NCBI RefSeq assembly: GCF_900101435.1
Contig: NZ_FMZH01000010.1
Location: 1 to 64,000 of the forward strand
Origin: Pedobacter soli
Lineage (GTDB): Bacteria; Bacteroidota; Bacteroidia; Sphingobacteriales; Sphingobacteriaceae
DNA length: 64,000 bases
Direction: 5' to 3'
The notes under the pieces are model-generated. The model did not search any database. It was given only the letters and a program-made list of their open reading frames with translations, and was not told the DNA's origin. A program made the translations under genes and the position numbers. Below are positions 1-64,000 of the stretch, one piece after another. Within the stretch, counting starts at the first letter, position 1, and the number at the start of each line of letters is the position of its first letter.

Positions 1-1
1 C

Positions 2-550
2 TATCTGGAAGACGGGCTGAAACTGAAGGTTAACAGGATGAAGAGTAAGGTCAGCAGGCCGAGTGAAAGCAACCTCCTTGGGTTTTCATTCTATGGTAGC
101 AAAGAGGGATGGAAGATGCGAATTTCATCCAAATCTCTAAGAGCGATCAAAGAGAAAATACGTGAGCAGACCAAACGGAATCAGCCCCTTCCATTGTATC
201 AACGGATATCAAAGCTTAAGGAAATCATCCATGGTTGGGTCAACTACTTCTCTATTGCAAATGCAAAGGGATACATGGAAAAACTGGACGAATTGATGAG
301 AACCAGGCTGCGTATTGTTCTTTGGAAACAATGGAAGGGCATAACGGGCAGAGCCAGGAATCTGATGAAGGTGGGCGTAGTGAAATCAAGGGCTTATCAG
401 CTGGCTAATACCCGCAAGGGATATTGTAGAACTGCAAACAGTCCCACACTACGTACTACACTTAACAAAAAGTTCTTTATGGGGCTTGGGCTTGACGGAT
501 TTGGGAATTATTACTATTGGAAAACGACACACCAAACGAAGTTATTCTGA
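2..550 (+). CDS. ltrA: Group II intron reverse transcriptase/maturase, C-terminal part (5' end outside window)
   Basis: The reading frame is open from the left edge, so only the last 182 residues are visible; the first internal ATG (position 38) is not the start. The opening residues (LEDGLKLKVNRMKS, then LLGFSFYG) match the end of the reverse transcriptase domain of intron-encoded proteins. The rest, with the helix HGWVNYFSIANAKGYMEKLD, is the group II maturase (GIIM, domain X) that binds intron RNA and helps splicing and retrohoming. The intron's own domains V and VI follow the stop directly, so the gene is in its native place. The catalytic YADD motif lies outside the window, so activity cannot be judged. 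Confidence 0.9.
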   Translation, partial: YLEDGLKLKVNRMKSKVSRPSESNLLGFSFYGSKEGWKMRISSKSLRAIKEKIREQTKRNQPLPLYQRISKLKEIIHGWVNYFSIANAKGYMEKLDELMRTRLRIVLWKQWKGITGRARNLMKVGVVKSRAYQLANTRKGYCRTANSPTLRTTLNKKFFMGLGLDGFGNYYYWKTTHQTKLF

Positions 551-632
551 CAAACCGCCGTATACCGAACGGTACGTACGGTGGTGTGAGGAGACAGCAG
601 GGAAACTAATTCCCTGCTTCTTACTCGATTAC
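551..632 (+). ncRNA. 3' end of group II intron (domains V and VI)
   Basis: Positions 553-583 fold into a domain V-like hairpin: ACCGCCGTA (553-561) pairs with TACGGTGGT (575-583, one G-U pair) around a shorter ACC/GGT tip stem. Just after it, GCAGGG (598-603) and CCCTGC (612-617) form a domain VI-like stem with an A-rich loop. The intron should end near 625-635, but the exact splice boundary was not determined. Confidence 0.75.
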
Positions 633-770
633 GAAATCTAAGTTCCCCTTTTTGAAACTATTGTATGGAAACATCTTTTGTAATTCCCTTTCCGTATCCG
701 TCATTGCCAGCTTGACTGGCAATCTTAATGAAGTAAATAGGCTAGCAACTAAAACCTGTTTCGGTCTCTC

Positions 771-836
771 TGACCTGAAGCGGAAAGCTACACAGTAAAT
801 TTATTTCAGGGTCTCTCCAATCATGAGATGCTGAAA
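771..836. repeat. Dispersed repeat, copy 1 (about 66 bp)
   Basis: This stretch recurs nearly unchanged at 1030-1100. The two share about 56 bp (from CGGAAAGCTAC to GAGATGCTGAAA) with one substitution, plus a TGACCTG start. They sit with other short palindromes in a gene-free gap of about 570 bp between the intron and the PUL1 regulator. It looks like intergenic REP-type sequence. No ORF is seen here. Confidence 0.8.
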
Positions 837-902
837 CACTCCTCCGACCGTTGGGGCGGAAGTTCAGCAAGACGAACTTGAGGATATAGCCAAAGCTTTA
901 AG

Positions 903-922
903 ATTCCCGCCTGCGCGGGAAT
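903..922. repeat. REP-like palindrome
   Basis: ATTCCCGC (903-910) and GCGGGAAT (915-922) form a perfect 8-bp stem with a CTGC loop, followed by GACGG. Palindromes of this kind are common intergenic repeats in many bacteria. There is no T-tract, so it is not a terminator. Confidence 0.6.
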
Positions 923-1029
923 GACGGTTTCCGGTAAGGGGTAATTCTACAGGCTTTGCCATGAAAGTTTAGCCAGAAGAGGTAATCTAAGTTTCCCCTT
1001 TGAAGGTAAGCCCCTTATGGTCGTCACCC

Positions 1030-1100
1030 TGACCTGGAGCGAAGCGGAAAGCTACGCAGTAAATTTATTTCAGGGTCTCTCCAATCATGAGATGCTGAAA
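1030..1100. repeat. Dispersed repeat, copy 2 (about 71 bp)
   Basis: This is the second copy of the 771-836 repeat, with a 5-base insertion (GAGCG versus AG) near its start. It is followed by a small palindrome around 1105-1121 (ATCCGATAGCTATCGGAT) and a further GCTGAAACAAGTTCAGCATGACGG unit at 1158-1181. The whole 600-1200 gap is a repeat cluster without coding potential that I can see. Confidence 0.8.
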
Positions 1101-1206
1101 TAAATCCGATAGCTATCGGATCAGCAAGACGAGACAGGGAAATTCTATCGTAGAGATGCTGAAACAAGTTCAGCATGACGGTTCTCGTTTTGGGAAGTTT
1201 TTAATT

Positions 1207-1980
1207 TTACCCCTCACCATCCTTACTTAACGAATTCATATACTCCTGTGGCGATACCTTAAAATACCTTTGAAAGTTTTTATTAAACAGACTTTGCGAA
1301 CCATAACCCACCATTTTAGCAATTTCGAAGAAACTGAACTCGTTCTGTGCTATGAGTTTGGTGGCTTTTTTAAGTCGGGTAACATCAATCAGTTCCTTTG
1401 GCGATAGCGCCGAAATGGCTTTAATCTTGCGGTAAAGTGTAGGCCGGCTCATGTGCATGTGCTCGGCAAGCTGGTCGATATCCAGGTTGGGGTCCTGAAT
1501 ATTTTTGCGTACATATTCATCCAGCCGTTTTAAAAATGCTTCTTCGGTTTTAGAATTGGCCACTACGCGTACATCTTCGAAAGGTGCACTGGCGAAATGC
1601 GCTTTAATTTTTACCCGGTTTTGGAGCAGGTTGGACACTTGCAGGCGTAACAATTGCGGCGAAAAGGGCTTTTTGATATATAAATCGGCCCCAACTTCTA
1701 AACCTTCTATGTGCGCCTTATACGTGTTTTTGGCGGTAAGCAATATAATTGGGATGTGGCAATATTCTACGTTTGATTTAATGAGCTGACAGAGTTCAAA
1801 GCCATCAATTCCAGGCATCATAATGTCCGAAATAATCAGATCGATAATCTCCCTATTCAGAATTTCCTGTGCAACCTCTCCATTAATGGCCAGATGTAAT
1901 TTATAGGTGCCTGCAAAAACCTGAGTCAGAAACTCCAGGATATCTTCATTATCATCAATAATTAAAATACTGTCGGTCAT
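1207..1980 (-). CDS. Response regulator, receiver plus AraC-type DNA-binding domain (PUL1 activator)
   Basis: 257 residues. The N-terminal receiver domain (about 4-120) has the acidic pair DD9-10, phospho-acceptor Asp52 (in IISDIMMPG) and the conserved Lys of IKKPFSP. The C-terminal half (about 150-252) is an AraC/XylS double helix-turn-helix ending in the usual FNKNFQRYFKVSPQEY. Together they equal the C-terminal output module of Bacteroides-type hybrid two-component systems, here as a separate protein. The ATG lies 2 bp after the stop of the kinase gene 1983-5165, so the two are co-transcribed and probably translationally coupled. The likely targets are the PUL1 promoters at 5323-5369 and 7095-7141 (inference). 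Confidence 0.92.
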   Translation of the reverse strand: MTDSILIIDDNEDILEFLTQVFAGTYKLHLAINGEVAQEILNREIIDLIISDIMMPGIDGFELCQLIKSNVEYCHIPIILLTAKNTYKAHIEGLEVGADLYIKKPFSPQLLRLQVSNLLQNRVKIKAHFASAPFEDVRVVANSKTEEAFLKRLDEYVRKNIQDPNLDIDQLAEHMHMSRPTLYRKIKAISALSPKELIDVTRLKKATKLIAQNEFSFFEIAKMVGYGSQSLFNKNFQRYFKVSPQEYMNSLSKDGEG

Positions 1981-1982
1981 AT

Positions 1983-4900
1983 CTATTTTATCTTTTTCCA
2001 GCTACTCAGCTTAAATTCAAATTTTTGGTGGATGGGTAAAGTTAACTCGAAAACCACCTGGTTAACTTCACTTTCTGCTAATTTTAACGAACCATTATGC
2101 AATTCGGTTAGCGATTTAGCCAGTGAAAGGCCAATTCCCGTTCCCGGTTTATCTTTGCCATACAGCCTGAAAAATGGCTCGAAAATCTGCGAGTGGTATT
2201 GTGCCGGAATGCCACGCCCATCGTTGCTAAAGGTAATAGTAAAGTGCCCTTCTGTTTCGGTTGAGGTGTTTAAACGTACATTTACCATACTATTCCCATA
2301 TTTAATGGCGTTCGAAATGAGGTTGTTGCAAATCTTTACCAAAGCTTCCCGATCTGCAAAGGCAATTACCGGATTTTTAGGCAGCTCCAGATCGAGTGTA
2401 ATATTGCTTTTCTGCGCTTCTTGTTTAAAAATCTCAATTTGTTCTTTTAGCAGGCTGTTGATATTGGTGTTAACAAAGTTTAAACCAAACTGGTGCATTT
2501 CTGTTTTACGGAAATCGAGCAGCTGATTGGTTAGTTTAGCCAATCGGTTGGCATTTTTTTCAACCATTAATAAACTGCTTCTAAAAGGTTGTTCTTTGGC
2601 CTGCTCCATCATCATCTCAACCGGTCCCAAAATTAAAGTTAGCGGTGTTTGGATTTCGTGGGCTATATTGGTGAAAAATTCAATCTTAGCCTGGTAAATT
2701 TCCTTTTCCTTTTCGTGTTCGAACAGTTGTAATTTGTTCAGGTTTTTACGTTCGATATATCGGTGATAGTAACGGATCGCCAGGAAAAGTGCAGTCGCAA
2801 TCATCACCAGATAGCAAATATAAGCCGTAATGCTTTTCCAGAAAGGTGGCCTGATTTTGATAAAAAGGCGCCGCTCTTTACCTGTCCAGCTTTCTACATT
2901 GCTTTTTGCCCGTACTAAAAAGGTATAATTACCGGGCGATAAATTGGTAAAATAGGCTTTCCGGTTGTTGTTCAGGTAGGTGGTAGCCAGATCTACACCT
3001 TTCATTACATATTCGTAGCGCGTAACTTCGGGCGAGGAATAGTTAAGGGCGGCAAACTCAATGCTGAAATTATTCTGATCGTGTGCGAGCACAATGGTAT
3101 CGGTAAAGGAAATCGATTTGCTAAGCGGACTGTTTTTATCATTCGGAAGCACCTCTTTGTTGTTGATCTCGAAACCTGTAATGAAAGTGGGCGGGGCCGT
3201 ATCTTTCTGCTCAAAATCTTTGGGGTTAAATGAAATCATACCCCTTACTGAGCCGAAATACATGCGTCCGGTTGGATCTTTATAGGCAGAACTGAAGTTA
3301 AACTGATCGGTAATCAAGCCGTTTGATTGGGTGTAAACCTTAAATTTTTCTGTGCGCAGGTCAAAACAGATTAAACCTTTCAGCGAGCTTATCCACAGGT
3401 GCTTAGAGCTGTCTTCGAGTGCGCGGAAAAGAATATTGGTGGGCAAACCTGTTTCGGTAGTAAATTTTTTAAGCTTTTTCCTGTCCGGACTTAACCTGAT
3501 TAAACCTCCGCCCTCAGTAGTAAACCACATGGCCTTATTGCTGTCTTCCATAATGCCGCAAACCGGAAACTCGCGCACGGTACTGTTTTTAATTTTATCG
3601 CCGAAGGTAATGTTGCCCTGTTTGCCGGTTTTAGGATGGTACCAAAATGCACCACGCGAAACGCTACCCGTCCAGATATTGCCAAAACGATCTTCCCAGA
3701 TATCGTAAACATAAGAGTTCACTGGAATTTGCTTAACCCGTTTAAAGGTTTTGTTTTTTGGATTAAAAATAAACAGGCCTGAGCCCATGTTGTAGCCGGT
3801 ACCTACGTAAATGGTACTGTCTTTAGCCAGGTGAATTGAAAGTACAAAGTCACTTGTTTCCTCATTTTCTTCACCAATGGTTTTAAAACGTTCCCTAACC
3901 GTTCCTTTGTTAATATCGATAATTTCCATTCCGTGCAAAAACGGGCCAACAAACAGCTGGTTGCCCAGGGCAAGCAAGCCATGTATATTGGGGTATGATA
4001 AATTACCTGCTTTGCCATTGGCGGCGTAATTGGTAAAGATTCCGGTTTTGGGGTTAAACTTATTTACACTCGCATCTTCAGTACCAATCCATAAATTTCC
4101 TTTGTTATCAGGGCAGATTTCGCGCACTGCATTGCCCGAAATAGAATTGGTGCCTACCAGTGGATAATATTTCTCAAAGCGGGCATTGTTCTTCGAAAAG
4201 TAACTCAGGCCCCCAAAATAAGTACCTGCCCACATGCCTCCCTCATTATCCCGACAAACGGTATAAACAGCATTATCAGGCATAGAGTAAGGATCGCCGG
4301 CACGCTTGCGTAAGTTCTGGCTGGTGTTGGTGGCTAAATTATAAATGTAAATGCCCGATTCGGTCGCGATCCAGTATTCCTGTTTTTCGCCGGCAGTGAT
4401 ATCACGTACATAAATATCGGTATTGTCGCTGCTTTTAAGTATCAGCGATTTGATAGCCCCGGTTTTGGGATTATAACTTTTTAAGCCTTGTTTAAAGCAG
4501 CCCACCAGTATGCGGTTACCATCAATGGGGAAAACTTTACTAATCGAGCGCCGGTTTGCAGGCACACGCTGGTCGATGATACTCACCGTGGTTTTAGTGC
4601 CATTTTGAGGATTGTAGGTAACCAGTTGCCCATCGTCATTGCCAATTACAATATTACCACGGTCATCAAGCGCAATGCAGGCAGCATTAATTTGCAGGTT
4701 TACCACCCGGTTATCGTGCTGGGTATATTTATGAAGTTCTCTGTTGGCTAAAAAGAAGAGGTTGTTTTGCCCGTCTACCAAAATGGAGTTGATATACTTT
4801 TGAAGGGTAGGCTCAAGTGGCGTAAATACTTCCTTGCGCGGATCGTATTTAAAAATACCGCGACCGGTACCAATCCACAGCATGTTCTTTTTATCTTCAG

Positions 4901-5165
4901 CCAGACATACAATAATGTTGTTGCCTACATTACCAAATTTACTTTTTTCGTTTTTAAAGGTTTTAAAAGTATAACCATCAAAGCGGTTCAAACCACCACG
5001 GGTACCCACCCAAATCATGCCTTTTTTATCCTGTAAAATGGTATTTACCGAATTGTGGGCCAGGCCATCATCTGCCTGGTATTGCTTAAAATAATAAGAT
5101 TGCCCTTCGCAGGTAGAAACTGCAAAAAAAGAAACCAATAACCAGAAAGATAAAAGAAACCGCAT
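1983..5165 (-). CDS. Propeller-type sensor histidine kinase of PUL1
   Basis: 1060 residues. A signal peptide (about 1-21) is followed by two seven-bladed propellers of two-component regulator repeats (many W[IV]GT motifs, about 25-690) and a Y_Y_Y domain (about 695-775). A single membrane helix (about 785-808) leads to HisKA with phospho-acceptor His836 (NIAHEIQTPL) and an HATPase domain (N box near 946, DGRGIP near 982, GTGIGLSLA near 1008). The periplasmic sensor of this class binds oligosaccharides released by the PUL enzymes. Unlike most such sensors, the chain ends after the ATPase domain; the receiver and AraC parts are encoded by the next gene, 2 bp away and in a different frame. It is divergent from the GH43 gene. 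Confidence 0.93.
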   Translation of the reverse strand: MRFLLSFWLLVSFFAVSTCEGQSYYFKQYQADDGLAHNSVNTILQDKKGMIWVGTRGGLNRFDGYTFKTFKNEKSKFGNVGNNIIVCLAEDKKNMLWIGTGRGIFKYDPRKEVFTPLEPTLQKYINSILVDGQNNLFFLANRELHKYTQHDNRVVNLQINAACIALDDRGNIVIGNDDGQLVTYNPQNGTKTTVSIIDQRVPANRRSISKVFPIDGNRILVGCFKQGLKSYNPKTGAIKSLILKSSDNTDIYVRDITAGEKQEYWIATESGIYIYNLATNTSQNLRKRAGDPYSMPDNAVYTVCRDNEGGMWAGTYFGGLSYFSKNNARFEKYYPLVGTNSISGNAVREICPDNKGNLWIGTEDASVNKFNPKTGIFTNYAANGKAGNLSYPNIHGLLALGNQLFVGPFLHGMEIIDINKGTVRERFKTIGEENEETSDFVLSIHLAKDSTIYVGTGYNMGSGLFIFNPKNKTFKRVKQIPVNSYVYDIWEDRFGNIWTGSVSRGAFWYHPKTGKQGNITFGDKIKNSTVREFPVCGIMEDSNKAMWFTTEGGGLIRLSPDRKKLKKFTTETGLPTNILFRALEDSSKHLWISSLKGLICFDLRTEKFKVYTQSNGLITDQFNFSSAYKDPTGRMYFGSVRGMISFNPKDFEQKDTAPPTFITGFEINNKEVLPNDKNSPLSKSISFTDTIVLAHDQNNFSIEFAALNYSSPEVTRYEYVMKGVDLATTYLNNNRKAYFTNLSPGNYTFLVRAKSNVESWTGKERRLFIKIRPPFWKSITAYICYLVMIATALFLAIRYYHRYIERKNLNKLQLFEHEKEKEIYQAKIEFFTNIAHEIQTPLTLILGPVEMMMEQAKEQPFRSSLLMVEKNANRLAKLTNQLLDFRKTEMHQFGLNFVNTNINSLLKEQIEIFKQEAQKSNITLDLELPKNPVIAFADREALVKICNNLISNAIKYGNSMVNVRLNTSTETEGHFTITFSNDGRGIPAQYHSQIFEPFFRLYGKDKPGTGIGLSLAKSLTELHNGSLKLAESEVNQVVFELTLPIHQKFEFKLSSWKKIK

Positions 5166-5322
5166 AGTTAAGCCAATATCAAATATAGAGATAAATTGAA
5201 GTGTTGAATCTGCACAGGGTTAAACCTGTTATGAGTATAGGTTTGAGGCTTGTTGTTATGGATTGATTATCAGATTGTTGTTCTGTTTTGAGTTTTTGTA
5301 CAACACTCGATTTGAGACATAT

Positions 5323-5369
5323 CGACAAAAAGATGAACAAATTATACGGCCCTCAATGTTTTACTTTGA
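5323..5369 (+). promoter_or_regulatory. Shared 47-bp operator/promoter element, copy A (GH43 gene)
   Basis: This segment aligns without gaps to 7095-7141 in front of SusC with 35 of 47 identical positions. The conserved blocks are CGACAAAA, ATGAACAAATT and a terminal TTACTTTGA that resembles the Bacteroidota -7 box (TAnnTTTG). No TTG is found at the -33 position, as expected for an activator-dependent promoter. It is the likely binding site of the PUL1 AraC-type regulator (inference). Confidence 0.6.
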
Positions 5370-5452
5370 TTTTGCAATTAACCAAATTATAAACCTTACT
5401 GCAAAATCTTCTACCGGCTAAACTATGCCATTGCAGTTTTAGTATTTTTTTT

Positions 5453-7027
5453 ATGAGAAACAAAATGTTAGCTAAACTGGCCGCTGCGCTGGTAATTTTA
5501 GCGGGTTCTTGTCAAAAAGGGCCATCAACTGGTATTACTGAAGAAGGACTCCAAACTGAAAAGCTTCAGGTACAAAATGTTATTGCTGCTGCACCTGTAT
5601 TGGGCACTTTAATTGACGGGGCTATTTACCGGATCAGGGGAGTATCATCCTTATCAAACGGGCCGGTGGTCGAAGTTACCGGTAATTCTACAGCCGAAAA
5701 TGCTGCTATACAACAATGGTGGTGGTTCCCCAACAACGGACAGAAATGGAAACTGGTAAAACTTGATGCCACTTACTACAAACTGGTCAATGTAACGAGT
5801 AATAAATGCCTCAAATCGCCATCGGCAACATCGGGCGATATTTTGCAGCAAGGCACCGACGATGGTAGTGATGCACAACAATGGGCCATTAATTATACTG
5901 GCAGCAACAATGTGTACACGGTTACCAATAAAGCTACCGGAATGAAAATGACAGTAGACCCCGAGAGCAGTACACCTGGTGCCAAAATAAGACAAAAAAC
6001 AACGGTAACGGGTACACAGGATCAGTTTAATTTCCATGACACCAATTTTCAGAACCCGCTGATTGATGCCAGCAGACCAGACCCTTACGTGGCAGAGAAA
6101 GATGGTTATTATTATTTTATGTACACCAGGGGGAATAAAATAGGCTTGCGGAAAACCAAAACCATGTCGTTACTCTCTACAGCGGTTGAATCGGTAGTAT
6201 GGACACCGCCTGCCGGAATGGCTTATTCTTCCAACATCTGGGCGCCCGAACTCCACTTCCTTTCAGGCAAATGGTATTTATATTTTGCAGCCAATGATGG
6301 GGGAGATGTGAGTCACCGCATGTTTGTGCTCGAAAATCCCAATGCCGACCCAATGACGGGTACCTGGACATTTAAAGGAAAAATCAGCGATCCGAGCGAT
6401 CAATGGGCTATTGATGGTTCGGTGTTAACCATTGGCTCGGCAAATTATTTCATTTGGTCGGGCTGGGAAAACGTAGCCACCAAGTTTAAGCAATACATTT
6501 ACATTGCGCCCATGTCAGATCCGTGGACCATTAGCGGCGACCGTGTAAAAATATCATCGCCAACCAATAACTGGGAAAAATATGAGCCCAGTGGAAATTT
6601 AGGTGCAGGAGTTAACGAAGGTCCGATTATGTTGCAGAAAGATGCCAGCAGCCCGGTATTTATCATTTACTCAGCGAGCCGTTACAGCAGCGATAATTAT
6701 TGTTTAGGGCAAATTCAGCTTAAAACAGGTGGTAACCCGCTGGTAGCCGCCGACTGGATTAATAAAAAACAGGTTTTTGTTAAAAGTGATGCCAACGGGG
6801 TGTATGGTCCTGGCCACAACGGTTTCTTTACCAGCAGTTACACCGATCCGAACGGCGTATTGCATAAAGAAAACTGGTTTATATACCATGCCCGTAGCGT
6901 TGCCAATACCACCAACGGAGCAAGAACCCCGCGGATGCAAAAACTGAGCTGGAATGCAGATGGATCACCAAACTTTGGAACTGCAATGGCCACCGGGATC
7001 AACATTCCGATTCCGGTTGGTGAGTAA
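5453..7027 (+). CDS. Glycoside hydrolase family 43 lipoprotein with ricin-like domain
   Basis: 524 residues with a lipoprotein signal peptide (lipobox ILAGS then Cys20), so surface or periplasmic. Residues about 50-195 form a ricin-type beta-trefoil (QQWWW, QKWKL, DAQQWAI repeats), a probable carbohydrate-binding module. Residues about 200-520 are a GH43 five-bladed propeller with the expected acidic triad: Asp210 (RPDPYV), Asp321 (AIDGSV) and Glu389 (NEGP). GH43 enzymes are inverting alpha-L-arabinofuranosidases or beta-xylosidases; the sequence alone does not decide between them. It is the first plus-strand gene of PUL1, with its own copy of the 47-bp element about 85 bp upstream and a long leader containing a 7-bp inverted repeat (ACTGCAA near 5399, TTGCAGT near 5432). 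Confidence 0.9.
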   Translation: MRNKMLAKLAAALVILAGSCQKGPSTGITEEGLQTEKLQVQNVIAAAPVLGTLIDGAIYRIRGVSSLSNGPVVEVTGNSTAENAAIQQWWWFPNNGQKWKLVKLDATYYKLVNVTSNKCLKSPSATSGDILQQGTDDGSDAQQWAINYTGSNNVYTVTNKATGMKMTVDPESSTPGAKIRQKTTVTGTQDQFNFHDTNFQNPLIDASRPDPYVAEKDGYYYFMYTRGNKIGLRKTKTMSLLSTAVESVVWTPPAGMAYSSNIWAPELHFLSGKWYLYFAANDGGDVSHRMFVLENPNADPMTGTWTFKGKISDPSDQWAIDGSVLTIGSANYFIWSGWENVATKFKQYIYIAPMSDPWTISGDRVKISSPTNNWEKYEPSGNLGAGVNEGPIMLQKDASSPVFIIYSASRYSSDNYCLGQIQLKTGGNPLVAADWINKKQVFVKSDANGVYGPGHNGFFTSSYTDPNGVLHKENWFIYHARSVANTTNGARTPRMQKLSWNADGSPNFGTAMATGINIPIPVGE

Positions 7028-7094
7028 GGTACTTTAAGTAAGAGCAGCCCCCAGTGGTTGCTCTTTTTGCTTTTACAGCACAATTGATATAAAA

Positions 7095-7141
7095 CGACAA
7101 AAGAATGAACAAATTTTTCAGGGTACATTCTCTTACTTTGA
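7095..7141 (+). promoter_or_regulatory. Shared 47-bp operator/promoter element, copy B (SusC-SusD operon)
   Basis: This is the second copy of the element at 5323-5369, same length and spacing, ending in the identical TTACTTTGA. It lies about 170 bp upstream of the SusC start, with a dispersed repeat between. Its presence shows that GH43 and the SusC-SusD-enzyme operon have separate but co-regulated promoters. Confidence 0.6.
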
Positions 7142-7215
7142 AATGAAGAAACCAAATATCCACGCCCGCATACCAGATTAAAAAATGAATGGGAAGTAAA
7201 TTGCTCCATAAGACT

Positions 7216-7238
7216 GTCATCCTGAGCCTGTCGAAGGA
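7216..7238. repeat. Dispersed repeat (GTCATCCTGAGC... type), copy 1
   Basis: The 23-bp sequence GTCATCCTGAGCCTGTCGAA plus GGA recurs inverted at 50358-50380 with one mismatch. It is a short intergenic repeat of the kind scattered through many Bacteroidota genomes. Here it sits in the untranslated leader of the SusC gene. Confidence 0.7.
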
Positions 7239-7310
7239 CTTCTGCTAACAAGTTTGAGTTATTTCGACTGCGATTTATCCCGAACAACCTGAAACAAAAC
7301 TTAACCAAAT

Positions 7311-10300
7311 ATGAAATATAGTGTTTTACAAAAAAAAATTATAGCGCTCACCTTTCTACAAGTCACCGTATCTGCTGCTTTTTTAAATGCAAATGCTGAA
7401 AATACGGCGGCAGATAGATTGGCAAATAAAAAGCTTTTAGTTGCCGGCTATAATCTGGCCGATATTATCATAACCGGTAAAGTAACTGACGAAAAAACAA
7501 AATCGCCCATCCCTGGCGTTACAGTTAAGGTAAAAGACAGCCAAACCATCGCCGTAACCGATGAGAACGGTGTTTATAAAATAACGGTTCCGAACGAGCA
7601 AGCCATTCTTTCCTTTAATTATGTAGGTTACGATGTGCAGGAGAAACAGGTTGGGAGCCTCAAAAACATCAATATCATATTAAAATCGGCCCAGGCTAAC
7701 CTCGAAGAAGTAGTGGTAGTAGGCTACGGTACGCAAAAGAAAGCCGATGTAACTGGATCGGTTGTGCGGGCAAATTTAGACGATTTTAGAAATGCGCCTA
7801 CCACCAATGTGGCCAACCTTTTACAAGGAACGGTACCGGGCTTAAATGTAGGTCAGGTTAACCGCGCCGGTGCAACCCCTGGCATCAGCATCAGGGGACA
7901 GAACACTTTGGGCGGTAACCAGAATGTGCTGATTATTTTAGACGGAGTGCAATACAACGGTTCGCTAACTTCAATTAACCCCGATGATATAGCCTCTATA
8001 GATGTACTTAAAGATGCAAGTGCCACAGCAGTTTACGGTGCACAAGCCGCAAATGGAGTGCTACTAATTACCAGCAGAAAAGGTACTGTTGGCCGCACGC
8101 GGATTTCTTTTTCAACCCAATATGCTACCCAAAAGCCAAATATCGATCTCAGGCCCATGGCGCGCGATGAATATTTAGATCACATTAAATATTTGTATTA
8201 CGATCAGGCTTTCCTGGCACCAGATTTTACCCAACCCAATCCGGCATTCGATCTGATTAGTAAGGTAGACCCATCTATGAAAGATGCACAGGGAAACCTG
8301 TTGCCGAACGATTTTAGCTGGTATGATGAAGCAACTAAAAGAGGTTCGATCGTTGATAACCAGTTAAGTGTATCGGGCGGAACCGATAAAATCAATTACC
8401 TGTTGTCGGGAAGTTTAACCCGCAATTCGGGCTTTATTGAAAACGATAATTTCAAGAGAAAAAGCATCAGGGCCAATATCGAAACCAAAGCTACCAACTG
8501 GTTGACCATTGGCTTGCAATCGTTCGGAACCTTTGTAAACGAAGATGGCGTAGAACCCAATTTTACCGATATCAACCTGATGTCGCCATTAATTTTGCCC
8601 TGGGATAACAGCGGAAACCTGAAAATTAATCCTTTTGGTACTAATTTAACCAATCCTTTGTTAAGCTACCAAGCCGACGATTACGATCGCCACAATTATT
8701 TCTTCGCCAATGTGTATGGCAATGTACAGTTGCCCATTAAAGGCCTGAGCTACAAAATCAGCTTCGGTAATAATTACAGGCTTGATTTTAAAAACATTTC
8801 GAATATGTACGATGCCAACCTAACCGGGCAGGCATCAAAAGAAACCACCACTTATTACGATTATACCTTCGATAACCTCTTAACCTACAACAAAACCATT
8901 GGCAAACACAGTTTTACCGGAACATTATTGTACGGCGCTATTGAGCGCGAAAACAGTTATACCAGGGCTTATTCAACCGGCTTTTCGCGTTTAACATTGG
9001 GTTACGATAATTTACAGCAGGGAACCAACAGGTTTGCTATCTCAAACGCCTGGAAAGAGTCTTTAAATTACCAGATGTTCCGCTTAAACTACAATTACGA
9101 AAGCAAATACCTGTTTACCGGTACCATTAGAAGGGATGGATTTTCGGGCTTTGCAGAAAATAATAAATACGGTATTTTTCCTTCCGTATCCGTAGGGTGG
9201 GATATTTCTAAAGAATCGTTTTTTAAAGTAAACTGGGTTGATAACCTGAAATTAAGGGTAGGTTACGGTGTAGCCGGAAATCAAACCTCACGGTATTCAT
9301 CACTGGCTAATGTTGGGGTAAGTGCGGCTTATGTTTTTGGCGATGGCGGTTCTACCCAGTTTGGTCAGCAGGTAAACGGTATGGCTAATCCCGATTTAAG
9401 ATGGGAGCGTACCACCGGTGCCAATATTGGTTTAGAATTTACACTCCTTAAAAACAGGTTATCGGGTACTGTAGAGTATTACAATACCAAAACAACCGAT
9501 TTGCTTTACTCGGTTAATATTCCGGTAATCACCGGCTTTAGCAATGTGTTAACCAATATCGGGCAATTAAATAATCAGGGTGTAGAGTTTTCTTTAAACT
9601 CAAAAAACATCAATAGCGGCGGTTTTCAATGGAATACCAGCCTCAATTTTGCCCGCAATGCCAATAAGATTGTTAAACTTCTGGGCGATTTAAATGGCGA
9701 TGGTGTAGAAGATGATTTGCCGCAAAGTGGTTTGTTTATTGGTCAGCCTACGGCTGTAATTTACGATTATCAGGTGAACGGAATCTGGCAGGTAGGCGAG
9801 CAAATCCCGACAGGTTATTCGCCGGGTACCTACCGTATTGTAGATCAGAACGGTGATGGCGTAATTAATGCCAGCGACAGGGCCATCTTAGGTTCATCGG
9901 CTCCGGCTTACCGTTTAAGTTTGCTCAATAATTTCCAGTATAAGAACTTTACTTTGAGCATCTTTTTAAACTCCATTCAAGGCGGTAAAAATTCTTATCT
10001 GGCGGGTAATACACCGAGAATTATCAGAGATGATAATGCCATCAGAAATAACTACCTGAGTGGTATCGATTACTGGTCGCCAGATAACCCCAATGGCAAA
10101 TATCCCCGTTCTATTGTATCGGCCACATTAAATCCGCCACTTTTTCAAAACCGCAGTTTTGTGCGTTTACAAGATGTATCGCTCTCTTACAAATTTACCG
10201 GAAAACTGATTGAACGCATGAAATTGCAAAACTTAAATGTATTTGTAAGTGGCCGTAATCTGGCTACCTGGACCAACTGGGAAGGCTGGGATCCGGAAAC

Positions 10301-10373
10301 CAATCAGGGATTAACCAATGATGGAAGACCCGTATTTAAAGGATATGCGGTAGGCCTTAACGTTACATTTTAA
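7311..10373 (+). CDS. SusC/RagA-type TonB-dependent outer membrane transporter (PUL1)
   Basis: 1020 residues. A signal peptide (about 1-29) is followed by a carboxypeptidase-regulatory-like beta-sandwich (about 52-128), a TonB-box-like segment LEEVVVVGYGTQKK (131-144), the plug (about 145-260, with IRGQNTLG and DASATAVYGAQAANG) and a 22-strand barrel ending in Phe (NVTF). It imports glycan oligosaccharides through the outer membrane, driven by TonB, with the SusD lipoprotein encoded 10 bp downstream as its lid. There is no N-terminal STN domain, which fits control by the two-component system rather than by an anti-sigma factor. The start is preceded directly by TTAACCAAAT (7301-7310), a motif seen before several starts in this window. 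Confidence 0.95.
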   Translation: MKYSVLQKKIIALTFLQVTVSAAFLNANAENTAADRLANKKLLVAGYNLADIIITGKVTDEKTKSPIPGVTVKVKDSQTIAVTDENGVYKITVPNEQAILSFNYVGYDVQEKQVGSLKNINIILKSAQANLEEVVVVGYGTQKKADVTGSVVRANLDDFRNAPTTNVANLLQGTVPGLNVGQVNRAGATPGISIRGQNTLGGNQNVLIILDGVQYNGSLTSINPDDIASIDVLKDASATAVYGAQAANGVLLITSRKGTVGRTRISFSTQYATQKPNIDLRPMARDEYLDHIKYLYYDQAFLAPDFTQPNPAFDLISKVDPSMKDAQGNLLPNDFSWYDEATKRGSIVDNQLSVSGGTDKINYLLSGSLTRNSGFIENDNFKRKSIRANIETKATNWLTIGLQSFGTFVNEDGVEPNFTDINLMSPLILPWDNSGNLKINPFGTNLTNPLLSYQADDYDRHNYFFANVYGNVQLPIKGLSYKISFGNNYRLDFKNISNMYDANLTGQASKETTTYYDYTFDNLLTYNKTIGKHSFTGTLLYGAIERENSYTRAYSTGFSRLTLGYDNLQQGTNRFAISNAWKESLNYQMFRLNYNYESKYLFTGTIRRDGFSGFAENNKYGIFPSVSVGWDISKESFFKVNWVDNLKLRVGYGVAGNQTSRYSSLANVGVSAAYVFGDGGSTQFGQQVNGMANPDLRWERTTGANIGLEFTLLKNRLSGTVEYYNTKTTDLLYSVNIPVITGFSNVLTNIGQLNNQGVEFSLNSKNINSGGFQWNTSLNFARNANKIVKLLGDLNGDGVEDDLPQSGLFIGQPTAVIYDYQVNGIWQVGEQIPTGYSPGTYRIVDQNGDGVINASDRAILGSSAPAYRLSLLNNFQYKNFTLSIFLNSIQGGKNSYLAGNTPRIIRDDNAIRNNYLSGIDYWSPDNPNGKYPRSIVSATLNPPLFQNRSFVRLQDVSLSYKFTGKLIERMKLQNLNVFVSGRNLATWTNWEGWDPETNQGLTNDGRPVFKGYAVGLNVTF

Positions 10374-10383
10374 ACCAAAAGCG

Positions 10384-12054
10384 ATGAAAAAGATAACCCT
10401 AACCATTATAGCTGCATTTACCATCCTGTTTTCTGCCTGTAAAAAAGATTTCCTGGATGAAGAACCTCTCGATTTTTTAACCACCGATAATGCTTATATA
10501 ACCGCTAAAGATTTCGATGCGGCAGTGAACAACCTGTACAGCCGGATAAGGCTCGAATTTTACAGCAGCGGCGAGCAAAGACCATTCGATTATGTATTTG
10601 GCTGCGATCTTGTTTTTGATGGTCAGCCCGCTACCACCAGGCATACCAATATGGTGGCGGCCTATTCGCCTTTGAGTACCGAAATTCCGCTAATCCACTG
10701 GACTTCCTTGTATAAAATCGTAGCCGAATCAAATACCATTATCGACAGGCTTCCTGCCTCATCGTTAACCGGTGCAGAAAAAACATTAATGGAAGCCAGG
10801 GCAAAGTTTTTCAGGGGAATGGCTTACCGTACGCTGGCCTATTTATATGGCGGTGTACCTTTAAATACTACTGAGGCTGTAGGCGCAAAAACAGACTACG
10901 TGCGCGCACCTAAAGCGGAGGTATTGGCTCAATCCATCAGCGATTTGAAATTTGCAGCGGCAAACCTGCCAGCAATAAATCAGGTCCAGGATGGAGAAAT
11001 CAATAACCTTGCAGCAGCTCACCTTTTATCTGAAGTTTATCTCGCTGCAGGGCAGTTCCAAAATGCTGTTGATGCAGCTACTACCGTGATCAGCAATCCA
11101 AATGTGGGCCTAATGACCACCAGATTTGGGGTTAAAGCTTCAGATGCGACCAAAAACGTGTATTGGGATTTATTTCAAAAAGGAAACCAGAACAGAAAAA
11201 ACGGCACCAATAAAGAAGGCCTTTGGGTAATCCAGTTCGAAACCGATGTGCCGGGCGGTGGTACCGTTTCAACAGGTATTGGTGGTTCTTACCAAATGGA
11301 AAGACATTTTGCGCCGCAATTTCTCAATTTCCGACTTGCAGGGAGCAGTGTTCAGCCATTTTTATATCCCATTAGCGATTATACCGGCGGCAGGGGCATT
11401 GGTTGGGCCATTCCAACCAAATATTTTTCTGATGTAATCTGGCAGAGCGATTTTAACAACGACCTCAGAAATGCACCTTTCAATTTTGTGCGCGAATTTA
11501 AAGTAACCAATCCGGCACACCCGCGTTTTGGCCAAACCATATCTACCATTAATCCACCGGCGGGTATAACCGTACCACGCAGAGATTTTTATGCTTTCCA
11601 GTCGAAGGTTACTACACCGGGCGATCACCCAGATGGCATGTTCCAGGATAAATCGCAGCTTTTGCTTAAAGCCAGTGCTGGTGGAACCTATGCCGATCAG
11701 TACATGTTCAGGCTGGCAGAAACCTATTTGCTCAGGGCAGAGGCCTATTTAGGTTTAAGCCAGCTGGATAAAGCTGCCGCTGATATTAATGCCGTAAGGA
11801 GCAGGTCGAATGCCTCAGCAGTATTGCCTGCAAACGTAAATATCGATTACATTTTAGATGAACGTATGCGCGAACTGGGCTCGGAAGAGAAAAGAAGAAT
11901 TACCCTGATGCGTTTAGGTTTGGTCTACGACCGTGTAAAAAAATGCAATCCTTACTACAACGATGTTTTAACTACTTACAACCTGTGGCCTATTCCGGCT
12001 TCAGAAATTGAACGTAATAACGGTGCTAAACTGGCACAGAACCCAGGTTATTAA
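10384..12054 (+). CDS. SusD/RagB-family glycan-binding lipoprotein (PUL1)
   Basis: 556 residues with a lipobox (LFSAC, Cys19) followed by the SusD N-terminal start CKKDFLDEEPLDFLTTDNAY. The typical TPR-type helices follow (for example ARAKFFRGMAYRTLAYLYGGVPL, about 140-165). The C-terminal RagB/SusD part contains the family signature FRLAETYLLRAEAYLGL and a DERMRELGSEEKRRITLMRLG helix. It sits on the cell surface and closes the SusC barrel while binding the substrate. It is translated from the same mRNA as SusC (10-bp gap). The length is normal for the family. Confidence 0.95.
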   Translation: MKKITLTIIAAFTILFSACKKDFLDEEPLDFLTTDNAYITAKDFDAAVNNLYSRIRLEFYSSGEQRPFDYVFGCDLVFDGQPATTRHTNMVAAYSPLSTEIPLIHWTSLYKIVAESNTIIDRLPASSLTGAEKTLMEARAKFFRGMAYRTLAYLYGGVPLNTTEAVGAKTDYVRAPKAEVLAQSISDLKFAAANLPAINQVQDGEINNLAAAHLLSEVYLAAGQFQNAVDAATTVISNPNVGLMTTRFGVKASDATKNVYWDLFQKGNQNRKNGTNKEGLWVIQFETDVPGGGTVSTGIGGSYQMERHFAPQFLNFRLAGSSVQPFLYPISDYTGGRGIGWAIPTKYFSDVIWQSDFNNDLRNAPFNFVREFKVTNPAHPRFGQTISTINPPAGITVPRRDFYAFQSKVTTPGDHPDGMFQDKSQLLLKASAGGTYADQYMFRLAETYLLRAEAYLGLSQLDKAAADINAVRSRSNASAVLPANVNIDYILDERMRELGSEEKRRITLMRLGLVYDRVKKCNPYYNDVLTTYNLWPIPASEIERNNGAKLAQNPGY

Positions 12055-12075
12055 GCGTAAGGTAAAAAATAGCAA

Positions 12076-13446
12076 ATGAAAACAATTGTAATTGCATACT
12101 TGCTTAGTTTATGTCTGCTGCCCGTACTCGGTTATGGGCAGCAGCGTAGCAAACAACCCAATGTGGTTATTATCACGGCCGATGATCTCGACAGCCGGCA
12201 GCTGAGTTGTTATGGCGGTAAAAATCTGAAAACCAGTAATATCGATCAATTGGCGGGCGAAGGCTTACAGTTTAACAATATTTATGCTTCTCATGCTACC
12301 TGTGTGCCTACGCGGGCATCGCTTTTTACCGGTTTGTATCCCATCAGGCATGGTTCGTACCAGAACCATAAACCTGTTTACCCCAATGTAAAAAGCATTG
12401 GCCATTATTTAGCCGATTTGGGGTATAAGGTGGGGCTAACCGGCAAAGATCACAGTACCAAACCTGCCAGTTCTTTCCCTTTCGATATCATTAAAGGTTT
12501 TCAGCCCAATTGTGTGTCCAGTAACGATGAATATGATCTGGCTGGTATTGAAAAATACATGACCGCGGGCGATAAACCTTTTTGCCTTTTTGTAATGAGT
12601 ATCAATCCGCACATGCCCTGGGATCAGGGCGACCCGACAGAATTTGATGCCGAAAAACTGATTTTGCCACCCAATTTGGTCGATACCAAAGAAACCCGCG
12701 CACAGTTCAGGAAATACCTGGCCGAAGTAAGGCGTCTGGATAATCAGGTGGGTGATTTAATGCAGCTCATTAAAAAGAATATGCAGGAAGAAAATACCAT
12801 TTTTATTTTTCTGGGCGAACAGGGACCGCAGTTTGCCGGTGGCAAATGGACCTGCTGGGATTACGGACAAAAAAGTTCGATGATTGTACGCTGGCCGGGT
12901 GTAATTAAAGCAAAAACAACAACAGCTGCCATTGTGCAATATGAAGATATTACCCCAACCCTGATTGATATTGCCGGAGGAAAACCCATTGCTGCGTTAG
13001 ATGGGAAAAGCTTTTTGCCGGTATTGAAAGGCACCTCAAAATTGGCCAGAAACTATGCTTATGGTATGTACAACAATATACCCGAAGGACCTGCTTATCC
13101 CAGCAGGAGCATTCGCAGCAATCAATATAAGCTGATTTTGAATTTATCGCCAGAGAAAACCTACGGCATAAAATGGTACAACACACCCGGCGATTTAGGC
13201 GTGTGGCAATCATGGAAAGAAAAGGCAAATAACGATCAGGTAGCCAATGTTTTGGTGAAAAGAATAACCAACAGGCCTGCTATTGAGTTTTACGATGTAC
13301 TGAAAGACCCCTACGAACTGCATAATCTGGCCGGTAACGATGGCTACCAAAAAACGATATCAGCTTTTAAAACCGAACTCGAAAAATGGATGAAAGCTCA
13401 GGGCGATGAAGGCGCTGCGGTTGATGTGCCTTTTAACCATAAATAA
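12076..13446 (+). CDS. Sulfatase (formylglycine-dependent, S1 type)
   Basis: 456 residues with a signal peptide (about 1-21), so periplasmic. The alkaline-phosphatase-fold sulfatase domain shows the metal site DD36-37 (ITADDLD), the formylglycine motif CVPTR (76-80) with Cys76 as the residue to be oxidised, the GK.H motif (GLTGKDH) and the EQG...GGKWT segment. The fourth motif position is Thr where most family members have Ser. It would remove sulfate esters from imported oligosaccharides, and needs a maturase (anSME or FGE type) that is not in this window. The gene is 21 bp after SusD and 8 bp before the esterase. Which sulfate position or sugar it attacks cannot be read from the sequence. 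Confidence 0.9.
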   Translation: MKTIVIAYLLSLCLLPVLGYGQQRSKQPNVVIITADDLDSRQLSCYGGKNLKTSNIDQLAGEGLQFNNIYASHATCVPTRASLFTGLYPIRHGSYQNHKPVYPNVKSIGHYLADLGYKVGLTGKDHSTKPASSFPFDIIKGFQPNCVSSNDEYDLAGIEKYMTAGDKPFCLFVMSINPHMPWDQGDPTEFDAEKLILPPNLVDTKETRAQFRKYLAEVRRLDNQVGDLMQLIKKNMQEENTIFIFLGEQGPQFAGGKWTCWDYGQKSSMIVRWPGVIKAKTTTAAIVQYEDITPTLIDIAGGKPIAALDGKSFLPVLKGTSKLARNYAYGMYNNIPEGPAYPSRSIRSNQYKLILNLSPEKTYGIKWYNTPGDLGVWQSWKEKANNDQVANVLVKRITNRPAIEFYDVLKDPYELHNLAGNDGYQKTISAFKTELEKWMKAQGDEGAAVDVPFNHK

Positions 13447-13454
13447 CAGGAAAG

Positions 13455-14255
13455 ATGCTAAAAAGAGTAGGTATACAACGAGTGATTTTATTGTTTAGCG
13501 TTCTTGCTTTATTGGGTAGTTGTGGTACCCGTAAGGAAAAATTACAAACCCATCAAGGTTTAGACATCTACATTTTAATGGGGCAATCGAATATGGCTGG
13601 CAGAGCGGCGTTACGCGCTGAAGATAGTCTGGTGCTAAATAAAAACGTATTGATGTTTACAAAAAATACGGAATGGGCGGCTGCCAAAAATCCTGTACAT
13701 TTTGATAAACCAGGCATAACCGGTGTTGGTCCGGGTTTATCTTTTGGGCTGGCCATGCAGCAGCAAGCCAAAACAAAACGGATAGGTTTGGTTCCAACGG
13801 CTGTGGGCGGTACCTCTATCAATGCCTGGGTGCCCGATGGCTACGATAAGGCTACCAAAAAATACCCCTATAACGAGGCCGAAAAAAGAATTATTGAAGC
13901 AATGAAGGCCGGAACAGTAAAAGGAATTATCTGGCACCAGGGCGAGGCGGATAGCCAGGCAGACAGCGCCCGGCTTTACCTGCCCAAACTCATTACACTG
14001 ATACAACGATTAAGGAAATTAACCGGAAATGAGGCTTTGCCTTTTGTTGCCGGAGAGTTGGGTCACTTTAATCCGAAATACGCAAATATTAACCAGCAAT
14101 TGGCCAAACTGCCCGGTTTAGTAGCGCATACAGCTGTGGTAAGCGCGGCAGGGTTAACCGATAAAGGCGATCATACCCACTTCGATACCCAATCGGCCAT
14201 TTTACTGGGCAATCGCTTTGCGGCAAAAATGATCGCATTACAAAAACAGAAATAG
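13455..14255 (+). CDS. SGNH-type carbohydrate acetylesterase lipoprotein (CE6/sialate O-acetylesterase-like)
   Basis: 266 residues. A lipobox (LLGSC, Cys23) predicts a lipoprotein. The mature part has the block I motif MGQSNMAG with nucleophile Ser45, a WHQGEAD block (about 158-164) and the late DHTHFD motif that should supply the catalytic Asp-His pair. This is the DUF303/SASA fold used by CE6 acetylxylan esterases and sialate O-acetylesterases. In this locus it most likely strips O-acetyl groups from the same glycan that the sulfatase treats. It is tightly packed between its neighbours (8-bp gaps on both sides). Confidence 0.85.
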   Translation: MLKRVGIQRVILLFSVLALLGSCGTRKEKLQTHQGLDIYILMGQSNMAGRAALRAEDSLVLNKNVLMFTKNTEWAAAKNPVHFDKPGITGVGPGLSFGLAMQQQAKTKRIGLVPTAVGGTSINAWVPDGYDKATKKYPYNEAEKRIIEAMKAGTVKGIIWHQGEADSQADSARLYLPKLITLIQRLRKLTGNEALPFVAGELGHFNPKYANINQQLAKLPGLVAHTAVVSAAGLTDKGDHTHFDTQSAILLGNRFAAKMIALQKQK

Positions 14256-14263
14256 GGGGAAGC

Positions 14264-14650
14264 ATGATGAATTTGATGTATAAGAATGAAACAACAAATC
14301 CTTTAAGGTTGCGCAGTAAGCGGGCAACGGAACAAGAGATCAATAATGTAAACGTATTGATTGACCTTTTGGGTTATGGCATTGTTGAGCTGCCCGTAAC
14401 CTACCGCTTAAAGTTTGAATATACCAGCCCCAGGGTTTGTCATGTAGCCTGCCACATTAGTTTACCCGATCCGGCAACTCATACCTGGCTGTATTCGCCC
14501 GATTTCAACATGGTTTTTGCCGAAATTGATGGAGGTGTCGGACATGTGGTGAGCTTCAGTGGCGCAGGCCTCAACAAAAATGTTTACTACCAAACCATGG
14601 TAAATGTAGTTTCCGACTATATTTTTCTGAAGGAGAAGTTTTTTGATTAA
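14264..14650 (+). CDS. Unknown 128-residue PUL1 protein
   Basis: I do not recognise the family. The protein has no signal peptide or membrane segment, so it is probably cytoplasmic. It starts 8 bp after the esterase stop and shares the reading direction of the operon, so it is likely expressed with it. Two further ATG codons (14267 and 14276) could be the start. It contains two Cys (VCHVACH) and predicted beta-rich segments. Cytoplasmic neighbours such as UxuA suggest a role in sugar catabolism or regulation, but nothing in the sequence proves it. Confidence 0.6.
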   Translation: MMNLMYKNETTNPLRLRSKRATEQEINNVNVLIDLLGYGIVELPVTYRLKFEYTSPRVCHVACHISLPDPATHTWLYSPDFNMVFAEIDGGVGHVVSFSGAGLNKNVYYQTMVNVVSDYIFLKEKFFD

Positions 14651-14826
14651 GGGCGTTCTGTTAAACTAAAAGGAATGTAAATGCTTAGACATTTTGTTTG
14701 CCATTAAGTAAGGCCATAGCACTGCATCTACGTTTTGCTTAAATCCGGCCTAACAAATTTTTCGGAATGAACAGGCCTTGCCAGCCCGGTAGCTTCAAAA
14801 GAAAAATTTTAAGCCGGTGTTTTTTG

Positions 14827-14850
14827 TTTCTTTTTGACATCAAAAAGAAA
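14827..14850. repeat. Perfect inverted repeat upstream of uxuA
   Basis: TTTCTTTTTGA (14827-14837) and TCAAAAAGAAA (14840-14850) form an 11-bp inverted repeat with a CA centre, flanked on both sides by GCCGGT. It resembles an intergenic repeat more than a terminator, since the uxuA start is only 31 bp further on. The ATG at 14834 falls inside it and is not a plausible start. Confidence 0.55.
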
Positions 14851-14881
14851 GCCGGTCCGGCCAGGACAAAAAGTAATAACA

Positions 14882-16057
14882 ATGAACTCAAAATATAAAA
14901 AACTAACACAAACCTGGCGTTGGTATGGTCCAAACGATCCGGTTTCCTTACAAGACGTTAAACAAGCCGGGGCAACCGGAATTGTAACGGCCTTACACCA
15001 CATTCCTCACGGCGAAATATGGCCTGTTGAAGATATCCTGGAACGCAAGGCAATTATAGAGGCTTCGGGCTTAACCTGGGCGGTAGTAGAAAGTGTACCC
15101 GTACACGAAGCCATTAAAACCCGGAGGGCAGATGCCGGTCGGTATATCGAAAACTATAAAATATCACTCAAAAATCTGGCAGCCTGCGGGATCAAAATTG
15201 TTTGCTACAACTTTATGCCGGTGTTAGACTGGACCCGCACGCAGCTCGATTTAGAAATGAAAGATGGTTCTAAAGCGCTGTATTTCAATTGGATTGATCT
15301 GGCTGTTTTTGATTTATATATACTAAAAAGAAGCGGGGCAGAAAGCGATTATCCCCAATCTGTTTTAGAAAGGGCAAAAACCAAATTTGCGACTTTAAAT
15401 CAGCAGCAGTTAGATGAGCTGCGGGTTAATGTTTTGATGGGGATCCCAAACGAAAAGGAAATTGAATTAGAGGCACTTCGCAGCAGCATTAATGAATATG
15501 AAAAAATTGGCTTCAATGGCCTGCGTCAAAACCTGGTGTACTTTCTGTCAGCCATTGCTGACGTGTGTGAAAGTGAAGGGATCAAAATGACCATTCACCC
15601 TGACGATCCGCCTTACCCGATTTTAGGCTTGCCACGAATTGCCAGCAGCCTCGATGATTTTAATTATATCCTGCAAAGTGTAAACCAGCCTTTTAACGGC
15701 GTGTGTTTCTGTACCGGATCTTTAGGCGCGGGGATGGATAACAATGCTCTCGAAATATTTAACGTCGTTAAAGAGCGGATTTATTTCGCGCATTTGCGCA
15801 ATGTAACCAAAGATGAGGATGGCAGCTTTTACGAAGCAGATCATTTGGGAGGCGATGTAAACATGTACGAAATCATGAAGGCTTTATCAGAAGAAAATGC
15901 TTTGCGTGAGCAACCAATCCCGTTCAGGCCCGACCACGGACACCAGATGCTGGATGATTTGGCCAAACAAAGCAACCCCGGTTACTCGGCCATTGGCCGT
16001 TTAAGAGGTTTGGCAGAGCTGCGCGGACTGGAGCTTGGCGTAACCGGCAATTATTAA
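14882..16057 (+). CDS. uxuA: Mannonate dehydratase
   Basis: 391 residues. It dehydrates D-mannonate to 2-keto-3-deoxy-D-gluconate, the third step of D-glucuronate breakdown in the cytoplasm. The family opening is clear: TWRWYGPNDPVSLQDVKQAG then ATGIVTALHHIPHGEIWP. Conserved metal-site and active-site segments follow, such as YNFMPVLDWTRT, KMTIHPDDPP, CFCTGSLGAG, YFAHLRNV and PDHGHQMLDD. I chose ATG 14882 because the family starts here; the frame-open extension to 14834 reads through an intergenic inverted repeat. Its presence in the PUL implies that the glycan delivers D-glucuronate, or unsaturated glucuronate products. The partners UxaC and UxuB are not in the window. Confidence 0.93.
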   Translation: MNSKYKKLTQTWRWYGPNDPVSLQDVKQAGATGIVTALHHIPHGEIWPVEDILERKAIIEASGLTWAVVESVPVHEAIKTRRADAGRYIENYKISLKNLAACGIKIVCYNFMPVLDWTRTQLDLEMKDGSKALYFNWIDLAVFDLYILKRSGAESDYPQSVLERAKTKFATLNQQQLDELRVNVLMGIPNEKEIELEALRSSINEYEKIGFNGLRQNLVYFLSAIADVCESEGIKMTIHPDDPPYPILGLPRIASSLDDFNYILQSVNQPFNGVCFCTGSLGAGMDNNALEIFNVVKERIYFAHLRNVTKDEDGSFYEADHLGGDVNMYEIMKALSEENALREQPIPFRPDHGHQMLDDLAKQSNPGYSAIGRLRGLAELRGLELGVTGNY

Positions 16058-16085
16058 ATCAACATTAACCAAATTATAAACCTAT

Positions 16086-17192
16086 ATGACTAAAAAACTC
16101 TCTACTTTACTCGTATTGTTCATTTCCTGCCAGTATTTATTTGCGCAGGGCAATTTGCTAAAAGACTTTCCTGAAGGCTTTGGCCCCAAAGAAGTAGGTA
16201 AGCGGCTGGCTTACCGCTTTGTGGATAGAAAGCACATGCTACATGCCGGCAAGTGGATCAGCTATCCGGAAACTTTCAACTGGACGGGTGCCCTGAAATA
16301 TGCCGAAAAAACCAAAGACAAAAAGTTGTTTTCGCTATTGGAAGCACGTTTTGATAAGCTAACTGCCGAAGAAAAGCAGCTACTGCCGATTATGAACCAT
16401 GTAGATTTGAACATGTTTGGAAGCCTGCCACTGGAATTCTATCTGGCTACCAAAGACAAGAAATATCTGGAACTGGGCTTGCCCTATGCCGATACGCAAT
16501 GGCAGCTCCCCGAAAATGCCAATGCCCAGCAGAAAGCCTGGGCCGATAAAGGCTTTACCTGGCAAACCCGCCTGTGGATTGACGATATGTACATGATTAC
16601 CATTGTACAGGCACAAGCCTATAAAGCTACCGGCGACCGTAAATACATCGATCGCGCTGCTAAAGAAATGGTACATTATCTGGATGAGCTGCAACGTCCC
16701 AATGGCCTTTTTTATCATGCGCCAGATGTTCCTTTTTACTGGGGAAGAGGTAATGGCTGGATGGCCGCAGGGATGACCGAAATTTTGCGCCTGCTACCAA
16801 AAGACAGTAAAGAGCGCCCACGCATACTGGAAGGTTATAAAAACATGATGAAAAGCCTGAAAGATTTTCAAAGCCCTACAGGCATGTGGAACCAGTTGAT
16901 TGATGCACCCGATTGCTGGGCTGAAACATCCGGAACAGCCATGTTTACCTACGCCTTAATTTCGGGCGTAAAACAGGGTTGGTTAGATCAAAAGGAATAT
17001 GCTCCTGTAGCACGCAAAGCCTGGTTGGCCATGGTGCCTTACATTAACGAAAAAGGCGATGTGCGCGAAGTTTGTGTAGGTACCAATAAAAAGAATGACC
17101 GGCAGTATTATTATGATCGTCCGCGCAACGTTGGCGATTCTCACGGACAATCGCCATATCTGTGGTGTGTTTTGGCACTCATGGAAAAATAA
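16086..17192 (+). CDS. GH105 unsaturated glucuronyl/galacturonyl hydrolase
   Basis: 368 residues with a signal peptide (about 1-20, cleaved before QGN). The (alpha/alpha)6 barrel of GH88/GH105 is recognisable from TWQTRLWIDDMYM (catalytic Asp about 166-167), FYWGRGNGWMAAGM (about 219-232), WAETSGTAMFTYA and GDSHGQSPYLW at the end. These enzymes hydrate the 4,5-unsaturated uronic acid that polysaccharide lyases leave at the non-reducing end. No lyase gene lies in the window, so one must act from elsewhere or from another organism. It is the last gene of PUL1, 28 bp after uxuA; the sequence ATTAACCAAATTATAAACCT just before it recurs in the leader of the GH43 gene. A terminator follows at 17271. 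Confidence 0.92.
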   Translation: MTKKLSTLLVLFISCQYLFAQGNLLKDFPEGFGPKEVGKRLAYRFVDRKHMLHAGKWISYPETFNWTGALKYAEKTKDKKLFSLLEARFDKLTAEEKQLLPIMNHVDLNMFGSLPLEFYLATKDKKYLELGLPYADTQWQLPENANAQQKAWADKGFTWQTRLWIDDMYMITIVQAQAYKATGDRKYIDRAAKEMVHYLDELQRPNGLFYHAPDVPFYWGRGNGWMAAGMTEILRLLPKDSKERPRILEGYKNMMKSLKDFQSPTGMWNQLIDAPDCWAETSGTAMFTYALISGVKQGWLDQKEYAPVARKAWLAMVPYINEKGDVREVCVGTNKKNDRQYYYDRPRNVGDSHGQSPYLWCVLALMEK

Positions 17193-17270
17193 GTTAAAAA
17201 AATCTTCATTGTGCTGTATTTGGTTTTACGCCGGCCGCCTCATCCGGCCGGTTTTGCACAATCTGATAGT

Positions 17271-17300
17271 CCCGGGGTGCTTACCCCGGGTTATCTTTTT
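17271..17300 (+). terminator. Intrinsic terminator of PUL1
   Basis: CCCGGGGT (17271-17278) and ACCCCGGG (17283-17290) form a perfect 8-bp stem with GCTT loop, followed by TTATCTTTTT. It lies 79 bp after the GH105 stop. A second GC-rich inverted repeat (GCCGG...CCGGC, 17230-17249) precedes it. The rest of the gap up to 17500 holds nothing I can identify. Confidence 0.8.
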
Positions 17301-17500
17301 GCCACAGATTAGATAAAATCTGTTAATCTGTAGCTTTATAACGAATTTCATTGGTTTAGTTCAGCATCCAGGAAGTTTCATCTATATACATTTATTTGAT
17401 GAAAACGCATTTATTTTAATTTTCACCTTGTCATTTGTCAATATCCGTTTGCAGCGAGCAAGGTTGAAACTTAATTTCGGTCAGATTATTTTAATGAATA

Positions 17501-17758
17501 ATGAACGACTCAACAAAACTGGAAGATTTAAAAATAGCTTTACTTCAAAAAACTAAGCCAGCCACCATCGACCGGAACTTTTGCAACTTACTCTCTATAG
17601 CAATATTTAAGGCACAGAACGATTATCTCAGCACCACTACATTTATGCGCTTGTTTGGCCTTTTACCCATGGATATGCGGAGCCTGAACCCCAGAGTGAT
17701 TGATATGCTTTACCGTTATGCCGGTTCTGCAGAGCCAGGACTTTTAAGAGTCGGATAA
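17501..17758 (+). CDS. Hypothetical 85-residue protein
   Basis: I do not recognise the family. The protein is probably cytoplasmic and mostly helical, with no signal peptide or membrane helix. The C-terminal half (TTTFMRLFGLLPMDMRSLNP) looks like a short helical domain. It stands alone between the PUL1 terminator and a lipoprotein gene, with a normal ATG start and codon use like its neighbours. A chance ORF cannot be ruled out, but the composition looks protein-like. Confidence 0.5.
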   Translation: MNDSTKLEDLKIALLQKTKPATIDRNFCNLLSIAIFKAQNDYLSTTTFMRLFGLLPMDMRSLNPRVIDMLYRYAGSAEPGLLRVG

Positions 17759-17828
17759 ATACATTGCATTTTAAGCTTATCGTAATATTTTGGTACGTAT
17801 CTTGTACCTGAAGATAAGTTTAAAGAAA

Positions 17829-18329
17829 ATGACGAAAAGATCTATATTTTATATCCTCATGCTCACATTGCTATTTGGCTGTACGGGTAAACCACAAGAA
17901 ACCGTACAGACTGAAGAAAAACCACAAAGCCCGGCGGTTGCTTCAAAGCATCCCGATGCCCCAAAACCACGTTATGAAAAAGGTTTGCTTTACGAAAACC
18001 AAAATTTTTCCTCATACATAGATGAGGTGAAAAGAGGAGCAGGGGTAATTTCGTTTACACTTGAGGTAAATGACAGACTGGATATCTGGAATCTGGACGA
18101 TACCAAATTTGGCGAAATTGTGATGAATGAAGATTTGACTTATTTTACCCTAAATCTGCCCAAAAAAGTAATTGCCCGTAAATTAATCCCCGAAAATGAT
18201 TTTGCAGCTTTCGAATTTGATGCCGAAAAGCCTGAACCGGATGCCAAGTATTTGTTTATTTATGTAAATAGAGAAAAACGGAAGGTTGAAAAAAAGGGAA
18301 CTCATTTTGCTTTCACCGCCTGGAAATAG
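17829..18329 (+). CDS. Hypothetical lipoprotein
   Basis: 166 residues from ATG 17829, chosen because it gives a clean lipoprotein signal peptide (MTKRSIFYILMLTLLFGC, Cys18); the open frame upstream to 17790 lacks one. The mature part has a Pro/Lys-rich linker and then a beta-rich domain with many acidic residues (about 60-166). No known domain was recognised. A possible promoter, TTG-N19-TATTTTG (about 17767-17795), precedes it. It converges on the PorP/SprF gene with a 12-bp gap. Confidence 0.7.
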   Translation: MTKRSIFYILMLTLLFGCTGKPQETVQTEEKPQSPAVASKHPDAPKPRYEKGLLYENQNFSSYIDEVKRGAGVISFTLEVNDRLDIWNLDDTKFGEIVMNEDLTYFTLNLPKKVIARKLIPENDFAAFEFDAEKPEPDAKYLFIYVNREKRKVEKKGTHFAFTAWK

Positions 18330-18341
18330 ATTAAGCCTGTA

Positions 18342-19319
18342 TTAAAAATAACATTTGGGCCTGCGACTTTTTTTGGTTACGAGGTAATAACCCACTGAGA
18401 TTTCGTGCGAGCCATAATCATAATTGCTGAGTTTATTTAAGCTGTAATCGTAACCATAACCAATGCGCAGGTTGCTGCGTACAAAAAGTTCCGATATCAA
18501 TCCTACGGCACTTCTTGCGGTTAAATTGCTTTGCAAATTTGATTTCGGATACAGCTTAACCGAGCTGCGGTATACTCCGCCAATCCAGAAGCGCTCTTTA
18601 ACCAGCAGAAAAGCATTTAAATCAAGGGAGGTTGGCCCGTGTAAATCGTCTTTAATTAAAAAGGTAGGTTTAAACACAAAATCATCAGCAAAAGGTAAAG
18701 CCACACCAGCGCTCAGGTAAAAATGCGGCTGCATTTTAACATTCAGTAATTTATAGTCGCCAAAAAACGATAAGCTTTTACCCAGTAAGTTATTGGCCGA
18801 GAAACCAATAAAGAATCTCTCATTCGAATAATGAATACCAGCGCTGATATCGGGCGTAATCTGGCTCACACTACCCGTCGGAATACGGTTATCGCCCTGT
18901 TCAATCGGATCAAGTAAATTGCCGTTTAAGCCCGCCTGCATTACGCCAACGCCCAAACCAAAAGCCAGGATGTTGGTTTCTGTGCGGTCGAGCTTAATAC
19001 GGTAGGCAAAATTGGCCGAGGCGTTTAGCGAATTTTGTGCCCCGATTTTATCTTTGGTAATAATGGCACCTATGCCCAGGCTCTCATCGTTTATGGCCTC
19101 ATCAGCCGAGATCGAAAGTGTTTGCGGTGCGCCTTTAACACCCGTCCATTGTGCGCGGGCGAATGCCTGCAAGTATAGCTCTTCTTTGTAACCCGTGTAG
19201 GCAGGGTTAATGTACATACCGTTAAAAACATATTGTCCAAACTGTGCATCTTGCTGTGCAAAAACCATTTTGGTAAAGCAACACATCAGCACCATCATTA
19301 ATTTCAATATCCTTTTCAT
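18342..19319 (-). CDS. PorP/SprF family outer membrane protein
   Basis: 325 residues with a signal peptide (about 1-21). The start of the mature protein (QQDAQFGQYVFNGMYINPAY, then QWTGVKGAPQTLSISADEA) is the hallmark of the PorP/SprF family, whose members are beta-barrels linked to type IX secretion and attachment of gliding adhesins. It is the last gene of a four-gene minus-strand operon, 12 bp after a protein with a gliding-type C-terminal sorting domain. This pairing is typical: the SprF-like protein is specific for the type-B domain protein encoded next to it. Confidence 0.92.
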   Translation of the reverse strand: MKRILKLMMVLMCCFTKMVFAQQDAQFGQYVFNGMYINPAYTGYKEELYLQAFARAQWTGVKGAPQTLSISADEAINDESLGIGAIITKDKIGAQNSLNASANFAYRIKLDRTETNILAFGLGVGVMQAGLNGNLLDPIEQGDNRIPTGSVSQITPDISAGIHYSNERFFIGFSANNLLGKSLSFFGDYKLLNVKMQPHFYLSAGVALPFADDFVFKPTFLIKDDLHGPTSLDLNAFLLVKERFWIGGVYRSSVKLYPKSNLQSNLTARSAVGLISELFVRSNLRIGYGYDYSLNKLSNYDYGSHEISVGYYLVTKKSRRPKCYF

Positions 19320-19331
19320 GTTGTCTTAATT

Positions 19332-20276
19332 TTATCTGATCACGGTTACATATCCTTTGTACACAATCCAGTCGGCATTGCCATTTTTTACTTTTACTAC
19401 ATAGAAATAAGTACCATCACTCAGGCCTGGAGCCATCCAGTCGTTCTTATAATCGTTGGTTTGGTAAACCGTACTTCCCCAGCGGTTAATAATGGTAACT
19501 TCGTTAAACTGATAGGAATTCAGGTGTTCGAGGTAAAACGTTTCGTTCTTGCCATCCCCATTGGGCGTAAACACGTTTGGTATCCTTAAACCCGAAATTT
19601 CCTTGTTATCGGTTGAAGTATTGTTGCTGAGATTTGGATCGGCCTCATTTGCACTTACGGTTGCTGTATTGCTCACCATTCCCATTTGTTTCGAGCGCAC
19701 TTTAATCACCAGCTCTGCAAATTTGCCGTTGGCCAGCCCGTCAATTTTCCATTTCACGCTGCGCAGTGAAGGGTCGTAATCTGCAGTGCCGTCTGTTGGT
19801 GCCGAAAGGCTTTCAAAACTGAGGTATTCAGGTAGCTTATCTTCAATAACCAGCCCTGTAGCATCATCTGCACCATTGTTTCTTACGTTGAGGTAATATT
19901 CAAAAACCTCATCCTTTACTACCGTTTTCGATGCCGATCTTTTGGTAATCGACACATCGGCCGAACGGGCCGGTACTACCAAAACACGTACATCTTCCGA
20001 TAAATCTGAAGTACAGCCGCTTTTGTTAATCGAGGCTACCTTATAAAGCCCTGCTGTGGCGGTAATCAGTGTCGGTTTATTTTGCCCCGGAATCAGTATC
20101 CCATCTTTAAACCAGATATACGTACTGGCCCCAACCGAATTGGCACGCAGGATTACAGACGACCCTTCGGCGATCGTAATCGTTTGGCGCCCTGGCGGAG
20201 CATCCTGACTGTATCCCTTTGTGTTAAATAATAACAGGAATAGCAGCAACAAGAAGGTATAAAACCTCAGTTTCAT
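19332..20276 (-). CDS. Secreted protein with DUF11 domain and gliding-type (type B) T9SS sorting domain
   Basis: 314 residues. A signal peptide (about 1-23) is followed by an Ig-like domain (about 30-105), a DUF11 domain (about 110-225, with YLNVRNNGADDATGLVIEDKLP) and a C-terminal domain opening NVFTPNGDGKNETFYL and ending in YVVKVKNGNADWIVYKGYVTVIR-like strands. This end is the type-B (CHU_C) sorting domain used by surface adhesins of the type IX secretion system. It is short for an adhesin and may cap or anchor the two larger repeat proteins encoded upstream. It lies 32 bp after the 231-residue protein gene and 12 bp before the PorP/SprF gene. Confidence 0.9.
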   Translation of the reverse strand: MKLRFYTFLLLLFLLLFNTKGYSQDAPPGRQTITIAEGSSVILRANSVGASTYIWFKDGILIPGQNKPTLITATAGLYKVASINKSGCTSDLSEDVRVLVVPARSADVSITKRSASKTVVKDEVFEYYLNVRNNGADDATGLVIEDKLPEYLSFESLSAPTDGTADYDPSLRSVKWKIDGLANGKFAELVIKVRSKQMGMVSNTATVSANEADPNLSNNTSTDNKEISGLRIPNVFTPNGDGKNETFYLEHLNSYQFNEVTIINRWGSTVYQTNDYKNDWMAPGLSDGTYFYVVKVKNGNADWIVYKGYVTVIR

Positions 20277-20308
20277 GTATCAGATTTTACCGGGAATAGC
20301 AGGTTTAT

Positions 20309-21004
20309 TTAAAAAGTTACTGCAGTGGCTGTACCTTGTGCCGTGCCAATGCTGATGGTTGGTTTGGTAGGTTTAGCTGTTACCGTAATGGTTTTATCTA
20401 CAATTTGCGGGCAATATTTGCTGCCATTAATTTCATATCCAACCTTTAAGCGGTAAGTAATGCTGCCAACGGTTGGAGCTGTTGGTGTATAACTTAATGT
20501 ATTTGCTCCGGCAATAATGGTTTCGGCACCTCCGGCTACAGTATACCACTGGTAAACCAATGCAGCTTTAGTTGGGTCTTCGGGGTTAGTAACGCTACCT
20601 ACCTGTGCCAAGGGGCTTTCCACGCAGAAATCAGTAGGCGCAATGTTTGGTGTCAGTGGCTTTAAAACATAAACCGGAATTTCCTGCATTTCCGATTCGC
20701 AGGAACCTGGAGTGCTGGATTTTGAACTCAGATAATAGTAACCGGTTTTTAAATCGGCATTCGCCACCTTATTTCCGCCGCTTAAAGTGATTCCGGTTGA
20801 AGGTGTGGTGGTAGCAGTTGCACTGTATTTTACTATCCAGTCGGTACCCGCAGTAGCCGCAGGGAGGGTAAGCTCTCCGTCTGAGCAAAAAAGGTTTACA
20901 CCGGCTGTATTTGGCGCTAAAGCTTGTGCCGATGCGGTTAAAAAGCTACCTGTTAATAAGATGGTCGCAATGATTAAAAGGGTTTGGGTAAAGAAATTTT
21001 TCAT
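20309..21004 (-). CDS. Secreted Ig-like protein
   Basis: 231 residues from ATG 21004, chosen because it starts a signal peptide (MKNFFTQTLLIIATILLTGS, cleaved after about ASA); the frame stays open to 21055 but that extension overlaps the end of the previous gene's surroundings. The mature part holds two Ig-like beta-sandwich units with paired Cys (FCSDGELTLP...CESE and FCVESP...YCPQIV), of the kind found in gliding adhesins. It has no sorting domain of its own and ends in the same KPTxP linker type as the protein upstream. It is the second gene of the adhesin operon (19-bp gap upstream). Confidence 0.8.
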   Translation of the reverse strand: MKNFFTQTLLIIATILLTGSFLTASAQALAPNTAGVNLFCSDGELTLPAATAGTDWIVKYSATATTTPSTGITLSGGNKVANADLKTGYYYLSSKSSTPGSCESEMQEIPVYVLKPLTPNIAPTDFCVESPLAQVGSVTNPEDPTKAALVYQWYTVAGGAETIIAGANTLSYTPTAPTVGSITYRLKVGYEINGSKYCPQIVDKTITVTAKPTKPTISIGTAQGTATAVTF

Positions 21005-21023
21005 GGGGATTCTTTTTAGTGAG

Positions 21024-23912
21024 TTAATATTGTGAATTGGCATTAACCAGCACATGCGGTGCTGTCGGTTTTGGATTTATTTTGATGTTAAAATTGATTT
21101 GCGTGGTACAGCCGGCAGCATTTTTTAAGGTTAAAATTCCGGCATGAGTACCTACAGGCGCATCGATTGGAACACTAACGGGGATATTGGAAGCTGGGAG
21201 TGCCTGGTTGTTTTGAGCCGGAAAACCTGATGATACCCAGCTAATGCTGTAAGTAAAAGGACTATTTACCGGGTTGGTATAACTTAATTGCGTGGTATTA
21301 AACCCCTGGCAAAGTTCAGGGTCGCTACCCAGTGTGAGACCCGGTGGCGGATTTACCGTAACTACAAAAGTTTCTGTTTTTTCTTCGCAGCCTTTTGCTG
21401 TTGCAGTGATGGTGGCTGTTCCTGTAAAACTAGCCGACCAGGTTAGCTGCCCCGTTGAAGCATCAATTAAACCTGCCGACAAAGGTGATAAGCTGTAAAC
21501 AATGCCTGTGGTGTTGCTGGCTGTTGCCAGATAGGTATCTGTGCCGGCACCCATGCAACGACTACTGGTTAAGCCGCTGTTAAATAAAAGGTTGCTTACG
21601 TTGCTGGTTACAGTGATGCTACCTGAGGAGTTAAAGCTGGATGAAGGTATGGTAGAAATACTATAAGTAGCTGCGGCACCCGCTACTGTAGGTGTACCAT
21701 TAATGGTTAATTTTCTGCTTGGTTTATCGTAGTTGGGAGTAACTCCGGCAGGCAGGTTACTCACCACAACGCTGTTGGTGCCATTTGGCATGGTATAAAT
21801 AATGGGATCCATAACGGTGTTGATACACACAACCCGGTCGCCAGATCCCGTAGTGGTAGATACGCTGCTTTGATCGTTATACGTTACCTGATCGGGTTGT
21901 GAGCCTGTAATCGTAGCTGTATTGGTAAGCACTCCGTTTTGTACCACTTTGGCCGTAATTTTTAAGGTAACGCTGGCCAGGCTGGCCAAATCGCCTATCG
22001 TCCAGATCCCCGTAGTTGCATCGTAGCTGGTGCCCGAAGGCGATACGCTGGAAACATAAGTATAGCCAGCCGGTAATTTATCGGTAACCGATACCCCAAC
22101 GGCATTACCATTGCCCAGGTTTTCGGCTTTTAAGGTAAACACTACATTACTGTTCAGCTCGGGGTAATCCACATCAACTGTTTTAGTAATAGCCCTGTCA
22201 ATATTACAAAGTGAAATGTTGATAGGCAGTGAGGGGGCACTAACCCCGCATTCGAGTTGATAGCTTACGCTATAATTGCCTGATGTGCTTGCTTCGTAAG
22301 TATTGGAGGTGGCACCACTAATGGCCACTCCATTTAAATACCATTGGTATGGGGCAGCATTAGCAACAGCTGTTAGTGTAGCCGATGCACAGTTGGTTTG
22401 GCTTACGTTCGGCTGCTCTGCCATTTCCGGAAAACGCGTAATAAAGTTCGACATGGAGAAACCAGCTCCCTGTTGCACCATCGAAATGGTAAGCCTGCCC
22501 AAACTGGTAATAGAAACAATGCCGGGCTTTCCGATCGTGGTATTGGTAAAGCTGATTAAAGAAAGGCCGGTACTGCCCAATGGCTTGCGGGTGCCGGCAA
22601 TCGTTTCGATATCCTGATTGGTATAGGTTGGTGTGCCGCCAATTGTGGTTAACAAAATCGGATCCGCACTTTTGGTTAAGATATAACCGAAATAGGGCAG
22701 ATCATTGGTAGGAACATAACCTGTAAACTTGGTCGTTTCTACGCGTTTGGAACCCGAACATCCTGATATGGGAACCAGGGCCGATACGTCTACCTCACAA
22801 CCTCCACCACCTGAAACCCCACCTGTTCCTGAAAAAACTTCGATGTTTTTATTGGCCACAATCATCGAAGAAGAATACCTTCCGGTGTTCGTGGTGGTAT
22901 TATAAGTACCGCTAATATAGCCGTGGTTAAAAGTATACTTATCGCCAGGCTGCAGAAGCGTAATGGTTTGTGTAGTTTTCTGAATTCCATTAACATCAAA
23001 ATGGGTTATGGTTATCGTTGTATTGGCTTCGCTGGCAATAATGGTCGATTGTTCCGCTGTAAGATTTCCTTCCCCTCTAACAATTACATATTCTTTTCCC
23101 AATGAGGAAATTGGTGGAACAGGGTTAAAGGCTCCATCGCCACAGCCCCCGGGCGCATCGAGATCGGCAGACGTGTTCATCACTGCCGAAGCGGAAGATT
23201 CGACAAGTGTGCCTATAGGGGCATGAAAAAGATAACTTTGGCCGGCATTTAAAGTGGCTGTGGCCACACCACCAATTTTAACAATGGTGTTATTTTCAAT
23301 GGCCATGATGCTGTAAATGGGGGTGTGAGTTGGCCCGGCCAGCTCGCCATCTCGATAATAACCAACCCTGAAAGCATTGCCAATGGCTGCATCGCCAAAG
23401 CTAAACAAAGAGGCATTTCCTTTAATGTCACTATCCGTTCCATCACTGCCCAGGGCATCCGAAGCTATATTTCTTAAATTCACAGCAATTGAAGCGGTAG
23501 CCTCTACAATAATGCCGGCAGCCGATATTACCGTGTTTAAACTGTAAGCAGGAACATCTTTTGGCAAACCAGCAAAACGATAGGTAAAAGGGGTGTTTTG
23601 CGAGCAGCTAAAAGTGGCAATCAGCGTGCCGTCGCTTTTTTTAATGGTTCCGGTAACTGTGGTAGTGTTATCGGTAGTAATTACAATTTCGTTGGCCTTG
23701 CTCCAGTATTGCCAGGGGGCAGGTGCAATATAGTGTTTGGAATAGCTAAGCGCCCTTGAATAATAGTTGGTTTTAAGTGTTTTTTCAGTAAGAGAATTTG
23801 TAAAAGGGATAGCCTTAACCGAAATAGGTATGGCATAGGCAAACGCTCCCGTAAAAATGGGAAAAGAGGCAATAATTATAGAAAATACTAACCTAAGTAG
23901 CGCTTTAATCAT
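21024..23912 (-). CDS. Large secreted Ig/DUF11 repeat protein (adhesin-like)
   Basis: 962 residues from ATG 23912, which begins the signal peptide MIKALLRLVFSIIIASFPIF; the 29 residues open upstream are not signal-like. The first half (about 120-500) resembles the IgGFc-binding N-terminal domain (SSLGKEYVIVRGEG, AEQSTIIASEANTTITI, LQPGDKYTF). An Ig-like unit (about 505-570), a DUF11 domain (about 575-690, ENLGNGNAVGVSVTDKLPAG) and further Ig/cadherin-like repeats follow to the end. It lacks a T9SS sorting domain; the fourth-gene PorP/SprF and the third-gene CHU_C protein could serve it in trans (inference). It heads the operon, with a 870-bp gap upstream. Confidence 0.85.
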   Translation of the reverse strand: MIKALLRLVFSIIIASFPIFTGAFAYAIPISVKAIPFTNSLTEKTLKTNYYSRALSYSKHYIAPAPWQYWSKANEIVITTDNTTTVTGTIKKSDGTLIATFSCSQNTPFTYRFAGLPKDVPAYSLNTVISAAGIIVEATASIAVNLRNIASDALGSDGTDSDIKGNASLFSFGDAAIGNAFRVGYYRDGELAGPTHTPIYSIMAIENNTIVKIGGVATATLNAGQSYLFHAPIGTLVESSASAVMNTSADLDAPGGCGDGAFNPVPPISSLGKEYVIVRGEGNLTAEQSTIIASEANTTITITHFDVNGIQKTTQTITLLQPGDKYTFNHGYISGTYNTTTNTGRYSSSMIVANKNIEVFSGTGGVSGGGGCEVDVSALVPISGCSGSKRVETTKFTGYVPTNDLPYFGYILTKSADPILLTTIGGTPTYTNQDIETIAGTRKPLGSTGLSLISFTNTTIGKPGIVSITSLGRLTISMVQQGAGFSMSNFITRFPEMAEQPNVSQTNCASATLTAVANAAPYQWYLNGVAISGATSNTYEASTSGNYSVSYQLECGVSAPSLPINISLCNIDRAITKTVDVDYPELNSNVVFTLKAENLGNGNAVGVSVTDKLPAGYTYVSSVSPSGTSYDATTGIWTIGDLASLASVTLKITAKVVQNGVLTNTATITGSQPDQVTYNDQSSVSTTTGSGDRVVCINTVMDPIIYTMPNGTNSVVVSNLPAGVTPNYDKPSRKLTINGTPTVAGAAATYSISTIPSSSFNSSGSITVTSNVSNLLFNSGLTSSRCMGAGTDTYLATASNTTGIVYSLSPLSAGLIDASTGQLTWSASFTGTATITATAKGCEEKTETFVVTVNPPPGLTLGSDPELCQGFNTTQLSYTNPVNSPFTYSISWVSSGFPAQNNQALPASNIPVSVPIDAPVGTHAGILTLKNAAGCTTQINFNIKINPKPTAPHVLVNANSQY

Positions 23913-24784
23913 GTTTGGTTTAATTATCCCTAATTCCAATACTGTACGCGTCAAACACTCATCTAAACCTGCAAAGCAAGTCAGACTAATTTTTGACAAT
24001 AGATTATTACTCCTTAGTAGGATTATTAATCTTATTTGGGATATGAAAACTCAGTTTGAGGATTTCTTCAACACTAAATTAGTTCAAATATTGTTTGCCA
24101 AAATACGCGCTGTGTTAATTTTACACCAACTTTAAGTGCTGTTTTTTTATTATTTTCATATAGCTATAAATAGGTATTATTAAAGCTACATTATAATTAG
24201 GTGTTTTGAATTTCTTGTCTACTGCGAAACGTAAAATGCTGCTAAATAAACTACTCATAAATAAGTAATTAGAGCTTTTAAGAATGTTTTTGTAGCGGCT
24301 TTGTCTTTTTGTTGCTTATCTGTTGTAGATAAAGCCCGTATTTGATAGTTTTTTTGATGAAACGGCATAAATGCAAGATGAATTTTTAATTCAAAGCATT
24401 GTAATATTAAACTTTTGTAAATAATAGAAGGGTTAGTTTTGGCCTTAAGTTAGCCTGTTAGCTAGCTCATTAAGTTAGCACAACTGCAGATTTGTAAACT
24501 TTCACTGCAATAACTAAATCCATTATTACTCAAATCGCAAAGTTGTGAAGTACAATAGGCTAATATTTAAGAATAATTTGACAAAATGACTAAATTTATA
24601 TTAAACAGTTATTGTTTAATTGCAGTATTCAAAGAAATAGAATGCTAACCACTCAAGAACATTTTTATAAAACCGCTTATTTAAGTTGTTTTGTTAAATG
24701 TTTAATTTTTAGTCTCTGCTGATACCGTGTTCAAAAGTAAATCTGTTAATGTAATTTAGTTGAAATTTTAGCTGCTAAAATTAA
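23913..24784. other. AT-rich divergent intergenic region
   Basis: About 870 bp lie between the adhesin operon (minus) and the ECF sigma gene (plus). I see no convincing gene. The only clear structure is a perfect 8-bp inverted repeat ATTAAACA (24600-24607) and TGTTTAAT (24613-24620) about 165 bp before the sigma factor start. It is strongly A+T rich throughout and may hold promoters for both sides that I cannot place with confidence. Confidence 0.6.
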
Positions 24785-25357
24785 ATGTCTATCTATAAAT
24801 CACTTAGCGACCAGGAGTTGATCATTAGGACTAAAGCCAATGATCACATGGCTTATACTGAAATATATGATAGGTATAAAAAGGATTTACAAACGCACAT
24901 TTATAAAAAAACTGGGAATTTTGATGAAGTGAAAGATATTTTACAAGAGATTTTCATCAACCTCTGGATAAATAGAGCAAAATTACCTGTAACAGATAAT
25001 CTGAGTGGTTACCTTTATATTTCAGCAAGAAATAAAATCTTAAATATTATTTCGCATAAAAACGTTGAGTCAAATTATATCAGATCATTACAACTTTTTA
25101 TTGATGAAGCAAATTATGTTACTGATCTAAGCATCAGGGAAAACGAATTAACAAGTCTCCTAAAAGATCAGATTGAAAATCTCCCGCCAAAGATGGGTGA
25201 AGTATTTAGCTTAAGCAGGTTTTCTAATTTTAGTCATAAAGAAATTTCAACTAAATTAAATATATCTGAACAAACAGTTTCTAAGCAGATTAGTAATGCC
25301 ATCAAAATTCTAAAAAGTAAACTTAATCTGGATTTAGTTAAAAGTTTATTTATATGA
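24785..25357 (+). CDS. ECF-type RNA polymerase sigma factor (PUL2)
   Basis: 190 residues, the usual length. Region 2 (about 25-90) has YDRYKKDLQTHIYKKTGNFDEVKDILQEIF and the DNA-melting segment SGYLYISARNKILN. Region 4 (about 125-180) has LPPKMGEVFSLSRF and the helix-turn-helix HKEISTKLNISEQTVSKQI. It belongs to the Bacteroidota group that works with FecR-type anti-sigma factors. The fecR gene follows 104 bp downstream, then an STN-containing SusC, so this is a trans-envelope signalling set: substrate binding at SusC frees the sigma factor to transcribe the PUL. Confidence 0.93.
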   Translation: MSIYKSLSDQELIIRTKANDHMAYTEIYDRYKKDLQTHIYKKTGNFDEVKDILQEIFINLWINRAKLPVTDNLSGYLYISARNKILNIISHKNVESNYIRSLQLFIDEANYVTDLSIRENELTSLLKDQIENLPPKMGEVFSLSRFSNFSHKEISTKLNISEQTVSKQISNAIKILKSKLNLDLVKSLFI

Positions 25358-25461
25358 TAATCAGTTGATTATGTAATTTTTTGTCATTTTCTTAAAATCA
25401 TCTACCTGTTACACCTTAGCTACCTGTCTTACAATCATAACGATAACCTTGTATTATTGAT

Positions 25462-26604
25462 ATGGTGCAAAAAAAAGACGCAAAACAGTTGTTAAAAAAA
25501 TATCTCGAAGGTAACTGTACCGACGGAGAAAAGGCACTGGTAGAGGCTTGGTATAATCAATTTGAAGAAAATGAACGCCCCCTGATTACAGCGCAGGATC
25601 AAGAATTACAGTTAAAAGAAATTCAAAATACACTTCCTCCGCATTTTAAGTCACCGAGAGTTATTCCATTATGGCCGATAATTGCCGCAACAATAGTTAT
25701 TGCATTATTGGCAACCTTACATTTTTACACCAGTTACAGCAAAAAAATAGCAGGTAAACTAAATAATGATGCCCGGGCCGCAGTAAAAGTACAACCAGCA
25801 GGTAACAAAGCCACCTTAACCTTGCCAAACGGGAAAGTAATAGTTCTTAATGATGTTAAAAGCGGAGAAATTGCCCAGGCAACTGGTTTTAAGATTATGA
25901 AATCTAAAGATGGTAAGCTTTCATACGTGGTTGATGAGCTGGGAGGCAATAAGGAAATCGGATCAAATACAATTGCGACCCCAAGAGGCGGACAATATCA
26001 GATTAACTTACCGGATGGGAGCAAAGTTTGGCTTAACGCCTGCTCTAACCTGCGTTTCTCAGTTGGTTCTTCACCATTTAAGCGAGAAGTAGAATTAACA
26101 GGTGAAGCATATTTTGAAATAGCAAAAAAGACTGATAAGCTAGGCAATCGGCTTCCTTTTTTGGTTAAAACATCAACTCAGACAGTCGAGGTTTTGGGTA
26201 CTCATTTTAATATTTCTGCCTATCGTGATGAACAAAAAACGACAACTACACTGCTTGAAGGTAGTGTGAAAATAAACCTTCCAACAGGTTCTAAGCTGTT
26301 AAAGCCAGGCCAGCAAGCTACTGTACAAAATAACCACATTAATACCCAGGAGGCGGATATAGAATATGTAATGGCCTGGAAAAACGGCATGTTCATTTTC
26401 GATGATGAACCTATTGAAGAAATCATGAAGAAAATTAGCAACTGGTACGATGTAGATGTCGTTTACCTCGACGCGGATAAGAAACAATTATTTGGCGGTA
26501 GTATTTCGCGTTATGCGGAAATTGGTAAAGTGCTCGAAAAATTGGAATTAACAAACGGCGTTCATTTTAAAATTGAAGGGAGGAGGGTTATAGTTATGAA
26601 ATAA
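25462..26604 (+). CDS. FecR-family anti-sigma factor (PUL2)
   Basis: 380 residues. The cytoplasmic N-terminus (about 1-68, with KKYLEGNCTDGEKALVEAWY) is the sigma-binding part, followed by one membrane helix (about 70-90). The periplasmic FecR domain (about 170-275) starts at NTIATPRGGQYQINLPDGSK and includes REVELTGEAYFEIAK and VLGTHFNISAYRDE. A C-terminal DUF4974-type domain (about 310-380) ends the chain and should contact the STN domain of the downstream SusC. The order sigma, anti-sigma, transporter is the standard one. A hairpin separates it from SusC (26641-26668). Confidence 0.94.
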   Translation: MVQKKDAKQLLKKYLEGNCTDGEKALVEAWYNQFEENERPLITAQDQELQLKEIQNTLPPHFKSPRVIPLWPIIAATIVIALLATLHFYTSYSKKIAGKLNNDARAAVKVQPAGNKATLTLPNGKVIVLNDVKSGEIAQATGFKIMKSKDGKLSYVVDELGGNKEIGSNTIATPRGGQYQINLPDGSKVWLNACSNLRFSVGSSPFKREVELTGEAYFEIAKKTDKLGNRLPFLVKTSTQTVEVLGTHFNISAYRDEQKTTTTLLEGSVKINLPTGSKLLKPGQQATVQNNHINTQEADIEYVMAWKNGMFIFDDEPIEEIMKKISNWYDVDVVYLDADKKQLFGGSISRYAEIGKVLEKLELTNGVHFKIEGRRVIVMK

Positions 26605-26640
26605 AACAAAACGTTAACTGCTCAATCTAAAGCGAAAAGA

Positions 26641-26668
26641 AGCCGAAAGTGCGCTAACACTTTCAGCT
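26641..26668 (+). promoter_or_regulatory. Hairpin between fecR and susC (PUL2)
   Basis: AGCCGAAAGTG (26641-26651) and CACTTTCAGCT (26658-26668) pair at 10 of 11 positions around CGCTAA. No T-tract follows, so it is not a normal terminator. It may be a processing or stability element that lets SusC be made in greater amount than FecR (inference). Confidence 0.45.
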
Positions 26669-26731
26669 AAGTTTAAGATTGCATCGAATGCCCCTTAATA
26701 AACAAACTATACAATAAAACTAACCAAATAT

Positions 26732-29700
26732 ATGATTTTTAACTATTTGTTAAGGCATAGGCCAGCCGCCTATTTCCTTAACCCAGCTAGTGGTATGCTT
26801 GGCAAAATTTCCGACACCATAGGCAAAAACAGCAGGAGAACACTTATGCGTATCAACCTTACAATTATTTTACTCTTTATCATCTTAGCACAGGTTACCG
26901 CAACTGGCTTTGCACAAAATTTAACCATTAATAAAGATAACGCAAGCATAAAATCGATCTTTAAAGATATCAAGAAGCAAACTGGTCTTGCGATCATTTA
27001 TCAAACACAGCATATTTCAAGCTTCACACCCATTTCTTTGCATGTTAGCAATACCAGTTTAAATGAGGTACTTACCATGCTTCTTGCCAAAAGAGGACTT
27101 TCCTATATTATTAAAGATCAGACTATTGTTATACGTGAAGAGGTTAAAAAAACTCCTGAAGCCTCTTATAAACCTCAAAACTCAATAGAAACCATATTAA
27201 ATGGAATAGTTACAGATGAAAAAGGAAATACCTTACCATCGGCAACAATAAAATTAAAAGGAAGTACATTAACCGTATTAACCGATCAGGAAGGGAAATT
27301 CAGGCTGAAATCTCCAACCGAGGAGGGTACATTAGTAATAAGCTATATAGGTTATAATGTACAAGAGGTAACCTTTGATAAAAAATCTACTGTTCTGAAA
27401 GTTAGTTTAAAACCGCTCAATAATGTAATGAATGATGTGGTGGTTGTGGGCTACGGTACGGTAAAAAAATCAGATCTAACGGGGGCAGTATCTTCTGTTT
27501 CTGCCGATAAAATTACACAGGTTAAAGGAATATCGAATGTTGCCCAGGCGCTACAGGGAAATGCAGCCGGCGTACAGATAAACCAGTCATCAGGACAGCC
27601 TGGTGAAGCGATGATCATCAAAATCAGAGGTACAAACTCTATTAATGGGGGAAACGCCCCGCTTTATGTGGTAGACGGATTGCCAACCGATGGTATTAGT
27701 GCCCAGCTTAATCCTGATGATATTGAAAGAGTAGAAGTATTAAAAGATGCGTCTGCTACAGCAATATATGGTAGCCGTGGGGCAAATGGTGTAATCATGA
27801 TTACAACCAAAAAAGGAAAGTCCGGAAAAACACAGGTAAGTTATAATGGCTATTACGGCTTTCAAAATTTAAGGAAAAAATTGGATATTATTAATGCCCA
27901 TGATTATGCGATACTTCAAAATGAAGTGGTAAGTAATGATAATGCATCAGGCGTAAACAATCCTGCTAAACCTTTGCCCTGGAAAACCAGTCAAATTGAT
28001 TCATTAACAGGTAAAGGGACCGATTGGCAGGATCTTGTTTATCAAAATGCACGTGTTCAAAATCACGACCTCTCTTTTTCCGGTGGCAATGAGAATACGA
28101 AATATTATACTTCGTTTGGTTATTATGATCAGGACGGGATTATTAAAAATTCAAACTTTAACAGACTCTCATTCAGGGTAAATCTTGATCAGAAATTAAC
28201 TAAAAAGCTTTCGTTAAATACAACCTTTTCTTTACAAAACTCTACCTACACGCAAGCTGTATATGGTGGCGCCGATGGTGGTGGAGGGATCCCATGGACT
28301 ACAATGGTATTGCCACCAACCCAGGGAGTATATGATGAGAAAGGAAATTACACCAAGTTTACCGGTGTATCATACGGAGAAACCAATCCTGTTGGTATAT
28401 CAAATGAATTGTACAACCCTTCAACCAATTTAAGAATATTGGGCAGAACCAATGCAATTTACGATATAATTGATGGATTGAAATTAACAGCCAGCGCTGG
28501 TATTGATGCCGGTTTCGATAAGTCCGATTATTATGCCCCATCTAATATCAGCATCGGGCAACCAGGAGGCCGTGCATCGAAAAGTTATGGCAACAGCAGG
28601 ACATTTACGACCGAAAACTACCTTAACTATGTAAAATCTTTTGATAAACATAATCTGGATATAACCGCAGGCATCAGCTATCAAACTACAAAATCACAAA
28701 ACCTGAGTAGCGGAACCGGCACAGGTTTTATTTCTAATGTATTTCTGAATAATAATTTAGGGGCGGCAGTTACACCTGCCCGTCCGGGAACTGGTTTTAA
28801 TGATAGTAAATTAATTTCTTACCTGGGTAGGTTAAACTACAACTATGGGGGTAAATATTATGTAACCTTAACAGGAAGGTACGATGGCTCATCGAAATTT
28901 GCCGAAAATAAGAAGTTTGCATTCTTCCCTTCAGCAGCAGCTTTTTGGAGAATTTCAGAAGAGCAGTTTATGAAAAGCATTCCAGCCATTTCTAATCTAA
29001 AAATTAAAGCCAGCTATGGGCATTCTGGAAACCAGGCTATTGCGAACTACCAAACCTTAGCCAGAATATCCAATACAACCGTTGTATTTAATAATCAGGA
29101 TTATACAGCTTATTTTCAAGGTGGGCTACCCTATAACAATCTTAAGTGGGAAACTACAAAACAACTCGATTTAGGCTTAGAATTAGGATTATTTGCTGAA
29201 AGATTGCAGTTTACATTTGATTACTACAACAAAAAAACAGTTGATTTATTGCTTAATGTAGACCTGCCAACTTCTTCCGGCTTTGGTTCTGTATTACAAA
29301 ATATTGGAGAGGTACAAAACCGGGGGCTTGAATTTCAGCTAACTACACTAAACACAAATGGTGTTGTTAAATGGTCTAGTACACTAACCGTACAGCGAAA
29401 TGTAAATAAAGTATTGTCTCTTGGCTCAACACCTCAAGGCCAGCAGGTTACCTATAAGGAAATTGGGGCAGGTGGAAACTGGTTTCCGACCATCGTAGGC
29501 TTGCCAACCGGCCAGCTTTATGGTTATGTTGTAGATGGCATTTATAATAGCAATGCTGAAGCTATTGCAAATGGCGAACCAAACAAACGTGCCGGTGATT
29601 ATAAATTCAGTGATCTTGATGGGAACAAAATAATTGATGGTAACGATAGGAAAATATTAACGCATATGCAGCCAAAATTTACGTTTGGTTTTAATAACAA

Positions 29701-30172
29701 TCTTAGCTACAAAAACTGGAATTTAAGTTTGCTTTTCGTAGGATCGTATGGCAATGATATTGTAAATGAATTCAGTAAATACCGAAACAGTTTAAATGGC
29801 CAATGGGCACCTAGTCAGACTGCTTTTGATAATAGATGGACTGGCCCGAATGCCGGCGCCACAATCGATAAACCATCGGTAAATAGTGCCGCATCATTAC
29901 GGGATTTTGCCAACAGTACCTGGGTATCACCTGGTTCATATATAAAACTGAGGGATATTACATTAGGTTATAATATCTCGGCTCCGCTATTAGAGAAGTT
30001 TAAAATTTCATCCATAAATATATTTATAAGTGCCCAAAATTATGTCACGTTTACAAAATATGATGGTTATGACCCTGAAGTAGCGTGGAGTGCAACTACG
30101 GTTAATGGTTGGGATAGAGGAAACTACCCTTCGATGAAATCGTTAACTGCTGGCATTAAGTGTAACTTTTAA
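26732..30172 (+). CDS. SusC/RagA-type TonB-dependent transporter with STN signalling domain (PUL2)
   Basis: 1146 residues. A cytoplasmic-like stretch of about 38 residues precedes the hydrophobic signal segment (MRINLTIILLFIILAQVTAT). An STN domain (about 68-134, NASIKSIFKDIKKQTGLAI) follows, then a carboxypeptidase-regulatory-like domain (about 150-228), the plug (MNDVVVVGYGTVKKSDLTG near 232) and the barrel ending in CNF. The STN domain signals to the FecR protein. I keep ATG 26732 because TAACCAAATA (26721-26730) sits directly before it, as before other starts here; ATG 26846 is an alternative that keeps only the signal peptide. SusD follows after 12 bp. Confidence 0.94.
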   Translation: MIFNYLLRHRPAAYFLNPASGMLGKISDTIGKNSRRTLMRINLTIILLFIILAQVTATGFAQNLTINKDNASIKSIFKDIKKQTGLAIIYQTQHISSFTPISLHVSNTSLNEVLTMLLAKRGLSYIIKDQTIVIREEVKKTPEASYKPQNSIETILNGIVTDEKGNTLPSATIKLKGSTLTVLTDQEGKFRLKSPTEEGTLVISYIGYNVQEVTFDKKSTVLKVSLKPLNNVMNDVVVVGYGTVKKSDLTGAVSSVSADKITQVKGISNVAQALQGNAAGVQINQSSGQPGEAMIIKIRGTNSINGGNAPLYVVDGLPTDGISAQLNPDDIERVEVLKDASATAIYGSRGANGVIMITTKKGKSGKTQVSYNGYYGFQNLRKKLDIINAHDYAILQNEVVSNDNASGVNNPAKPLPWKTSQIDSLTGKGTDWQDLVYQNARVQNHDLSFSGGNENTKYYTSFGYYDQDGIIKNSNFNRLSFRVNLDQKLTKKLSLNTTFSLQNSTYTQAVYGGADGGGGIPWTTMVLPPTQGVYDEKGNYTKFTGVSYGETNPVGISNELYNPSTNLRILGRTNAIYDIIDGLKLTASAGIDAGFDKSDYYAPSNISIGQPGGRASKSYGNSRTFTTENYLNYVKSFDKHNLDITAGISYQTTKSQNLSSGTGTGFISNVFLNNNLGAAVTPARPGTGFNDSKLISYLGRLNYNYGGKYYVTLTGRYDGSSKFAENKKFAFFPSAAAFWRISEEQFMKSIPAISNLKIKASYGHSGNQAIANYQTLARISNTTVVFNNQDYTAYFQGGLPYNNLKWETTKQLDLGLELGLFAERLQFTFDYYNKKTVDLLLNVDLPTSSGFGSVLQNIGEVQNRGLEFQLTTLNTNGVVKWSSTLTVQRNVNKVLSLGSTPQGQQVTYKEIGAGGNWFPTIVGLPTGQLYGYVVDGIYNSNAEAIANGEPNKRAGDYKFSDLDGNKIIDGNDRKILTHMQPKFTFGFNNNLSYKNWNLSLLFVGSYGNDIVNEFSKYRNSLNGQWAPSQTAFDNRWTGPNAGATIDKPSVNSAASLRDFANSTWVSPGSYIKLRDITLGYNISAPLLEKFKISSINIFISAQNYVTFTKYDGYDPEVAWSATTVNGWDRGNYPSMKSLTAGIKCNF

Positions 30173-30184
30173 AGAATAATTGAA

Positions 30185-31630
30185 ATGAAAAAATACTATA
30201 TCATATTCACCTTCGCTATCCTGTTTATTGCCTTACAAAGTTGCAAAAAAGGTCTGGAAGAAAACCCAAAAACATTTGTTAGTCCTTCATCATTTTTTAC
30301 CAATGCAGATAGTTACGAACAGGCTGTTTTAGGCATATACACCAATATTAGGGGAGCATATACCCAAAACCCAATGATGATGCGCGAAATGTTTAGCGAT
30401 ATCTGTGGAGCTCCCGGAAATGCAGAGCAGGCTCAGGCATCCTATGAAAATAACCATCAGCCTTTTTTCTATAGCGTAAGAGCCGAATGGTCTAATAATT
30501 ATACCATTATCAAAAATGCTAACTTTATTTTAAGCTACATACCTGTTGCAACATTGATTAATGCTGAAAAAAAAGCACTTCTTACTGCCGAAGCGAGGTT
30601 TCTCAGGGCCTATGCTTATTTTCAACTGGTGCAGTTTTATGGTGATGTGCCATTAAGAACAACGCCATTAACAGACTATTCTGAAGCACAAAGCCCCAGG
30701 GTAGGACAGGCAGATATTTATAAATTTATTCTGGAAGACCTGAATTTTGCTGAGGCCAATCTTCCTGAAAATGCACCTCAACAAGGCAGGGTGTATAAAA
30801 TGGTTGCCACAGCATTACTGGCCAAGGTTTACCTTACCATGGCGGGCTATCCACTCAAACAGATCCAGTATTTTCAAAATGCCAAAGAAAAGGCATTGTT
30901 GGTAATTAACTCTGGTAAGTTTCAATTGGTAAGCGAATATGCCAAGGTATTTCATAACACTGCTTACACTACCGAAAGTATTTGGGAACAATTATTTCGT
31001 GTAGATGTTGGCGGAAATGCGATGCAGGGCCTGACTAGTACTGCCGAAGGTTTTGTGCCTATATTAAAACCTGCAAGTTCATTTATGAATAGTTTCCCGG
31101 TTGGCGATCAACGCAGAACCTGGGGAATACAGGATAGTTATATCGGTCCGAAGAAAAATACCTTAGCACCCTTTTTTCAAAAATTTGTAAACACCAGTTT
31201 TATCGACGCCGGAACAACACCTTCGGGAATTATAAACAACTATAGCATTCCATTTATTCGCCTTGCAGAGATGTATCTTATTGCTGCAGAAGCAGAAAAT
31301 GAATTAAATGGCCCAGCTGCAGCATACGATTATATTAATAAGATAAGAGCAAGGGCAAGAATAAATAAAACCGATCCCACTAATGTGCCAGATCTTAACG
31401 GCCTTACAAAAGAGGCTTTCAGAAAGGCAATATATATGGAAAGAAAATGGGAACTTCATTTAGAAGGCAGTACCTGGTTTGATTTAAAACGAACACAGAC
31501 TATAGATGTAATTCAAGCGATGAGAGGTGCAAGCCTTGTGCATCCAATTGGTACTTATAATTATAACTGGTATATTCCTGATAGTGAAATTTTAAATAAT
31601 TCCATACCTCAGAATGCTGCTTACCAATAA
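30185..31630 (+). CDS. SusD/RagB-family lipoprotein (PUL2)
   Basis: 481 residues with a lipobox (FIALQSC, Cys20) and the usual SusD start CKKGLEENPKTFVSPSSFF. TPR-type helices (EARFLRAYAYFQLVQFYGDVPL, about 138-160) and the C-terminal family motif FIRLAEMYLIAAEAENEL with YMERKWELHLEGSTWFDLKR are present. It pairs with the SusC encoded 12 bp upstream and binds the PUL2 substrate at the cell surface. It is about 75 residues shorter than the PUL1 SusD, within the family range. The beta-helix protein gene follows after 103 bp. Confidence 0.95.
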   Translation: MKKYYIIFTFAILFIALQSCKKGLEENPKTFVSPSSFFTNADSYEQAVLGIYTNIRGAYTQNPMMMREMFSDICGAPGNAEQAQASYENNHQPFFYSVRAEWSNNYTIIKNANFILSYIPVATLINAEKKALLTAEARFLRAYAYFQLVQFYGDVPLRTTPLTDYSEAQSPRVGQADIYKFILEDLNFAEANLPENAPQQGRVYKMVATALLAKVYLTMAGYPLKQIQYFQNAKEKALLVINSGKFQLVSEYAKVFHNTAYTTESIWEQLFRVDVGGNAMQGLTSTAEGFVPILKPASSFMNSFPVGDQRRTWGIQDSYIGPKKNTLAPFFQKFVNTSFIDAGTTPSGIINNYSIPFIRLAEMYLIAAEAENELNGPAAAYDYINKIRARARINKTDPTNVPDLNGLTKEAFRKAIYMERKWELHLEGSTWFDLKRTQTIDVIQAMRGASLVHPIGTYNYNWYIPDSEILNNSIPQNAAYQ

Positions 31631-31733
31631 AATAGCTATTAAATAAAATTTTAATATATAATTCGTCCAGTTCTTTTACTGAGTGAAATTGAAAATATTT
31701 AGTTAAAAAAAATAACCCCACAAAACTCTGAAA

Positions 31734-34082
31734 ATGATAAAGCAATTTTTATTAGTTGTTTCTATTTTGTTTGTTTGCTGCACTTGCAAGGCACAAACCA
31801 TTTACATTTCTACAAAGGGAAATGATAACAATGCAGGTTCCATTTACCATCCGGTAAAAACGTTTGCAGCAGGCGTAGCAAAAGCTATGGTTCACAAAAA
31901 TAAGAAAGTAATTATCGAAATAGATGGTGGTACCTATCCGGTAGATAAAACTGTTGAAATTACATCAGAAAAATTTCCTCTCCGCGAGCTTACAATTAAG
32001 GCTAAGGCAAATGAAAAAGTAATAATTTCAGGAGCGCAACAGTTTAAACTGTCATGGAAACCCTACAAGAACAATATGGTATCGGCTAAAATAAAGCTAA
32101 ACAAAGCGCCTGATCAGTTATTCATGAATGGTAAAAAATTACCCATGGCAAGATACCCTGACTTTGATTCCACCTCAAGAGTATTTAACGGAACAGCCGC
32201 CAATGCAATTTCTATTGAGCGTAGCAGAAAGTGGCTTAATCCTACAGGTGGTTATATACATGCTTTACACCAGGGTGAGTGGGGCGATTTCCATTATCGC
32301 ATTACCGGAAAGGATGCTACAGACAAATTGCTTTACGAAGGTGGATGGCAAAATAACCGTCCGGCCAAAATGCATACACAATATCGTTATGTAGAGAATA
32401 TTTTCGAAGAACTGGACCATCCAGGTGAATGGTTTTATAATCAAAAAGAAGAAATGCTTTACCTGATTCCACCTGTCGGATCTAATCTGCAAACGGCCGA
32501 TTTTGCCTTTACCATGATAAGTGATATCTTACATATTAAAGGAACATTGGCAAATCCGGTTAAAAACATAACAATAACAGGCGTCGATTTTGTGCAAACA
32601 GCACGAAGTTTTATGGAGGTAAAAGAGCCCCTTTTAAGAAGCGACTGGGCAATTTACCGTGGAGCAGCAATATTGTTGGAAGGCACTGAATCTTGTATTA
32701 TTAATAACTGTAATTTTTACGATTTAGGCGGAAGTGCTGTTTTTCTAAGTAATTATAATAAAGAAGATCGCATTAGTAACAACCATATTTATAACATTGG
32801 GGCTAATGGAATTGCATTTGTAGGTAACCCAAATGCGGTACGTTCGCCTGCTTTCAGGTATGAAAATTTTGTGCCGTATGCTCAAATGGATATGGAGCGC
32901 GGGCCAAAAAACGCAGATTATCCCCAGCATTGCCAGGCCATCAATAATCTGATACATCATACAGGTTTAATAGAGAAACAATCAGCAGGAGTTCAAATAT
33001 CTATGTCTGCCAGTATTTTGGTTAGCCACAATACTATTTACCATGTACCAAGAGCCGGCATAAATATTAGTGAAGGAACCTGGGGCGGACATATTATCGA
33101 ATTTAATGATGTTTTTGATACCGTGCTTGAAACCGGAGATCATGGAGCCTTTAATTCATGGGGCAGAGATCGTTATTGGCGGCCAGAAAGAAGTATTATA
33201 GATAGTGTTGTTGCCGCAAAACCTGGAATAGAACTTTTGGATGTGATTGCGCCGATTGTTTTACGTAATAATCGTTTCCAATGTGATCATGGTTGGGATA
33301 TCGATCTTGATGATGGAAGCACTAATTATCAGATTTATAATAACGTTTGTTTAAGTGGTGGTTTAAAACTTCGTGAAGGCTATCATCGTGCTGTATTTAA
33401 CAATATTATCATAAACAATACCTTTCATCCACACGTTTGGCTAAAAAACAGCGATGATGTTTTCAAAAATAATATTTTAACTGCTGCCTATGCTCCCATA
33501 CTGATGGAAAGCTGGGGAAAAGAGATTGACCATAATTTCTTTTTAAGCAAAGAAGCATTAATCAAAACACAGAAATTAAATGTTGATGCCAACAGCTTGT
33601 CAGGCGAGGCAGGTTTTCTTGAGGCAAACACAGGGAACTATCATCTTAAAAAAACTTCAGCTGTGTTTAAAACTGGTTTTAAAGATTTTGATATGAATTT
33701 TGGTGTCACAAATCCCCGATTAAAAAAACTGGCTGCTTCGCCTGCTATAAAACCATTGAATGATAATTCAGACAATATTAAAACTACAATAGTAGATTGG
33801 TTAGGTGCTAAGTTTAAAAACATCGAAACCCTGGGCGAAAGATCTGCAGCCGGGCTTCCAGATAACAATGGTGCTTTACTTACGCAATTAACCAAAGGTT
33901 CTGTGGCAGAGAAAAATAATTTAAAGAAGGGTGATGTGGTTGTACAACTGGACAATAATGAAGTGAAATCTGTTAACGAACTAATGAAAATTTATAACGA
34001 AATCCGCTGGAAAGGGCATAGTCAGATTATTATTATCAGAAATCAAAAAGAACAAAAGATGGAAATATCACTTAAAGATTAA
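31734..34082 (+). CDS. Parallel beta-helix glycosidase-like protein with C-terminal PDZ domain
   Basis: 782 residues with a signal peptide (about 1-20, ...CTCKAQ). The mature start TIYISTKGNDNNAGSIYHPV is the DUF1565-type opening of right-handed beta-helix carbohydrate enzymes. Beta-helix coils run from about 25 to 650 with an inserted beta-sandwich (about 95-270). A conserved-looking TVLETGDHGAFNSWGRDRYW block (near 462-481) could hold acidic active-site residues. Residues about 710-780 form a PDZ domain (AEKNNLKKGDVVVQLDNNEV). The arrangement resembles GH141/GH120-type enzymes (fucosidases or xylosidases), but I cannot assign the family for certain. It is the only enzyme of PUL2. Confidence 0.75.
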   Translation: MIKQFLLVVSILFVCCTCKAQTIYISTKGNDNNAGSIYHPVKTFAAGVAKAMVHKNKKVIIEIDGGTYPVDKTVEITSEKFPLRELTIKAKANEKVIISGAQQFKLSWKPYKNNMVSAKIKLNKAPDQLFMNGKKLPMARYPDFDSTSRVFNGTAANAISIERSRKWLNPTGGYIHALHQGEWGDFHYRITGKDATDKLLYEGGWQNNRPAKMHTQYRYVENIFEELDHPGEWFYNQKEEMLYLIPPVGSNLQTADFAFTMISDILHIKGTLANPVKNITITGVDFVQTARSFMEVKEPLLRSDWAIYRGAAILLEGTESCIINNCNFYDLGGSAVFLSNYNKEDRISNNHIYNIGANGIAFVGNPNAVRSPAFRYENFVPYAQMDMERGPKNADYPQHCQAINNLIHHTGLIEKQSAGVQISMSASILVSHNTIYHVPRAGINISEGTWGGHIIEFNDVFDTVLETGDHGAFNSWGRDRYWRPERSIIDSVVAAKPGIELLDVIAPIVLRNNRFQCDHGWDIDLDDGSTNYQIYNNVCLSGGLKLREGYHRAVFNNIIINNTFHPHVWLKNSDDVFKNNILTAAYAPILMESWGKEIDHNFFLSKEALIKTQKLNVDANSLSGEAGFLEANTGNYHLKKTSAVFKTGFKDFDMNFGVTNPRLKKLAASPAIKPLNDNSDNIKTTIVDWLGAKFKNIETLGERSAAGLPDNNGALLTQLTKGSVAEKNNLKKGDVVVQLDNNEVKSVNELMKIYNEIRWKGHSQIIIIRNQKEQKMEISLKD

Positions 34083-34244
34083 TACCAGCGCAATTACCTG
34101 GAATCTATAAAGCTTTAGTAAGGCTGGTGAGAGGTAGTTATGTAAACGGATGTTTCGAATAACCCTAAACTAAAAATTGCGAAGTAGGCAAATTGAGTGG
34201 CTTACCGCGTACGATAAGTTTAAAAAGCTACCAGAAAAAAAAAG

Positions 34245-34277
34245 CACCTGTAAATTATTGGTTTACAGGTGTTTTTT
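34245..34277 (+). terminator. Intrinsic terminator of PUL2
   Basis: CACCTGTAAA (34245-34254) and TTTACAGGTG (34262-34271) form a perfect 10-bp stem with a 7-base loop, followed by six T. A run of nine A lies just upstream (34236-34244 region), so it may also work for the minus-strand gene 34439-35116. The remaining gap 34083-34438 shows no gene. Confidence 0.88.
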
Positions 34278-34438
34278 CTGTAAGCGACAAGAGAAAGAAC
34301 TTGAACTGTTTTATCAATGATTTAAAGGTTTTGATTCATTTAAGAGGGATTTAAAAGGAGGATACGGGGTTAAAATTGAGCCAAAACACTAACGATTTAT
34401 CATAAAGTACAACCTTTTTTATGTGAATTTTCATTCAG

Positions 34439-35116
34439 TTACTTGCTAACTTTTAAATTTCTGAAATATCCTTCCGTTCCCGGACCTACCCAAAGGGCAA
34501 TTGATCCCTTACCTTTAGCGCCTTGCTTCATCTCTGCAACCACTAGTGAAGGTTGTTCATTTCCGTCAAGATATAAACTTGCTTTCTTTCCCTTTACTAC
34601 AATTTTCATCTTAATCCATTTATTCATTTTCATATCGCTATAAGATTCATACTTCTCTGGCTCTTCCTTTCTTAATTTATCGAATTTAAAATCTGGATAG
34701 GCAAAATATTGTGTTGAATGATTTCTACGCACCTGATCTTCTGCTCGTCCATTATCTGGTCTAATGTAAATCGATTCAAATTTCGAATCGTACTTATCCA
34801 CTCTAAAAGCAACACCAATAAAGCCTCTGGCCCATTCTGGGGCATTCGGAAGAAATTTACTCATCACTTCAACCTCAATGATACCGTTGCTAAACTCAAA
34901 ATTCTTTAGTTTCGCATAGGTCGGCTCATCAAACAGTTTTACTGTAGGATCCATAATCACCTTCAAAACTTCCTGTTCATCAATTTCAACGCTTGAGAAA
35001 GCAGCTCTACCCGGGATAAGCGTGTTATTATTTAATTCGATATTTTGTGCCTTAGTAATGGTAAAAGAAACTAGAATAACATAGAAAATACCTAAAACCT
35101 GTTTTTTAATACTCAT
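34439..35116 (-). CDS. Secreted lectin/glucanase-fold protein
   Basis: 225 residues with a signal peptide (about 1-23, ...TITKAQ). The body reads as a single concanavalin A-like jelly-roll domain: FEFSNGIIEVEVMSKFL, WARGFIGVAFRVDKYDSKFESIYIRP, MNKWIKMKIVVKGKKASLYLDG and GSIALWVGPGTEGYFRNLKV. These are the strands seen in DUF1080/LamG-like proteins that bind or cleave glycans; I see no certain catalytic residues. A -7-like box, TAATTTTG on the minus strand (35140-35147), precedes it. It is divergent from an AraC regulator (88-bp gap) and converges with PUL2, so it may serve the same substrate. Confidence 0.75.
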   Translation of the reverse strand: MSIKKQVLGIFYVILVSFTITKAQNIELNNNTLIPGRAAFSSVEIDEQEVLKVIMDPTVKLFDEPTYAKLKNFEFSNGIIEVEVMSKFLPNAPEWARGFIGVAFRVDKYDSKFESIYIRPDNGRAEDQVRRNHSTQYFAYPDFKFDKLRKEEPEKYESYSDMKMNKWIKMKIVVKGKKASLYLDGNEQPSLVVAEMKQGAKGKGSIALWVGPGTEGYFRNLKVSK

Positions 35117-35204
35117 GATGATATTTTTATAATGAATTACAAAATTATCTTAATACACTTCTATATATCAGCACATTTAAACACAAATACAGTAAATTTG
35201 TAAC

Positions 35205-36059
35205 ATGAAGAATTTCTCCTTGTTTCAGGAACTAGATATATCTACTCATCTATGGAACAAAGAAATACATGGAAACCACAGACATAATTTCTTTGAAATA
35301 CTCTATGTATTTGAAGGCAAGGGAAGGCACATGATCAATGGAGTGGCCCACAAGTACACAGGAAACAATCTTTTTTTACTGATGCCTGGCGATGAGCATT
35401 ACCTTGATATCGAAATACAAACCCGATTCTGTGTACTCATTTTCAACAGGTCTTATTTTACCCATGAAAATACTGGTGCTAACCTGAACTTTTCTTCAAT
35501 CTTTAGAAAAGTCGAATTTATTTTACAGAATGCTAATCATCTGAAGCAGAATAAAGAAGGTAAAGATTCAGATGATATTTTAATCAAAATACTAATAGAG
35601 AATATCATCCATGAGCGGGAAAAGAAAGATTTCTTTCATGAAATTATCATAAAAAATACCATATTTCAGATTCTTTGCCTTATTGCTAGACAAATCAAAA
35701 ACAATGTAGTAACAGATTTTATTGCCAAAGGTTCTGATGCCGATATTGCAGAAATTGTATTCTATTTACAGGAACACATTTACGAAAATGAAGAATTGCG
35801 TTTAGATAAATTATCGCAAGTATTCAATAAATCTAGAAATTACCTCAGCACTTATTTTAAACGACATACTGGATATAGCATAAAAGAGTACATACAACAT
35901 TATAAGCTAAACCTTATCAAAAGTCGATTACAGCATAGTCAACTAACCGTTCAGCAATTGGCTTATGAGTTTAGCTTTACAGATGAAAATCATCTCAATA
36001 AATTTCTTAAGCAACGTTTAGGAATGACAGCAACAGATTTTAGAAAAAACGCGCCCTAA
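35205..36059 (+). CDS. AraC-family transcriptional regulator with cupin sensor domain
   Basis: 284 residues. The N-terminal half (about 15-95) is an AraC-type cupin (GNHRHNFFEILYVFEGKG, LFLLMPGDEHYLDI). The C-terminal half (about 185-282) has two helix-turn-helix units (LRLDKLSQVFNKSRNYLSTYF and LTVQQLAYEFSFTDENHLNKFLKQRLG). It has no receiver domain, so it senses a small molecule directly. The divergent gene encodes a secreted lectin-fold protein, its most likely target, with the promoters packed in 88 bp. A TAAATTTG box lies only 4 bp before the ATG, so it is either chance or a leaderless start. Confidence 0.9.
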   Translation: MKNFSLFQELDISTHLWNKEIHGNHRHNFFEILYVFEGKGRHMINGVAHKYTGNNLFLLMPGDEHYLDIEIQTRFCVLIFNRSYFTHENTGANLNFSSIFRKVEFILQNANHLKQNKEGKDSDDILIKILIENIIHEREKKDFFHEIIIKNTIFQILCLIARQIKNNVVTDFIAKGSDADIAEIVFYLQEHIYENEELRLDKLSQVFNKSRNYLSTYFKRHTGYSIKEYIQHYKLNLIKSRLQHSQLTVQQLAYEFSFTDENHLNKFLKQRLGMTATDFRKNAP

Positions 36060-36374
36060 TGGCGCTCAAAATATTTTTTTATATCTATCTGTAATTACTA
36101 TTTTTTTACAGAAATCTAAATATAATATGTAGAGCATTTTCGAATCGGCAGCACTTTTACCGAAGGAGTGCATATTTCAATGAAACTTTGGAGCGAAAAA
36201 GGGTGTCAGCATAAATGCGAAACGCGCGTACACTTGTGCCGAAACACCCATTCAATAAAAGTTAACAATTTGATAATGTTGAAAATTGCATGGATATTCA
36301 GCAAGTTTCTTTTTTTGTGTAAAGAAAAACTTCGGTTTTTTTGAATTTTCCTATACTAAAACGCTCCAACTTCA

Positions 36375-36914
36375 ATGAAAAAATCACTTTTCCTGATTTT
36401 AATTTTTTTTAGCCTCATTACCTTCTCTTCCTGTAAAAAGAAGGAGGTAATTGAACCTGCACCCACTTTACCTGAAATAACCCAGTTGGGACTGAATACA
36501 TTTGGTTTTATGTTCAGTAATGAAGTTTGGACCCCTAACCTACTCGTTTCTACACTATCAGCAAATTATGGAATGCAAGGTGATGAAGTAAAACTAAATC
36601 TTTTCTGCAGAAGAAAAAGTCCCCAGAACCAAAAGACTTCCGATTTTTTTAATCTAAAATACACCAACCCGGATATCAGCACGGGAACCTACGAACTCAA
36701 CGAGCAAAACTGTAAAATCGATGTTGAGACCATTTCAGCAGACAACCACGCAAAAGGCTATAAGCTTGACGGTAAAGGAAGTATAACATTCATCCGCTGG
36801 GACCTAAAAAACAGGATCGGCTCAGGAACCTTTACGCTTACGGTGAAGGAAGAAACAACAGGTGAAACTGTTGCCATCACGAAGGGAAGGTTTGATATGG
36901 TTCTTGGAGATTAA
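36375..36914 (+). CDS. Hypothetical lipoprotein (DUF6252-like)
   Basis: 179 residues. The signal peptide ends in a lipobox (ITFSSC, Cys20), followed by Lys-rich and Pro-rich linkers. The mature part (NTFGFMFSNEVWTPN, then beta strands with KGSITFIRWDLKNRIGSGTFTLTV) recalls small Bacteroidota lipoproteins of the DUF6252 type, which have unknown function. The assignment is tentative. The gap before it (36060-36374) holds only short imperfect repeats. Its stop codon overlaps that of the convergent gene 36911-37294. Confidence 0.7.
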   Translation: MKKSLFLILIFFSLITFSSCKKKEVIEPAPTLPEITQLGLNTFGFMFSNEVWTPNLLVSTLSANYGMQGDEVKLNLFCRRKSPQNQKTSDFFNLKYTNPDISTGTYELNEQNCKIDVETISADNHAKGYKLDGKGSITFIRWDLKNRIGSGTFTLTVKEETTGETVAITKGRFDMVLGD

Positions 36915-37294
36915 ATATCTTTAATAAGGGGTGTGTCGTGTTGAATATCTGGCGTCCTGAGATATCCTTCTATAAGCGTTTCCACATCGGGACTTACGCG
37001 CCTTGCACTGTAATTGATTAGTTTATGCTGCGATGAATTGAACTTTTCTATAAACATAGCTTCGGTTTTGCTGAATTTGAGATAGCCTTGTTCAAAATAA
37101 CGTTCTTCGATCGCTGTTGATGAATCCGAGCTATGGAACCAAAGTTTTACCAGTGAACCCGAAAGCTTATCAAAATACAACCAGTGAAAAGCATCCCAGC
37201 TGTTAGCCATTGGAGACGGCTGGGCAAGCTTGATCTTGATTATGATCAGATCAGGGTTTTCAAAAAGATAGATAACTTTGTACTCCGTGGGCAT
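36911..37294 (-). CDS. Hypothetical 127-residue protein
   Basis: I do not recognise the family. There is no signal peptide, so it is likely cytoplasmic. The sequence has an alternating beta pattern (EYKVIYLFENPDLIIIKIKL, WDAFHWLYFDKLSGSLVKLWF) followed by a helix. It ends 4 bp inside the convergent lipoprotein gene, sharing overlapping stop codons. The ATG at 37294 gives a plausible start, with no conserved neighbour to support function. Confidence 0.5.
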   Translation of the reverse strand: MPTEYKVIYLFENPDLIIIKIKLAQPSPMANSWDAFHWLYFDKLSGSLVKLWFHSSDSSTAIEERYFEQGYLKFSKTEAMFIEKFNSSQHKLINYSARRVSPDVETLIEGYLRTPDIQHDTPLIKDI

Positions 37295-37441
37295 ATCTGC
37301 AAAGGTAGCAATAGGGGGAAAATCACGCTATTCTAATTATCAACAGCACTTAACCGTATGGGTATAAAAAACTTTGTTCTGAGCATCAGCGCCTTATCTT
37401 TTTTGATTTGGAGTTTTGGTCAATGAGTTTATTTTTGCTTT

Positions 37442-37762
37442 ATGACCGTGACCGTGCTACCTATTTTAGAGACAGATTTTAAGCCCGAGAAAGCCCTTGC
37501 AAAGGTGATGAACGATAGGTTGATCCGAACCGCGAAGGATTTGCAGGATAATCATTTTAGAACCCTTACAGGGTGGGGATTTCCAAACGATGACCTTGTT
37601 GTTTATATAAGTTATAACCCGAAATATAAGATTCGCTTTCGCATTGTCAATGATGTGCCGGCGGATGTAGAATATTTTGTGGCAGAGTGCTGCGGAAGGC
37701 TTGGCTTCATCCTCTGGAGGGCAAATGCGATTGGGGTTACCAATGAGTATGGTGCACTCTAA
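37442..37762 (+). CDS. Hypothetical 106-residue protein, possibly 5'-truncated
   Basis: No family was recognised. The chain has a mixed alpha/beta composition (ALAKVMNDRLIRTAKDLQDN, DLVVYISYNPKYKIRFRIV, ADVEYFVAECCGRLGFILW). Directly upstream and in the same frame, an ATG at 37358 opens a 22-residue signal-peptide-like segment (MGIKNFVLSISALSFLIWSF) that stops at TGA 37424-37426, 18 bp before this ATG. The present gene may therefore be the body of a secreted protein cut off from its signal by a nonsense codon, or the upstream ORF may be chance. Confidence 0.45.
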   Translation: MTVTVLPILETDFKPEKALAKVMNDRLIRTAKDLQDNHFRTLTGWGFPNDDLVVYISYNPKYKIRFRIVNDVPADVEYFVAECCGRLGFILWRANAIGVTNEYGAL

Positions 37763-37873
37763 GTGCTAACTAAATTTTGCTTTTGCATGGATTTGTTTAG
37801 TTTTGTCCACGGAAGAGAATTCCCTATAAGAATATTTTGATAACGGGGCTTATGCCCGCTAACAACACTAAAG

Positions 37874-38053
37874 ATGGACAAATTTAAGCAGGTACAGGAA
37901 GTTATCGCTTCAGTTGAAGCTGATGTAGCAAAATTTTATGATGGTGGAAACGCAGCAGCTGGAACACGCGTACGCAAAGCGATGCAGGATTTAAAAGTTC
38001 TTGCTCAGGAAATCAGAACTGAGGTTACAGAGAAAAAAAACAGCGATAAATAA
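37874..38053 (+). CDS. Histone H1-like (Hc1-type) small protein
   Basis: 59 residues, opening MDKFKQVQEVIASVEADVAK and continuing FYDGGNAAAGTRVRKAMQDL, then KVLAQEIRTEVTEKK. This is the short, helix-rich Hc1-like protein found throughout Bacteroidota, thought to bind DNA non-specifically; the basic residues cluster around TRVRK and the C-terminus. The gene is monocistronic, with a GGGC...GCCC hairpin in its leader and a strong terminator 23 bp after the stop. The small size made it easy to overlook. Confidence 0.85.
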   Translation: MDKFKQVQEVIASVEADVAKFYDGGNAAAGTRVRKAMQDLKVLAQEIRTEVTEKKNSDK

Positions 38054-38076
38054 AACATAAAATGTTTTGGGAGAAA

Positions 38077-38106
38077 GCCACTGAAATAAACTCAGTGGCT
38101 TTTTTT
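38077..38106 (+). terminator. Intrinsic terminator of the histone-like gene
   Basis: GCCACTGA (38077-38084) and TCAGTGGC (38092-38099) form a perfect 8-bp stem followed by seven T. Confidence 0.92.
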
Positions 38107-38131
38107 ACGTATCCATTTTCCTGAGTGGGTA

Positions 38132-38494
38132 TTTCGGAGCAAACTGGCCGCACTTATCTTTCGATTGGACTTTTCAAGTATAGCTTTTCCTGATCACTTT
38201 TTAAATTAAAGTAAAATGAAAGCCTCAGGGCCTAGTTTGGAGCTGAAGGTAGGTCTTGTTTAATTCTCATTTTAAAAGCGTTCTGATGGCTTTTGAATGG
38301 GGTTTTAGATATGTAAGTTGTCAGACCTTAATCTTTGGGCAGACTGAATAGCGTAACTATCACTGAAAATAAGTAGAAAGGAAGGCTTTAGCTTGGAAAG
38401 GAATTTGAAATCGTTCTTAGTGTTTTGTTCAAAGGGAAAGGAACTATTTACGCTATAGTCCGGCAATCAAATTGGCGGCCAGTTTGGCCCGAAA
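38132..38494. mobile_element. Possible decayed insertion sequence or MITE (inverted ends, no transposase)
   Basis: TTTCGGAGCAAACTGGCCGC (38132-38151) is the inverted complement of 38475-38494 with 18 of 20 matches. A further GGCCAGTTTCG copy lies at 38501-38511, giving the repeated-end pattern seen in IS21-type elements. The 323 bp between contain no transposase and no clear ORF. The IS21 link is inference from the end sequence only. Confidence 0.4.
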
Positions 38495-38511
38495 CGAGGT
38501 GGCCAGTTTCG

Positions 38512-38663
38512 TTGAAATACACACAAATGACATCCCTGAATTAATAGGATATATATCTTTTGAATTTGTTGATATCTATGATAATGCTTATAGGCAAAAA
38601 TTAGTATTTAAGCCTCACCACGGAGGTTTTTTTCAAACAGCAGAGTATTTAGGAAAAAGGTAA
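38512..38663 (+). pseudogene. C-terminal gene fragment next to the inverted repeat
   Basis: About 50 codons (EIHTNDIPELIGYISFEFVD, then IYDNAYRQKLVFKPHHGG, ending AEYLGKR and a stop) read like the end of a real protein. The frame runs upstream into the repeat end at 38475-38511, where no proper start exists. It is most simply a gene whose 5' part was lost when the element inserted or decayed. The parent family was not recognised. Confidence 0.4.
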
Positions 38664-38688
38664 AATATAATAGAGCTTTAGCATGGAT

Positions 38689-38719
38689 AAAAAAACACCC
38701 AACTACACTTTTTGGGTGT
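38689..38719 (-). terminator. Intrinsic terminator of ssrA
   Basis: ACACCCAA (38695-38702) and TTGGGTGT (38712-38719) form a perfect 8-bp stem. On the minus strand it is followed by six U (complement of A 38689-38694). It lies 48 bp beyond the tmRNA 3' end. Confidence 0.8.
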
Positions 38720-38766
38720 AAAATTGGGTGTTAATTATGTAACTATTTGATTTTTAAGTTACTTTG

Positions 38767-39131
38767 TGGAGCCGAAGGGAGTCGAACCCTTGTCCAGTTG
38801 TGAGATAAATTATACCTTCTACATGCTTATTTTTCAATTGATTTTCGGGAAATAAACGGGCTGAAAACCGACCTTATTTAGATCCTTAGATACTTGATCT
38901 CACTTTAAGTCGTATCTCCTTAAAGCCAGCTTTGTTGTTTCGATGCCCCAGATTCTAACCCAACAATGCAGCAGTTAGAGGGACAAAAGCTAAGCGTAGT
39001 TCTAAACTAGGCAGCTAAGGCGTAAGTATTTTCGCCAATTAAAATGTGATCGTTCACTTTAAGTGCTCTCCGAACAACGCACTGCATGCTAACATAACCT
39101 TCGCCACCCTGTCAAATCCAAGAACGGCCCC
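38767..39131 (-). ncRNA. ssrA: Transfer-messenger RNA (tmRNA)
   Basis: The 365-nt RNA begins with GGGGCCG (complement of 39125-39131) and ends with CGGCTCCA (38767-38774), which pair as the acceptor stem and provide the CCA end. The T-arm sequence GGGTTCGACTCCC and the D-loop-like GGATTTGACAGGG are present. The tag reading frame (39008-39037) encodes GENTYALAA followed by TAG, so stalled proteins receive (A)GENTYALAA. It rescues stalled ribosomes in trans-translation. Upstream of its start lies an unusual 7-bp tandem repeat (39151-39226). Confidence 0.96.
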
Positions 39132-39150
39132 AGTTTTAGTTTTCAGTTTG

Positions 39151-39226
39151 CAATTATCAATTATCAATTATCAATTATCAATTATCAATTATCAATTATC
39201 AATTATCAATTATCAATTATCAATTG
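39151..39226. repeat. Heptanucleotide tandem repeat CAATTAT x 10 in the ssrA upstream region
   Basis: Ten perfect CAATTAT units (39151-39220) end with CAATTG. On the ssrA strand the unit reads ATAATTG and covers about -20 to -95 relative to the tmRNA start. No spacer variation exists, so it is a microsatellite and not a CRISPR array. Confidence 0.97.
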
Positions 39227-39282
39227 CAAGATCGAACTACAAATATACAAAATTATTGCTTAACTGGTTAATTGTTTAAACC

Positions 39283-39410
39283 GGTTAACTGTTTTGTTCT
39301 GCTAACAATTAACCGATTTATACAGTTTCAACAATTAAACTTTAAAATTGGTTAACTGTTTTGTTTTGCTAACAATTAACCGATTTATACAGTTTCAACA
39401 ATTAAACTTT
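39283..39410. repeat. Tandem duplication of a 61-bp unit (GGTTAACTG...AAACTTT)
   Basis: 39283-39343 and 39350-39410 are identical at 60 of 61 positions and lie 67 bp apart. A related sequence GGTTAATTGTTTAAACCGGT (39266-39285) precedes them and recurs at 51639-51658 with one mismatch, and is followed by GGTTAATTG-like blocks there too. The unit sits between ssrA and the stop of the aminotransferase gene. Confidence 0.9.
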
Positions 39411-39426
39411 TAAACAGTTTTAACAA

Positions 39427-40626
39427 TTAAACAACTCGACCAGGATATTGTTGTAAAGCGATTTCCAAACAATCCATGGCTGCATTTAAATCATCAGTAT
39501 TTAACACATAAGCCATGCGTACCTCGTTTTTACCCGATCCTGGTGTAGAATAGAAACCTGTAGCAGGTGCCATCATCACCGTTTGGTTATTATGACTAAA
39601 TTTTTCTAAAATCCATTGGCAGAATTTATCTGCATCATCAATCGGGAATTTAGCCACCACATAAAATGCACCACCCGGATTAGGGCAGTAAACACCTTCA
39701 ATGCTGTTTAAGCGCTTCACCAAAGTGTCTCTGCGTAAAGTATATTCGGTATTTACTTTTTCAAAATAACTATCTGGCGTATCAACTGCAGCTGCACCGG
39801 CAATTTGCTCAACCATACCCGGACTTAACCTGGCTTGTGCAAATTTTAATCCCGAAGCAATTACTTCCTTGTTTTTAGTAATTAAACAACCTAAGCGCGC
39901 TCCACAGGCACTGTAACGTTTAGATACAGTATCCATAATTACCACGTTTTCATCCAGGCCATCTAAATGCATTGGCGAAATAAATTCCCTGCCATCATAA
40001 CAGAATTCGCGGTATGCCTCATCCGAGAACAAAAACAAATCGTATTTTACGCATAGCGTTTTTAAAGCTTCAAGTTCTTCTCTCGAGTATAAATAACCGG
40101 TTGGGTTATTTGGGTTGCAGATGATAATGGCCTTGGTTTTTTCGGTAATCAGTTTCTCAAATTCTGCAATTGGTGGCAGAGCAAAACCATTTTCGATATA
40201 CGATAAAATAGGTTTTACCACCACATTACTCATGCAGGCAAAACCATTGTAATTGGCGTAAAAAGGCTCTGGAATGATGATTTCATCGCCTTCATTCACG
40301 CAGGTTTGCATGGCAATGGTAATGGCTTCTGAGCCACCAACTGTTACCAGTATATTTTCAGGGCTAATGTTGTAGCCCAGTTTATTGTAGTATTCGGTAA
40401 GTTTTAAACGGTAGGCGAGGGTACCTTCTGATGGCGTATAGGCCCAAACATTAAAATCAATGTTTTTGATGGCGTTTAACATCCCTTCAGGTGTTTCAAT
40501 ATCAGGCTGGCCAATATTTAAATGGTAAACCTTTTTACCATCTTTTTTAGCTTGATCAGCAAATGGAGTTAACTTTCTAATGGGCGATGCAGGCATCTGC
40601 ACGCCTTTTTGTGAAATTTTTGGCAT
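39427..40626 (-). CDS. PLP-dependent aminotransferase, class I (aspartate/aromatic type)
   Basis: 399 residues, normal length. It transfers an amino group between an amino acid and a 2-oxo acid in the cytoplasm. The fold-type I motifs are clear: GGSEAI (97-102), NPNNPTG (171-177), SDEAYREF (201-208) and the PLP-binding Lys236 in TVSKRYSACGARLG, with the substrate-carboxylate Arg near the end (NEVRMAYV). Substrate preference (aspartate, aromatic or other) cannot be read. In this organism the aromatic cluster nearby lacks its own aminotransferase, so it could supply that step (inference). It follows a terminator of the upstream DUF1573 gene, so it is transcribed alone. Confidence 0.9.
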   Translation of the reverse strand: MPKISQKGVQMPASPIRKLTPFADQAKKDGKKVYHLNIGQPDIETPEGMLNAIKNIDFNVWAYTPSEGTLAYRLKLTEYYNKLGYNISPENILVTVGGSEAITIAMQTCVNEGDEIIIPEPFYANYNGFACMSNVVVKPILSYIENGFALPPIAEFEKLITEKTKAIIICNPNNPTGYLYSREELEALKTLCVKYDLFLFSDEAYREFCYDGREFISPMHLDGLDENVVIMDTVSKRYSACGARLGCLITKNKEVIASGLKFAQARLSPGMVEQIAGAAAVDTPDSYFEKVNTEYTLRRDTLVKRLNSIEGVYCPNPGGAFYVVAKFPIDDADKFCQWILEKFSHNNQTVMMAPATGFYSTPGSGKNEVRMAYVLNTDDLNAAMDCLEIALQQYPGRVV

Positions 40627-40640
40627 GGCACAAAAATAAA

Positions 40641-40666
40641 AAAGTCCCGATGAAAATCGGGACTTT
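40641..40666 (-). terminator. Intrinsic terminator between DUF1573 and the aminotransferase
   Basis: AAAGTCCCGAT (40641-40651) and ATCGGGACTTT (40656-40666) form a perfect 11-bp stem closed by a GAAA tetraloop. A runs on the left give a U-tract on the minus strand; the arm itself ends in TTTTT on the plus strand, so it may work in both directions. Confidence 0.88.
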
Positions 40667-40688
40667 TTAAAATAATATCATTTAAAAA

Positions 40689-41081
40689 TTACTTTGAAGC
40701 AGGTGCAACAGTTTCGCCTTTAATGTAAAGTACTTTAACCGGTGTTTTAGCATTTGAAGTAATGGTTACCGCTTTAGAGAAAGTAGAGGGTCCTGCAGCA
40801 GCGTTAAAAGTTACCGAAATTACACCTGTTTCGCCTTTTTTAAGTGGAGTAGAAGTGTATTTAGGTACTGTACAACCGCAACTTGCTTCAGCTTTGCTGA
40901 TAATTAACGGCTCTTCACCAATATTGGTGTATTTAAAATCATAAGTTACCGGTTTGTTTAAAACAATTTTACCGAAATCATGTGTTTCCGATTCAAACTT
41001 AAATTCAGCAGGTTTAGTTTGTGCATTTGCTGCGATACCAAAACCTAATACAAAAGCGAATAATACTAAGATCTTTTTCAT
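40689..41081 (-). CDS. DUF1573 domain protein
   Basis: 130 residues with a signal peptide (about 1-20, cleaved at ANA-QTK). The mature part is a single Ig-like DUF1573 domain, with the typical ETHDFGKIVLNKPVTYDFKYTN-type strand pair, the Cys-Gly-Cys motif ASCGCTVPKY and ITSNAK near the end. The family is exported and abundant in Bacteroidota, but its function is unknown. A -7-like box TAAATTTG on the minus strand (41118-41125) fits a promoter about 37 bp upstream. It is divergent from the E1 gene. Confidence 0.93.
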   Translation of the reverse strand: MKKILVLFAFVLGFGIAANAQTKPAEFKFESETHDFGKIVLNKPVTYDFKYTNIGEEPLIISKAEASCGCTVPKYTSTPLKKGETGVISVTFNAAAGPSTFSKAVTITSNAKTPVKVLYIKGETVAPASK

Positions 41082-41251
41082 GTTATGTGGGTATATTTTA
41101 TTTTTAATTTACTCAAACAAATTTAATGTTTTCAAATTAAAACAAAAACTATTCCAATTATATTTTGCTATTCCATATATAATTTTACATAAGAGGATAA
41201 AGGCAAACTTTTAATTTTGTCTATATTTGCCGCAACCAATCTTTGATTACT

Positions 41252-43672
41252 ATGCAGAATGAAAAATTGATTACCAATGCTATTGATGCTGCTGAACTGA
41301 GTTTTAACGATTTTAAATCAATCGTGATAAACGACTACAGAATAGCGGTTGAGAGCAGGCAGGCCAGTATTTTAGGACGAAGGGAAGTGTTAACTGGCAA
41401 GGCTAAATTTGGCATTTTTGGCGATGGTAAGGAAGTACCTCAGGTGGCGATGGCGAAAGCATTTAAGAACGGAGATTGGCGTTCGGGCTATTACCGCGAT
41501 CAAACCTTTGCTTTTGCAACCGGTATTTCAACAATTAAAGAATTCTTTGCTCAGCTTTATGCCAACCCGGCTAAAGGTGCCGATCCTTTTTCGGGTGGGA
41601 GGCAAATGAACTGTCACTTTGCAACCCAGTCTATTAACGAAGATGGTAGCTGGAACGACTTAACGCAAATTAAAAACTGCTCATCTGATATTTCTCCAAC
41701 AGGTGGTCAAATGGCCCGTTTGGTTGGTTTGGCTTATGCCTCCAAATTATTCAGGGAGAATAAAGAACTCGATTATTTAAAGCATTTTTCGGTTAACGGA
41801 AACGAAGTGGCTTTTGGTACTATTGGCAATGCCTCTACATCAGAAGGTGTGTTTTTTGAAGCTATTAATGCTGCAGGAGTATTGCAGGTGCCCATGGCCA
41901 TCTCGATCTGGGATGATGCTTATGGTATTTCTGTACCTGCAAAATACCAAACTACCAAAGAAGATATTTCTGAAGTTTTAAAAGGATTTCAACGCGATTC
42001 GGAAAATCCGGGATACGAAATTTATAAAGTAAAAGGCTGGGATTATCCTGCCCTTTGCGAAGTTTACGAGAAAGCCATCAAGGTTTGTCGTGATGAGCAT
42101 GTACCCGTTTTAATTCATGTTACTGAGCTTACCCAGCCACAGGGGCATTCTACTTCAGGTTCGCACGAAAGGTATAAATCGAAAGAACGCCTGAGTTGGG
42201 AAACTGAGCACGATTGTATCCTGAAAATGCGTGGCTGGATGCTCGATTCGGCAGTGGCTACTGAAGAAGAAATTCTGGAAATTGAAAAAGAAGCTAAACT
42301 TTTTGTGCGCAATGCCCAGAAAGAGGCCTGGAACGAATTTTTAGATAGTATCAGACCTGAGCAAAAACAGGTTGTTGATTTAGTGAGTGATATGGCCAAA
42401 CACCAACCGGAATTGGCTAAAATTGCCGCTACATTAGCTGCAACTGCCGATGCACAGCGCCGTGATGTTTTTGCCGCTGCCCGTAAAGCCCTTCGTTTAT
42501 CAACCAGGCTTGCTTCGGCTGAACGTGATGCACTTTTAACCTGGTACAAAAAGCAAGAGTCGCTTAATTACGATCGCTATAACTCTAAATTACATACCGA
42601 TGGGATGGAAAGCCCCGATATGATCCCGGTTGTGGATGCGGTGTATGATGAGTTTTCTAAAATGATTGACGGCCGTGAAGTACTGAATGCCTGCTTTAAC
42701 GAAAACTTTGCCCGCGACCAGCGTTTGGTAGCTTTTGGCGAAGATTTAGGCAATATAGGTGATGTAAATCAGGGTTTTGCAGGTTTGCAGGCCAAATATG
42801 GCGAATTGAGAATTACCGATACCGGCATTAGGGAAATGACCATTATGGGGCAGGGCATAGGCCTGGCGCTACGTGGTTTAAAACCCATTGCCGAAATCCA
42901 ATATTTAGATTATTTAATATTTGCCTTAAACGTACTGAGTGATGATTTAGCATCGCTTTCATATCGTACAAAAGGTATTCAGAAAGCACCTGTAATTGTG
43001 CGCACCCGTGGCCACAGGCTCGAAGGCATCTGGCACTCAGGTTCGCCTATTGCCATGTTGCTAAGCTCTTTAAGGGGAATGCACCTTTGCGTACCACGCA
43101 ACATGACTCAGGCTGCCGGCATGTACAACACTTTGTTCAGGGCCGATGAACCTGCGGTGGTAATCGAATGCTTAAACGGGTATCGCCTGAAAGAAAAATT
43201 ACCGGTTAATGTCGGCGAATTTACCGTGCCATTGGGTAAAGCTGAGATTTTGGAAGAAGGTACTGATATTACCGTAATTTCATACGGATCGTGTTTAAAA
43301 ATTGTGCAGGAAGCTGCTGAAGAACTGGCATTGTTGGGCATTTCTGTAGAAATTATTGATCCGCAAACCCTTTTACCTTTCGATAACAGCCAGGTTTGTG
43401 TAAGCTCACTGGCTAAAACCAATAAATTACTGGTGGTTGATGAAGATGTCCCCGGAGGCGCTTCTGCTTATATCCTGCAAAAAGTGCTCGAAGAACAAAA
43501 AGGTTATTTCCATCTGGATGGACAGCCCAAAACCTTATCGGCCAAAGCGCACCGCCCGCCGTTTGGTTCAGATGGCGATTATTTTAGCAAACCTTCGGTT
43601 GATGATGTAATCGAAACCATATACCAGATGATGCACGACGCCAATCCAAATAAATATCCGGCGCTTTTTTAA
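41252..43672 (+). CDS. 2-oxoacid dehydrogenase E1, fused alpha and beta subunits
   Basis: 806 residues from ATG 41252; the frame extends three codons to a TTG, which is not needed. The alpha part (about 1-385) contains the thiamine-diphosphate-binding region (NEVAFGTIGNASTSEGVFFEAINAAG) and HSTSGSHERYKS. The beta part (about 480-800) has FGEDLGNIGDVNQGFAGLQ, ITDTGIREMTIMGQGIGLAL and PRNMTQAAGMYN. E1 decarboxylates branched-chain 2-oxo acids (or pyruvate) and passes the acyl group to the E2 lipoyl subunit. The fused single-chain layout is common in Bacteroidota. E2 and E3 are not in the window. A TATATTTG -7 box (41222-41229) lies 22 bp upstream. Confidence 0.92.
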   Translation: MQNEKLITNAIDAAELSFNDFKSIVINDYRIAVESRQASILGRREVLTGKAKFGIFGDGKEVPQVAMAKAFKNGDWRSGYYRDQTFAFATGISTIKEFFAQLYANPAKGADPFSGGRQMNCHFATQSINEDGSWNDLTQIKNCSSDISPTGGQMARLVGLAYASKLFRENKELDYLKHFSVNGNEVAFGTIGNASTSEGVFFEAINAAGVLQVPMAISIWDDAYGISVPAKYQTTKEDISEVLKGFQRDSENPGYEIYKVKGWDYPALCEVYEKAIKVCRDEHVPVLIHVTELTQPQGHSTSGSHERYKSKERLSWETEHDCILKMRGWMLDSAVATEEEILEIEKEAKLFVRNAQKEAWNEFLDSIRPEQKQVVDLVSDMAKHQPELAKIAATLAATADAQRRDVFAAARKALRLSTRLASAERDALLTWYKKQESLNYDRYNSKLHTDGMESPDMIPVVDAVYDEFSKMIDGREVLNACFNENFARDQRLVAFGEDLGNIGDVNQGFAGLQAKYGELRITDTGIREMTIMGQGIGLALRGLKPIAEIQYLDYLIFALNVLSDDLASLSYRTKGIQKAPVIVRTRGHRLEGIWHSGSPIAMLLSSLRGMHLCVPRNMTQAAGMYNTLFRADEPAVVIECLNGYRLKEKLPVNVGEFTVPLGKAEILEEGTDITVISYGSCLKIVQEAAEELALLGISVEIIDPQTLLPFDNSQVCVSSLAKTNKLLVVDEDVPGGASAYILQKVLEEQKGYFHLDGQPKTLSAKAHRPPFGSDGDYFSKPSVDDVIETIYQMMHDANPNKYPALF

Positions 43673-43957
43673 GGCTACTGATTGATTTGTTTTTAGGGTA
43701 ATTTTTTTTTCCTTTAAATGATTGTTAATCATTTAATTAAGGGTGTTTTGTATGCTTGTTCGCAATAAACAGGCTGTGTTTTTAACTACAGCGTAAACAT
43801 TTGATTGCCCAAATGATCAGATTTTTATATACATTTATATACCAAACCCTATTTTTTGTTATTTCAGTATGTTCCAAGTCATCCCCATTGGAGATTACTG
43901 CATGATGCAGGTTTTTTGTTTATCCTTTAATTACTAAACATCAGTTTTAATTTCAGG
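43673..43957. other. Gap upstream of the TPR histidine kinase
   Basis: No gene is seen. TTAAATGATT (43714-43723) and AATCATTTAA (43727-43736) form a perfect 10-bp inverted repeat after a T-run, and CTGCAT/ATGCAG near 43900-43913 precedes TTTTTT in the kinase leader. Neither is a certain terminator. Confidence 0.5.
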
Positions 43958-46273
43958 ATGAATAAACGCCTTGTTTTCAGTCGGTTGATTAATAAAACTT
44001 ATTTCTGTAAGATAGGTATTGCATTTACTTTGTTTTTACTTCTGGGTTTAAACGGCTTTGCACAAACCAATGCTTCACAAAAAAAACTCGACAGCCTTTT
44101 ATATCTGAACGAAAGAAATCTGAAGACAGATTCATCTAAAATAAAAATTCTGACTGAGATTTACCGCCAGTACATGCGGATGAAAAATGTAGATAAAGCA
44201 GAAGAATTTCTAAATAAAAGTATTCAGCTTTCGCACGAAAAAAACATGAAAAAATTTTCGGCGATGGCTTATTACCGAAGGGCTTTAATGTACCATGGCA
44301 GGTCTAATTATCAAAAAGCTGAAGAGAATTACCTGATTGCCGTTACTGAATTTACAGCTGTAGGCAATTTGGATATGACTGCGGGTACCTATCTTAACCT
44401 GGGTGCCTTATATGGCAGTATACCTGATTATGTTAAAGCTTTGGAGGTTAACCAAAAAGCAATTGCCATTTACGAAAAATTAGGCAACGAAAGTGATATG
44501 GCAAGCTGCTACACCAACATTTCGGGTATTTATCAAAGTTTGGGTAACCAGAGTCAGGCCCTGGTTTATCTTAAAATGGCTTTAAAAGTATTTGCTCAGG
44601 AAGGCGAAAATTCGCGCGGAGTAGCCGTTGTTTATGGTTTAATCGGCAGCAATTATTTCGAAGCTTCAGACCGTGAATTAACGGAAATGAATGTTTTGCC
44701 AGGTCAAAAAGTGAAACTGGCACTGGACTATTACAATAAGTCGTTAAAGGTTTCAGAGGCGATAGCCGATAATGGATTGATTGCCGGTGTTAAACGCAAT
44801 CTGGCCGATTTGTACAGTTCGATAGGGCAACAGGAGCAGGCTTTAAAATCTTATCAGAAATCGGTAGAGCTGAGCAGGGATGGCGAAGATCAGGAAAGTT
44901 ATGCTTCCAGTTTATATGCACTGGGTAACTATTACCAAAAAGAAAATGATTTGGGCAACGCCATTGTTTTACTTAACCACAGCTTAAAAATTGCCGAAGA
45001 AAACAGGTTGCTCGATATCGAGAAAGAATCGTGTTTAGGCTTAAGTGCAGTTTACGAAAAAAAGAAAGATTATAACAAGGCATTGGCTTATTACAGGCAG
45101 TATATTGGTGCAAGAGATCAAATTTTCGATCAGGAAAAGGAAAAAGAAATTACCAGGCGGCAAATGCAGCTCGATTTTAGTGTTAAGGAACGCGATTACC
45201 TGCTTAAACAAAAAATTACCGAAGGTGAACTTAAGAGGCAGCAACAGGAATTGGTGTTGAAGCGGCAGCAGCTGGCCCTGAGCGATAAAGAAAAGGCCTT
45301 GGATTTGCTTACTTTTCAAAAGGCAAAGGCCGATCTGGATCTCCAGCGTTTGGCCCAGGAAAGCAAATTTGAAAAGGTTAAATTCCAGGCACAAATGGCT
45401 GCCGAAGTAAAAGACAAGCAAATTAATAAGCAACGCCAGCAGATTAAGCTCGATGAGCGCGTAAAGCTGTTGCTTACTATTGCCATTACCTTAATTCTGA
45501 TTATTGCAGTGGTAATTTATTTTAACCAGCGTAAAACCACCCGGCTTAATAAAATTATCAATACGCAAAAACGCGAGCTCGAGCAGCTCAGTAAGGTGAA
45601 AGATCGCATTTTTAGTGTGGTGAGCCATGATATGCGTACCCCGGTTAATTCGCTTATTTCGTTTATGCAATTGCTGGAAGGCGGTAACATTGAACAGGAG
45701 AAATTAAACCGTTACGCAGCATCGCTGAAGAACAACCTATCTTATACTTCTACCATGATGGAAAACCTGCTCAACTGGGCTGCCAGTCAGATGCACGGTT
45801 TTAATCCTTGTTTAGAAACACTGGATATTCAAGGCCTGGTAAATGAGGTGCTTGGCTCACTACAGGATCAAGCCAATGAAAAGGAGCTGAAATTGCAAAA
45901 CATAATTCCTGACGGAACAACTTGTTTGGCCGATGCAAACATGCTCAGCCTCGTTATCCGAAACCTGGTGAATAATGCCATTAAATTTACCCCAAATGGA
46001 GGGGCTATCGAGGTAAGCTCGGTTAATGGCTCCAATCATCTCGAAATTAAAATTGCTGATAATGGTATAGGCTTAACCCCGGTTCAAATCGATCATTTTA
46101 ATAAACCAGGTTATCTAGGTGGTGGGGTAAGTACGCCAGGCACCAATAAAGAAAAAGGAACAGGATTGGGTTTACTGCTCTGCAGAACATTTATCGCCCT
46201 CATGAACGGTAAAATTACTGCCGGTGTTAATGTGACAGGAGGGAGTTACTTTAAAATTTTACTTGGTAGATAA
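43958..46273 (+). CDS. TPR-containing membrane sensor histidine kinase
   Basis: 771 residues. A signal peptide (about 1-35, ending FAQT) leads to seven or so TPR units (about 50-390), a long coiled coil (about 395-505), one membrane helix (about 506-526) and the kinase core. Phospho-acceptor His557 lies in VVSHDMRTPVNSL; the HATPase domain has NLVNNAIKF, DNGIGL and GTGLGLLLC. The periplasmic TPR part senses a protein or peptide partner. The gene abuts the convergent LytTR regulator gene with no gap, which is the likely cognate partner (inference). Confidence 0.92.
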   Translation: MNKRLVFSRLINKTYFCKIGIAFTLFLLLGLNGFAQTNASQKKLDSLLYLNERNLKTDSSKIKILTEIYRQYMRMKNVDKAEEFLNKSIQLSHEKNMKKFSAMAYYRRALMYHGRSNYQKAEENYLIAVTEFTAVGNLDMTAGTYLNLGALYGSIPDYVKALEVNQKAIAIYEKLGNESDMASCYTNISGIYQSLGNQSQALVYLKMALKVFAQEGENSRGVAVVYGLIGSNYFEASDRELTEMNVLPGQKVKLALDYYNKSLKVSEAIADNGLIAGVKRNLADLYSSIGQQEQALKSYQKSVELSRDGEDQESYASSLYALGNYYQKENDLGNAIVLLNHSLKIAEENRLLDIEKESCLGLSAVYEKKKDYNKALAYYRQYIGARDQIFDQEKEKEITRRQMQLDFSVKERDYLLKQKITEGELKRQQQELVLKRQQLALSDKEKALDLLTFQKAKADLDLQRLAQESKFEKVKFQAQMAAEVKDKQINKQRQQIKLDERVKLLLTIAITLILIIAVVIYFNQRKTTRLNKIINTQKRELEQLSKVKDRIFSVVSHDMRTPVNSLISFMQLLEGGNIEQEKLNRYAASLKNNLSYTSTMMENLLNWAASQMHGFNPCLETLDIQGLVNEVLGSLQDQANEKELKLQNIIPDGTTCLADANMLSLVIRNLVNNAIKFTPNGGAIEVSSVNGSNHLEIKIADNGIGLTPVQIDHFNKPGYLGGGVSTPGTNKEKGTGLGLLLCRTFIALMNGKITAGVNVTGGSYFKILLGR

Positions 46274-47026
46274 TTACTTTAAAAAACGCGAAAGGATTTT
46301 CTTGTCAATCGATTTTTCTAACAACTCCTGTCTGTTGGTTGCACTGATTGGAACAGTAAAATTATGATCTAAATGCACCTCGTGGTTGGTTAAGGTAGCA
46401 ATGTGGTTTACGTTAATGATATACTGCTTGTGCACACGGGCAAAAAGTTTTGCCGGTAATTGTTTCTCCAGGTTCTTCAGGCTAACTAAAATCACGTGCT
46501 TATCGGTGCTGGTAAACAGCTTCGAAAAATCGCCCATACTTTCGATGTAAATCACATCATCGTACCTTAGTTTGGTAATGCCTTTGGTTTCTCTGAAAAA
46601 GAAGTGATCATCTTCTTCTCCAACAGGTTGTTCATCCTGTGAAGTTTCCTTTCCAACCAGTTTTTTAAGTTCAAGATATTCAATAGCCTTATTGGTGGCT
46701 TTCAGTATGCGCTCAAAGGTAGCCGGCTTTACAATAAAATCTAAAGCATCGAGGTTAAAACTTTCGGCAGCATACTCACTATATGAAGTAATGAATATAA
46801 ATAAAGGCTGTTTTTTAAGGCTTTTCATCAGATCCATGCCCGAAAGCTCAGGCATGTCAATGTCCGAATAAACAATATCAACCCTGGTTGAGGCTAAGAT
46901 TTGTGAGGCCTCGATTCCGTTACTACAAACTGCTAAAATGTTTAATGAAGGGATTTTTTTAAGGTGCATTTCAATTGCATCTCTTTCTATTTCGTTGTCA
47001 TCAACAATTAGGCAGTTGTAGGTCAT
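46274..47026 (-). CDS. LytTR-family response regulator
   Basis: 250 residues. The receiver domain (about 1-120) has DD9-10 and phospho-acceptor Asp55 (VYSDIDMPE), with the conserved Lys in FIVKPATF. The LytTR DNA-binding domain (about 150-250) shows FFRETKGITKLRYDDVIYIE, FARVHKQYIINVNHI and VPISATNRQELL. It controls genes by binding direct repeats through a beta-fold. The stop codon lies exactly next to that of the TPR histidine kinase on the other strand, so the two mRNAs may overlap at their 3' ends. The DUF1684 gene ends 121 bp upstream of its start. Confidence 0.93.
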   Translation of the reverse strand: MTYNCLIVDDNEIERDAIEMHLKKIPSLNILAVCSNGIEASQILASTRVDIVYSDIDMPELSGMDLMKSLKKQPLFIFITSYSEYAAESFNLDALDFIVKPATFERILKATNKAIEYLELKKLVGKETSQDEQPVGEEDDHFFFRETKGITKLRYDDVIYIESMGDFSKLFTSTDKHVILVSLKNLEKQLPAKLFARVHKQYIINVNHIATLTNHEVHLDHNFTVPISATNRQELLEKSIDKKILSRFLK

Positions 47027-47147
47027 TTAGGGATAGTACTTAATTTAGTTAGAGAACAAGGGATTTACACTTAATGTTTCAAATTTAATTGAAAATGTGA
47101 ATTATTGTGTAAATCCCCGTGATTTTTTATCAATCCCCGATCGGGAA

Positions 47148-47759
47148 TTATTTGCGGTGTTTCTTTTCGCCGGTGTATAACTTTTCGCCTGCTGCTACTG
47201 CCAGTTGTAAGTCGTTTTCTTCGGGCGGTACCGGACAGCGATAACCCTCGCTATAGGCGCAATAAGGATTATAGGCCTTGTTAAAATCTATTTCAATTTG
47301 GTTATTCGCAATTGCTTTGCTATCCAAATCAATATATCTTCCGCCACCGTAGGTGGTTTTGCCATTTGTTTCGTCGGTAAAGGGCAAAAATAAATGATCT
47401 TTATACACCGGGTTGGCCGATAGCACAACACTCTTGTATAAAGTCATTTGTAGTTTTTTACCATTTAAACTGAAATTCACATGTGCATACCTGTAATAAT
47501 CGCTGCTGGTGCCATCGTAGGTGGGCATTTTAAAAACCTTTTCGTTTTGCAGCAGTGCTGCATCAGCTAAAACTTTATAAGTACTGTCTGCATCGTAGAA
47601 ATGAAGGTTTTCGAGATCTTTTTTCTTTAATGGAGATCGGCTGTCGGTAATAAAATCCTGCTTGTACGCTTCCCGGTGCTTTGCAATTTTTGCTGAATAG
47701 CTTTGCGCAAAGGCATTTATACTGATAAAAACGAGTAGAACAGGCAGGAATCTCATCAT
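47148..47759 (-). CDS. DUF1684 domain protein
   Basis: 203 residues with a signal peptide (about 1-18, ...INAFAQ). The conserved core includes LNGKKLQMTLYK, LFLPFTDETNGKTTYGGGRYIDL and the Cys-containing NPYCAYSEGYRCPVPPEEN of DUF1684 proteins; their function is unknown. It starts 5 bp after the stop of aroC and is therefore the last gene of the aromatic operon, probably by simple co-transcription. Confidence 0.9.
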   Translation of the reverse strand: MMRFLPVLLVFISINAFAQSYSAKIAKHREAYKQDFITDSRSPLKKKDLENLHFYDADSTYKVLADAALLQNEKVFKMPTYDGTSSDYYRYAHVNFSLNGKKLQMTLYKSVVLSANPVYKDHLFLPFTDETNGKTTYGGGRYIDLDSKAIANNQIEIDFNKAYNPYCAYSEGYRCPVPPEENDLQLAVAAGEKLYTGEKKHRK

Positions 47760-47764
47760 AGGAT

Positions 47765-48862
47765 TTATAAGGTACTTACTTTATTTCTTAAAAACTGATC
47801 GGCTAAAACCAATGCAGCCATAGCTTCTACAATAACAACCGCGCGAGGTACCACACAAGGATCGTGACGACCTTTACCTTTAATTTCGGCAGCTTCGCCG
47901 GCGGCGTTAATGGTTTGCTGGTTGTGCATAATGGTGGCAACCGGTTTAAAAGCCACTTTAAAAGTAATATCCATCCCGTTCGAAATGCCACCTAAAATAC
48001 CACCTGCATAATTGGTAGTGGTTTTAAATACTTTCGAATCGGCTGCTTTAGGCTGGGGGATATCGTTATGTTGCGAGCCTCTTAATTCGCTGCCTGCAAA
48101 GCCAGAGCCATATTCAAAACCATGAACAGCATTAATGCTTAACATAGCCTTGCCTAAATCGGCATGTAACTTATCAAAAACAGGTTCGCCCAGTCCGGCA
48201 GGGCAGCCTTTTACCACGCAACTGATCTTTCCGCCAACGGTATCTCCATCTTTGCGTACCGCATCAATAAATTCGACCATTTCGTGTGCAGTAGCAGGAT
48301 CAGCACAACGTACAATATTTTCTTCCCTGATTTGAAGTAAGGCTGATAAATCGTTGCTTTCCAGATTTGGAGCTTCAATTGTTCCTACTGAGGTTACATG
48401 CGCAAATATCTCAATACCCTGTTGTTTTAAGAACAGCTTGGCAATTGCACCTGCAGCTACACGGGCAGCAGTTTCGCGCGCCGATGAACGGCCTCCGCCA
48501 CGGTGATCGCGGATACCGTATTTGGCATCGTAAACATAGTCGGCATGACTCGGACGGTACACATCAACATTATGGCCATAATCTTTTGATCGCTGGTCTT
48601 CATTTGGAATAAGCAAGGCAATTGGTGTTCCGGTACTTTTTCCTTCAAAAATACCCGATAATACCTGAACGGTATCGCTTTCTTTTCTTTGCGTTGTAAT
48701 TTTCGACTGACCTGGCCTGCGTTTATCCAGTTCTGACTGGATAAAATCCATATCAATATCCAATTGTGCCGGACAGCCATCGATAATTACGCCAATAGCT
48801 ACGCCATGAGATTCGCCAAAGGTCGTGATGCGAAAAAGTTGTCCGAAAGAGTTACCTGCCAT
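47765..48862 (-). CDS. aroC: Chorismate synthase
   Basis: 365 residues, full length. It eliminates phosphate from 5-enolpyruvylshikimate-3-phosphate to give chorismate, using reduced FMN. The family signatures are [19 protein letters not shown] (about 12-30), the [21 protein letters not shown] block (near 117-137) and the RGSQHNDIP and [13 protein letters not shown] segments near 258-300. It is 127 bp after aroA in an operon with pheA and the DAHP synthase. Nothing unusual is seen. Confidence 0.97.
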
Positions 48863-48989
48863 ATTTTATTTTAGATGTTGGAAGTTAGATATGTGATAGG
48901 AGAAATATCCCGGTTATCATGTCTAAACTTCAATTTTTTAAGGTTAATTATTTTACTCCAGCTGTTAGCGTTGTCTCAAAGCTCACTTA

Positions 48990-50279
48990 TCAAATCTCCT
49001 GTACGTCAAATCCCGCCTTTTTCAAATCCTCCCAGTAATATGGATAAGATTTTTCTACAACCTGCATTTCTTCAATTTCAACTTCGTTGATGAGTAGGGC
49101 AAGTGGAGCAAAGGCCATTGCCATACGGTGGTCCTCGTAAGTTGCAATGGTAATTTTATCAGGGAAATGAAGGTTGTCGGTATTTAAAGTATAAACCAGG
49201 TTATCTTCGGTTAAAGTAACACCGATTTTAGCCAGTTCGTTTTGTAATGCGGCAATACGGTCGGTTTCTTTAATTTTTAAGGTCTCTAAACCTGTAAAAG
49301 CCATGTTTTTGCCTAATGCAGCTGCAATAACCACAATGGTTTGTGCTAAATCAGGGCAGGTTTTAAGGTCTAACACCTGATTGGTATCGAGTGAAAGCCC
49401 AAGGTTGCTGATCGAAATTCCTTTTTCAGTTTTGCTGGTTGCGATGCCAAAAATTTTCATGATTTTCTGGATCTGGCTATCGCCCTGTAAGCTTTTATCT
49501 TTTAAAGCCGGTAGGCTGATCTCTGCTTCGTCGGCTAATGCAGCGATGCTATACCAGTACGATGCAGCACTCCAATCCGGTTCAACAACCAAAGTGCCGG
49601 GCTTAAAAGCCTGCGGTTCGATGGAGATTGAATTTCCGTTCCAGGTGTGTGCAATACCTACTTCAGCCAACATGTCCAAAGTCATATCAACATAAGGCTT
49701 AGAAGTAAGTTCGCCCTCAATTTCTAAAGTTAAACCTTGTGGTAGCACAGGAGCAATCATCAACAAGGCAGAAATGTACTGACTGCTGATATCGCCTTTA
49801 ATTTTTATCTGGGCAGTTTTCTGATCCAATGGACCGATAATATTTAGTGGGGGAAAACCCTCGTTTTCTGCATAAGAAATGTTTGCACCAATTTTTTTAA
49901 GTGCTTCGGCCAGAATACCGATTGGGCGTTGTTTCATACGCTCGGTTCCGGTTAACAGGAAGTTACCGTTTTTTGCCGAAAGATAAGCCGAAAGAAAACG
50001 CATTGCAGTACCTGCAGGTCCTACATCAACCAGTTCTGAGTTTGCAGTTTTCAATTTAGAGTCTACTGCAGACTCACCATTCTCAACTCCCAGCTTGTTT
50101 AAGATACCATTTAAAGTCACAGTATCAGCGGCATTCGATAAGTTTTCTACTTTAACCAGTTTCTTGCTTAAAGCGCTGATAATTAACGCTCTGTTACATT
50201 CGCTTTTAGAGCCTGTTAATTGGATTTCCGTATTAATATTCTTGGTTCCTTTAAAAGAAACTAAGGCATTTTTTGACAT
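48990..50279 (-). CDS. aroA: 3-phosphoshikimate 1-carboxyvinyltransferase (EPSP synthase)
   Basis: 429 residues from ATG 50279; the frame upstream reaches only a TTG. It joins shikimate-3-phosphate and phosphoenolpyruvate. The inverse alpha/beta barrel is recognised from TGSKSECNRALIISAL (near 20-35), GPAGTAMRFLSAYLS (near 87-101) and KETDRIAALQNELAKIG (near 343-359), with the DHRMAMAFAPLAL end. It follows the DAHP synthase-mutase by 145 bp; that gap holds a perfect hairpin (50305-50332) and a dispersed repeat. The protein has the small-Gly (not Ala) motif typical of glyphosate-sensitive enzymes only as far as can be judged by eye. Confidence 0.95.
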   Translation of the reverse strand: MSKNALVSFKGTKNINTEIQLTGSKSECNRALIISALSKKLVKVENLSNAADTVTLNGILNKLGVENGESAVDSKLKTANSELVDVGPAGTAMRFLSAYLSAKNGNFLLTGTERMKQRPIGILAEALKKIGANISYAENEGFPPLNIIGPLDQKTAQIKIKGDISSQYISALLMIAPVLPQGLTLEIEGELTSKPYVDMTLDMLAEVGIAHTWNGNSISIEPQAFKPGTLVVEPDWSAASYWYSIAALADEAEISLPALKDKSLQGDSQIQKIMKIFGIATSKTEKGISISNLGLSLDTNQVLDLKTCPDLAQTIVVIAAALGKNMAFTGLETLKIKETDRIAALQNELAKIGVTLTEDNLVYTLNTDNLHFPDKITIATYEDHRMAMAFAPLALLINEVEIEEMQVVEKSYPYYWEDLKKAGFDVQEI

Positions 50280-50304
50280 TTTGTTTTGTTTTATGCTCAA
50301 ATGT

Positions 50305-50332
50305 AAGTGTCAGATGGAAACATCTGACACTT
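50305..50332. repeat. Perfect 12-bp hairpin between DAHP synthase and aroA
   Basis: AAGTGTCAGATG (50305-50316) and CATCTGACACTT (50321-50332) pair perfectly around GAAA (TTTC on the mRNA strand). No U-tract follows on the minus strand, so it is more likely a processing or stability signal than a terminator. Confidence 0.75.
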
Positions 50333-50357
50333 CATTATATATTGTTAATCGTCACAT

Positions 50358-50380
50358 TCCTTCGACAAGCTCAGGATGAC
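50358..50380. repeat. Dispersed repeat, copy 2 (inverted relative to 7216-7238)
   Basis: TCCTTCGACAAGCTCAGGAT plus GAC matches the complement of 7216-7238 at 22 of 23 positions. Confidence 0.7.
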
Positions 50381-50423
50381 ATCGCTGTCAGACGCCGCTT
50401 TTAGCTTTAGTCTTTGAGCTTAC

Positions 50424-51563
50424 CTATGCTTTAACTTCTGTATGTTGCTCAGCAGCAATGCCTTGCTCAGCTTTGCCAGCATTCATGATTTCAGTTTGCT
50501 TGCGGATCGACTCACCGTGTACCAATTCTAAGAATTTTTCGGTAAAGTTTAGGTCTAATTTTAATGCTTTTGCAAAAGCCTGACCTTTTTGGATGATGGC
50601 ATCCCAACGGTTAACCTGTAAAATGGTTACCTGGTTATCGCGTTTAAATTCACCAATTTTAGCAACAATCGCCATACGCTCACCTAATTTCTGTAATAAA
50701 ATATCATCAATTTTATCGATTGATTTACGTAAATCAGCTAATTTATCAGCCGAAGCTTCGTTTGCTACCTCTGGTTCGCGTACAGTTAAACGGTCTACCA
50801 GTTCTGCTAAAGCAGCAGGAGTAACTTGTTGTTTAGCATCTGTCCAGGCTACTGAAGGATCAACATGCGATTCGATCATTAGACCTTGCATATCTAAATC
50901 CAGGGCTTTTTGCGAGATGTAAGGGATTAACTCACGGTTACCGCAAATGTGGCTTGGATCGTTAATGATTGGTAAATCAGGGCAAAGCGTTTTTAACTGG
51001 ATAGCAAGTTCCCACATCGGTTCGTTACGGAAAGAGCTTTTCTCGAATGAAGAGAAACCACGGTGGATAGCACCAATTTTAGTGATACCTGCGCCATTGA
51101 TACGCTCAATTGCACCAATCCATAACTGTAAATCAGGGTTAACAGGGTTTTTAATCAATACCGGAACATCATGACCTTTTAAAGCATCGGCAATTTCCTG
51201 TACGGTGAAGGGGTTTACTGTAGAACGTGCACCAATCCAAAGGATATCAACACCAGCTGCCAAAGCTTCTTCAACGTGTTTTGCATTTGCAACCTCAACT
51301 GCTGTTGGTAAACCGGTTTCTGCTTTAGCGCGTTTTAACCACTCTAAACCAATGCTGCCAATACCTTCGAACTCTCCCGGACGGGTACGCGGCTTCCAGA
51401 TACCGGCTCTTAAAACCGATACTTTACCAGTTGCAGCCAATAAATGTGCGGTAGTTAATAATTGTTCTTCGGTTTCTGCACTACAAGGGCCAGAAATGAT
51501 TAATGGTTCGTTGTTTACGTTTAACCAGGTGTTTAAAGGTTGAATGTTTAAATTTAGTTTCAT
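50424..51563 (-). CDS. Bifunctional DAHP synthase - chorismate mutase
   Basis: 379 residues. The N-terminal part (about 1-265) is the KDO8P-synthase-like DAHP synthase (PLIISGPCSAETEEQL, VLRAGIWKPRTRPG, VKNPVNPDLQLWIGAIERI, INDPSHICGNRELI). The C-terminal part (about 278-365) is an AroQ-type chorismate mutase helix bundle (KLADLRKSIDKIDDILLQKL, RMAIVAKIGEFK). It makes 3-deoxy-D-arabino-heptulosonate 7-phosphate, the first step of the shikimate pathway, and rearranges chorismate to prephenate, the substrate of pheA next door. The fused mutase explains why the pheA protein has no mutase domain. It is the second gene of the attenuated operon. Confidence 0.95.
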   Translation of the reverse strand: MKLNLNIQPLNTWLNVNNEPLIISGPCSAETEEQLLTTAHLLAATGKVSVLRAGIWKPRTRPGEFEGIGSIGLEWLKRAKAETGLPTAVEVANAKHVEEALAAGVDILWIGARSTVNPFTVQEIADALKGHDVPVLIKNPVNPDLQLWIGAIERINGAGITKIGAIHRGFSSFEKSSFRNEPMWELAIQLKTLCPDLPIINDPSHICGNRELIPYISQKALDLDMQGLMIESHVDPSVAWTDAKQQVTPAALAELVDRLTVREPEVANEASADKLADLRKSIDKIDDILLQKLGERMAIVAKIGEFKRDNQVTILQVNRWDAIIQKGQAFAKALKLDLNFTEKFLELVHGESIRKQTEIMNAGKAEQGIAAEQHTEVKA

Positions 51564-51638
51564 GATGATTGGTATTTAATTCCGGAGTCCGGTTTATATT
51601 TTAAATTGTTTAATTGTTGTGTTGTTTTTTGGTTAATC

Positions 51639-51664
51639 GGTTAATTGTTTAAATCGGTTAATTG
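51639..51664. repeat. Dispersed GGTTAATTGTTTAAA repeat, second site
   Basis: The 26-bp sequence starting GGTTAATTGTTTAAATCGGT matches 39266-39291 at 24 of 26 positions. More GTTAAC-like blocks follow up to 51690. It lies in the 131-bp gap between pheA and the DAHP synthase gene. Confidence 0.75.
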
Positions 51665-51694
51665 ACAGTTAACCAGTTTATACAGTTAACCATG

Positions 51695-52528
51695 TTATAC
51701 CTTATCGTTCTTCTGATATTCGCCAAGGATATTAAAGTTCGAGGTATATTTTAATGCTTTCCTAACGGCTTTATCGTATTTATCGGTGCTTGGCCATTCT
51801 AAATCGACGTAAAAGTAGTATTCGTTTCGTTTACCTAATACCGGCATAGATTGTATTTTTGTTAAGCTTACATCCTGTTCGGCAAAGATGTTTAACACGG
51901 TGGCCAGCGAGCCGGCTTTGTGCCCAACCTGGAAACAGATAGAAGCCTTGTTTATTTTTTTGCCTTCGTCTGTTTTATCTTTTTTGAGGATGAGGAAACG
52001 GGTGTAGTTTTTCTTGTTCGATTCTACACGGCGTTCTAAAATGTTTAAGCCGTAAAGTTCAGCAGCTAAGTTGTTTGCAATTGCCATTGTATCTGTCAGT
52101 TTTTCTTCCTGAATGCGTTTGGCACAGGCTGCAGTATCGTTACTCTCCACAATTTTAATGTGCGGGTAATCGTAAAAGAAATCGATACATTGACGGATGG
52201 CGATAGGGTGTGAGGTTACCACTTTAATATCCTCGAATTTTACACCAGGTAAAGCCATTAAGTGCAATTGGATAGGCAAATACACTTCACCAACAACCGA
52301 GAAACCATAATCACGAATCAGGGTATAGTTTGGTAATAAACTACCTGCAATGGAGTTTTCGATGGCCATTACCACGAAATCTGCTTCGTTTTTTTCAAGC
52401 TTATCGCAGGTTTCTTTAAATGAATTGCATTCTACAGTTTCAATGCTTTTACCAAAGAATTTGTAGGCTGCTTCTTCGTGAAAAGAGGCCTTAATACCCT
52501 GAATTGCTACTCGTTTTGTCGTTTCCAT
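51695..52528 (-). CDS. pheA: Prephenate dehydratase
   Basis: 277 residues from ATG 52528. It converts prephenate to phenylpyruvate, the committed step to phenylalanine. The catalytic domain (about 5-185) has the opening VAIQGIKASFHEEAAYKFFG, ADFVVMAIENSIAGSL and the Thr-Arg-Phe motif (NYTRFLIL). The C-terminal ACT domain (about 193-272, VGHKAGSLATVLNIFAEQDV then SLTKIQSMPV) should bind phenylalanine for feedback inhibition. The frame stays open to 52582, but that extension reads through the attenuator terminator and is not translated as part of this protein. A promoter, leader peptide and terminator lie directly upstream (52543-52723). Confidence 0.95.
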   Translation of the reverse strand: METTKRVAIQGIKASFHEEAAYKFFGKSIETVECNSFKETCDKLEKNEADFVVMAIENSIAGSLLPNYTLIRDYGFSVVGEVYLPIQLHLMALPGVKFEDIKVVTSHPIAIRQCIDFFYDYPHIKIVESNDTAACAKRIQEEKLTDTMAIANNLAAELYGLNILERRVESNKKNYTRFLILKKDKTDEGKKINKASICFQVGHKAGSLATVLNIFAEQDVSLTKIQSMPVLGKRNEYYFYVDLEWPSTDKYDKAVRKALKYTSNFNILGEYQKNDKV

Positions 52529-52542
52529 TTTTTGCGTTAAAC

Positions 52543-52573
52543 AAAAAAAGTCCCGGCTGTTTGCCGGGACTTT
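52543..52573 (-). terminator. pheA: Attenuator terminator in the pheA leader
   Basis: On the minus strand AAAGTCCCGGC (52563-52573) pairs perfectly with GCCGGGACTTT (52547-52557) around AAACA, followed by U7 (52543-52549). It lies 15 bp before the pheA ATG. Its first arm can alternatively pair over 9 bp with GCCGGGGCU at the end of the leader ORF (52615-52623), which would prevent termination. Confidence 0.92.
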
Positions 52574-52612
52574 CTTATACATTTTAATATTTTTTATATA
52601 TCTTTTTGCATA

Positions 52613-52675
52613 TTAGCCCCGGCTCTCACTAAAATAGTAAAAGTAACCAAAGTAATATGTGCTAAAATTTTTCAT
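52613..52675 (-). CDS. Phe/Tyr-rich leader peptide of the pheA operon
   Basis: The 20-residue ORF reads MKNFSTYYFGYFYYFSESRG and then TAA. Residues 4-15 contain four Phe and five Tyr. It begins 19 bp after the -7 box and ends 40 bp before the terminator stem. The codons of the last three residues and the first base of the stop form GCCGGGGCU, complementary to the first terminator arm. A ribosome stalled on the Phe/Tyr codons leaves this segment free to form the antiterminator; a ribosome reaching the stop covers it, so the terminator forms. It is a control element rather than a functional protein (inference from structure, consistent with classical amino acid attenuators). Confidence 0.9.
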   Translation of the reverse strand: MKNFSTYYFGYFYYFSESRG

Positions 52676-52693
52676 CTCTTTTTTTCGTTGAGC

Positions 52694-52723
52694 CAAATGT
52701 AGTAACAAAATTTAATTTGTCAA
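52694..52723 (-). promoter_or_regulatory. pheA: Promoter of the pheA operon
   Basis: On the minus strand TTG (52721-52723), 19 bp, then TACATTTG (52694-52701) match the Bacteroidota consensus TTG-N19-21-TAnnTTTG exactly. Transcription should start near 52688, about 13 bases before the leader peptide ATG. Confidence 0.85.
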
Positions 52724-52892
52724 TAGGAAATTGAAAATATTTTTAATAAAATTTAATTTTATTGATTTTAGACCGTTTTGGTGCATGGTATAAATTCTGT
52801 TAAAGGTTGGTTTGAAGTAATGAAAATGAGCGTTTGTTATTGGGAATATGTAGGGCAAGTGATTTATACGTTGTTAAGGAATTGAACATGTA

Positions 52893-53225
52893 TCACAAGG
52901 TATCAATTATTTTCTGTATGTCTTTTTTAGTAATAGTAGCCTCTTCTGATTTGTCATAAATGTAAATCATATTGATTTTATTTTTAACTTATAAGTAGGT
53001 AATTACTCTATAACCTCCACTTTTTCCTTTCCCCTTACTTTTTACAGCTAATCTTATTTTGAAAATGCCATTGCCTAAATCAGTACCTGTTCTTGGGTTC
53101 TCAAGTAATACGGATTCTAATTCAGATAAGTCGCTAATTAATGATGCATGTTTCTTCTTTAGCTGCTTAGCTTTTTTTATGAAAATTGGCGAGTAGACTA
53201 TGGTAATTTCTGCCATATCATACAT
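52893..53225 (-). pseudogene. RelE/ParE-type toxin, interrupted by a stop codon
   Basis: The readable part (53225 to stop TAA 52989-52991, 78 residues) has the RelE-family body: an N-terminal helix-rich segment (YSPIFIKKAKQLKKKHASLI), NPRTGTDLGNGIFKIRLAV, and KSKGKGKSGGYRVITYL. In the same frame after the stop, 31 more codons to TGA 52893-52895 encode the rest of the family (MIYIYDKSEEATITKKDIQK, ending IIDTL). A single nonsense codon thus splits a toxin of normal length (about 109 residues). The truncated protein lacks the C-terminal strand and helix and is probably inactive. It overlaps the antitoxin end by 8 bp. Confidence 0.8.
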
Positions 53226-53409
53226 CTTTCAATGATAATGGCGCAATTTTTCCGGCTTTGATTTCTTTAGCTTCTCTTATTCCTTGCGTAATGCCATCAA
53301 GTAAAAGTTGCTTTTTAGAAGTTTGGATCACTTTCGCATTAATTCTTTTTAGTACCTCTAAAAGAAATTCTGTATCGTTATCTTTAACTTGTATAGTCAA
53401 TGTTGTCAT
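53218..53409 (-). CDS. Antitoxin of the RelE-type pair
   Basis: 63 residues with no signal peptide. The N-terminus (MTTLTIQVKDNDTEFLLEVL) has a short beta strand followed by a helix, and the C-terminus is basic. This is the layout of small Bacteroidota antitoxins paired with RelE-like toxins; the family is not assigned precisely. It precedes and overlaps the toxin gene by 8 bp, which is the standard order antitoxin then toxin. Since the toxin carries a stop, the antitoxin may be a relic or protect against related toxins. Confidence 0.75.
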   Translation of the reverse strand: MTTLTIQVKDNDTEFLLEVLKRINAKVIQTSKKQLLLDGITQGIREAKEIKAGKIAPLSLKDV

Positions 53410-53491
53410 GGCAATAAACTTTATATCAAAAATACGAATTATATCTTTAAATATTTTGGCGCTGTTTGTCCATTTCTATAGGGATTAAATC

Positions 53492-53517
53492 AAAAAAAAA
53501 CGGCCCGTAATAGACCG
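53492..53517 (-). terminator. Intrinsic terminator after the desaturase-type gene
   Basis: On the minus strand CGGTC (53513-53517) pairs with GGCCG (53501-53505, one G-U pair) and is followed by U9 (53492-53500). It ends the S4-aroB-desaturase operon 8 bp after its last stop. Confidence 0.65.
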
Positions 53518-53524
53518 CTTAATT

Positions 53525-54469
53525 TTATACTGCCGAACTTAATTCGGGTTGTTCAGACTTTAACTTTTTTGATTTTTCGAGGATCTCAGCATCCCTCAGC
53601 TCCTGTTGCATAATTTTAGCAATTTTGGTGCTGCCATCGTGGCTCCATCCCGGCGGATTGAAAACGTATTTTACTTTATCCATAAAAGTTGGTGCCTTTT
53701 TTACATCAGCGGTTAAGGCAATAAACTCGTGGAAAATGATATTTACAGGCCCGGTATCAGTAGGTTGGGTAGTTAAACCGTATTTTACTTCATCTTCAGG
53801 TAATTCGGCCTGAAAAGTTCCAAACCATCTGTCCCAAAGAATTAAAACCATACCCATATTTTTATCCAGGTAACGCACATTACTGGCGTGGTGTACACGG
53901 TGGTGAGATGGCGTTACAAAAATATATTCGTACCATTTCGGGAATTTGATATTGTATTGGGTGTGCACCAGGTTGCCGTAAATTTGCGTAACCAGGTAGG
54001 CAAAAAGAATATCAACCGCGGTAAAGCCCATAAAGGCTAGTGGCAGGTAAAAGAATACGCGGTACAAAGGTTCAAAAACAGTAGAACGGAAACCAGTGGT
54101 TAAGTTAAAGTGCTCTGACGAATGGTGGGTAACGTGCATGGCCCAGAAAAAGCGCACATAGTGGCCAACGGTATGCAAAAACCAATACAGAAAATCCTGA
54201 GCTAAAATTAACACCAGCCAGTAAATCCAGATGTTGCTGATTTGGAACAAACGGAATTGGTAGCAATATTGCAATAAGAAAAAAGTACCTGTTTTGGTAG
54301 CCAGATTGATTACAATAGCGGCTGTCATCAGGTAAATATTGGTCCAGGTATCGCGTTTGGTATATAATTTCCTGTCGTGCAGGTAACTGAAATACATTTC
54401 AACCAGGGTTAAAACGATTACGAAACCAAAAAGCCCGATTACAGAAATATCACTTCCGGTAAACTTCAT
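53525..54469 (-). CDS. Sterol desaturase/fatty acid hydroxylase family membrane protein
   Basis: 314 residues with four or so membrane helices (about 8-30, 45-70, 88-110, 145-165). The three histidine clusters of the di-iron family are present: HTVGH (near 111-115), HVTHHSSEH (near 124-132) and HRVHHASN (near 199-206). Such enzymes hydroxylate or desaturate lipids; the substrate in Bacteroidota may be a fatty acid or ornithine/sulfonolipid chain, which the sequence does not tell. It starts 1 bp after the aroB stop and so is translated from the same mRNA, though no link with the aromatic pathway is evident. Confidence 0.88.
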   Translation of the reverse strand: MKFTGSDISVIGLFGFVIVLTLVEMYFSYLHDRKLYTKRDTWTNIYLMTAAIVINLATKTGTFFLLQYCYQFRLFQISNIWIYWLVLILAQDFLYWFLHTVGHYVRFFWAMHVTHHSSEHFNLTTGFRSTVFEPLYRVFFYLPLAFMGFTAVDILFAYLVTQIYGNLVHTQYNIKFPKWYEYIFVTPSHHRVHHASNVRYLDKNMGMVLILWDRWFGTFQAELPEDEVKYGLTTQPTDTGPVNIIFHEFIALTADVKKAPTFMDKVKYVFNPPGWSHDGSTKIAKIMQQELRDAEILEKSKKLKSEQPELSSAV

Positions 54470-54470
54470 G

Positions 54471-55526
54471 TTATAAACTGTTATAATAATCTAAACTGCT
54501 TAAAATATCGGCTTTGGTAGCACGGCAGTTAAACGCGCATTTGCCTGTTGTTTCTAATAAAGAGAACAAAATGTTACCATCTTCGTTCTTTTTATCACTT
54601 TTCATCAATTCTAAAAGCGTATCGTAGCTTTCTTTTTTGATGTGGTATTTAGGATATAGTGATAAGATATATTTACTGATATCTTCCAGCTCTTCGGTGG
54701 TAAGTGTGCTGTTGTTAATCGAAAGCGCAGCTTCGCAGACAAAACCAATAGCAATGGCTTCGCCGTGGGTTAGTGGGTTTTCGTCGTTAGCCAGCGAGTA
54801 ACCTTCAATGGCATGACCAATGGTATGACCGAAATTTAAAATCTTACGCAGATTTTTTTCATGCGGATCGATGGTAACCACTTCGTTTTTAATTTCAACA
54901 GAGCGGTAAATATCTTCTGCAGATGGTGTCAGGTAGCTGCCCGCCTTTAATTTTTCGTAATAAGGCTTATCGTAAATTAAACCGTGTTTAATCATTTCGG
55001 CAAAGCCTGATAAAAGTTCGCGCTCAGGGAGGGTTTCTAAAAAGCCGGTTTCGATAAAAACCATCTGTGGCAGGGTAAAAGTGCCCACCATATTTTTTAC
55101 GTTATCGATATCAATTCCGGTTTTGCCACCTACGGAAGCATCAACCTGCGAAAGAAGGGTAGTAGGAATGTTTACGAAATCAATTCCCCGTTTGTAGGTA
55201 GAGGCAATAAAGCCTCCCATATCGGTAATTACACCACCACCAAGGTTGATCATTAAACTTTTGCGGTCGGCTTCAAAATCCAGTAAGGTTTTCCAGATGC
55301 CGATACAGAAATCGATGTTTTTATTTTCTTCGCCTGCTGCAGTTTCAATCAGGTCAAATTCAGAAAAATCTAAAAGTGATTGAAAAAGCGGTAAGCATAC
55401 TTCACTGGTATGTTCATCAGCAAGTACAAAAACTTTGCTGTATTTGTTGCTTTCTAAAAGTACTTTTAAAGCTGCTAAATTGCTTTCGAAATAAACGGAG
55501 TGGCCTGCGCTCGTTAGTGGTTCCAT
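54471..55526 (-). CDS. aroB: 3-dehydroquinate synthase
   Basis: 351 residues. It closes DAHP to 3-dehydroquinate using NAD and a divalent metal, the second shikimate step. The motifs include the NAD-binding GGGVITDMGGFIASTYKRG (near 95-113), PTTLLSQVDASVGGKTGID (near 119-137), KHGLIYD and the metal-site LNFGHTIGHAIEG (near 234-246). Its ATG overlaps the stop of the S4 protein gene by one base (TAATG), so the two are coupled. It belongs to a separate operon from pheA-DAHP synthase-aroA-aroC, although it lies only 2.8 kb upstream. Confidence 0.96.
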   Translation of the reverse strand: MEPLTSAGHSVYFESNLAALKVLLESNKYSKVFVLADEHTSEVCLPLFQSLLDFSEFDLIETAAGEENKNIDFCIGIWKTLLDFEADRKSLMINLGGGVITDMGGFIASTYKRGIDFVNIPTTLLSQVDASVGGKTGIDIDNVKNMVGTFTLPQMVFIETGFLETLPERELLSGFAEMIKHGLIYDKPYYEKLKAGSYLTPSAEDIYRSVEIKNEVVTIDPHEKNLRKILNFGHTIGHAIEGYSLANDENPLTHGEAIAIGFVCEAALSINNSTLTTEELEDISKYILSLYPKYHIKKESYDTLLELMKSDKKNEDGNILFSLLETTGKCAFNCRATKADILSSLDYYNSL

Positions 55527-55741
55527 TAAATAACTTCTATTTTATTTTCCCCAAAAGTAATAATATCGCCAACTCTAACCTTATAACGTTTGCGGTAATC
55601 TACTTCGCCGTTACATTTTACCAAGCCTTCTGTTACAACGGCCTGGGCATCGCCGCCGCTTCCAACCAACCCGGTAGCCTTTAACAGCTGAATTAGTGGA
55701 ATAAATTCGCCTTCTAATTTGAATTGTATCATTTTCTGCAA
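55526..55741 (-). CDS. S4-domain RNA-binding protein
   Basis: 71 residues forming one S4 fold: FIPLIQLLKATGLVGSGGDA, then QAVVTEGLVKCNGEVDYRKR and YKVRVGDIITFGENKIEV. This is the YbcJ-like small RNA-binding family, possibly involved in ribosome or rRNA handling. It heads a three-gene operon, overlapping aroB by one base. The divergent proline dehydrogenase gene starts 86 bp away. Confidence 0.92.
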   Translation of the reverse strand: MQKMIQFKLEGEFIPLIQLLKATGLVGSGGDAQAVVTEGLVKCNGEVDYRKRYKVRVGDIITFGENKIEVI

Positions 55742-55827
55742 AAATACGATTATTTAAACCTTTTTAGTTTTAACAATCAATGCTTTTTATAATTTTGCAC
55801 CAATCTGACTTAATTTATAGCATACAA

Positions 55828-57012
55828 ATGGATTTATCCCCCAATAAGCAACCAAATTTCGATAACACGGAAGTTGCATTCCGCCAAAAAACCAATACAG
55901 AATTAAAAAAAGCTTACTGGCTTTTTAAAATCATCGCCAATAATTTTCTAACCAAAGTTGGCCCGGCCATTACCAATTTCTTCTTAAATATCGGACTACC
56001 GATTCAGGGTGCGATTAAAGCAACCATATTTCAGCAGTTTTGCGGTGGCGAAACCATTGCTGAGTGCGATAAAGCAATAGAACAATTACATAAAGGTGGT
56101 GTGGGTACCATTTTAGATTATTCGGTTGAGGGAGAAGAAGAAGAGCAGGTGTTTGATGAAACCTGTGAAGAAATTATCCGCACCATTGTTCGTGCCGATG
56201 GAGATATAAAAATTCCGATTACGGTATTTAAAATTACAGGTATTGGCCGCTTTGCCCTGTTACAAAAATTAGATGCGAAAGAAACGCTTACAGCAACAGA
56301 AGAGGCTGAGTACGATAAAGTAAAAGTGCGTTGCGAAAAAATCTGCCAAACCGCCTATGATAAAGGTGTGCCGATTATGATCGATGCGGAAGAAACCTGG
56401 ATACAGGATACTATTGATGCACTAGCTTTGGATATGATGCGTAAGTTTAACCGCGAACGCATTATTGTGTACAATACTTATCAGATGTACCGTCACGATA
56501 AACTGGCTGATATGAAAGCCGATCACTTAATTGCGAAGGCCGATGGCTTTATTTTAGGTGTTAAAATGGTTCGTGGCGCTTATATGGAAAAAGAACGCAA
56601 ACGTGCAGCGGAGATGGGCTACCCGTCACCAATACAGCCGGATAAAGCTGCTTCTGATCGCGATTATAACGAATCGTTACGCTACTGTGTAGATCATATT
56701 GAGGAGATTGCAATTGTTGCCGGAACGCATAACGAAGATAGCAGCCGTTTGTTAACCTATTTGCTGGAAGAAAAAAATATTGACCATAACCATCCGCACG
56801 TATATTTTGCACAATTGTTAGGCATGAGTGATAATTTAAGCTTTAACCTGGCCGATTCGAATTACAATGTGGCTAAGTATGTGCCTTACGGACCAATTAA
56901 AGCTGTAATGCCTTACCTGTTTAGAAGAGCACAGGAAAATACTTCTGTTGCCGGCCAAACCGGTAGAGAGCTTGGTTTAATTGAAAGAGAATTGAAAAGA
57001 AGGAAACTGTAG
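55828..57012 (+). CDS. Proline dehydrogenase
   Basis: 394 residues from ATG 55828; the frame extends to 55780 but the family begins near here. It oxidises proline to pyrroline-5-carboxylate with FAD at the membrane. The beta/alpha barrel shows TILDYSVEGEEEE (near 91-103), VPIMIDAEETWIQ (near 182-194), VYNTYQMYRHD, VKMVRGAYMEKERKRA and the C-terminal signature NYNVAKYVPYGPIKAVMPYL then FRRAQENTS. It is monofunctional, without the PutA aldehyde dehydrogenase part. A terminator-like hairpin follows at 57064. Confidence 0.93.
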   Translation: MDLSPNKQPNFDNTEVAFRQKTNTELKKAYWLFKIIANNFLTKVGPAITNFFLNIGLPIQGAIKATIFQQFCGGETIAECDKAIEQLHKGGVGTILDYSVEGEEEEQVFDETCEEIIRTIVRADGDIKIPITVFKITGIGRFALLQKLDAKETLTATEEAEYDKVKVRCEKICQTAYDKGVPIMIDAEETWIQDTIDALALDMMRKFNRERIIVYNTYQMYRHDKLADMKADHLIAKADGFILGVKMVRGAYMEKERKRAAEMGYPSPIQPDKAASDRDYNESLRYCVDHIEEIAIVAGTHNEDSSRLLTYLLEEKNIDHNHPHVYFAQLLGMSDNLSFNLADSNYNVAKYVPYGPIKAVMPYLFRRAQENTSVAGQTGRELGLIERELKRRKL

Positions 57013-57063
57013 GCCAGTTTTCAGTTTTCGGTTGACAGTTTTCAGTTGACCAAATACAGTGAG

Positions 57064-57124
57064 CAGTTGGTAGTTTCGGTTTTAGGTAGTTTACTGCCAG
57101 CTGAAAATTGCCAACTGTTTTTTT
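57064..57124 (+). terminator. Likely terminator of the proline dehydrogenase gene
   Basis: CAGTTGG (57064-57070) and CCAACTG (57111-57117) form the base of a long stem that continues with weaker pairs, followed by seven T. The region 57013-57110 consists of repeated CAGTTTTC/GGTTGAC-like motifs. Confidence 0.6.
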
Positions 57125-57133
57125 GAACTGAAA

Positions 57134-57454
57134 TCACTTCTTCACCACGAAAGCCTGTTTTCCGGTTAGCAAATCATAAAAAAGGATAAAATCGCTGGCT
57201 AAACTGTAACCCGGATATTGGAAGGTAGCAGGTTTATTCTTCTCGAAAAAGAAATGCCCTACCCAGGCAAAACTATAGCCTACCAAAGGCATTAACAGGA
57301 AAAAACGCCAGTTATGGAAGAGAAAGCCGGCAAAGAAAGCCAATACGACTAAACCCGTACCCACAAAATGCAGTACACGCGAGGTGGTATTGGTATGCTC
57401 TGATAAATAAAATGGATAAAACTCTTTAAGCGATTTGAACTTTTTCTCTGCCAT
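57134..57454 (-). CDS. Mpo1-like (DUF962) membrane protein
   Basis: 106 residues. The conserved FYPFYLSEHTNTTSRVLHFV start, two or three hydrophobic segments (about 30-75) and WVGHFFFEKNKPATFQYPGY are the signature of DUF962/Mpo1. The yeast member is an Fe(II)-dependent dioxygenase acting on 2-hydroxy fatty acids; the His residues of SEHT, LHF and GHFFFEKNKP would be its metal ligands. The role in bacteria is unclear. It follows the HAD gene by 8 bp. Confidence 0.87.
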   Translation of the reverse strand: MAEKKFKSLKEFYPFYLSEHTNTTSRVLHFVGTGLVVLAFFAGFLFHNWRFFLLMPLVGYSFAWVGHFFFEKNKPATFQYPGYSLASDFILFYDLLTGKQAFVVKK

Positions 57455-57462
57455 ATCCTAAT

Positions 57463-58098
57463 TTACAAAATTCCATTCGCTTTCAGAAACGCACCTAATT
57501 GTGCTGGTTTTTCGGTCATGAGTAAAGTATTTAAACCAACTTTTTTAGCGCCTGCTATGTGTTGGGGGCTATCGTCAATAAACAAGGTTTCGGCTGGGTT
57601 TAAGTTATTTTCTTTCAGTACCTGCTCAAAAATATCGGTATTGGGCTTACGCAATTTCATGTGCTGCGAAAAATAAGCCTTTTCAAAATAATCGTCGTAA
57701 TTGTTCATTTTGAAAGTAGCCTGCAGGTAATTGATAATCCAGTCGTAATGGATTTCGTTATTGTTGCTTAATAAAAATGTGCGGTATTTTGCTTTAACCT
57801 GCAAAAGCAGATCATGGTTTTGTTGTATGGTACCAATCAATAAACTATTCCAGGCGTCATCAACCTGCTGGTCGGTAAGCTGGGGTTGGTTGGCTGCGGC
57901 TCTAATGCCTGCCCTGAATTCAGCCGGAGAAATGGCTCCTGTTTCGAAATCATCAAAGAGGCTGTTATGTGCTTTATGTGCAAAAAAGGTTTCTACATCA
58001 GTAATGCCCAGTTTTTGGAATGATGCCTGTGCGATTTTGAAATCTATATCGAATATTACGTTTCCGTAATCAAAAATGATGTTTTTAATGTTTTGCAT
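57463..58098 (-). CDS. HAD-family hydrolase (phosphatase-like)
   Basis: 211 residues. Motif I (IIFDYGNVIFDID, nucleophile Asp10), motif II (FLLSNNNE, near 108-115), motif III Lys (LRKPNTDIFEQVL, near 155) and motif IV (TLFIDDSPQHIAGA, near 174-187) of the HAD-IA subfamily are all present. Such enzymes dephosphorylate small sugar phosphates or similar compounds; the exact substrate is unknown. It is followed by the Mpo1-like gene after 8 bp, making a two-gene unit. Confidence 0.9.
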   Translation of the reverse strand: MQNIKNIIFDYGNVIFDIDFKIAQASFQKLGITDVETFFAHKAHNSLFDDFETGAISPAEFRAGIRAAANQPQLTDQQVDDAWNSLLIGTIQQNHDLLLQVKAKYRTFLLSNNNEIHYDWIINYLQATFKMNNYDDYFEKAYFSQHMKLRKPNTDIFEQVLKENNLNPAETLFIDDSPQHIAGAKKVGLNTLLMTEKPAQLGAFLKANGIL

Positions 58099-58170
58099 GT
58101 GCTACCAATTTGCTGCAAAGATATTATTGCTGCATTAAAGAAATGTATAAAAGCTTATCTTTTTACAATA

Positions 58171-58201
58171 AAAAAGCCCGGAAATTTGGTGTTCCGGGCT
58201 T
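58171..58201 (-). terminator. Intrinsic terminator of the sugar dehydrogenase gene
   Basis: AAGCCCGGAA (58174-58183) and TTCCGGGCTT (58192-58201) form a perfect 10-bp stem, with A-rich sequence at 58171-58175 that gives a U-tract on the minus strand. It lies 6 bp beyond the stop codon. Confidence 0.88.
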
Positions 58202-58206
58202 GTTGT

Positions 58207-60900
58207 TTATTTTGGTGCGACCACTATTGACTGAATAACGAGCTTGCTATTCTTATCTTCAGGTTTTACGTCTTTAAATACAAAATAAAGGGAATGAAGT
58301 TTTCCATCAGTGAGCAGGTTTACCGGTGTGGCGCTGGTAAATGTCGATTTTCCGACCAAAGCGCCATCTTTACCGTCCAGCCGGATTTCAATTTCGCCTG
58401 CTGTGCCGGGTGCCAGGTTTGCAAATGAAAAGCCAAAACTGGCAATATCGGTTAAGTCGATATCTTTTAAAGCCAGCCAGCCATTATCACAGGTTAAAAC
58501 CAGTTTTTCTCCGCCATAAATATCTTTCTTTTCAAAACCTCTGAATTCTTTAATGTCGTCGGCATCAATTGTGCTGCTTCGCAGGTTAATCAGGTTAGTT
58601 GTGGTTAAAGGTTTTAAGCCTTTTGCACCTGCATCGGTATAACTTGCTTTAAGTGTCATCACCGATTTCTTTTTATCTACATTGGCAGGTGGCACAATTT
58701 TACCTGAAGCAGGTAACGAAGCTGCAACCGTTTCTTTGTTGCCTAATGTCATAATCCATTCGGTAATCTTTTTCACTTCGGCTTCTTTCATGGCACTGTG
58801 CGCAGGCATGGGCACTTCACCCCAAACACCATGGCTTCCACCAATTACTTTCGATGCCAGATAATCAACGGCTTTACTGTCGTTTTTATATTTTGCAGCC
58901 ACTTTTTCAAAAGCAGGACCAATTGAAACTGCCGATTCTTTATGGCAGGTACTGCAATCAGATTTTAACATCAGTGCTTTACCAACAGCTGTCTGTGCAG
59001 CTTGCTGGTGCCCAAGCTGTGCGCCAGCCATATCTGTTCCCTGCGTATAGGTGTTGGAGATATAAATGCGGTTATTGTTAACTTTAGCTCCTTTATCGCT
59101 TACCAGTACCTTATAATTTACAACCTTATTTGGAAAGTAAAAGCTTTTGTTACCAGCCAAAACGATATCAACAGCAGGGTGCTCGTTGCCGGCAAAAACC
59201 GGAATAACCTGACTTTTGGCAGCAGCTTTACTTTTATCCATAACGGTAACGCTCACCGGGTATTCGCCGGCTTTGGTATAGGTGTACTGTACAGTTGGTG
59301 TGGTAGTGGTTTTGGTAATTCCTTTGCCCAGGTTCCACACGTAAGTAAGTGCATCACCATCCGGATCTTTAGCTTTAACCGCAGCAGTTAATTTATAAGG
59401 GAGTAAACCACTTGTTTTTGCAATATCGAGGCTTTCTACCCTTGGCGGGCGGTTTCCTTTGATATAATCGATACGCGAGATGGCTGCATCAGGATTTTTA
59501 GAGAACCAGCCCTTTCCATATTCCAGGATGTAGAGTTTCCCGTCTGGTCCCAGTTCCATATCAATAGGCGCTGCTAACGAAACTTTAGATAAAAAGGGTT
59601 CCATGCTTACATAATCGCCGGCAGCATTCATGGTTACAGCTTTTACCCAACCACGTACCCATTCGTAAATAATCAGTTTTCCATCGTAGTAAGCCGGGTA
59701 AGGCGAGTTGGCTTTAGCATAATAAACAGGACCTGCCATAGCCGTACGGCCGCCGGCGCCAACCTGAGGAAATTCGCTTGATAAGCCATAAGGATACCAG
59801 ATGAAGGCTTTTTGAGCAGGAGGGAGCTGCGTTAAACCTGTATTGTTTTGCGAGTTGTTAATCGGCGCAGCCGGATCGAAAGCACTGCCGTTTTCGCCAT
59901 TGGTAAAATCATAAGCTTTGTAAGGATAGTTGTTGCCAATAAATAAAGGCCAGCCAAAATTACCAGCTTTACGGGCCTGGTTAACCTCATCGTAGCCCCT
60001 CGGACCTCTTAAAGCATCATCATCACTGGCATCTGGTCCAACCTCGCCCCAATATAAAAAGTTGGTTTTCTGATCAACTGAAATGCGGTAAGGGTTGCGA
60101 TTACCCATCACATAAATTTCGGGCCTGCTTTTCGGGTCGTTTTTAGGGAAAAGGTTTCCATCCGGGATGCTGTAAGTGCCATCTTCGTTCACTTTAATCC
60201 TTAAAATTTTACCTCTTAAATCGTTAGTGTTCCCCGATGATCTTCTGGCGTCGTATTGTTCAAAACCTTTGCGGTTATCAAGCGGAGCATAACCCCTGTT
60301 TACGAATTTTTGATTTGGTGCATCAAAAGGAGTGGAGTTATCGCCTGTAGAAACGTAAAGCAAACCGTCTGATCCAAAAGCGATTGAGCCGCCGGTGTGA
60401 CAACAAATATCGCGTTGCGAATAAAATTCGAGTACAACTTTTTCTGATTCTTTTACTATCTGATCGTTAACGAGTTTAAAACGCGATAGCCTGTTTACGG
60501 ATTTATCGAAAGGACTGTAAAAAAGGTAAACATATTTGTTTATGGCAAATTTAGGATCTGCGGCCATACCCAGTAAGCCTTCTTCGGCATTTACCCCCGG
60601 CGCATTTGTTTTAAAATAAACATCGAGTTTACCGGCTTCTTTAAGTTTTTTAGTCTGATTTTTATAAATCAATATTTCACCTCTTCGTTGGGTAACTAAA
60701 ATATCGAGGTTAGGTAAAACCGCCATTTCTGTGGGTTCGGTAAATTCGCCTTGTGCTAGGGTAGCTTTTACAAAGCGATCCTGATCTGGCGTATCGATAG
60801 ACAGGAAGGATGTTTTTTTACTTTCGTAGGTGTTTTTGTTAAATGTTGCTGCAGAAATAAGGGCAGCAGCAGACAGCAATAGTGTAAACGTTGTTTTCAT
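58207..60900 (-). CDS. PQQ-type sugar dehydrogenase fused to PKD and cytochrome c domains
   Basis: 897 residues with a signal peptide (about 1-19). The first half (about 40-480) is a glucose/sorbosone-dehydrogenase propeller (FTEPTEMAVLPNLDILVTQR, AEEGLLGMAADPKF, CCHTGGSIAFGSDGLLYVST, DLRGKILRIKV, YVMGNRNPYRISVDQ). A PKD domain (about 490-570) follows, then a class I cytochrome c with heme motif CSTCH (649-653) and distal MPAHSAM (about 698-704), and a beta-rich C-terminal domain (about 770-895) that may bind carbohydrate. Electrons from sugar oxidation could pass straight to the attached heme. Whether PQQ is really used is uncertain in Bacteroidota. The start is preceded by TAACCAAAT. Confidence 0.9.
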   Translation of the reverse strand: MKTTFTLLLSAAALISAATFNKNTYESKKTSFLSIDTPDQDRFVKATLAQGEFTEPTEMAVLPNLDILVTQRRGEILIYKNQTKKLKEAGKLDVYFKTNAPGVNAEEGLLGMAADPKFAINKYVYLFYSPFDKSVNRLSRFKLVNDQIVKESEKVVLEFYSQRDICCHTGGSIAFGSDGLLYVSTGDNSTPFDAPNQKFVNRGYAPLDNRKGFEQYDARRSSGNTNDLRGKILRIKVNEDGTYSIPDGNLFPKNDPKSRPEIYVMGNRNPYRISVDQKTNFLYWGEVGPDASDDDALRGPRGYDEVNQARKAGNFGWPLFIGNNYPYKAYDFTNGENGSAFDPAAPINNSQNNTGLTQLPPAQKAFIWYPYGLSSEFPQVGAGGRTAMAGPVYYAKANSPYPAYYDGKLIIYEWVRGWVKAVTMNAAGDYVSMEPFLSKVSLAAPIDMELGPDGKLYILEYGKGWFSKNPDAAISRIDYIKGNRPPRVESLDIAKTSGLLPYKLTAAVKAKDPDGDALTYVWNLGKGITKTTTTPTVQYTYTKAGEYPVSVTVMDKSKAAAKSQVIPVFAGNEHPAVDIVLAGNKSFYFPNKVVNYKVLVSDKGAKVNNNRIYISNTYTQGTDMAGAQLGHQQAAQTAVGKALMLKSDCSTCHKESAVSIGPAFEKVAAKYKNDSKAVDYLASKVIGGSHGVWGEVPMPAHSAMKEAEVKKITEWIMTLGNKETVAASLPASGKIVPPANVDKKKSVMTLKASYTDAGAKGLKPLTTTNLINLRSSTIDADDIKEFRGFEKKDIYGGEKLVLTCDNGWLALKDIDLTDIASFGFSFANLAPGTAGEIEIRLDGKDGALVGKSTFTSATPVNLLTDGKLHSLYFVFKDVKPEDKNSKLVIQSIVVAPK

Positions 60901-61070
60901 TTATTTGGTTAATGGTGTGCTGCGTAAATATATGATATTATTTTATGCAATCGATACATTGTATCAAAATTAATGCTTATGGCCAGATTTGGCTTAAAAA
61001 TAGCCCTTTGGTTCAGCACCCATTAACCGTAAAATTTAAAATGAAGTCTGCTTTTTAAGCCCGGTAAAAC

Positions 61071-61265
61071 CTAAGTAAGGCATTGCTTAATGACGAGGAT
61101 CGTGCCATCGTTTTTGAGCTTATAGTAATATTGTTTTTCCCGCCGGCGGTTTAAAATTTCGATGTGCGCCACTTCTCCCTGTTTCCCGGTATCGTCCTGG
61201 ATGTTGTCGCCTTCTTTAATGTTATCTAACTCTTTTTCCGAACTGTTTTTTGTTAGTTTTTTCAT
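61071..61265 (-). CDS. Hypothetical 64-residue protein
   Basis: I do not recognise the family. The protein is charged and hydrophilic, without signal or membrane segment. The centre (KEGDNIQDDTGKQGEVAHIE) followed by RRREKQYYYKLKNDGTILVI looks like a small KOW/SH3-like beta barrel, of the sort that could bind nucleic acid or protein. It is alone between the sugar dehydrogenase gene and the cold-shock genes. Confidence 0.55.
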   Translation of the reverse strand: MKKLTKNSSEKELDNIKEGDNIQDDTGKQGEVAHIEILNRRREKQYYYKLKNDGTILVIKQCLT

Positions 61266-61500
61266 GTTTTGATCTGTTGATGTATAGTATTAACAGGTAG
61301 TAGATTATATGGTTTTGAATTTGTTTAACAACTATAGGTTGTAAGCTTAACAAATTTAACATTTTGGGTCGATCGGTCAGTTTTGCACATCAACTAGTCT
61401 GTTGGGGTTATCTATTTATTTCAATGTAATATCTACTGCTGTAATAGTGTAGTGTTAATAAGCCTATATTTATGAAGCTAAACGCTTAAATTATTTTTGT

Positions 61501-61725
61501 ATGACGGGAGTGATTACTGCTTATAATAAACAAAGGGGATTTGGACTCATTTCTCAGTTAATGGTTGCCGAAAGTATTTATTTCGATATTTCAGAATGCA
61601 AGGCGAGAGGCTTGTATATTGGTAGCTCTGTAGAGTTCGATACCCAGATTACAAAAAGAGGTGTGGTGGCTAAAAATATTACGGCGGTGGTAAAAAATAG
61701 GTCTAAAATGAAAGCCTGCCTATAA
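61501..61725 (+). CDS. Cold-shock-domain-like protein, divergent
   Basis: 74 residues. The first strands (TGVITAYNKQRGFGLISQ) match the RNP1 region of cold-shock proteins (compare KFFNESKGFGFV in the next gene), but the RNP2 motif VFVH is replaced by IYFDIS, so two aromatic RNA-stacking positions differ. A TATTTTTG box directly precedes the ATG, which is probably chance. Two more cold-shock-like genes follow on the same strand (97 and 163 bp gaps). It may bind RNA with altered preference (inference). Confidence 0.75.
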   Translation: MTGVITAYNKQRGFGLISQLMVAESIYFDISECKARGLYIGSSVEFDTQITKRGVVAKNITAVVKNRSKMKACL

Positions 61726-61822
61726 TTTAGATTTTACCTGTTGCCGATTCTCTCAACCAATTTTAAAACTATTACCCTTTACGCAATAGTTTTTGTATGT
61801 TTATGTTAAAAATCTAAATTAA

Positions 61823-62008
61823 ATGCAAGGAACAGTAAAATTTTTTAACGAATCTAAAGGGTTTGGATTTGTAATTACCGAAAGTGGCGAAGAGGTTTTC
61901 GTTCATGTTACGGGTTTGGTTGATAAAGTAAAACAGAACGATAAAGTAACTTTCGAAATTGCGCAAGGCAAAAAAGGTCCTAATGCCATCCAGGTAAAAC
62001 TGGTTTAA
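61823..62008 (+). CDS. CspA-family cold-shock protein
   Basis: 61 residues, slightly short but complete. RNP1 (NESKGFGFV, residues 9-17) and RNP2 (VFVHVTGL, residues 25-32) are intact, and the end KKGPNAIQVKLV is the standard last strand. It binds single-stranded RNA and DNA as a chaperone in the cytoplasm. A hairpin CAGGAA.AGAT/ATCT.TTCCTG (62028-62054) follows the stop and may end transcription. It is the only canonical member of the three neighbours. Confidence 0.95.
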   Translation: MQGTVKFFNESKGFGFVITESGEEVFVHVTGLVDKVKQNDKVTFEIAQGKKGPNAIQVKLV

Positions 62009-62171
62009 TTTATTCTATCAGGCTAACCAGGAAGAGATAAATAAATCTTTCCTGTCTCAAGTAGTTGTCTGTCTTTTTTGTTTCCTAAACCAGCATGTGC
62101 ATATATTTGCCTGTGCGGGAATTATTTTGGCATAGTTTTTTAGGCTAAGGTGTAAATGAGCTTAGGCCAAA

Positions 62172-62390
62172 ATGATAAAACAAATGGGGATAATAGGATG
62201 TTATAGTGAAACAGAGGGTTTTGGTAAAATTAAAACTGATTTCGGAGAAGAGGTTTTGTTTTACCGCACCGGAATATTAAATGGTGCTGAGTTAAAAACG
62301 GGCTTAAATGTGTCTTTCGAGTTGCATCAAACCCTATCAGTGGCCATAAACATACAAGTAATTGATCAGTCCGGTATTACTCAAAAATAG
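62172..62390 (+). CDS. Cold-shock-domain-like protein, degenerate
   Basis: 72 residues. It keeps the cold-shock layout (GIIGCYSETEGFGKIKTDFG, then EEVLFYRTGILNGAELKTGL) but RNP1 reads EGFGKI without the final aromatic and RNP2 reads VLFYRTG without the His. The last strand (VAINIQVID) is recognisable. It is probably a paralogue of the CspA gene 163 bp upstream that has drifted, perhaps losing nucleic acid binding. No promoter was identified. Confidence 0.65.
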   Translation: MIKQMGIIGCYSETEGFGKIKTDFGEEVLFYRTGILNGAELKTGLNVSFELHQTLSVAINIQVIDQSGITQK

Positions 62391-62504
62391 GTATATTGGT
62401 TGTTTTTTATAGTATTTGTCATACATGTTGATAAGTTTTATCTTTAGCCATGTAACCAGATAATATAATGTTAGTCATACTGATGTTTATTCCATTAAGT
62501 TTAT

Positions 62505-63290
62505 ATGATACAGCTGGAGCCCATTAGCGGGATTTTTAAGAGAGAGCGTGCGCTTTTGGCAGCATTTCCGATGCGGATGTTAATTGTTAAAGAGGGTGCA
62601 GGGTTTTTATGCATGAATTCTGGCGATTACATGCTTGCAAGCGGGAGGATATTCTTTATTCCGGAAGAAGGTTTGGTTCGGCTGGAAGGCGAAATTAAAT
62701 CGGGTTACTGGCTCACTTTCAGTAGCTTGTTGTATGCCGAATTTTTATTGCAACACCTCGATCCAATGGCTAAAAACTTGTTCCTCAACTTATCCTTCAG
62801 AGATTTAGCACAACAAGAATCAACCAAGACTTATAGTTTGCTCGATCAGTTGCGCAGGGAAATTAATGCCCGCAACGATTTACCTTTTCTGGCTCAATAT
62901 TTATCCTTGTTCTTAGGTTATACTGCAGGTTTAGATGGTTACCTGGCGGCCTTAACCCTCGATGAATTGCAGCAGGTACTTCGTTTCAGGGCCATTTTAG
63001 AACAATATTACAAGCAGGAACGCGCTATTCAGTTTTACGCCGAAGGGATGGGTATGAGTGCAAGTAAATTAAACCGTTTTCTTGATCGTGTTTTAGGGAA
63101 AAGCCTGGCTGCGCTGATTAAAGACCGCATTATGCGCGAAGCAGAGGCATTATTAACCCATAGTGATTACAGCATTGATGAAATAGCTAACCTATTGGGG
63201 TTTGAGCAAACCGCTAATTTTAACAGTAGTTTTAAGCGTTACAAAGGAATATCGGTATTTCAGTTTAGCAAGCAGGCGCTGTTGAATTGA
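62505..63290 (+). CDS. AraC-family transcriptional regulator
   Basis: 261 residues. The N-terminal part (about 10-85) is a cupin-like sensor (MLIVKEGAGFLCMNSGDYML, then ASGRIFFIPEEGLVRLEG). The C-terminal part (about 160-260) is the AraC double helix-turn-helix (IQFYAEGMGMSASKLNRFLD and YSIDEIANLLGFEQTANFNS then SFKRYKGISVFQFSK). It could control the exported protein that starts at 63851 (inference from position only). Its stop codon overlaps the left arm of an inverted repeat (63290-63439). Confidence 0.9.
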   Translation: MIQLEPISGIFKRERALLAAFPMRMLIVKEGAGFLCMNSGDYMLASGRIFFIPEEGLVRLEGEIKSGYWLTFSSLLYAEFLLQHLDPMAKNLFLNLSFRDLAQQESTKTYSLLDQLRREINARNDLPFLAQYLSLFLGYTAGLDGYLAALTLDELQQVLRFRAILEQYYKQERAIQFYAEGMGMSASKLNRFLDRVLGKSLAALIKDRIMREAEALLTHSDYSIDEIANLLGFEQTANFNSSFKRYKGISVFQFSKQALLN

Positions 63291-63439
63291 AAATTGGTGC
63301 GTCTGGCAAAGAAATGGGCATCTGTTCGATTTCATCTCTTCAAGAAAACAGGTTTTCCCGACCTCACCACATTAATTGCTATGGCGCCTAACGCGTAAGG
63401 CCTTGCTCGCTGCATCTTTAATTCAGTCGCACCAATTTT
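63290..63439. repeat. 150-bp segment bounded by perfect 12-bp inverted repeats
   Basis: AAAATTGGTGCG (63290-63301) and CGCACCAATTTT (63428-63439) are exact inverted complements. The interior has no ORF. It could be a small non-autonomous element (MITE-like) or a long intergenic hairpin. Confidence 0.6.
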
Positions 63440-63574
63440 ACAAGGACTAAATTATAAAATCCCGCTTTAAGAAAGAAAACATTTTTTAAACAGATATAGA
63501 ATGAGCTGTTTTATCTATTGTGTTTTTGACAGGCAAGATTCAGGGAAAAACGACTAAAAAAAGTCTAGTAAATT

Positions 63575-63603
63575 TGTAGTCTATTTGAAAAAAATTATAT
63601 TTG
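63575..63603 (+). promoter_or_regulatory. Promoter of the Cys-rich leader ORF
   Basis: TTG (63575-63577), 18 bp, then TATATTTG (63596-63603) match the Bacteroidota promoter pattern with one base less than the usual spacing. Transcription would start about 10 bases before the ATG at 63621. Confidence 0.7.
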
Positions 63604-63620
63604 CCAAAAATATAATCATT

Positions 63621-63701
63621 ATGAAACAAGAATTTACAGAAACTTTAAGCCTGGCTAAGCGGCTGGTTAAAATTTTAAAAGAGATGGGTTGTTGTTGCTG
63701 A
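63621..63701 (+). CDS. 26-residue leader-like ORF ending in Cys-Cys-Cys
   Basis: The ORF begins MKQEFTETLSLAKRLVKILK and ends EMGCCC followed by TGA. It has its own promoter close upstream (63575-63603) and is followed, 149 bp later, by the start of an exported protein gene (63851). The layout (short ORF, run of one amino acid just before the stop, two hairpins, regulated gene) is that of a translation-dependent leader. No U-tract follows the hairpins, so it would act by a route other than classical transcription termination, or be a small functional peptide. Family unknown. Confidence 0.6.
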   Translation: MKQEFTETLSLAKRLVKILKEMGCCC

Positions 63702-63749
63702 TGGTAAAGATTTTTGATTCCAATCCATAAACGGATAGGGCAAAAAAAA

Positions 63750-63820
63750 GGAAAATACAATTTGTATTTTCCCCAGGCAAATTAACTGAACAGGGATTCA
63801 ATTGGCGTTGCGCCCTGTTC
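63750..63820 (+). promoter_or_regulatory. Two hairpins in the leader before the exported protein gene
   Basis: GGAAAATACAA (63750-63760) and TTGTATTTTCC (63762-63772) form the first inverted repeat. GAACAGGG (63788-63795) and CCCTGTTC (63813-63820) form the second, with an inner GGCG/CGCC alternative. They lie between the Cys-rich ORF and the ATG at 63851. Confidence 0.6.
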
Positions 63821-63850
63821 TAATTCATTCAAATCACCTATTTCAAAGTT

Positions 63851-64000
63851 ATGCAAAATTTTGAGAAAGTCAATCCCGTTCACCGGGCTTTGGCTTTACC
63901 ATGCCTGTTATCCGGGGTTAAACTGGATATCAAGCAAATGGCGCGTGTTTTAGCACCGCTTTTATGGCTTATTGTACCGCTAGTGGTGCAAGCCCAAAAT
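63851..64000 (+). CDS. Exported protein, 5' part only
   Basis: The first 50 codons are in the window; the frame is open at the right edge. After a charged stretch of about 30 residues (opening MQNFEKVNPVHRALALPCLL) comes a hydrophobic signal segment (MARVLAPLLWLIVPLVVQAQ). A cytoplasmic-like extension before the signal segment is common in Bacteroidota TonB-dependent transporters, so a SusC-like or receptor protein is possible, but no domain is visible yet. Its long leader carries the Cys-rich ORF and two hairpins. Confidence 0.65.
   Translation, partial: MQNFEKVNPVHRALALPCLLSGVKLDIKQMARVLAPLLWLIVPLVVQAQN

Follow-up and report, generated by a model that had tools for sequence, protein, structure and literature searches.

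An aromatic leader peptide and three competing RNA helices suggest ribosome-mediated attenuation of the pheA gene cluster in Pedobacter soli and its relatives

Judged from the window (the whole stretch of 64,000 nucleotides of Pedobacter soli analysed here, contig NZ_FMZH01000010.1, positions 1 to 64,000) and from related genomes, the cluster pheA - DAHP synthase/chorismate mutase - aroA - aroC is very probably controlled by a classical ribosome-mediated transcription attenuator. The DNA ahead of pheA holds what is expected of such an element, i.e., a leader ORF rich in cognate codons, a terminator, an antiterminator that excludes it, and a protector hairpin (1:2), and the interpretation is well supported by comparison among relatives. 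The features are listed below.

52694..52723, minus strand: predicted promoter of the Bacteroidota type, TTG (-33, 52723-52721), N19 and TACATTTG (-7, 52701-52694)
52613..52675, minus strand: putative leader peptide ORF MKNFSTYYFGYFYYFSESRG, 20 codons, 9/12 Phe/Tyr
52654..52659, minus strand: outer part of segment 1, CAUAUU; partner AAUAUG at 52614-52609
52636..52643, minus strand: inner part of segment 1, CUUUUACU, from the end of codon 11 to the start of codon 14; partner AGUGAGAG at 52630-52623
52615..52623, minus strand: segment 2, GCCGGGGCU, the antiterminator arm, which extends by one base into the leader stop codon
52563..52571, minus strand: segment 3, AGUCCCGGC, common to antiterminator and terminator
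52557-52549, minus strand: segment 4, the terminator partner of segment 3
52543..52573, minus strand: intrinsic terminator, 11-bp stem (52573-52563 / 52557-52547) and U tract
51695..52528, minus strand: pheA, prephenate dehydratase, 277 aa, first gene under the predicted control (PF00800, E 3.5e-56)
50424..51563, minus strand: DAHP synthase fused to chorismate mutase (PF00793 and PF01817 over cut-off)
48990..50300, minus strand: aroA, EPSP synthase (PF00275 and TIGR01356 over cut-off)
47765..48862, minus strand: aroC, chorismate synthase (PF01264 and TIGR00033 over cut-off)

An initial annotation had described this region as a complete Phe/Tyr attenuator, and its individual elements withstood re-examination. 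Direct reading of the minus strand confirmed the promoter TTG-N19-TACATTTG; the 20-codon leader with nine Phe/Tyr in twelve codons was correct to the base, its aromatic run occupying codons 4-15 with four Phe and five Tyr; and the 11-bp terminator stem with U7 was found as described, the seven T running from 52549 to 52543 with the first three inside the stem and ending 14 bases before the pheA start codon (52528). The pairing of the leader end with the first terminator arm (GCCGGGGCU with AGUCCCGGC) was likewise recovered as 9 bp including one G-U. The word complete was right in that promoter, leader, terminator and antiterminator are all present, but the inner leader hairpin (1:2) had been missed. 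One terminator scanner run on the region did not output the leader terminator; our reading is that its rule wants T after the full stem, while the stem here enters the T tract. The terminator was also considered as belonging to the upstream gene, a candidate that we rejected since that gene, encoding a hydroxylase, carries a terminator-like site of its own (53520-53498). A small two-gene stretch (52989-53409, minus strand) separates the hydroxylase gene from the attenuator; its first ORF matched no Pfam family, and its second ORF appears to end early and has a weak RelE likeness (25.8 bits vs a Pfam cut-off of 27); it is perhaps a decayed toxin-antitoxin pair.

The arrangement is far from what chance yields. 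Both strands of the window (64 kb) were scanned for ORFs of 8-45 codons in which 7 or more of 12 codons are aromatic and which a terminator follows. Three ORFs qualified, and one of them, the pheA leader, had a downstream terminator; it is thus the only place where a short aromatic ORF and a terminator occur together. Ten block-shuffled windows gave 23 qualifying ORFs, none with a terminator. The leader region also folds 5.8 sd better than its dinucleotide shuffles (z = -5.8). A second DNA match in the same genome (L002) was set aside, as it lies, by eye, inside an unrelated OmpA-like gene.

The element precedes pheA in nearly all relatives covered within the family. PheA was detected at E <=1e-40 in 135 of 151 family genomes, that of the window included; upstream DNA was covered for 109 of the 134 other PheA-bearing genomes and for the best 80 of 133 confirmed named loci; the two sets overlap, as some entries are the same assembly. 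Leader and terminator preceded pheA in 80/80 of these best named loci and in 106/109 family genomes, so that an aromatic leader was present in 187 of 190 stretches, window included. Named Pedobacter PheA proteins were up to 100% identical to that of the window, and the PheA of the three misses (L188-L190) only 42%. Four terminators (L089, L147, L172, L174) were detected only under a relaxed rule. Start codons of the 187 leaders were ATG in 179, TTG in seven and GTG in one, and the aromatic content was at least 7/12 in all leaders except one with 6/12. Aligning the pheA leaders of relatives, the check proposed in the initial annotation, showed that the Phe/Tyr codon runs as well as compensatory changes in the alternative stems are conserved.

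What is conserved in the leader is the class of codons rather than the peptide. Among 76 non-redundant leaders, six core columns are aromatic in 74-76 of the 75-76 leaders having a residue there, while the identity of the residue varies (F45/Y30, F62/Y13 and Y51/F22). Phe and Tyr are both present in every one of the 76, and Trp also occurs in 38, the window's leader being without it; the mean leader carries 3.7 Phe, 3.9 Tyr and 0.5 Trp. That identity swaps while class is kept is as codon sensing by charged tRNA predicts, unlike an arrest peptide of fixed sequence. In 11 of the 76 leaders the stop codon comes before the GGG of segment 2, placing the antiterminator arm downstream of the stop, and in four further leaders that GGG is missing. 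The arm is nonetheless recognisable in the early-stop leaders (CCGGG is unchanged in five of the 11, the others differing by at least one base), and its persistence where it is no longer translated indicates that segment 2 acts as RNA and that it is pairing, and not a peptide function, that keeps the SKSRD/G end conserved.

The three helices were examined in alignment A1 (76 sequences) against 500 shuffles per helix, which ignore relatedness, so that the shuffle counts given here are not probabilities: the antiterminator 2:3 had 91.3% of its cells paired and 13 cells changed on both sides (covariation 0.176 vs 0.140 in shuffles, 0/500 as high), the terminator 3:4 had 96.5% paired and 44 changed on both sides (0.305 vs 0.165, 0/500), and the inner 1:2 stem had 95.9% paired and 27 changed on both sides (0.256 vs 0.187, 0/500). 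The outer 1:2 stem, with 87.6% of cells paired, did not covary above shuffles across the 76 leaders (115/500 as high). Hence the two mutually exclusive structures that the initial annotation had called for, 2:3 and 3:4, are both conserved and both covary above the shuffled level. Sliding the partner by one to three columns made paired cells and covariation score drop steeply. Two measures were weaker: shuffles matched or exceeded the number of pairs changed on both sides 11 (2:3), 13 (3:4) and 39 (inner 1:2) times in 500, and 2:3 slid by one column had 15 doubly changed cells vs 13 in register. Unpaired positions in 2:3 were found in 10/76 leaders at column 81 and in 11/76 at column 77.

Several replacements run through all three arms. 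Segments 2, 3 and 4 change together from GCG to AUA in L019, L089 and L104, with L013 (GUA) as an intermediate, and a second coupled three-arm change leads from CGC to UAU (L170), AUA (L172) or GUA (L132, L135); some of these are close relatives by eye (L019/L104 and L132/L135), so the sequences outnumber the events. Within the inner 1:2 stem, double changes are most frequent in pair 48/65 (CG 51, UA 22, UG 2, other 1), which joins the third base of a Tyr codon (74/76) to a base that lies 8 nt onward in the window.

Folding energies fit a competition among the three helices, which in the window come to -16.8 (1:2), -20.8 (2:3) and -20.8 kcal/mol (3:4). When the RNA was hidden up to an assumed 9 nt past the A-site codon, 2:3 formed with the ribosome at codon 8, 12 or 15 as long as segment 4 was still to be made (the codon-15 mask leaves 7 bp of 2:3), and it did not form with the ribosome masked at the stop codon. 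Two outcomes speak against the simplest form of the scheme. After segment 4 has been transcribed, the terminator belongs to the lowest-energy fold whatever the ribosome state, and read-through must therefore be a matter of kinetics. In RNA free of ribosomes, 2:3 is likewise the lowest-energy fold as long as segment 4 is still to come; this fold does not predict termination without translation, which would require 1:2 to form first. In the set of 76 leaders, the strongest 2:3 duplex had a median of -15.6 vs -5.1 for shuffled regions; it beat all 20 shuffles of its own region in 69 leaders and failed to do so in seven.

From this layout we infer leader translation, stalling, termination, read-through and the identity of the sensed amino acid. 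RNA polymerase would start about 13-14 nt ahead of the leader, which a ribosome would begin to translate with no need of a Shine-Dalgarno sequence. A shortage of charged Phe- or Tyr-tRNA would stall this ribosome at codons 4-14 and prevent segment 1 from pairing, leaving segment 2 (52623-52615) free to capture segment 3, upon which transcription would read through. If Phe and Tyr were both plentiful, the ribosome would arrive at the stop codon and cover segment 2, the 3:4 terminator would form and transcription would end before pheA. With no ribosome loaded, 1:2 would form first and 3:4 would be free to terminate, which is the least certain step of the scheme.

The start of the transcript and of the leader both appear typical of the phylum. 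A promoter motif (TTG, spacer of 17-23, TAnnTTTG) lies within 110 nt upstream in 167/187 leaders, window included, vs a mean of 1.15/187 in a composition-shuffled control; the exact motif is absent from the other 20. It stands 16-18 nt before the start codon in 123 of the 167 leaders (18 in the window), and the minus strand of 47000-53000 holds no other exact TTG-N17..23-TAnnTTTG. The available text of PMC6847099 gives 4-5 nt from the -7 element to the transcription start in Flavobacterium johnsoniae, a spacing that predicts a start at about 52688-52689 and a 5' UTR of about 11-14 nt here. The same text describes Bacteroidetes mRNAs without Shine-Dalgarno sequences and A at -3, -6, -12 and -13 as favourable. 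In our 187 leaders, positions -10 to -1 are 63-82% A, and GGAG, GAGG or AGGA occurs at -18 to -4 in only five, which bears out the earlier claim of initiation without a Shine-Dalgarno sequence.

Three other explanations were weighed. The attenuator might sense only Phe or only Tyr, the remaining codons being passengers or held by RNA pairing, and we regard this as unlikely, though a serious candidate. A precedent exists in the Phe-Tyr-Phe leader of Corynebacterium glutamicum, which, in the available text of PMC11802643, responds to Phe and not to Tyr. In addition, the near-invariant Tyr codon at peptide column 16 (74/76) contributes its third base to the 1:2 stem of 74/76 leaders, and pheA serves the Phe branch, TyrA not being among the five cluster proteins tested. 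Against single sensing, Phe and Tyr exchange at several positions, their mean counts are nearly equal (3.7 vs 3.9), and the cluster also serves the common chorismate pathway.

A rather different possibility is an arrest peptide. In TnaC-type leaders, a small molecule makes the ribosome stall on the peptide's own sequence, and within Pedobacter the leader does look conserved as a peptide. We nevertheless find such a mechanism very improbable, since the aromatic residues replace one another without loss of codon class or RNA arms, the SKSRD/G tail is lost in early-stop leaders whose arm is still recognisable, and the 1:2 pair with the most double changes uses the third base of a Tyr codon, mostly synonymously, with a co-changing partner. 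More improbable still is a plain terminator, or a riboswitch or T-box type element, accompanied by a chance ORF. The intrinsic terminator is strong (stem-loop -20.8 kcal/mol) and could by itself suggest this, but the aromatic leader recurs in 187/190 stretches, and no unit appeared in shuffled windows (>=7/12 aromatic) or in window pieces and shuffled upstreams (>=6/12). No Rfam family matched here at threshold; among the 21 Rfam matches up to E 10 in 52300-53000 there was no T-box covariance model, and RF01859 (Phe_leader) scored 27.0 bits, below its gathering score of 55. Attenuation by a translating ribosome thus remains the reading that we prefer.

Downstream of the attenuator, DAHP synthase/chorismate mutase, aroA and aroC follow pheA in this order on the same strand in 77 of the best 80 of 133 named loci, the remaining three being short contigs that show only part of the order, and aroB lies upstream in 72 of the same best 80. 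The four genes of the window likely form one transcript; the intergenic gaps of 131, 123 and 127 bp leave room for other promoters, so a single transcript is not certain. Translation of aroA may in truth begin at an in-frame ATG at 50279, and the gene after aroC encodes a DUF1684 protein. At 50305-50332, between the DAHP synthase gene and aroA, a 12-bp inverted repeat precedes a copy of TACATTTG on the minus strand; this may be an internal promoter or the site of a regulator. A tmRNA gene (Rfam RF00023) is also found in the window, at 38764-39131 on the minus strand.

Units of this kind also occur beyond the family. Among 149 Bacteroidia genomes, PheA was found at E <=1e-30 in 40, of which 35 are outside the family, and 34 of these 35 upstreams were covered. 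A leader-terminator unit was detected in 21/34, 20/34 and 16/34 at aromatic minima of at least five, six and seven in 12 codons, respectively. Leaders with a weak terminator in L211 and L226, recognised by eye, raise the total to 23/34, and 11/34 have no unit or a remnant only. Controls at >=6/12 gave 0/384 window pieces, 0/680 shuffled upstreams and 1/34 opposite strands; at >=5/12 they gave 8/384, 2/680 and 2/34. One more distant Bacteroidia genome (L218) carries two aromatic leader-terminator units in tandem before pheA, an arrangement that L222 may resemble. In L194, also outside the family, a terminator-like hairpin stands near a -7-like element upstream of pheA with no leader, possibly a loss of the leader.

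Comparable leaders occur at other amino acid genes of the same genome. The aspartokinase gene (thrA-like, with amino acid kinase and ACT domains; stretch L261, G000:C12:181500-183600) and ilvD (L260) have codon-matched leaders, MIFNSSIITTIIITTGINQRG and MNLNTSIISNLIIVISQQRGGYRCV, each with a strong terminator, and trpE (L258) has the leader MINNIHTWLWQSNSKTDCAGCV with two Trp, again with a strong terminator. The hisG stretch (L257) holds the codon-matched leader MNLTLNHHLHLHHRR and no clear U-tract terminator was seen in its upstream stretch; it may thus work otherwise. The Thr/Ile leader of the aspartokinase gene recurs in two relatives (L263 and L264) and came to light through a match to a covariance model of the aromatic RNA, R1. 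This model matched 108/295 class genomes at E <=0.01, a count that we did not use, as most low-scoring matches are taken to be other terminators. In its own genome, R1 found four sites, namely the attenuator itself, the aspartokinase leader, G000:C12:155491 and G000:C14, the last of which was rejected as an attenuator because it looks like an ordinary terminator by eye. Rfam gave no match at threshold in L257, L258, L260 and L261, nor in the pheA stretches L266-L268.

Taken together, we lean, with some reserve, towards a broader view in which Bacteroidia, without Shine-Dalgarno sequences, run a full set of classical attenuators for the aromatic amino acids, Thr/Ile, Ile-Leu-Val, Trp and perhaps His. 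At the chorismate genes, Phe, Tyr and, where the leader encodes it (half of the cases), Trp would then be pooled as one signal. Were this so, RNA polymerase and the first ribosome would have to be tightly coupled over a 5' UTR of about 11-14 nt. A classical attenuator works only if a ribosome follows closely on RNA polymerase, and an element of this kind, conserved and covarying in organisms that do not use Shine-Dalgarno initiation, opens transcription-translation coupling in Bacteroidota to a direct test with a simple reporter. The element would also offer a ready sensor for aromatic amino acids in Bacteroidota, it represents an RNA without any Rfam family match at threshold, and it adds to the picture of gene control in a large group of bacteria on whose regulation of amino acid synthesis we found little written.

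A survey of attenuation across bacteria by Lopatovskaya et al. in 2010, cited in PMC4833913, may already list Bacteroidota cases. For Flavobacterium psychrophilum, the available text of PMC9723704 presents strong indications that leader peptides attenuate amino acid operons, together with a structured pheA 5' element that is kept in Flavobacteriaceae and has no Rfam match; going by that text, it is likely the same element as that of Pedobacter. The available part of PMC7366714 likens short ORFs within long Bacteroides thetaiotaomicron 5' UTRs to attenuation leaders, and that of PMC8632094 mentions a Phe leader before aroF in Acholeplasma. The initial annotation had considered a mixed Phe/Tyr leader in Bacteroidota little described. 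This stands for Sphingobacteriaceae, where we found none reported, and has to be qualified in view of the Flavobacteriaceae clues and the C. glutamicum Phe-Tyr-Phe leader, as far as the available texts of PMC9723704 and PMC11802643 go; because of this prior art, the novelty is lower than suggested. The open-access literature, with subscription papers mostly outside it, yielded no description of the Sphingobacteriaceae element or of its three-helix covariation.

The attenuators of E. coli pheA (with its leader pheL) and of the trp, thr, ilv and his operons of Proteobacteria consist of a leader ORF with cognate codons and the hairpins 1:2, 2:3 and 3:4. The Pedobacter element resembles that of E. 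coli pheA in its cognate-codon leader, its three competing hairpins and its position before the cognate biosynthetic operon. It differs in that the leader mixes Phe and Tyr (and, in 38/76 leaders, Trp) whereas pheL uses Phe, in that the cluster includes genes of the common pathway, and in having no Shine-Dalgarno sequence, a Bacteroidota promoter and a very short 5' UTR. Attenuated operons of Proteobacteria are named in the accessible portions of PMC1183508 and PMC11802643. The latter also describes the aroR leader before aroF of C. glutamicum (Actinobacteria), a Phe-Tyr-Phe leader controlling a DAHP synthase operon, as the Pedobacter leader would; three aromatic residues are named there vs nine in Pedobacter, and Tyr availability is stated to be without effect. 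Against this background, the Pedobacter attenuator appears ordinary in kind, but well conserved and new in detail.
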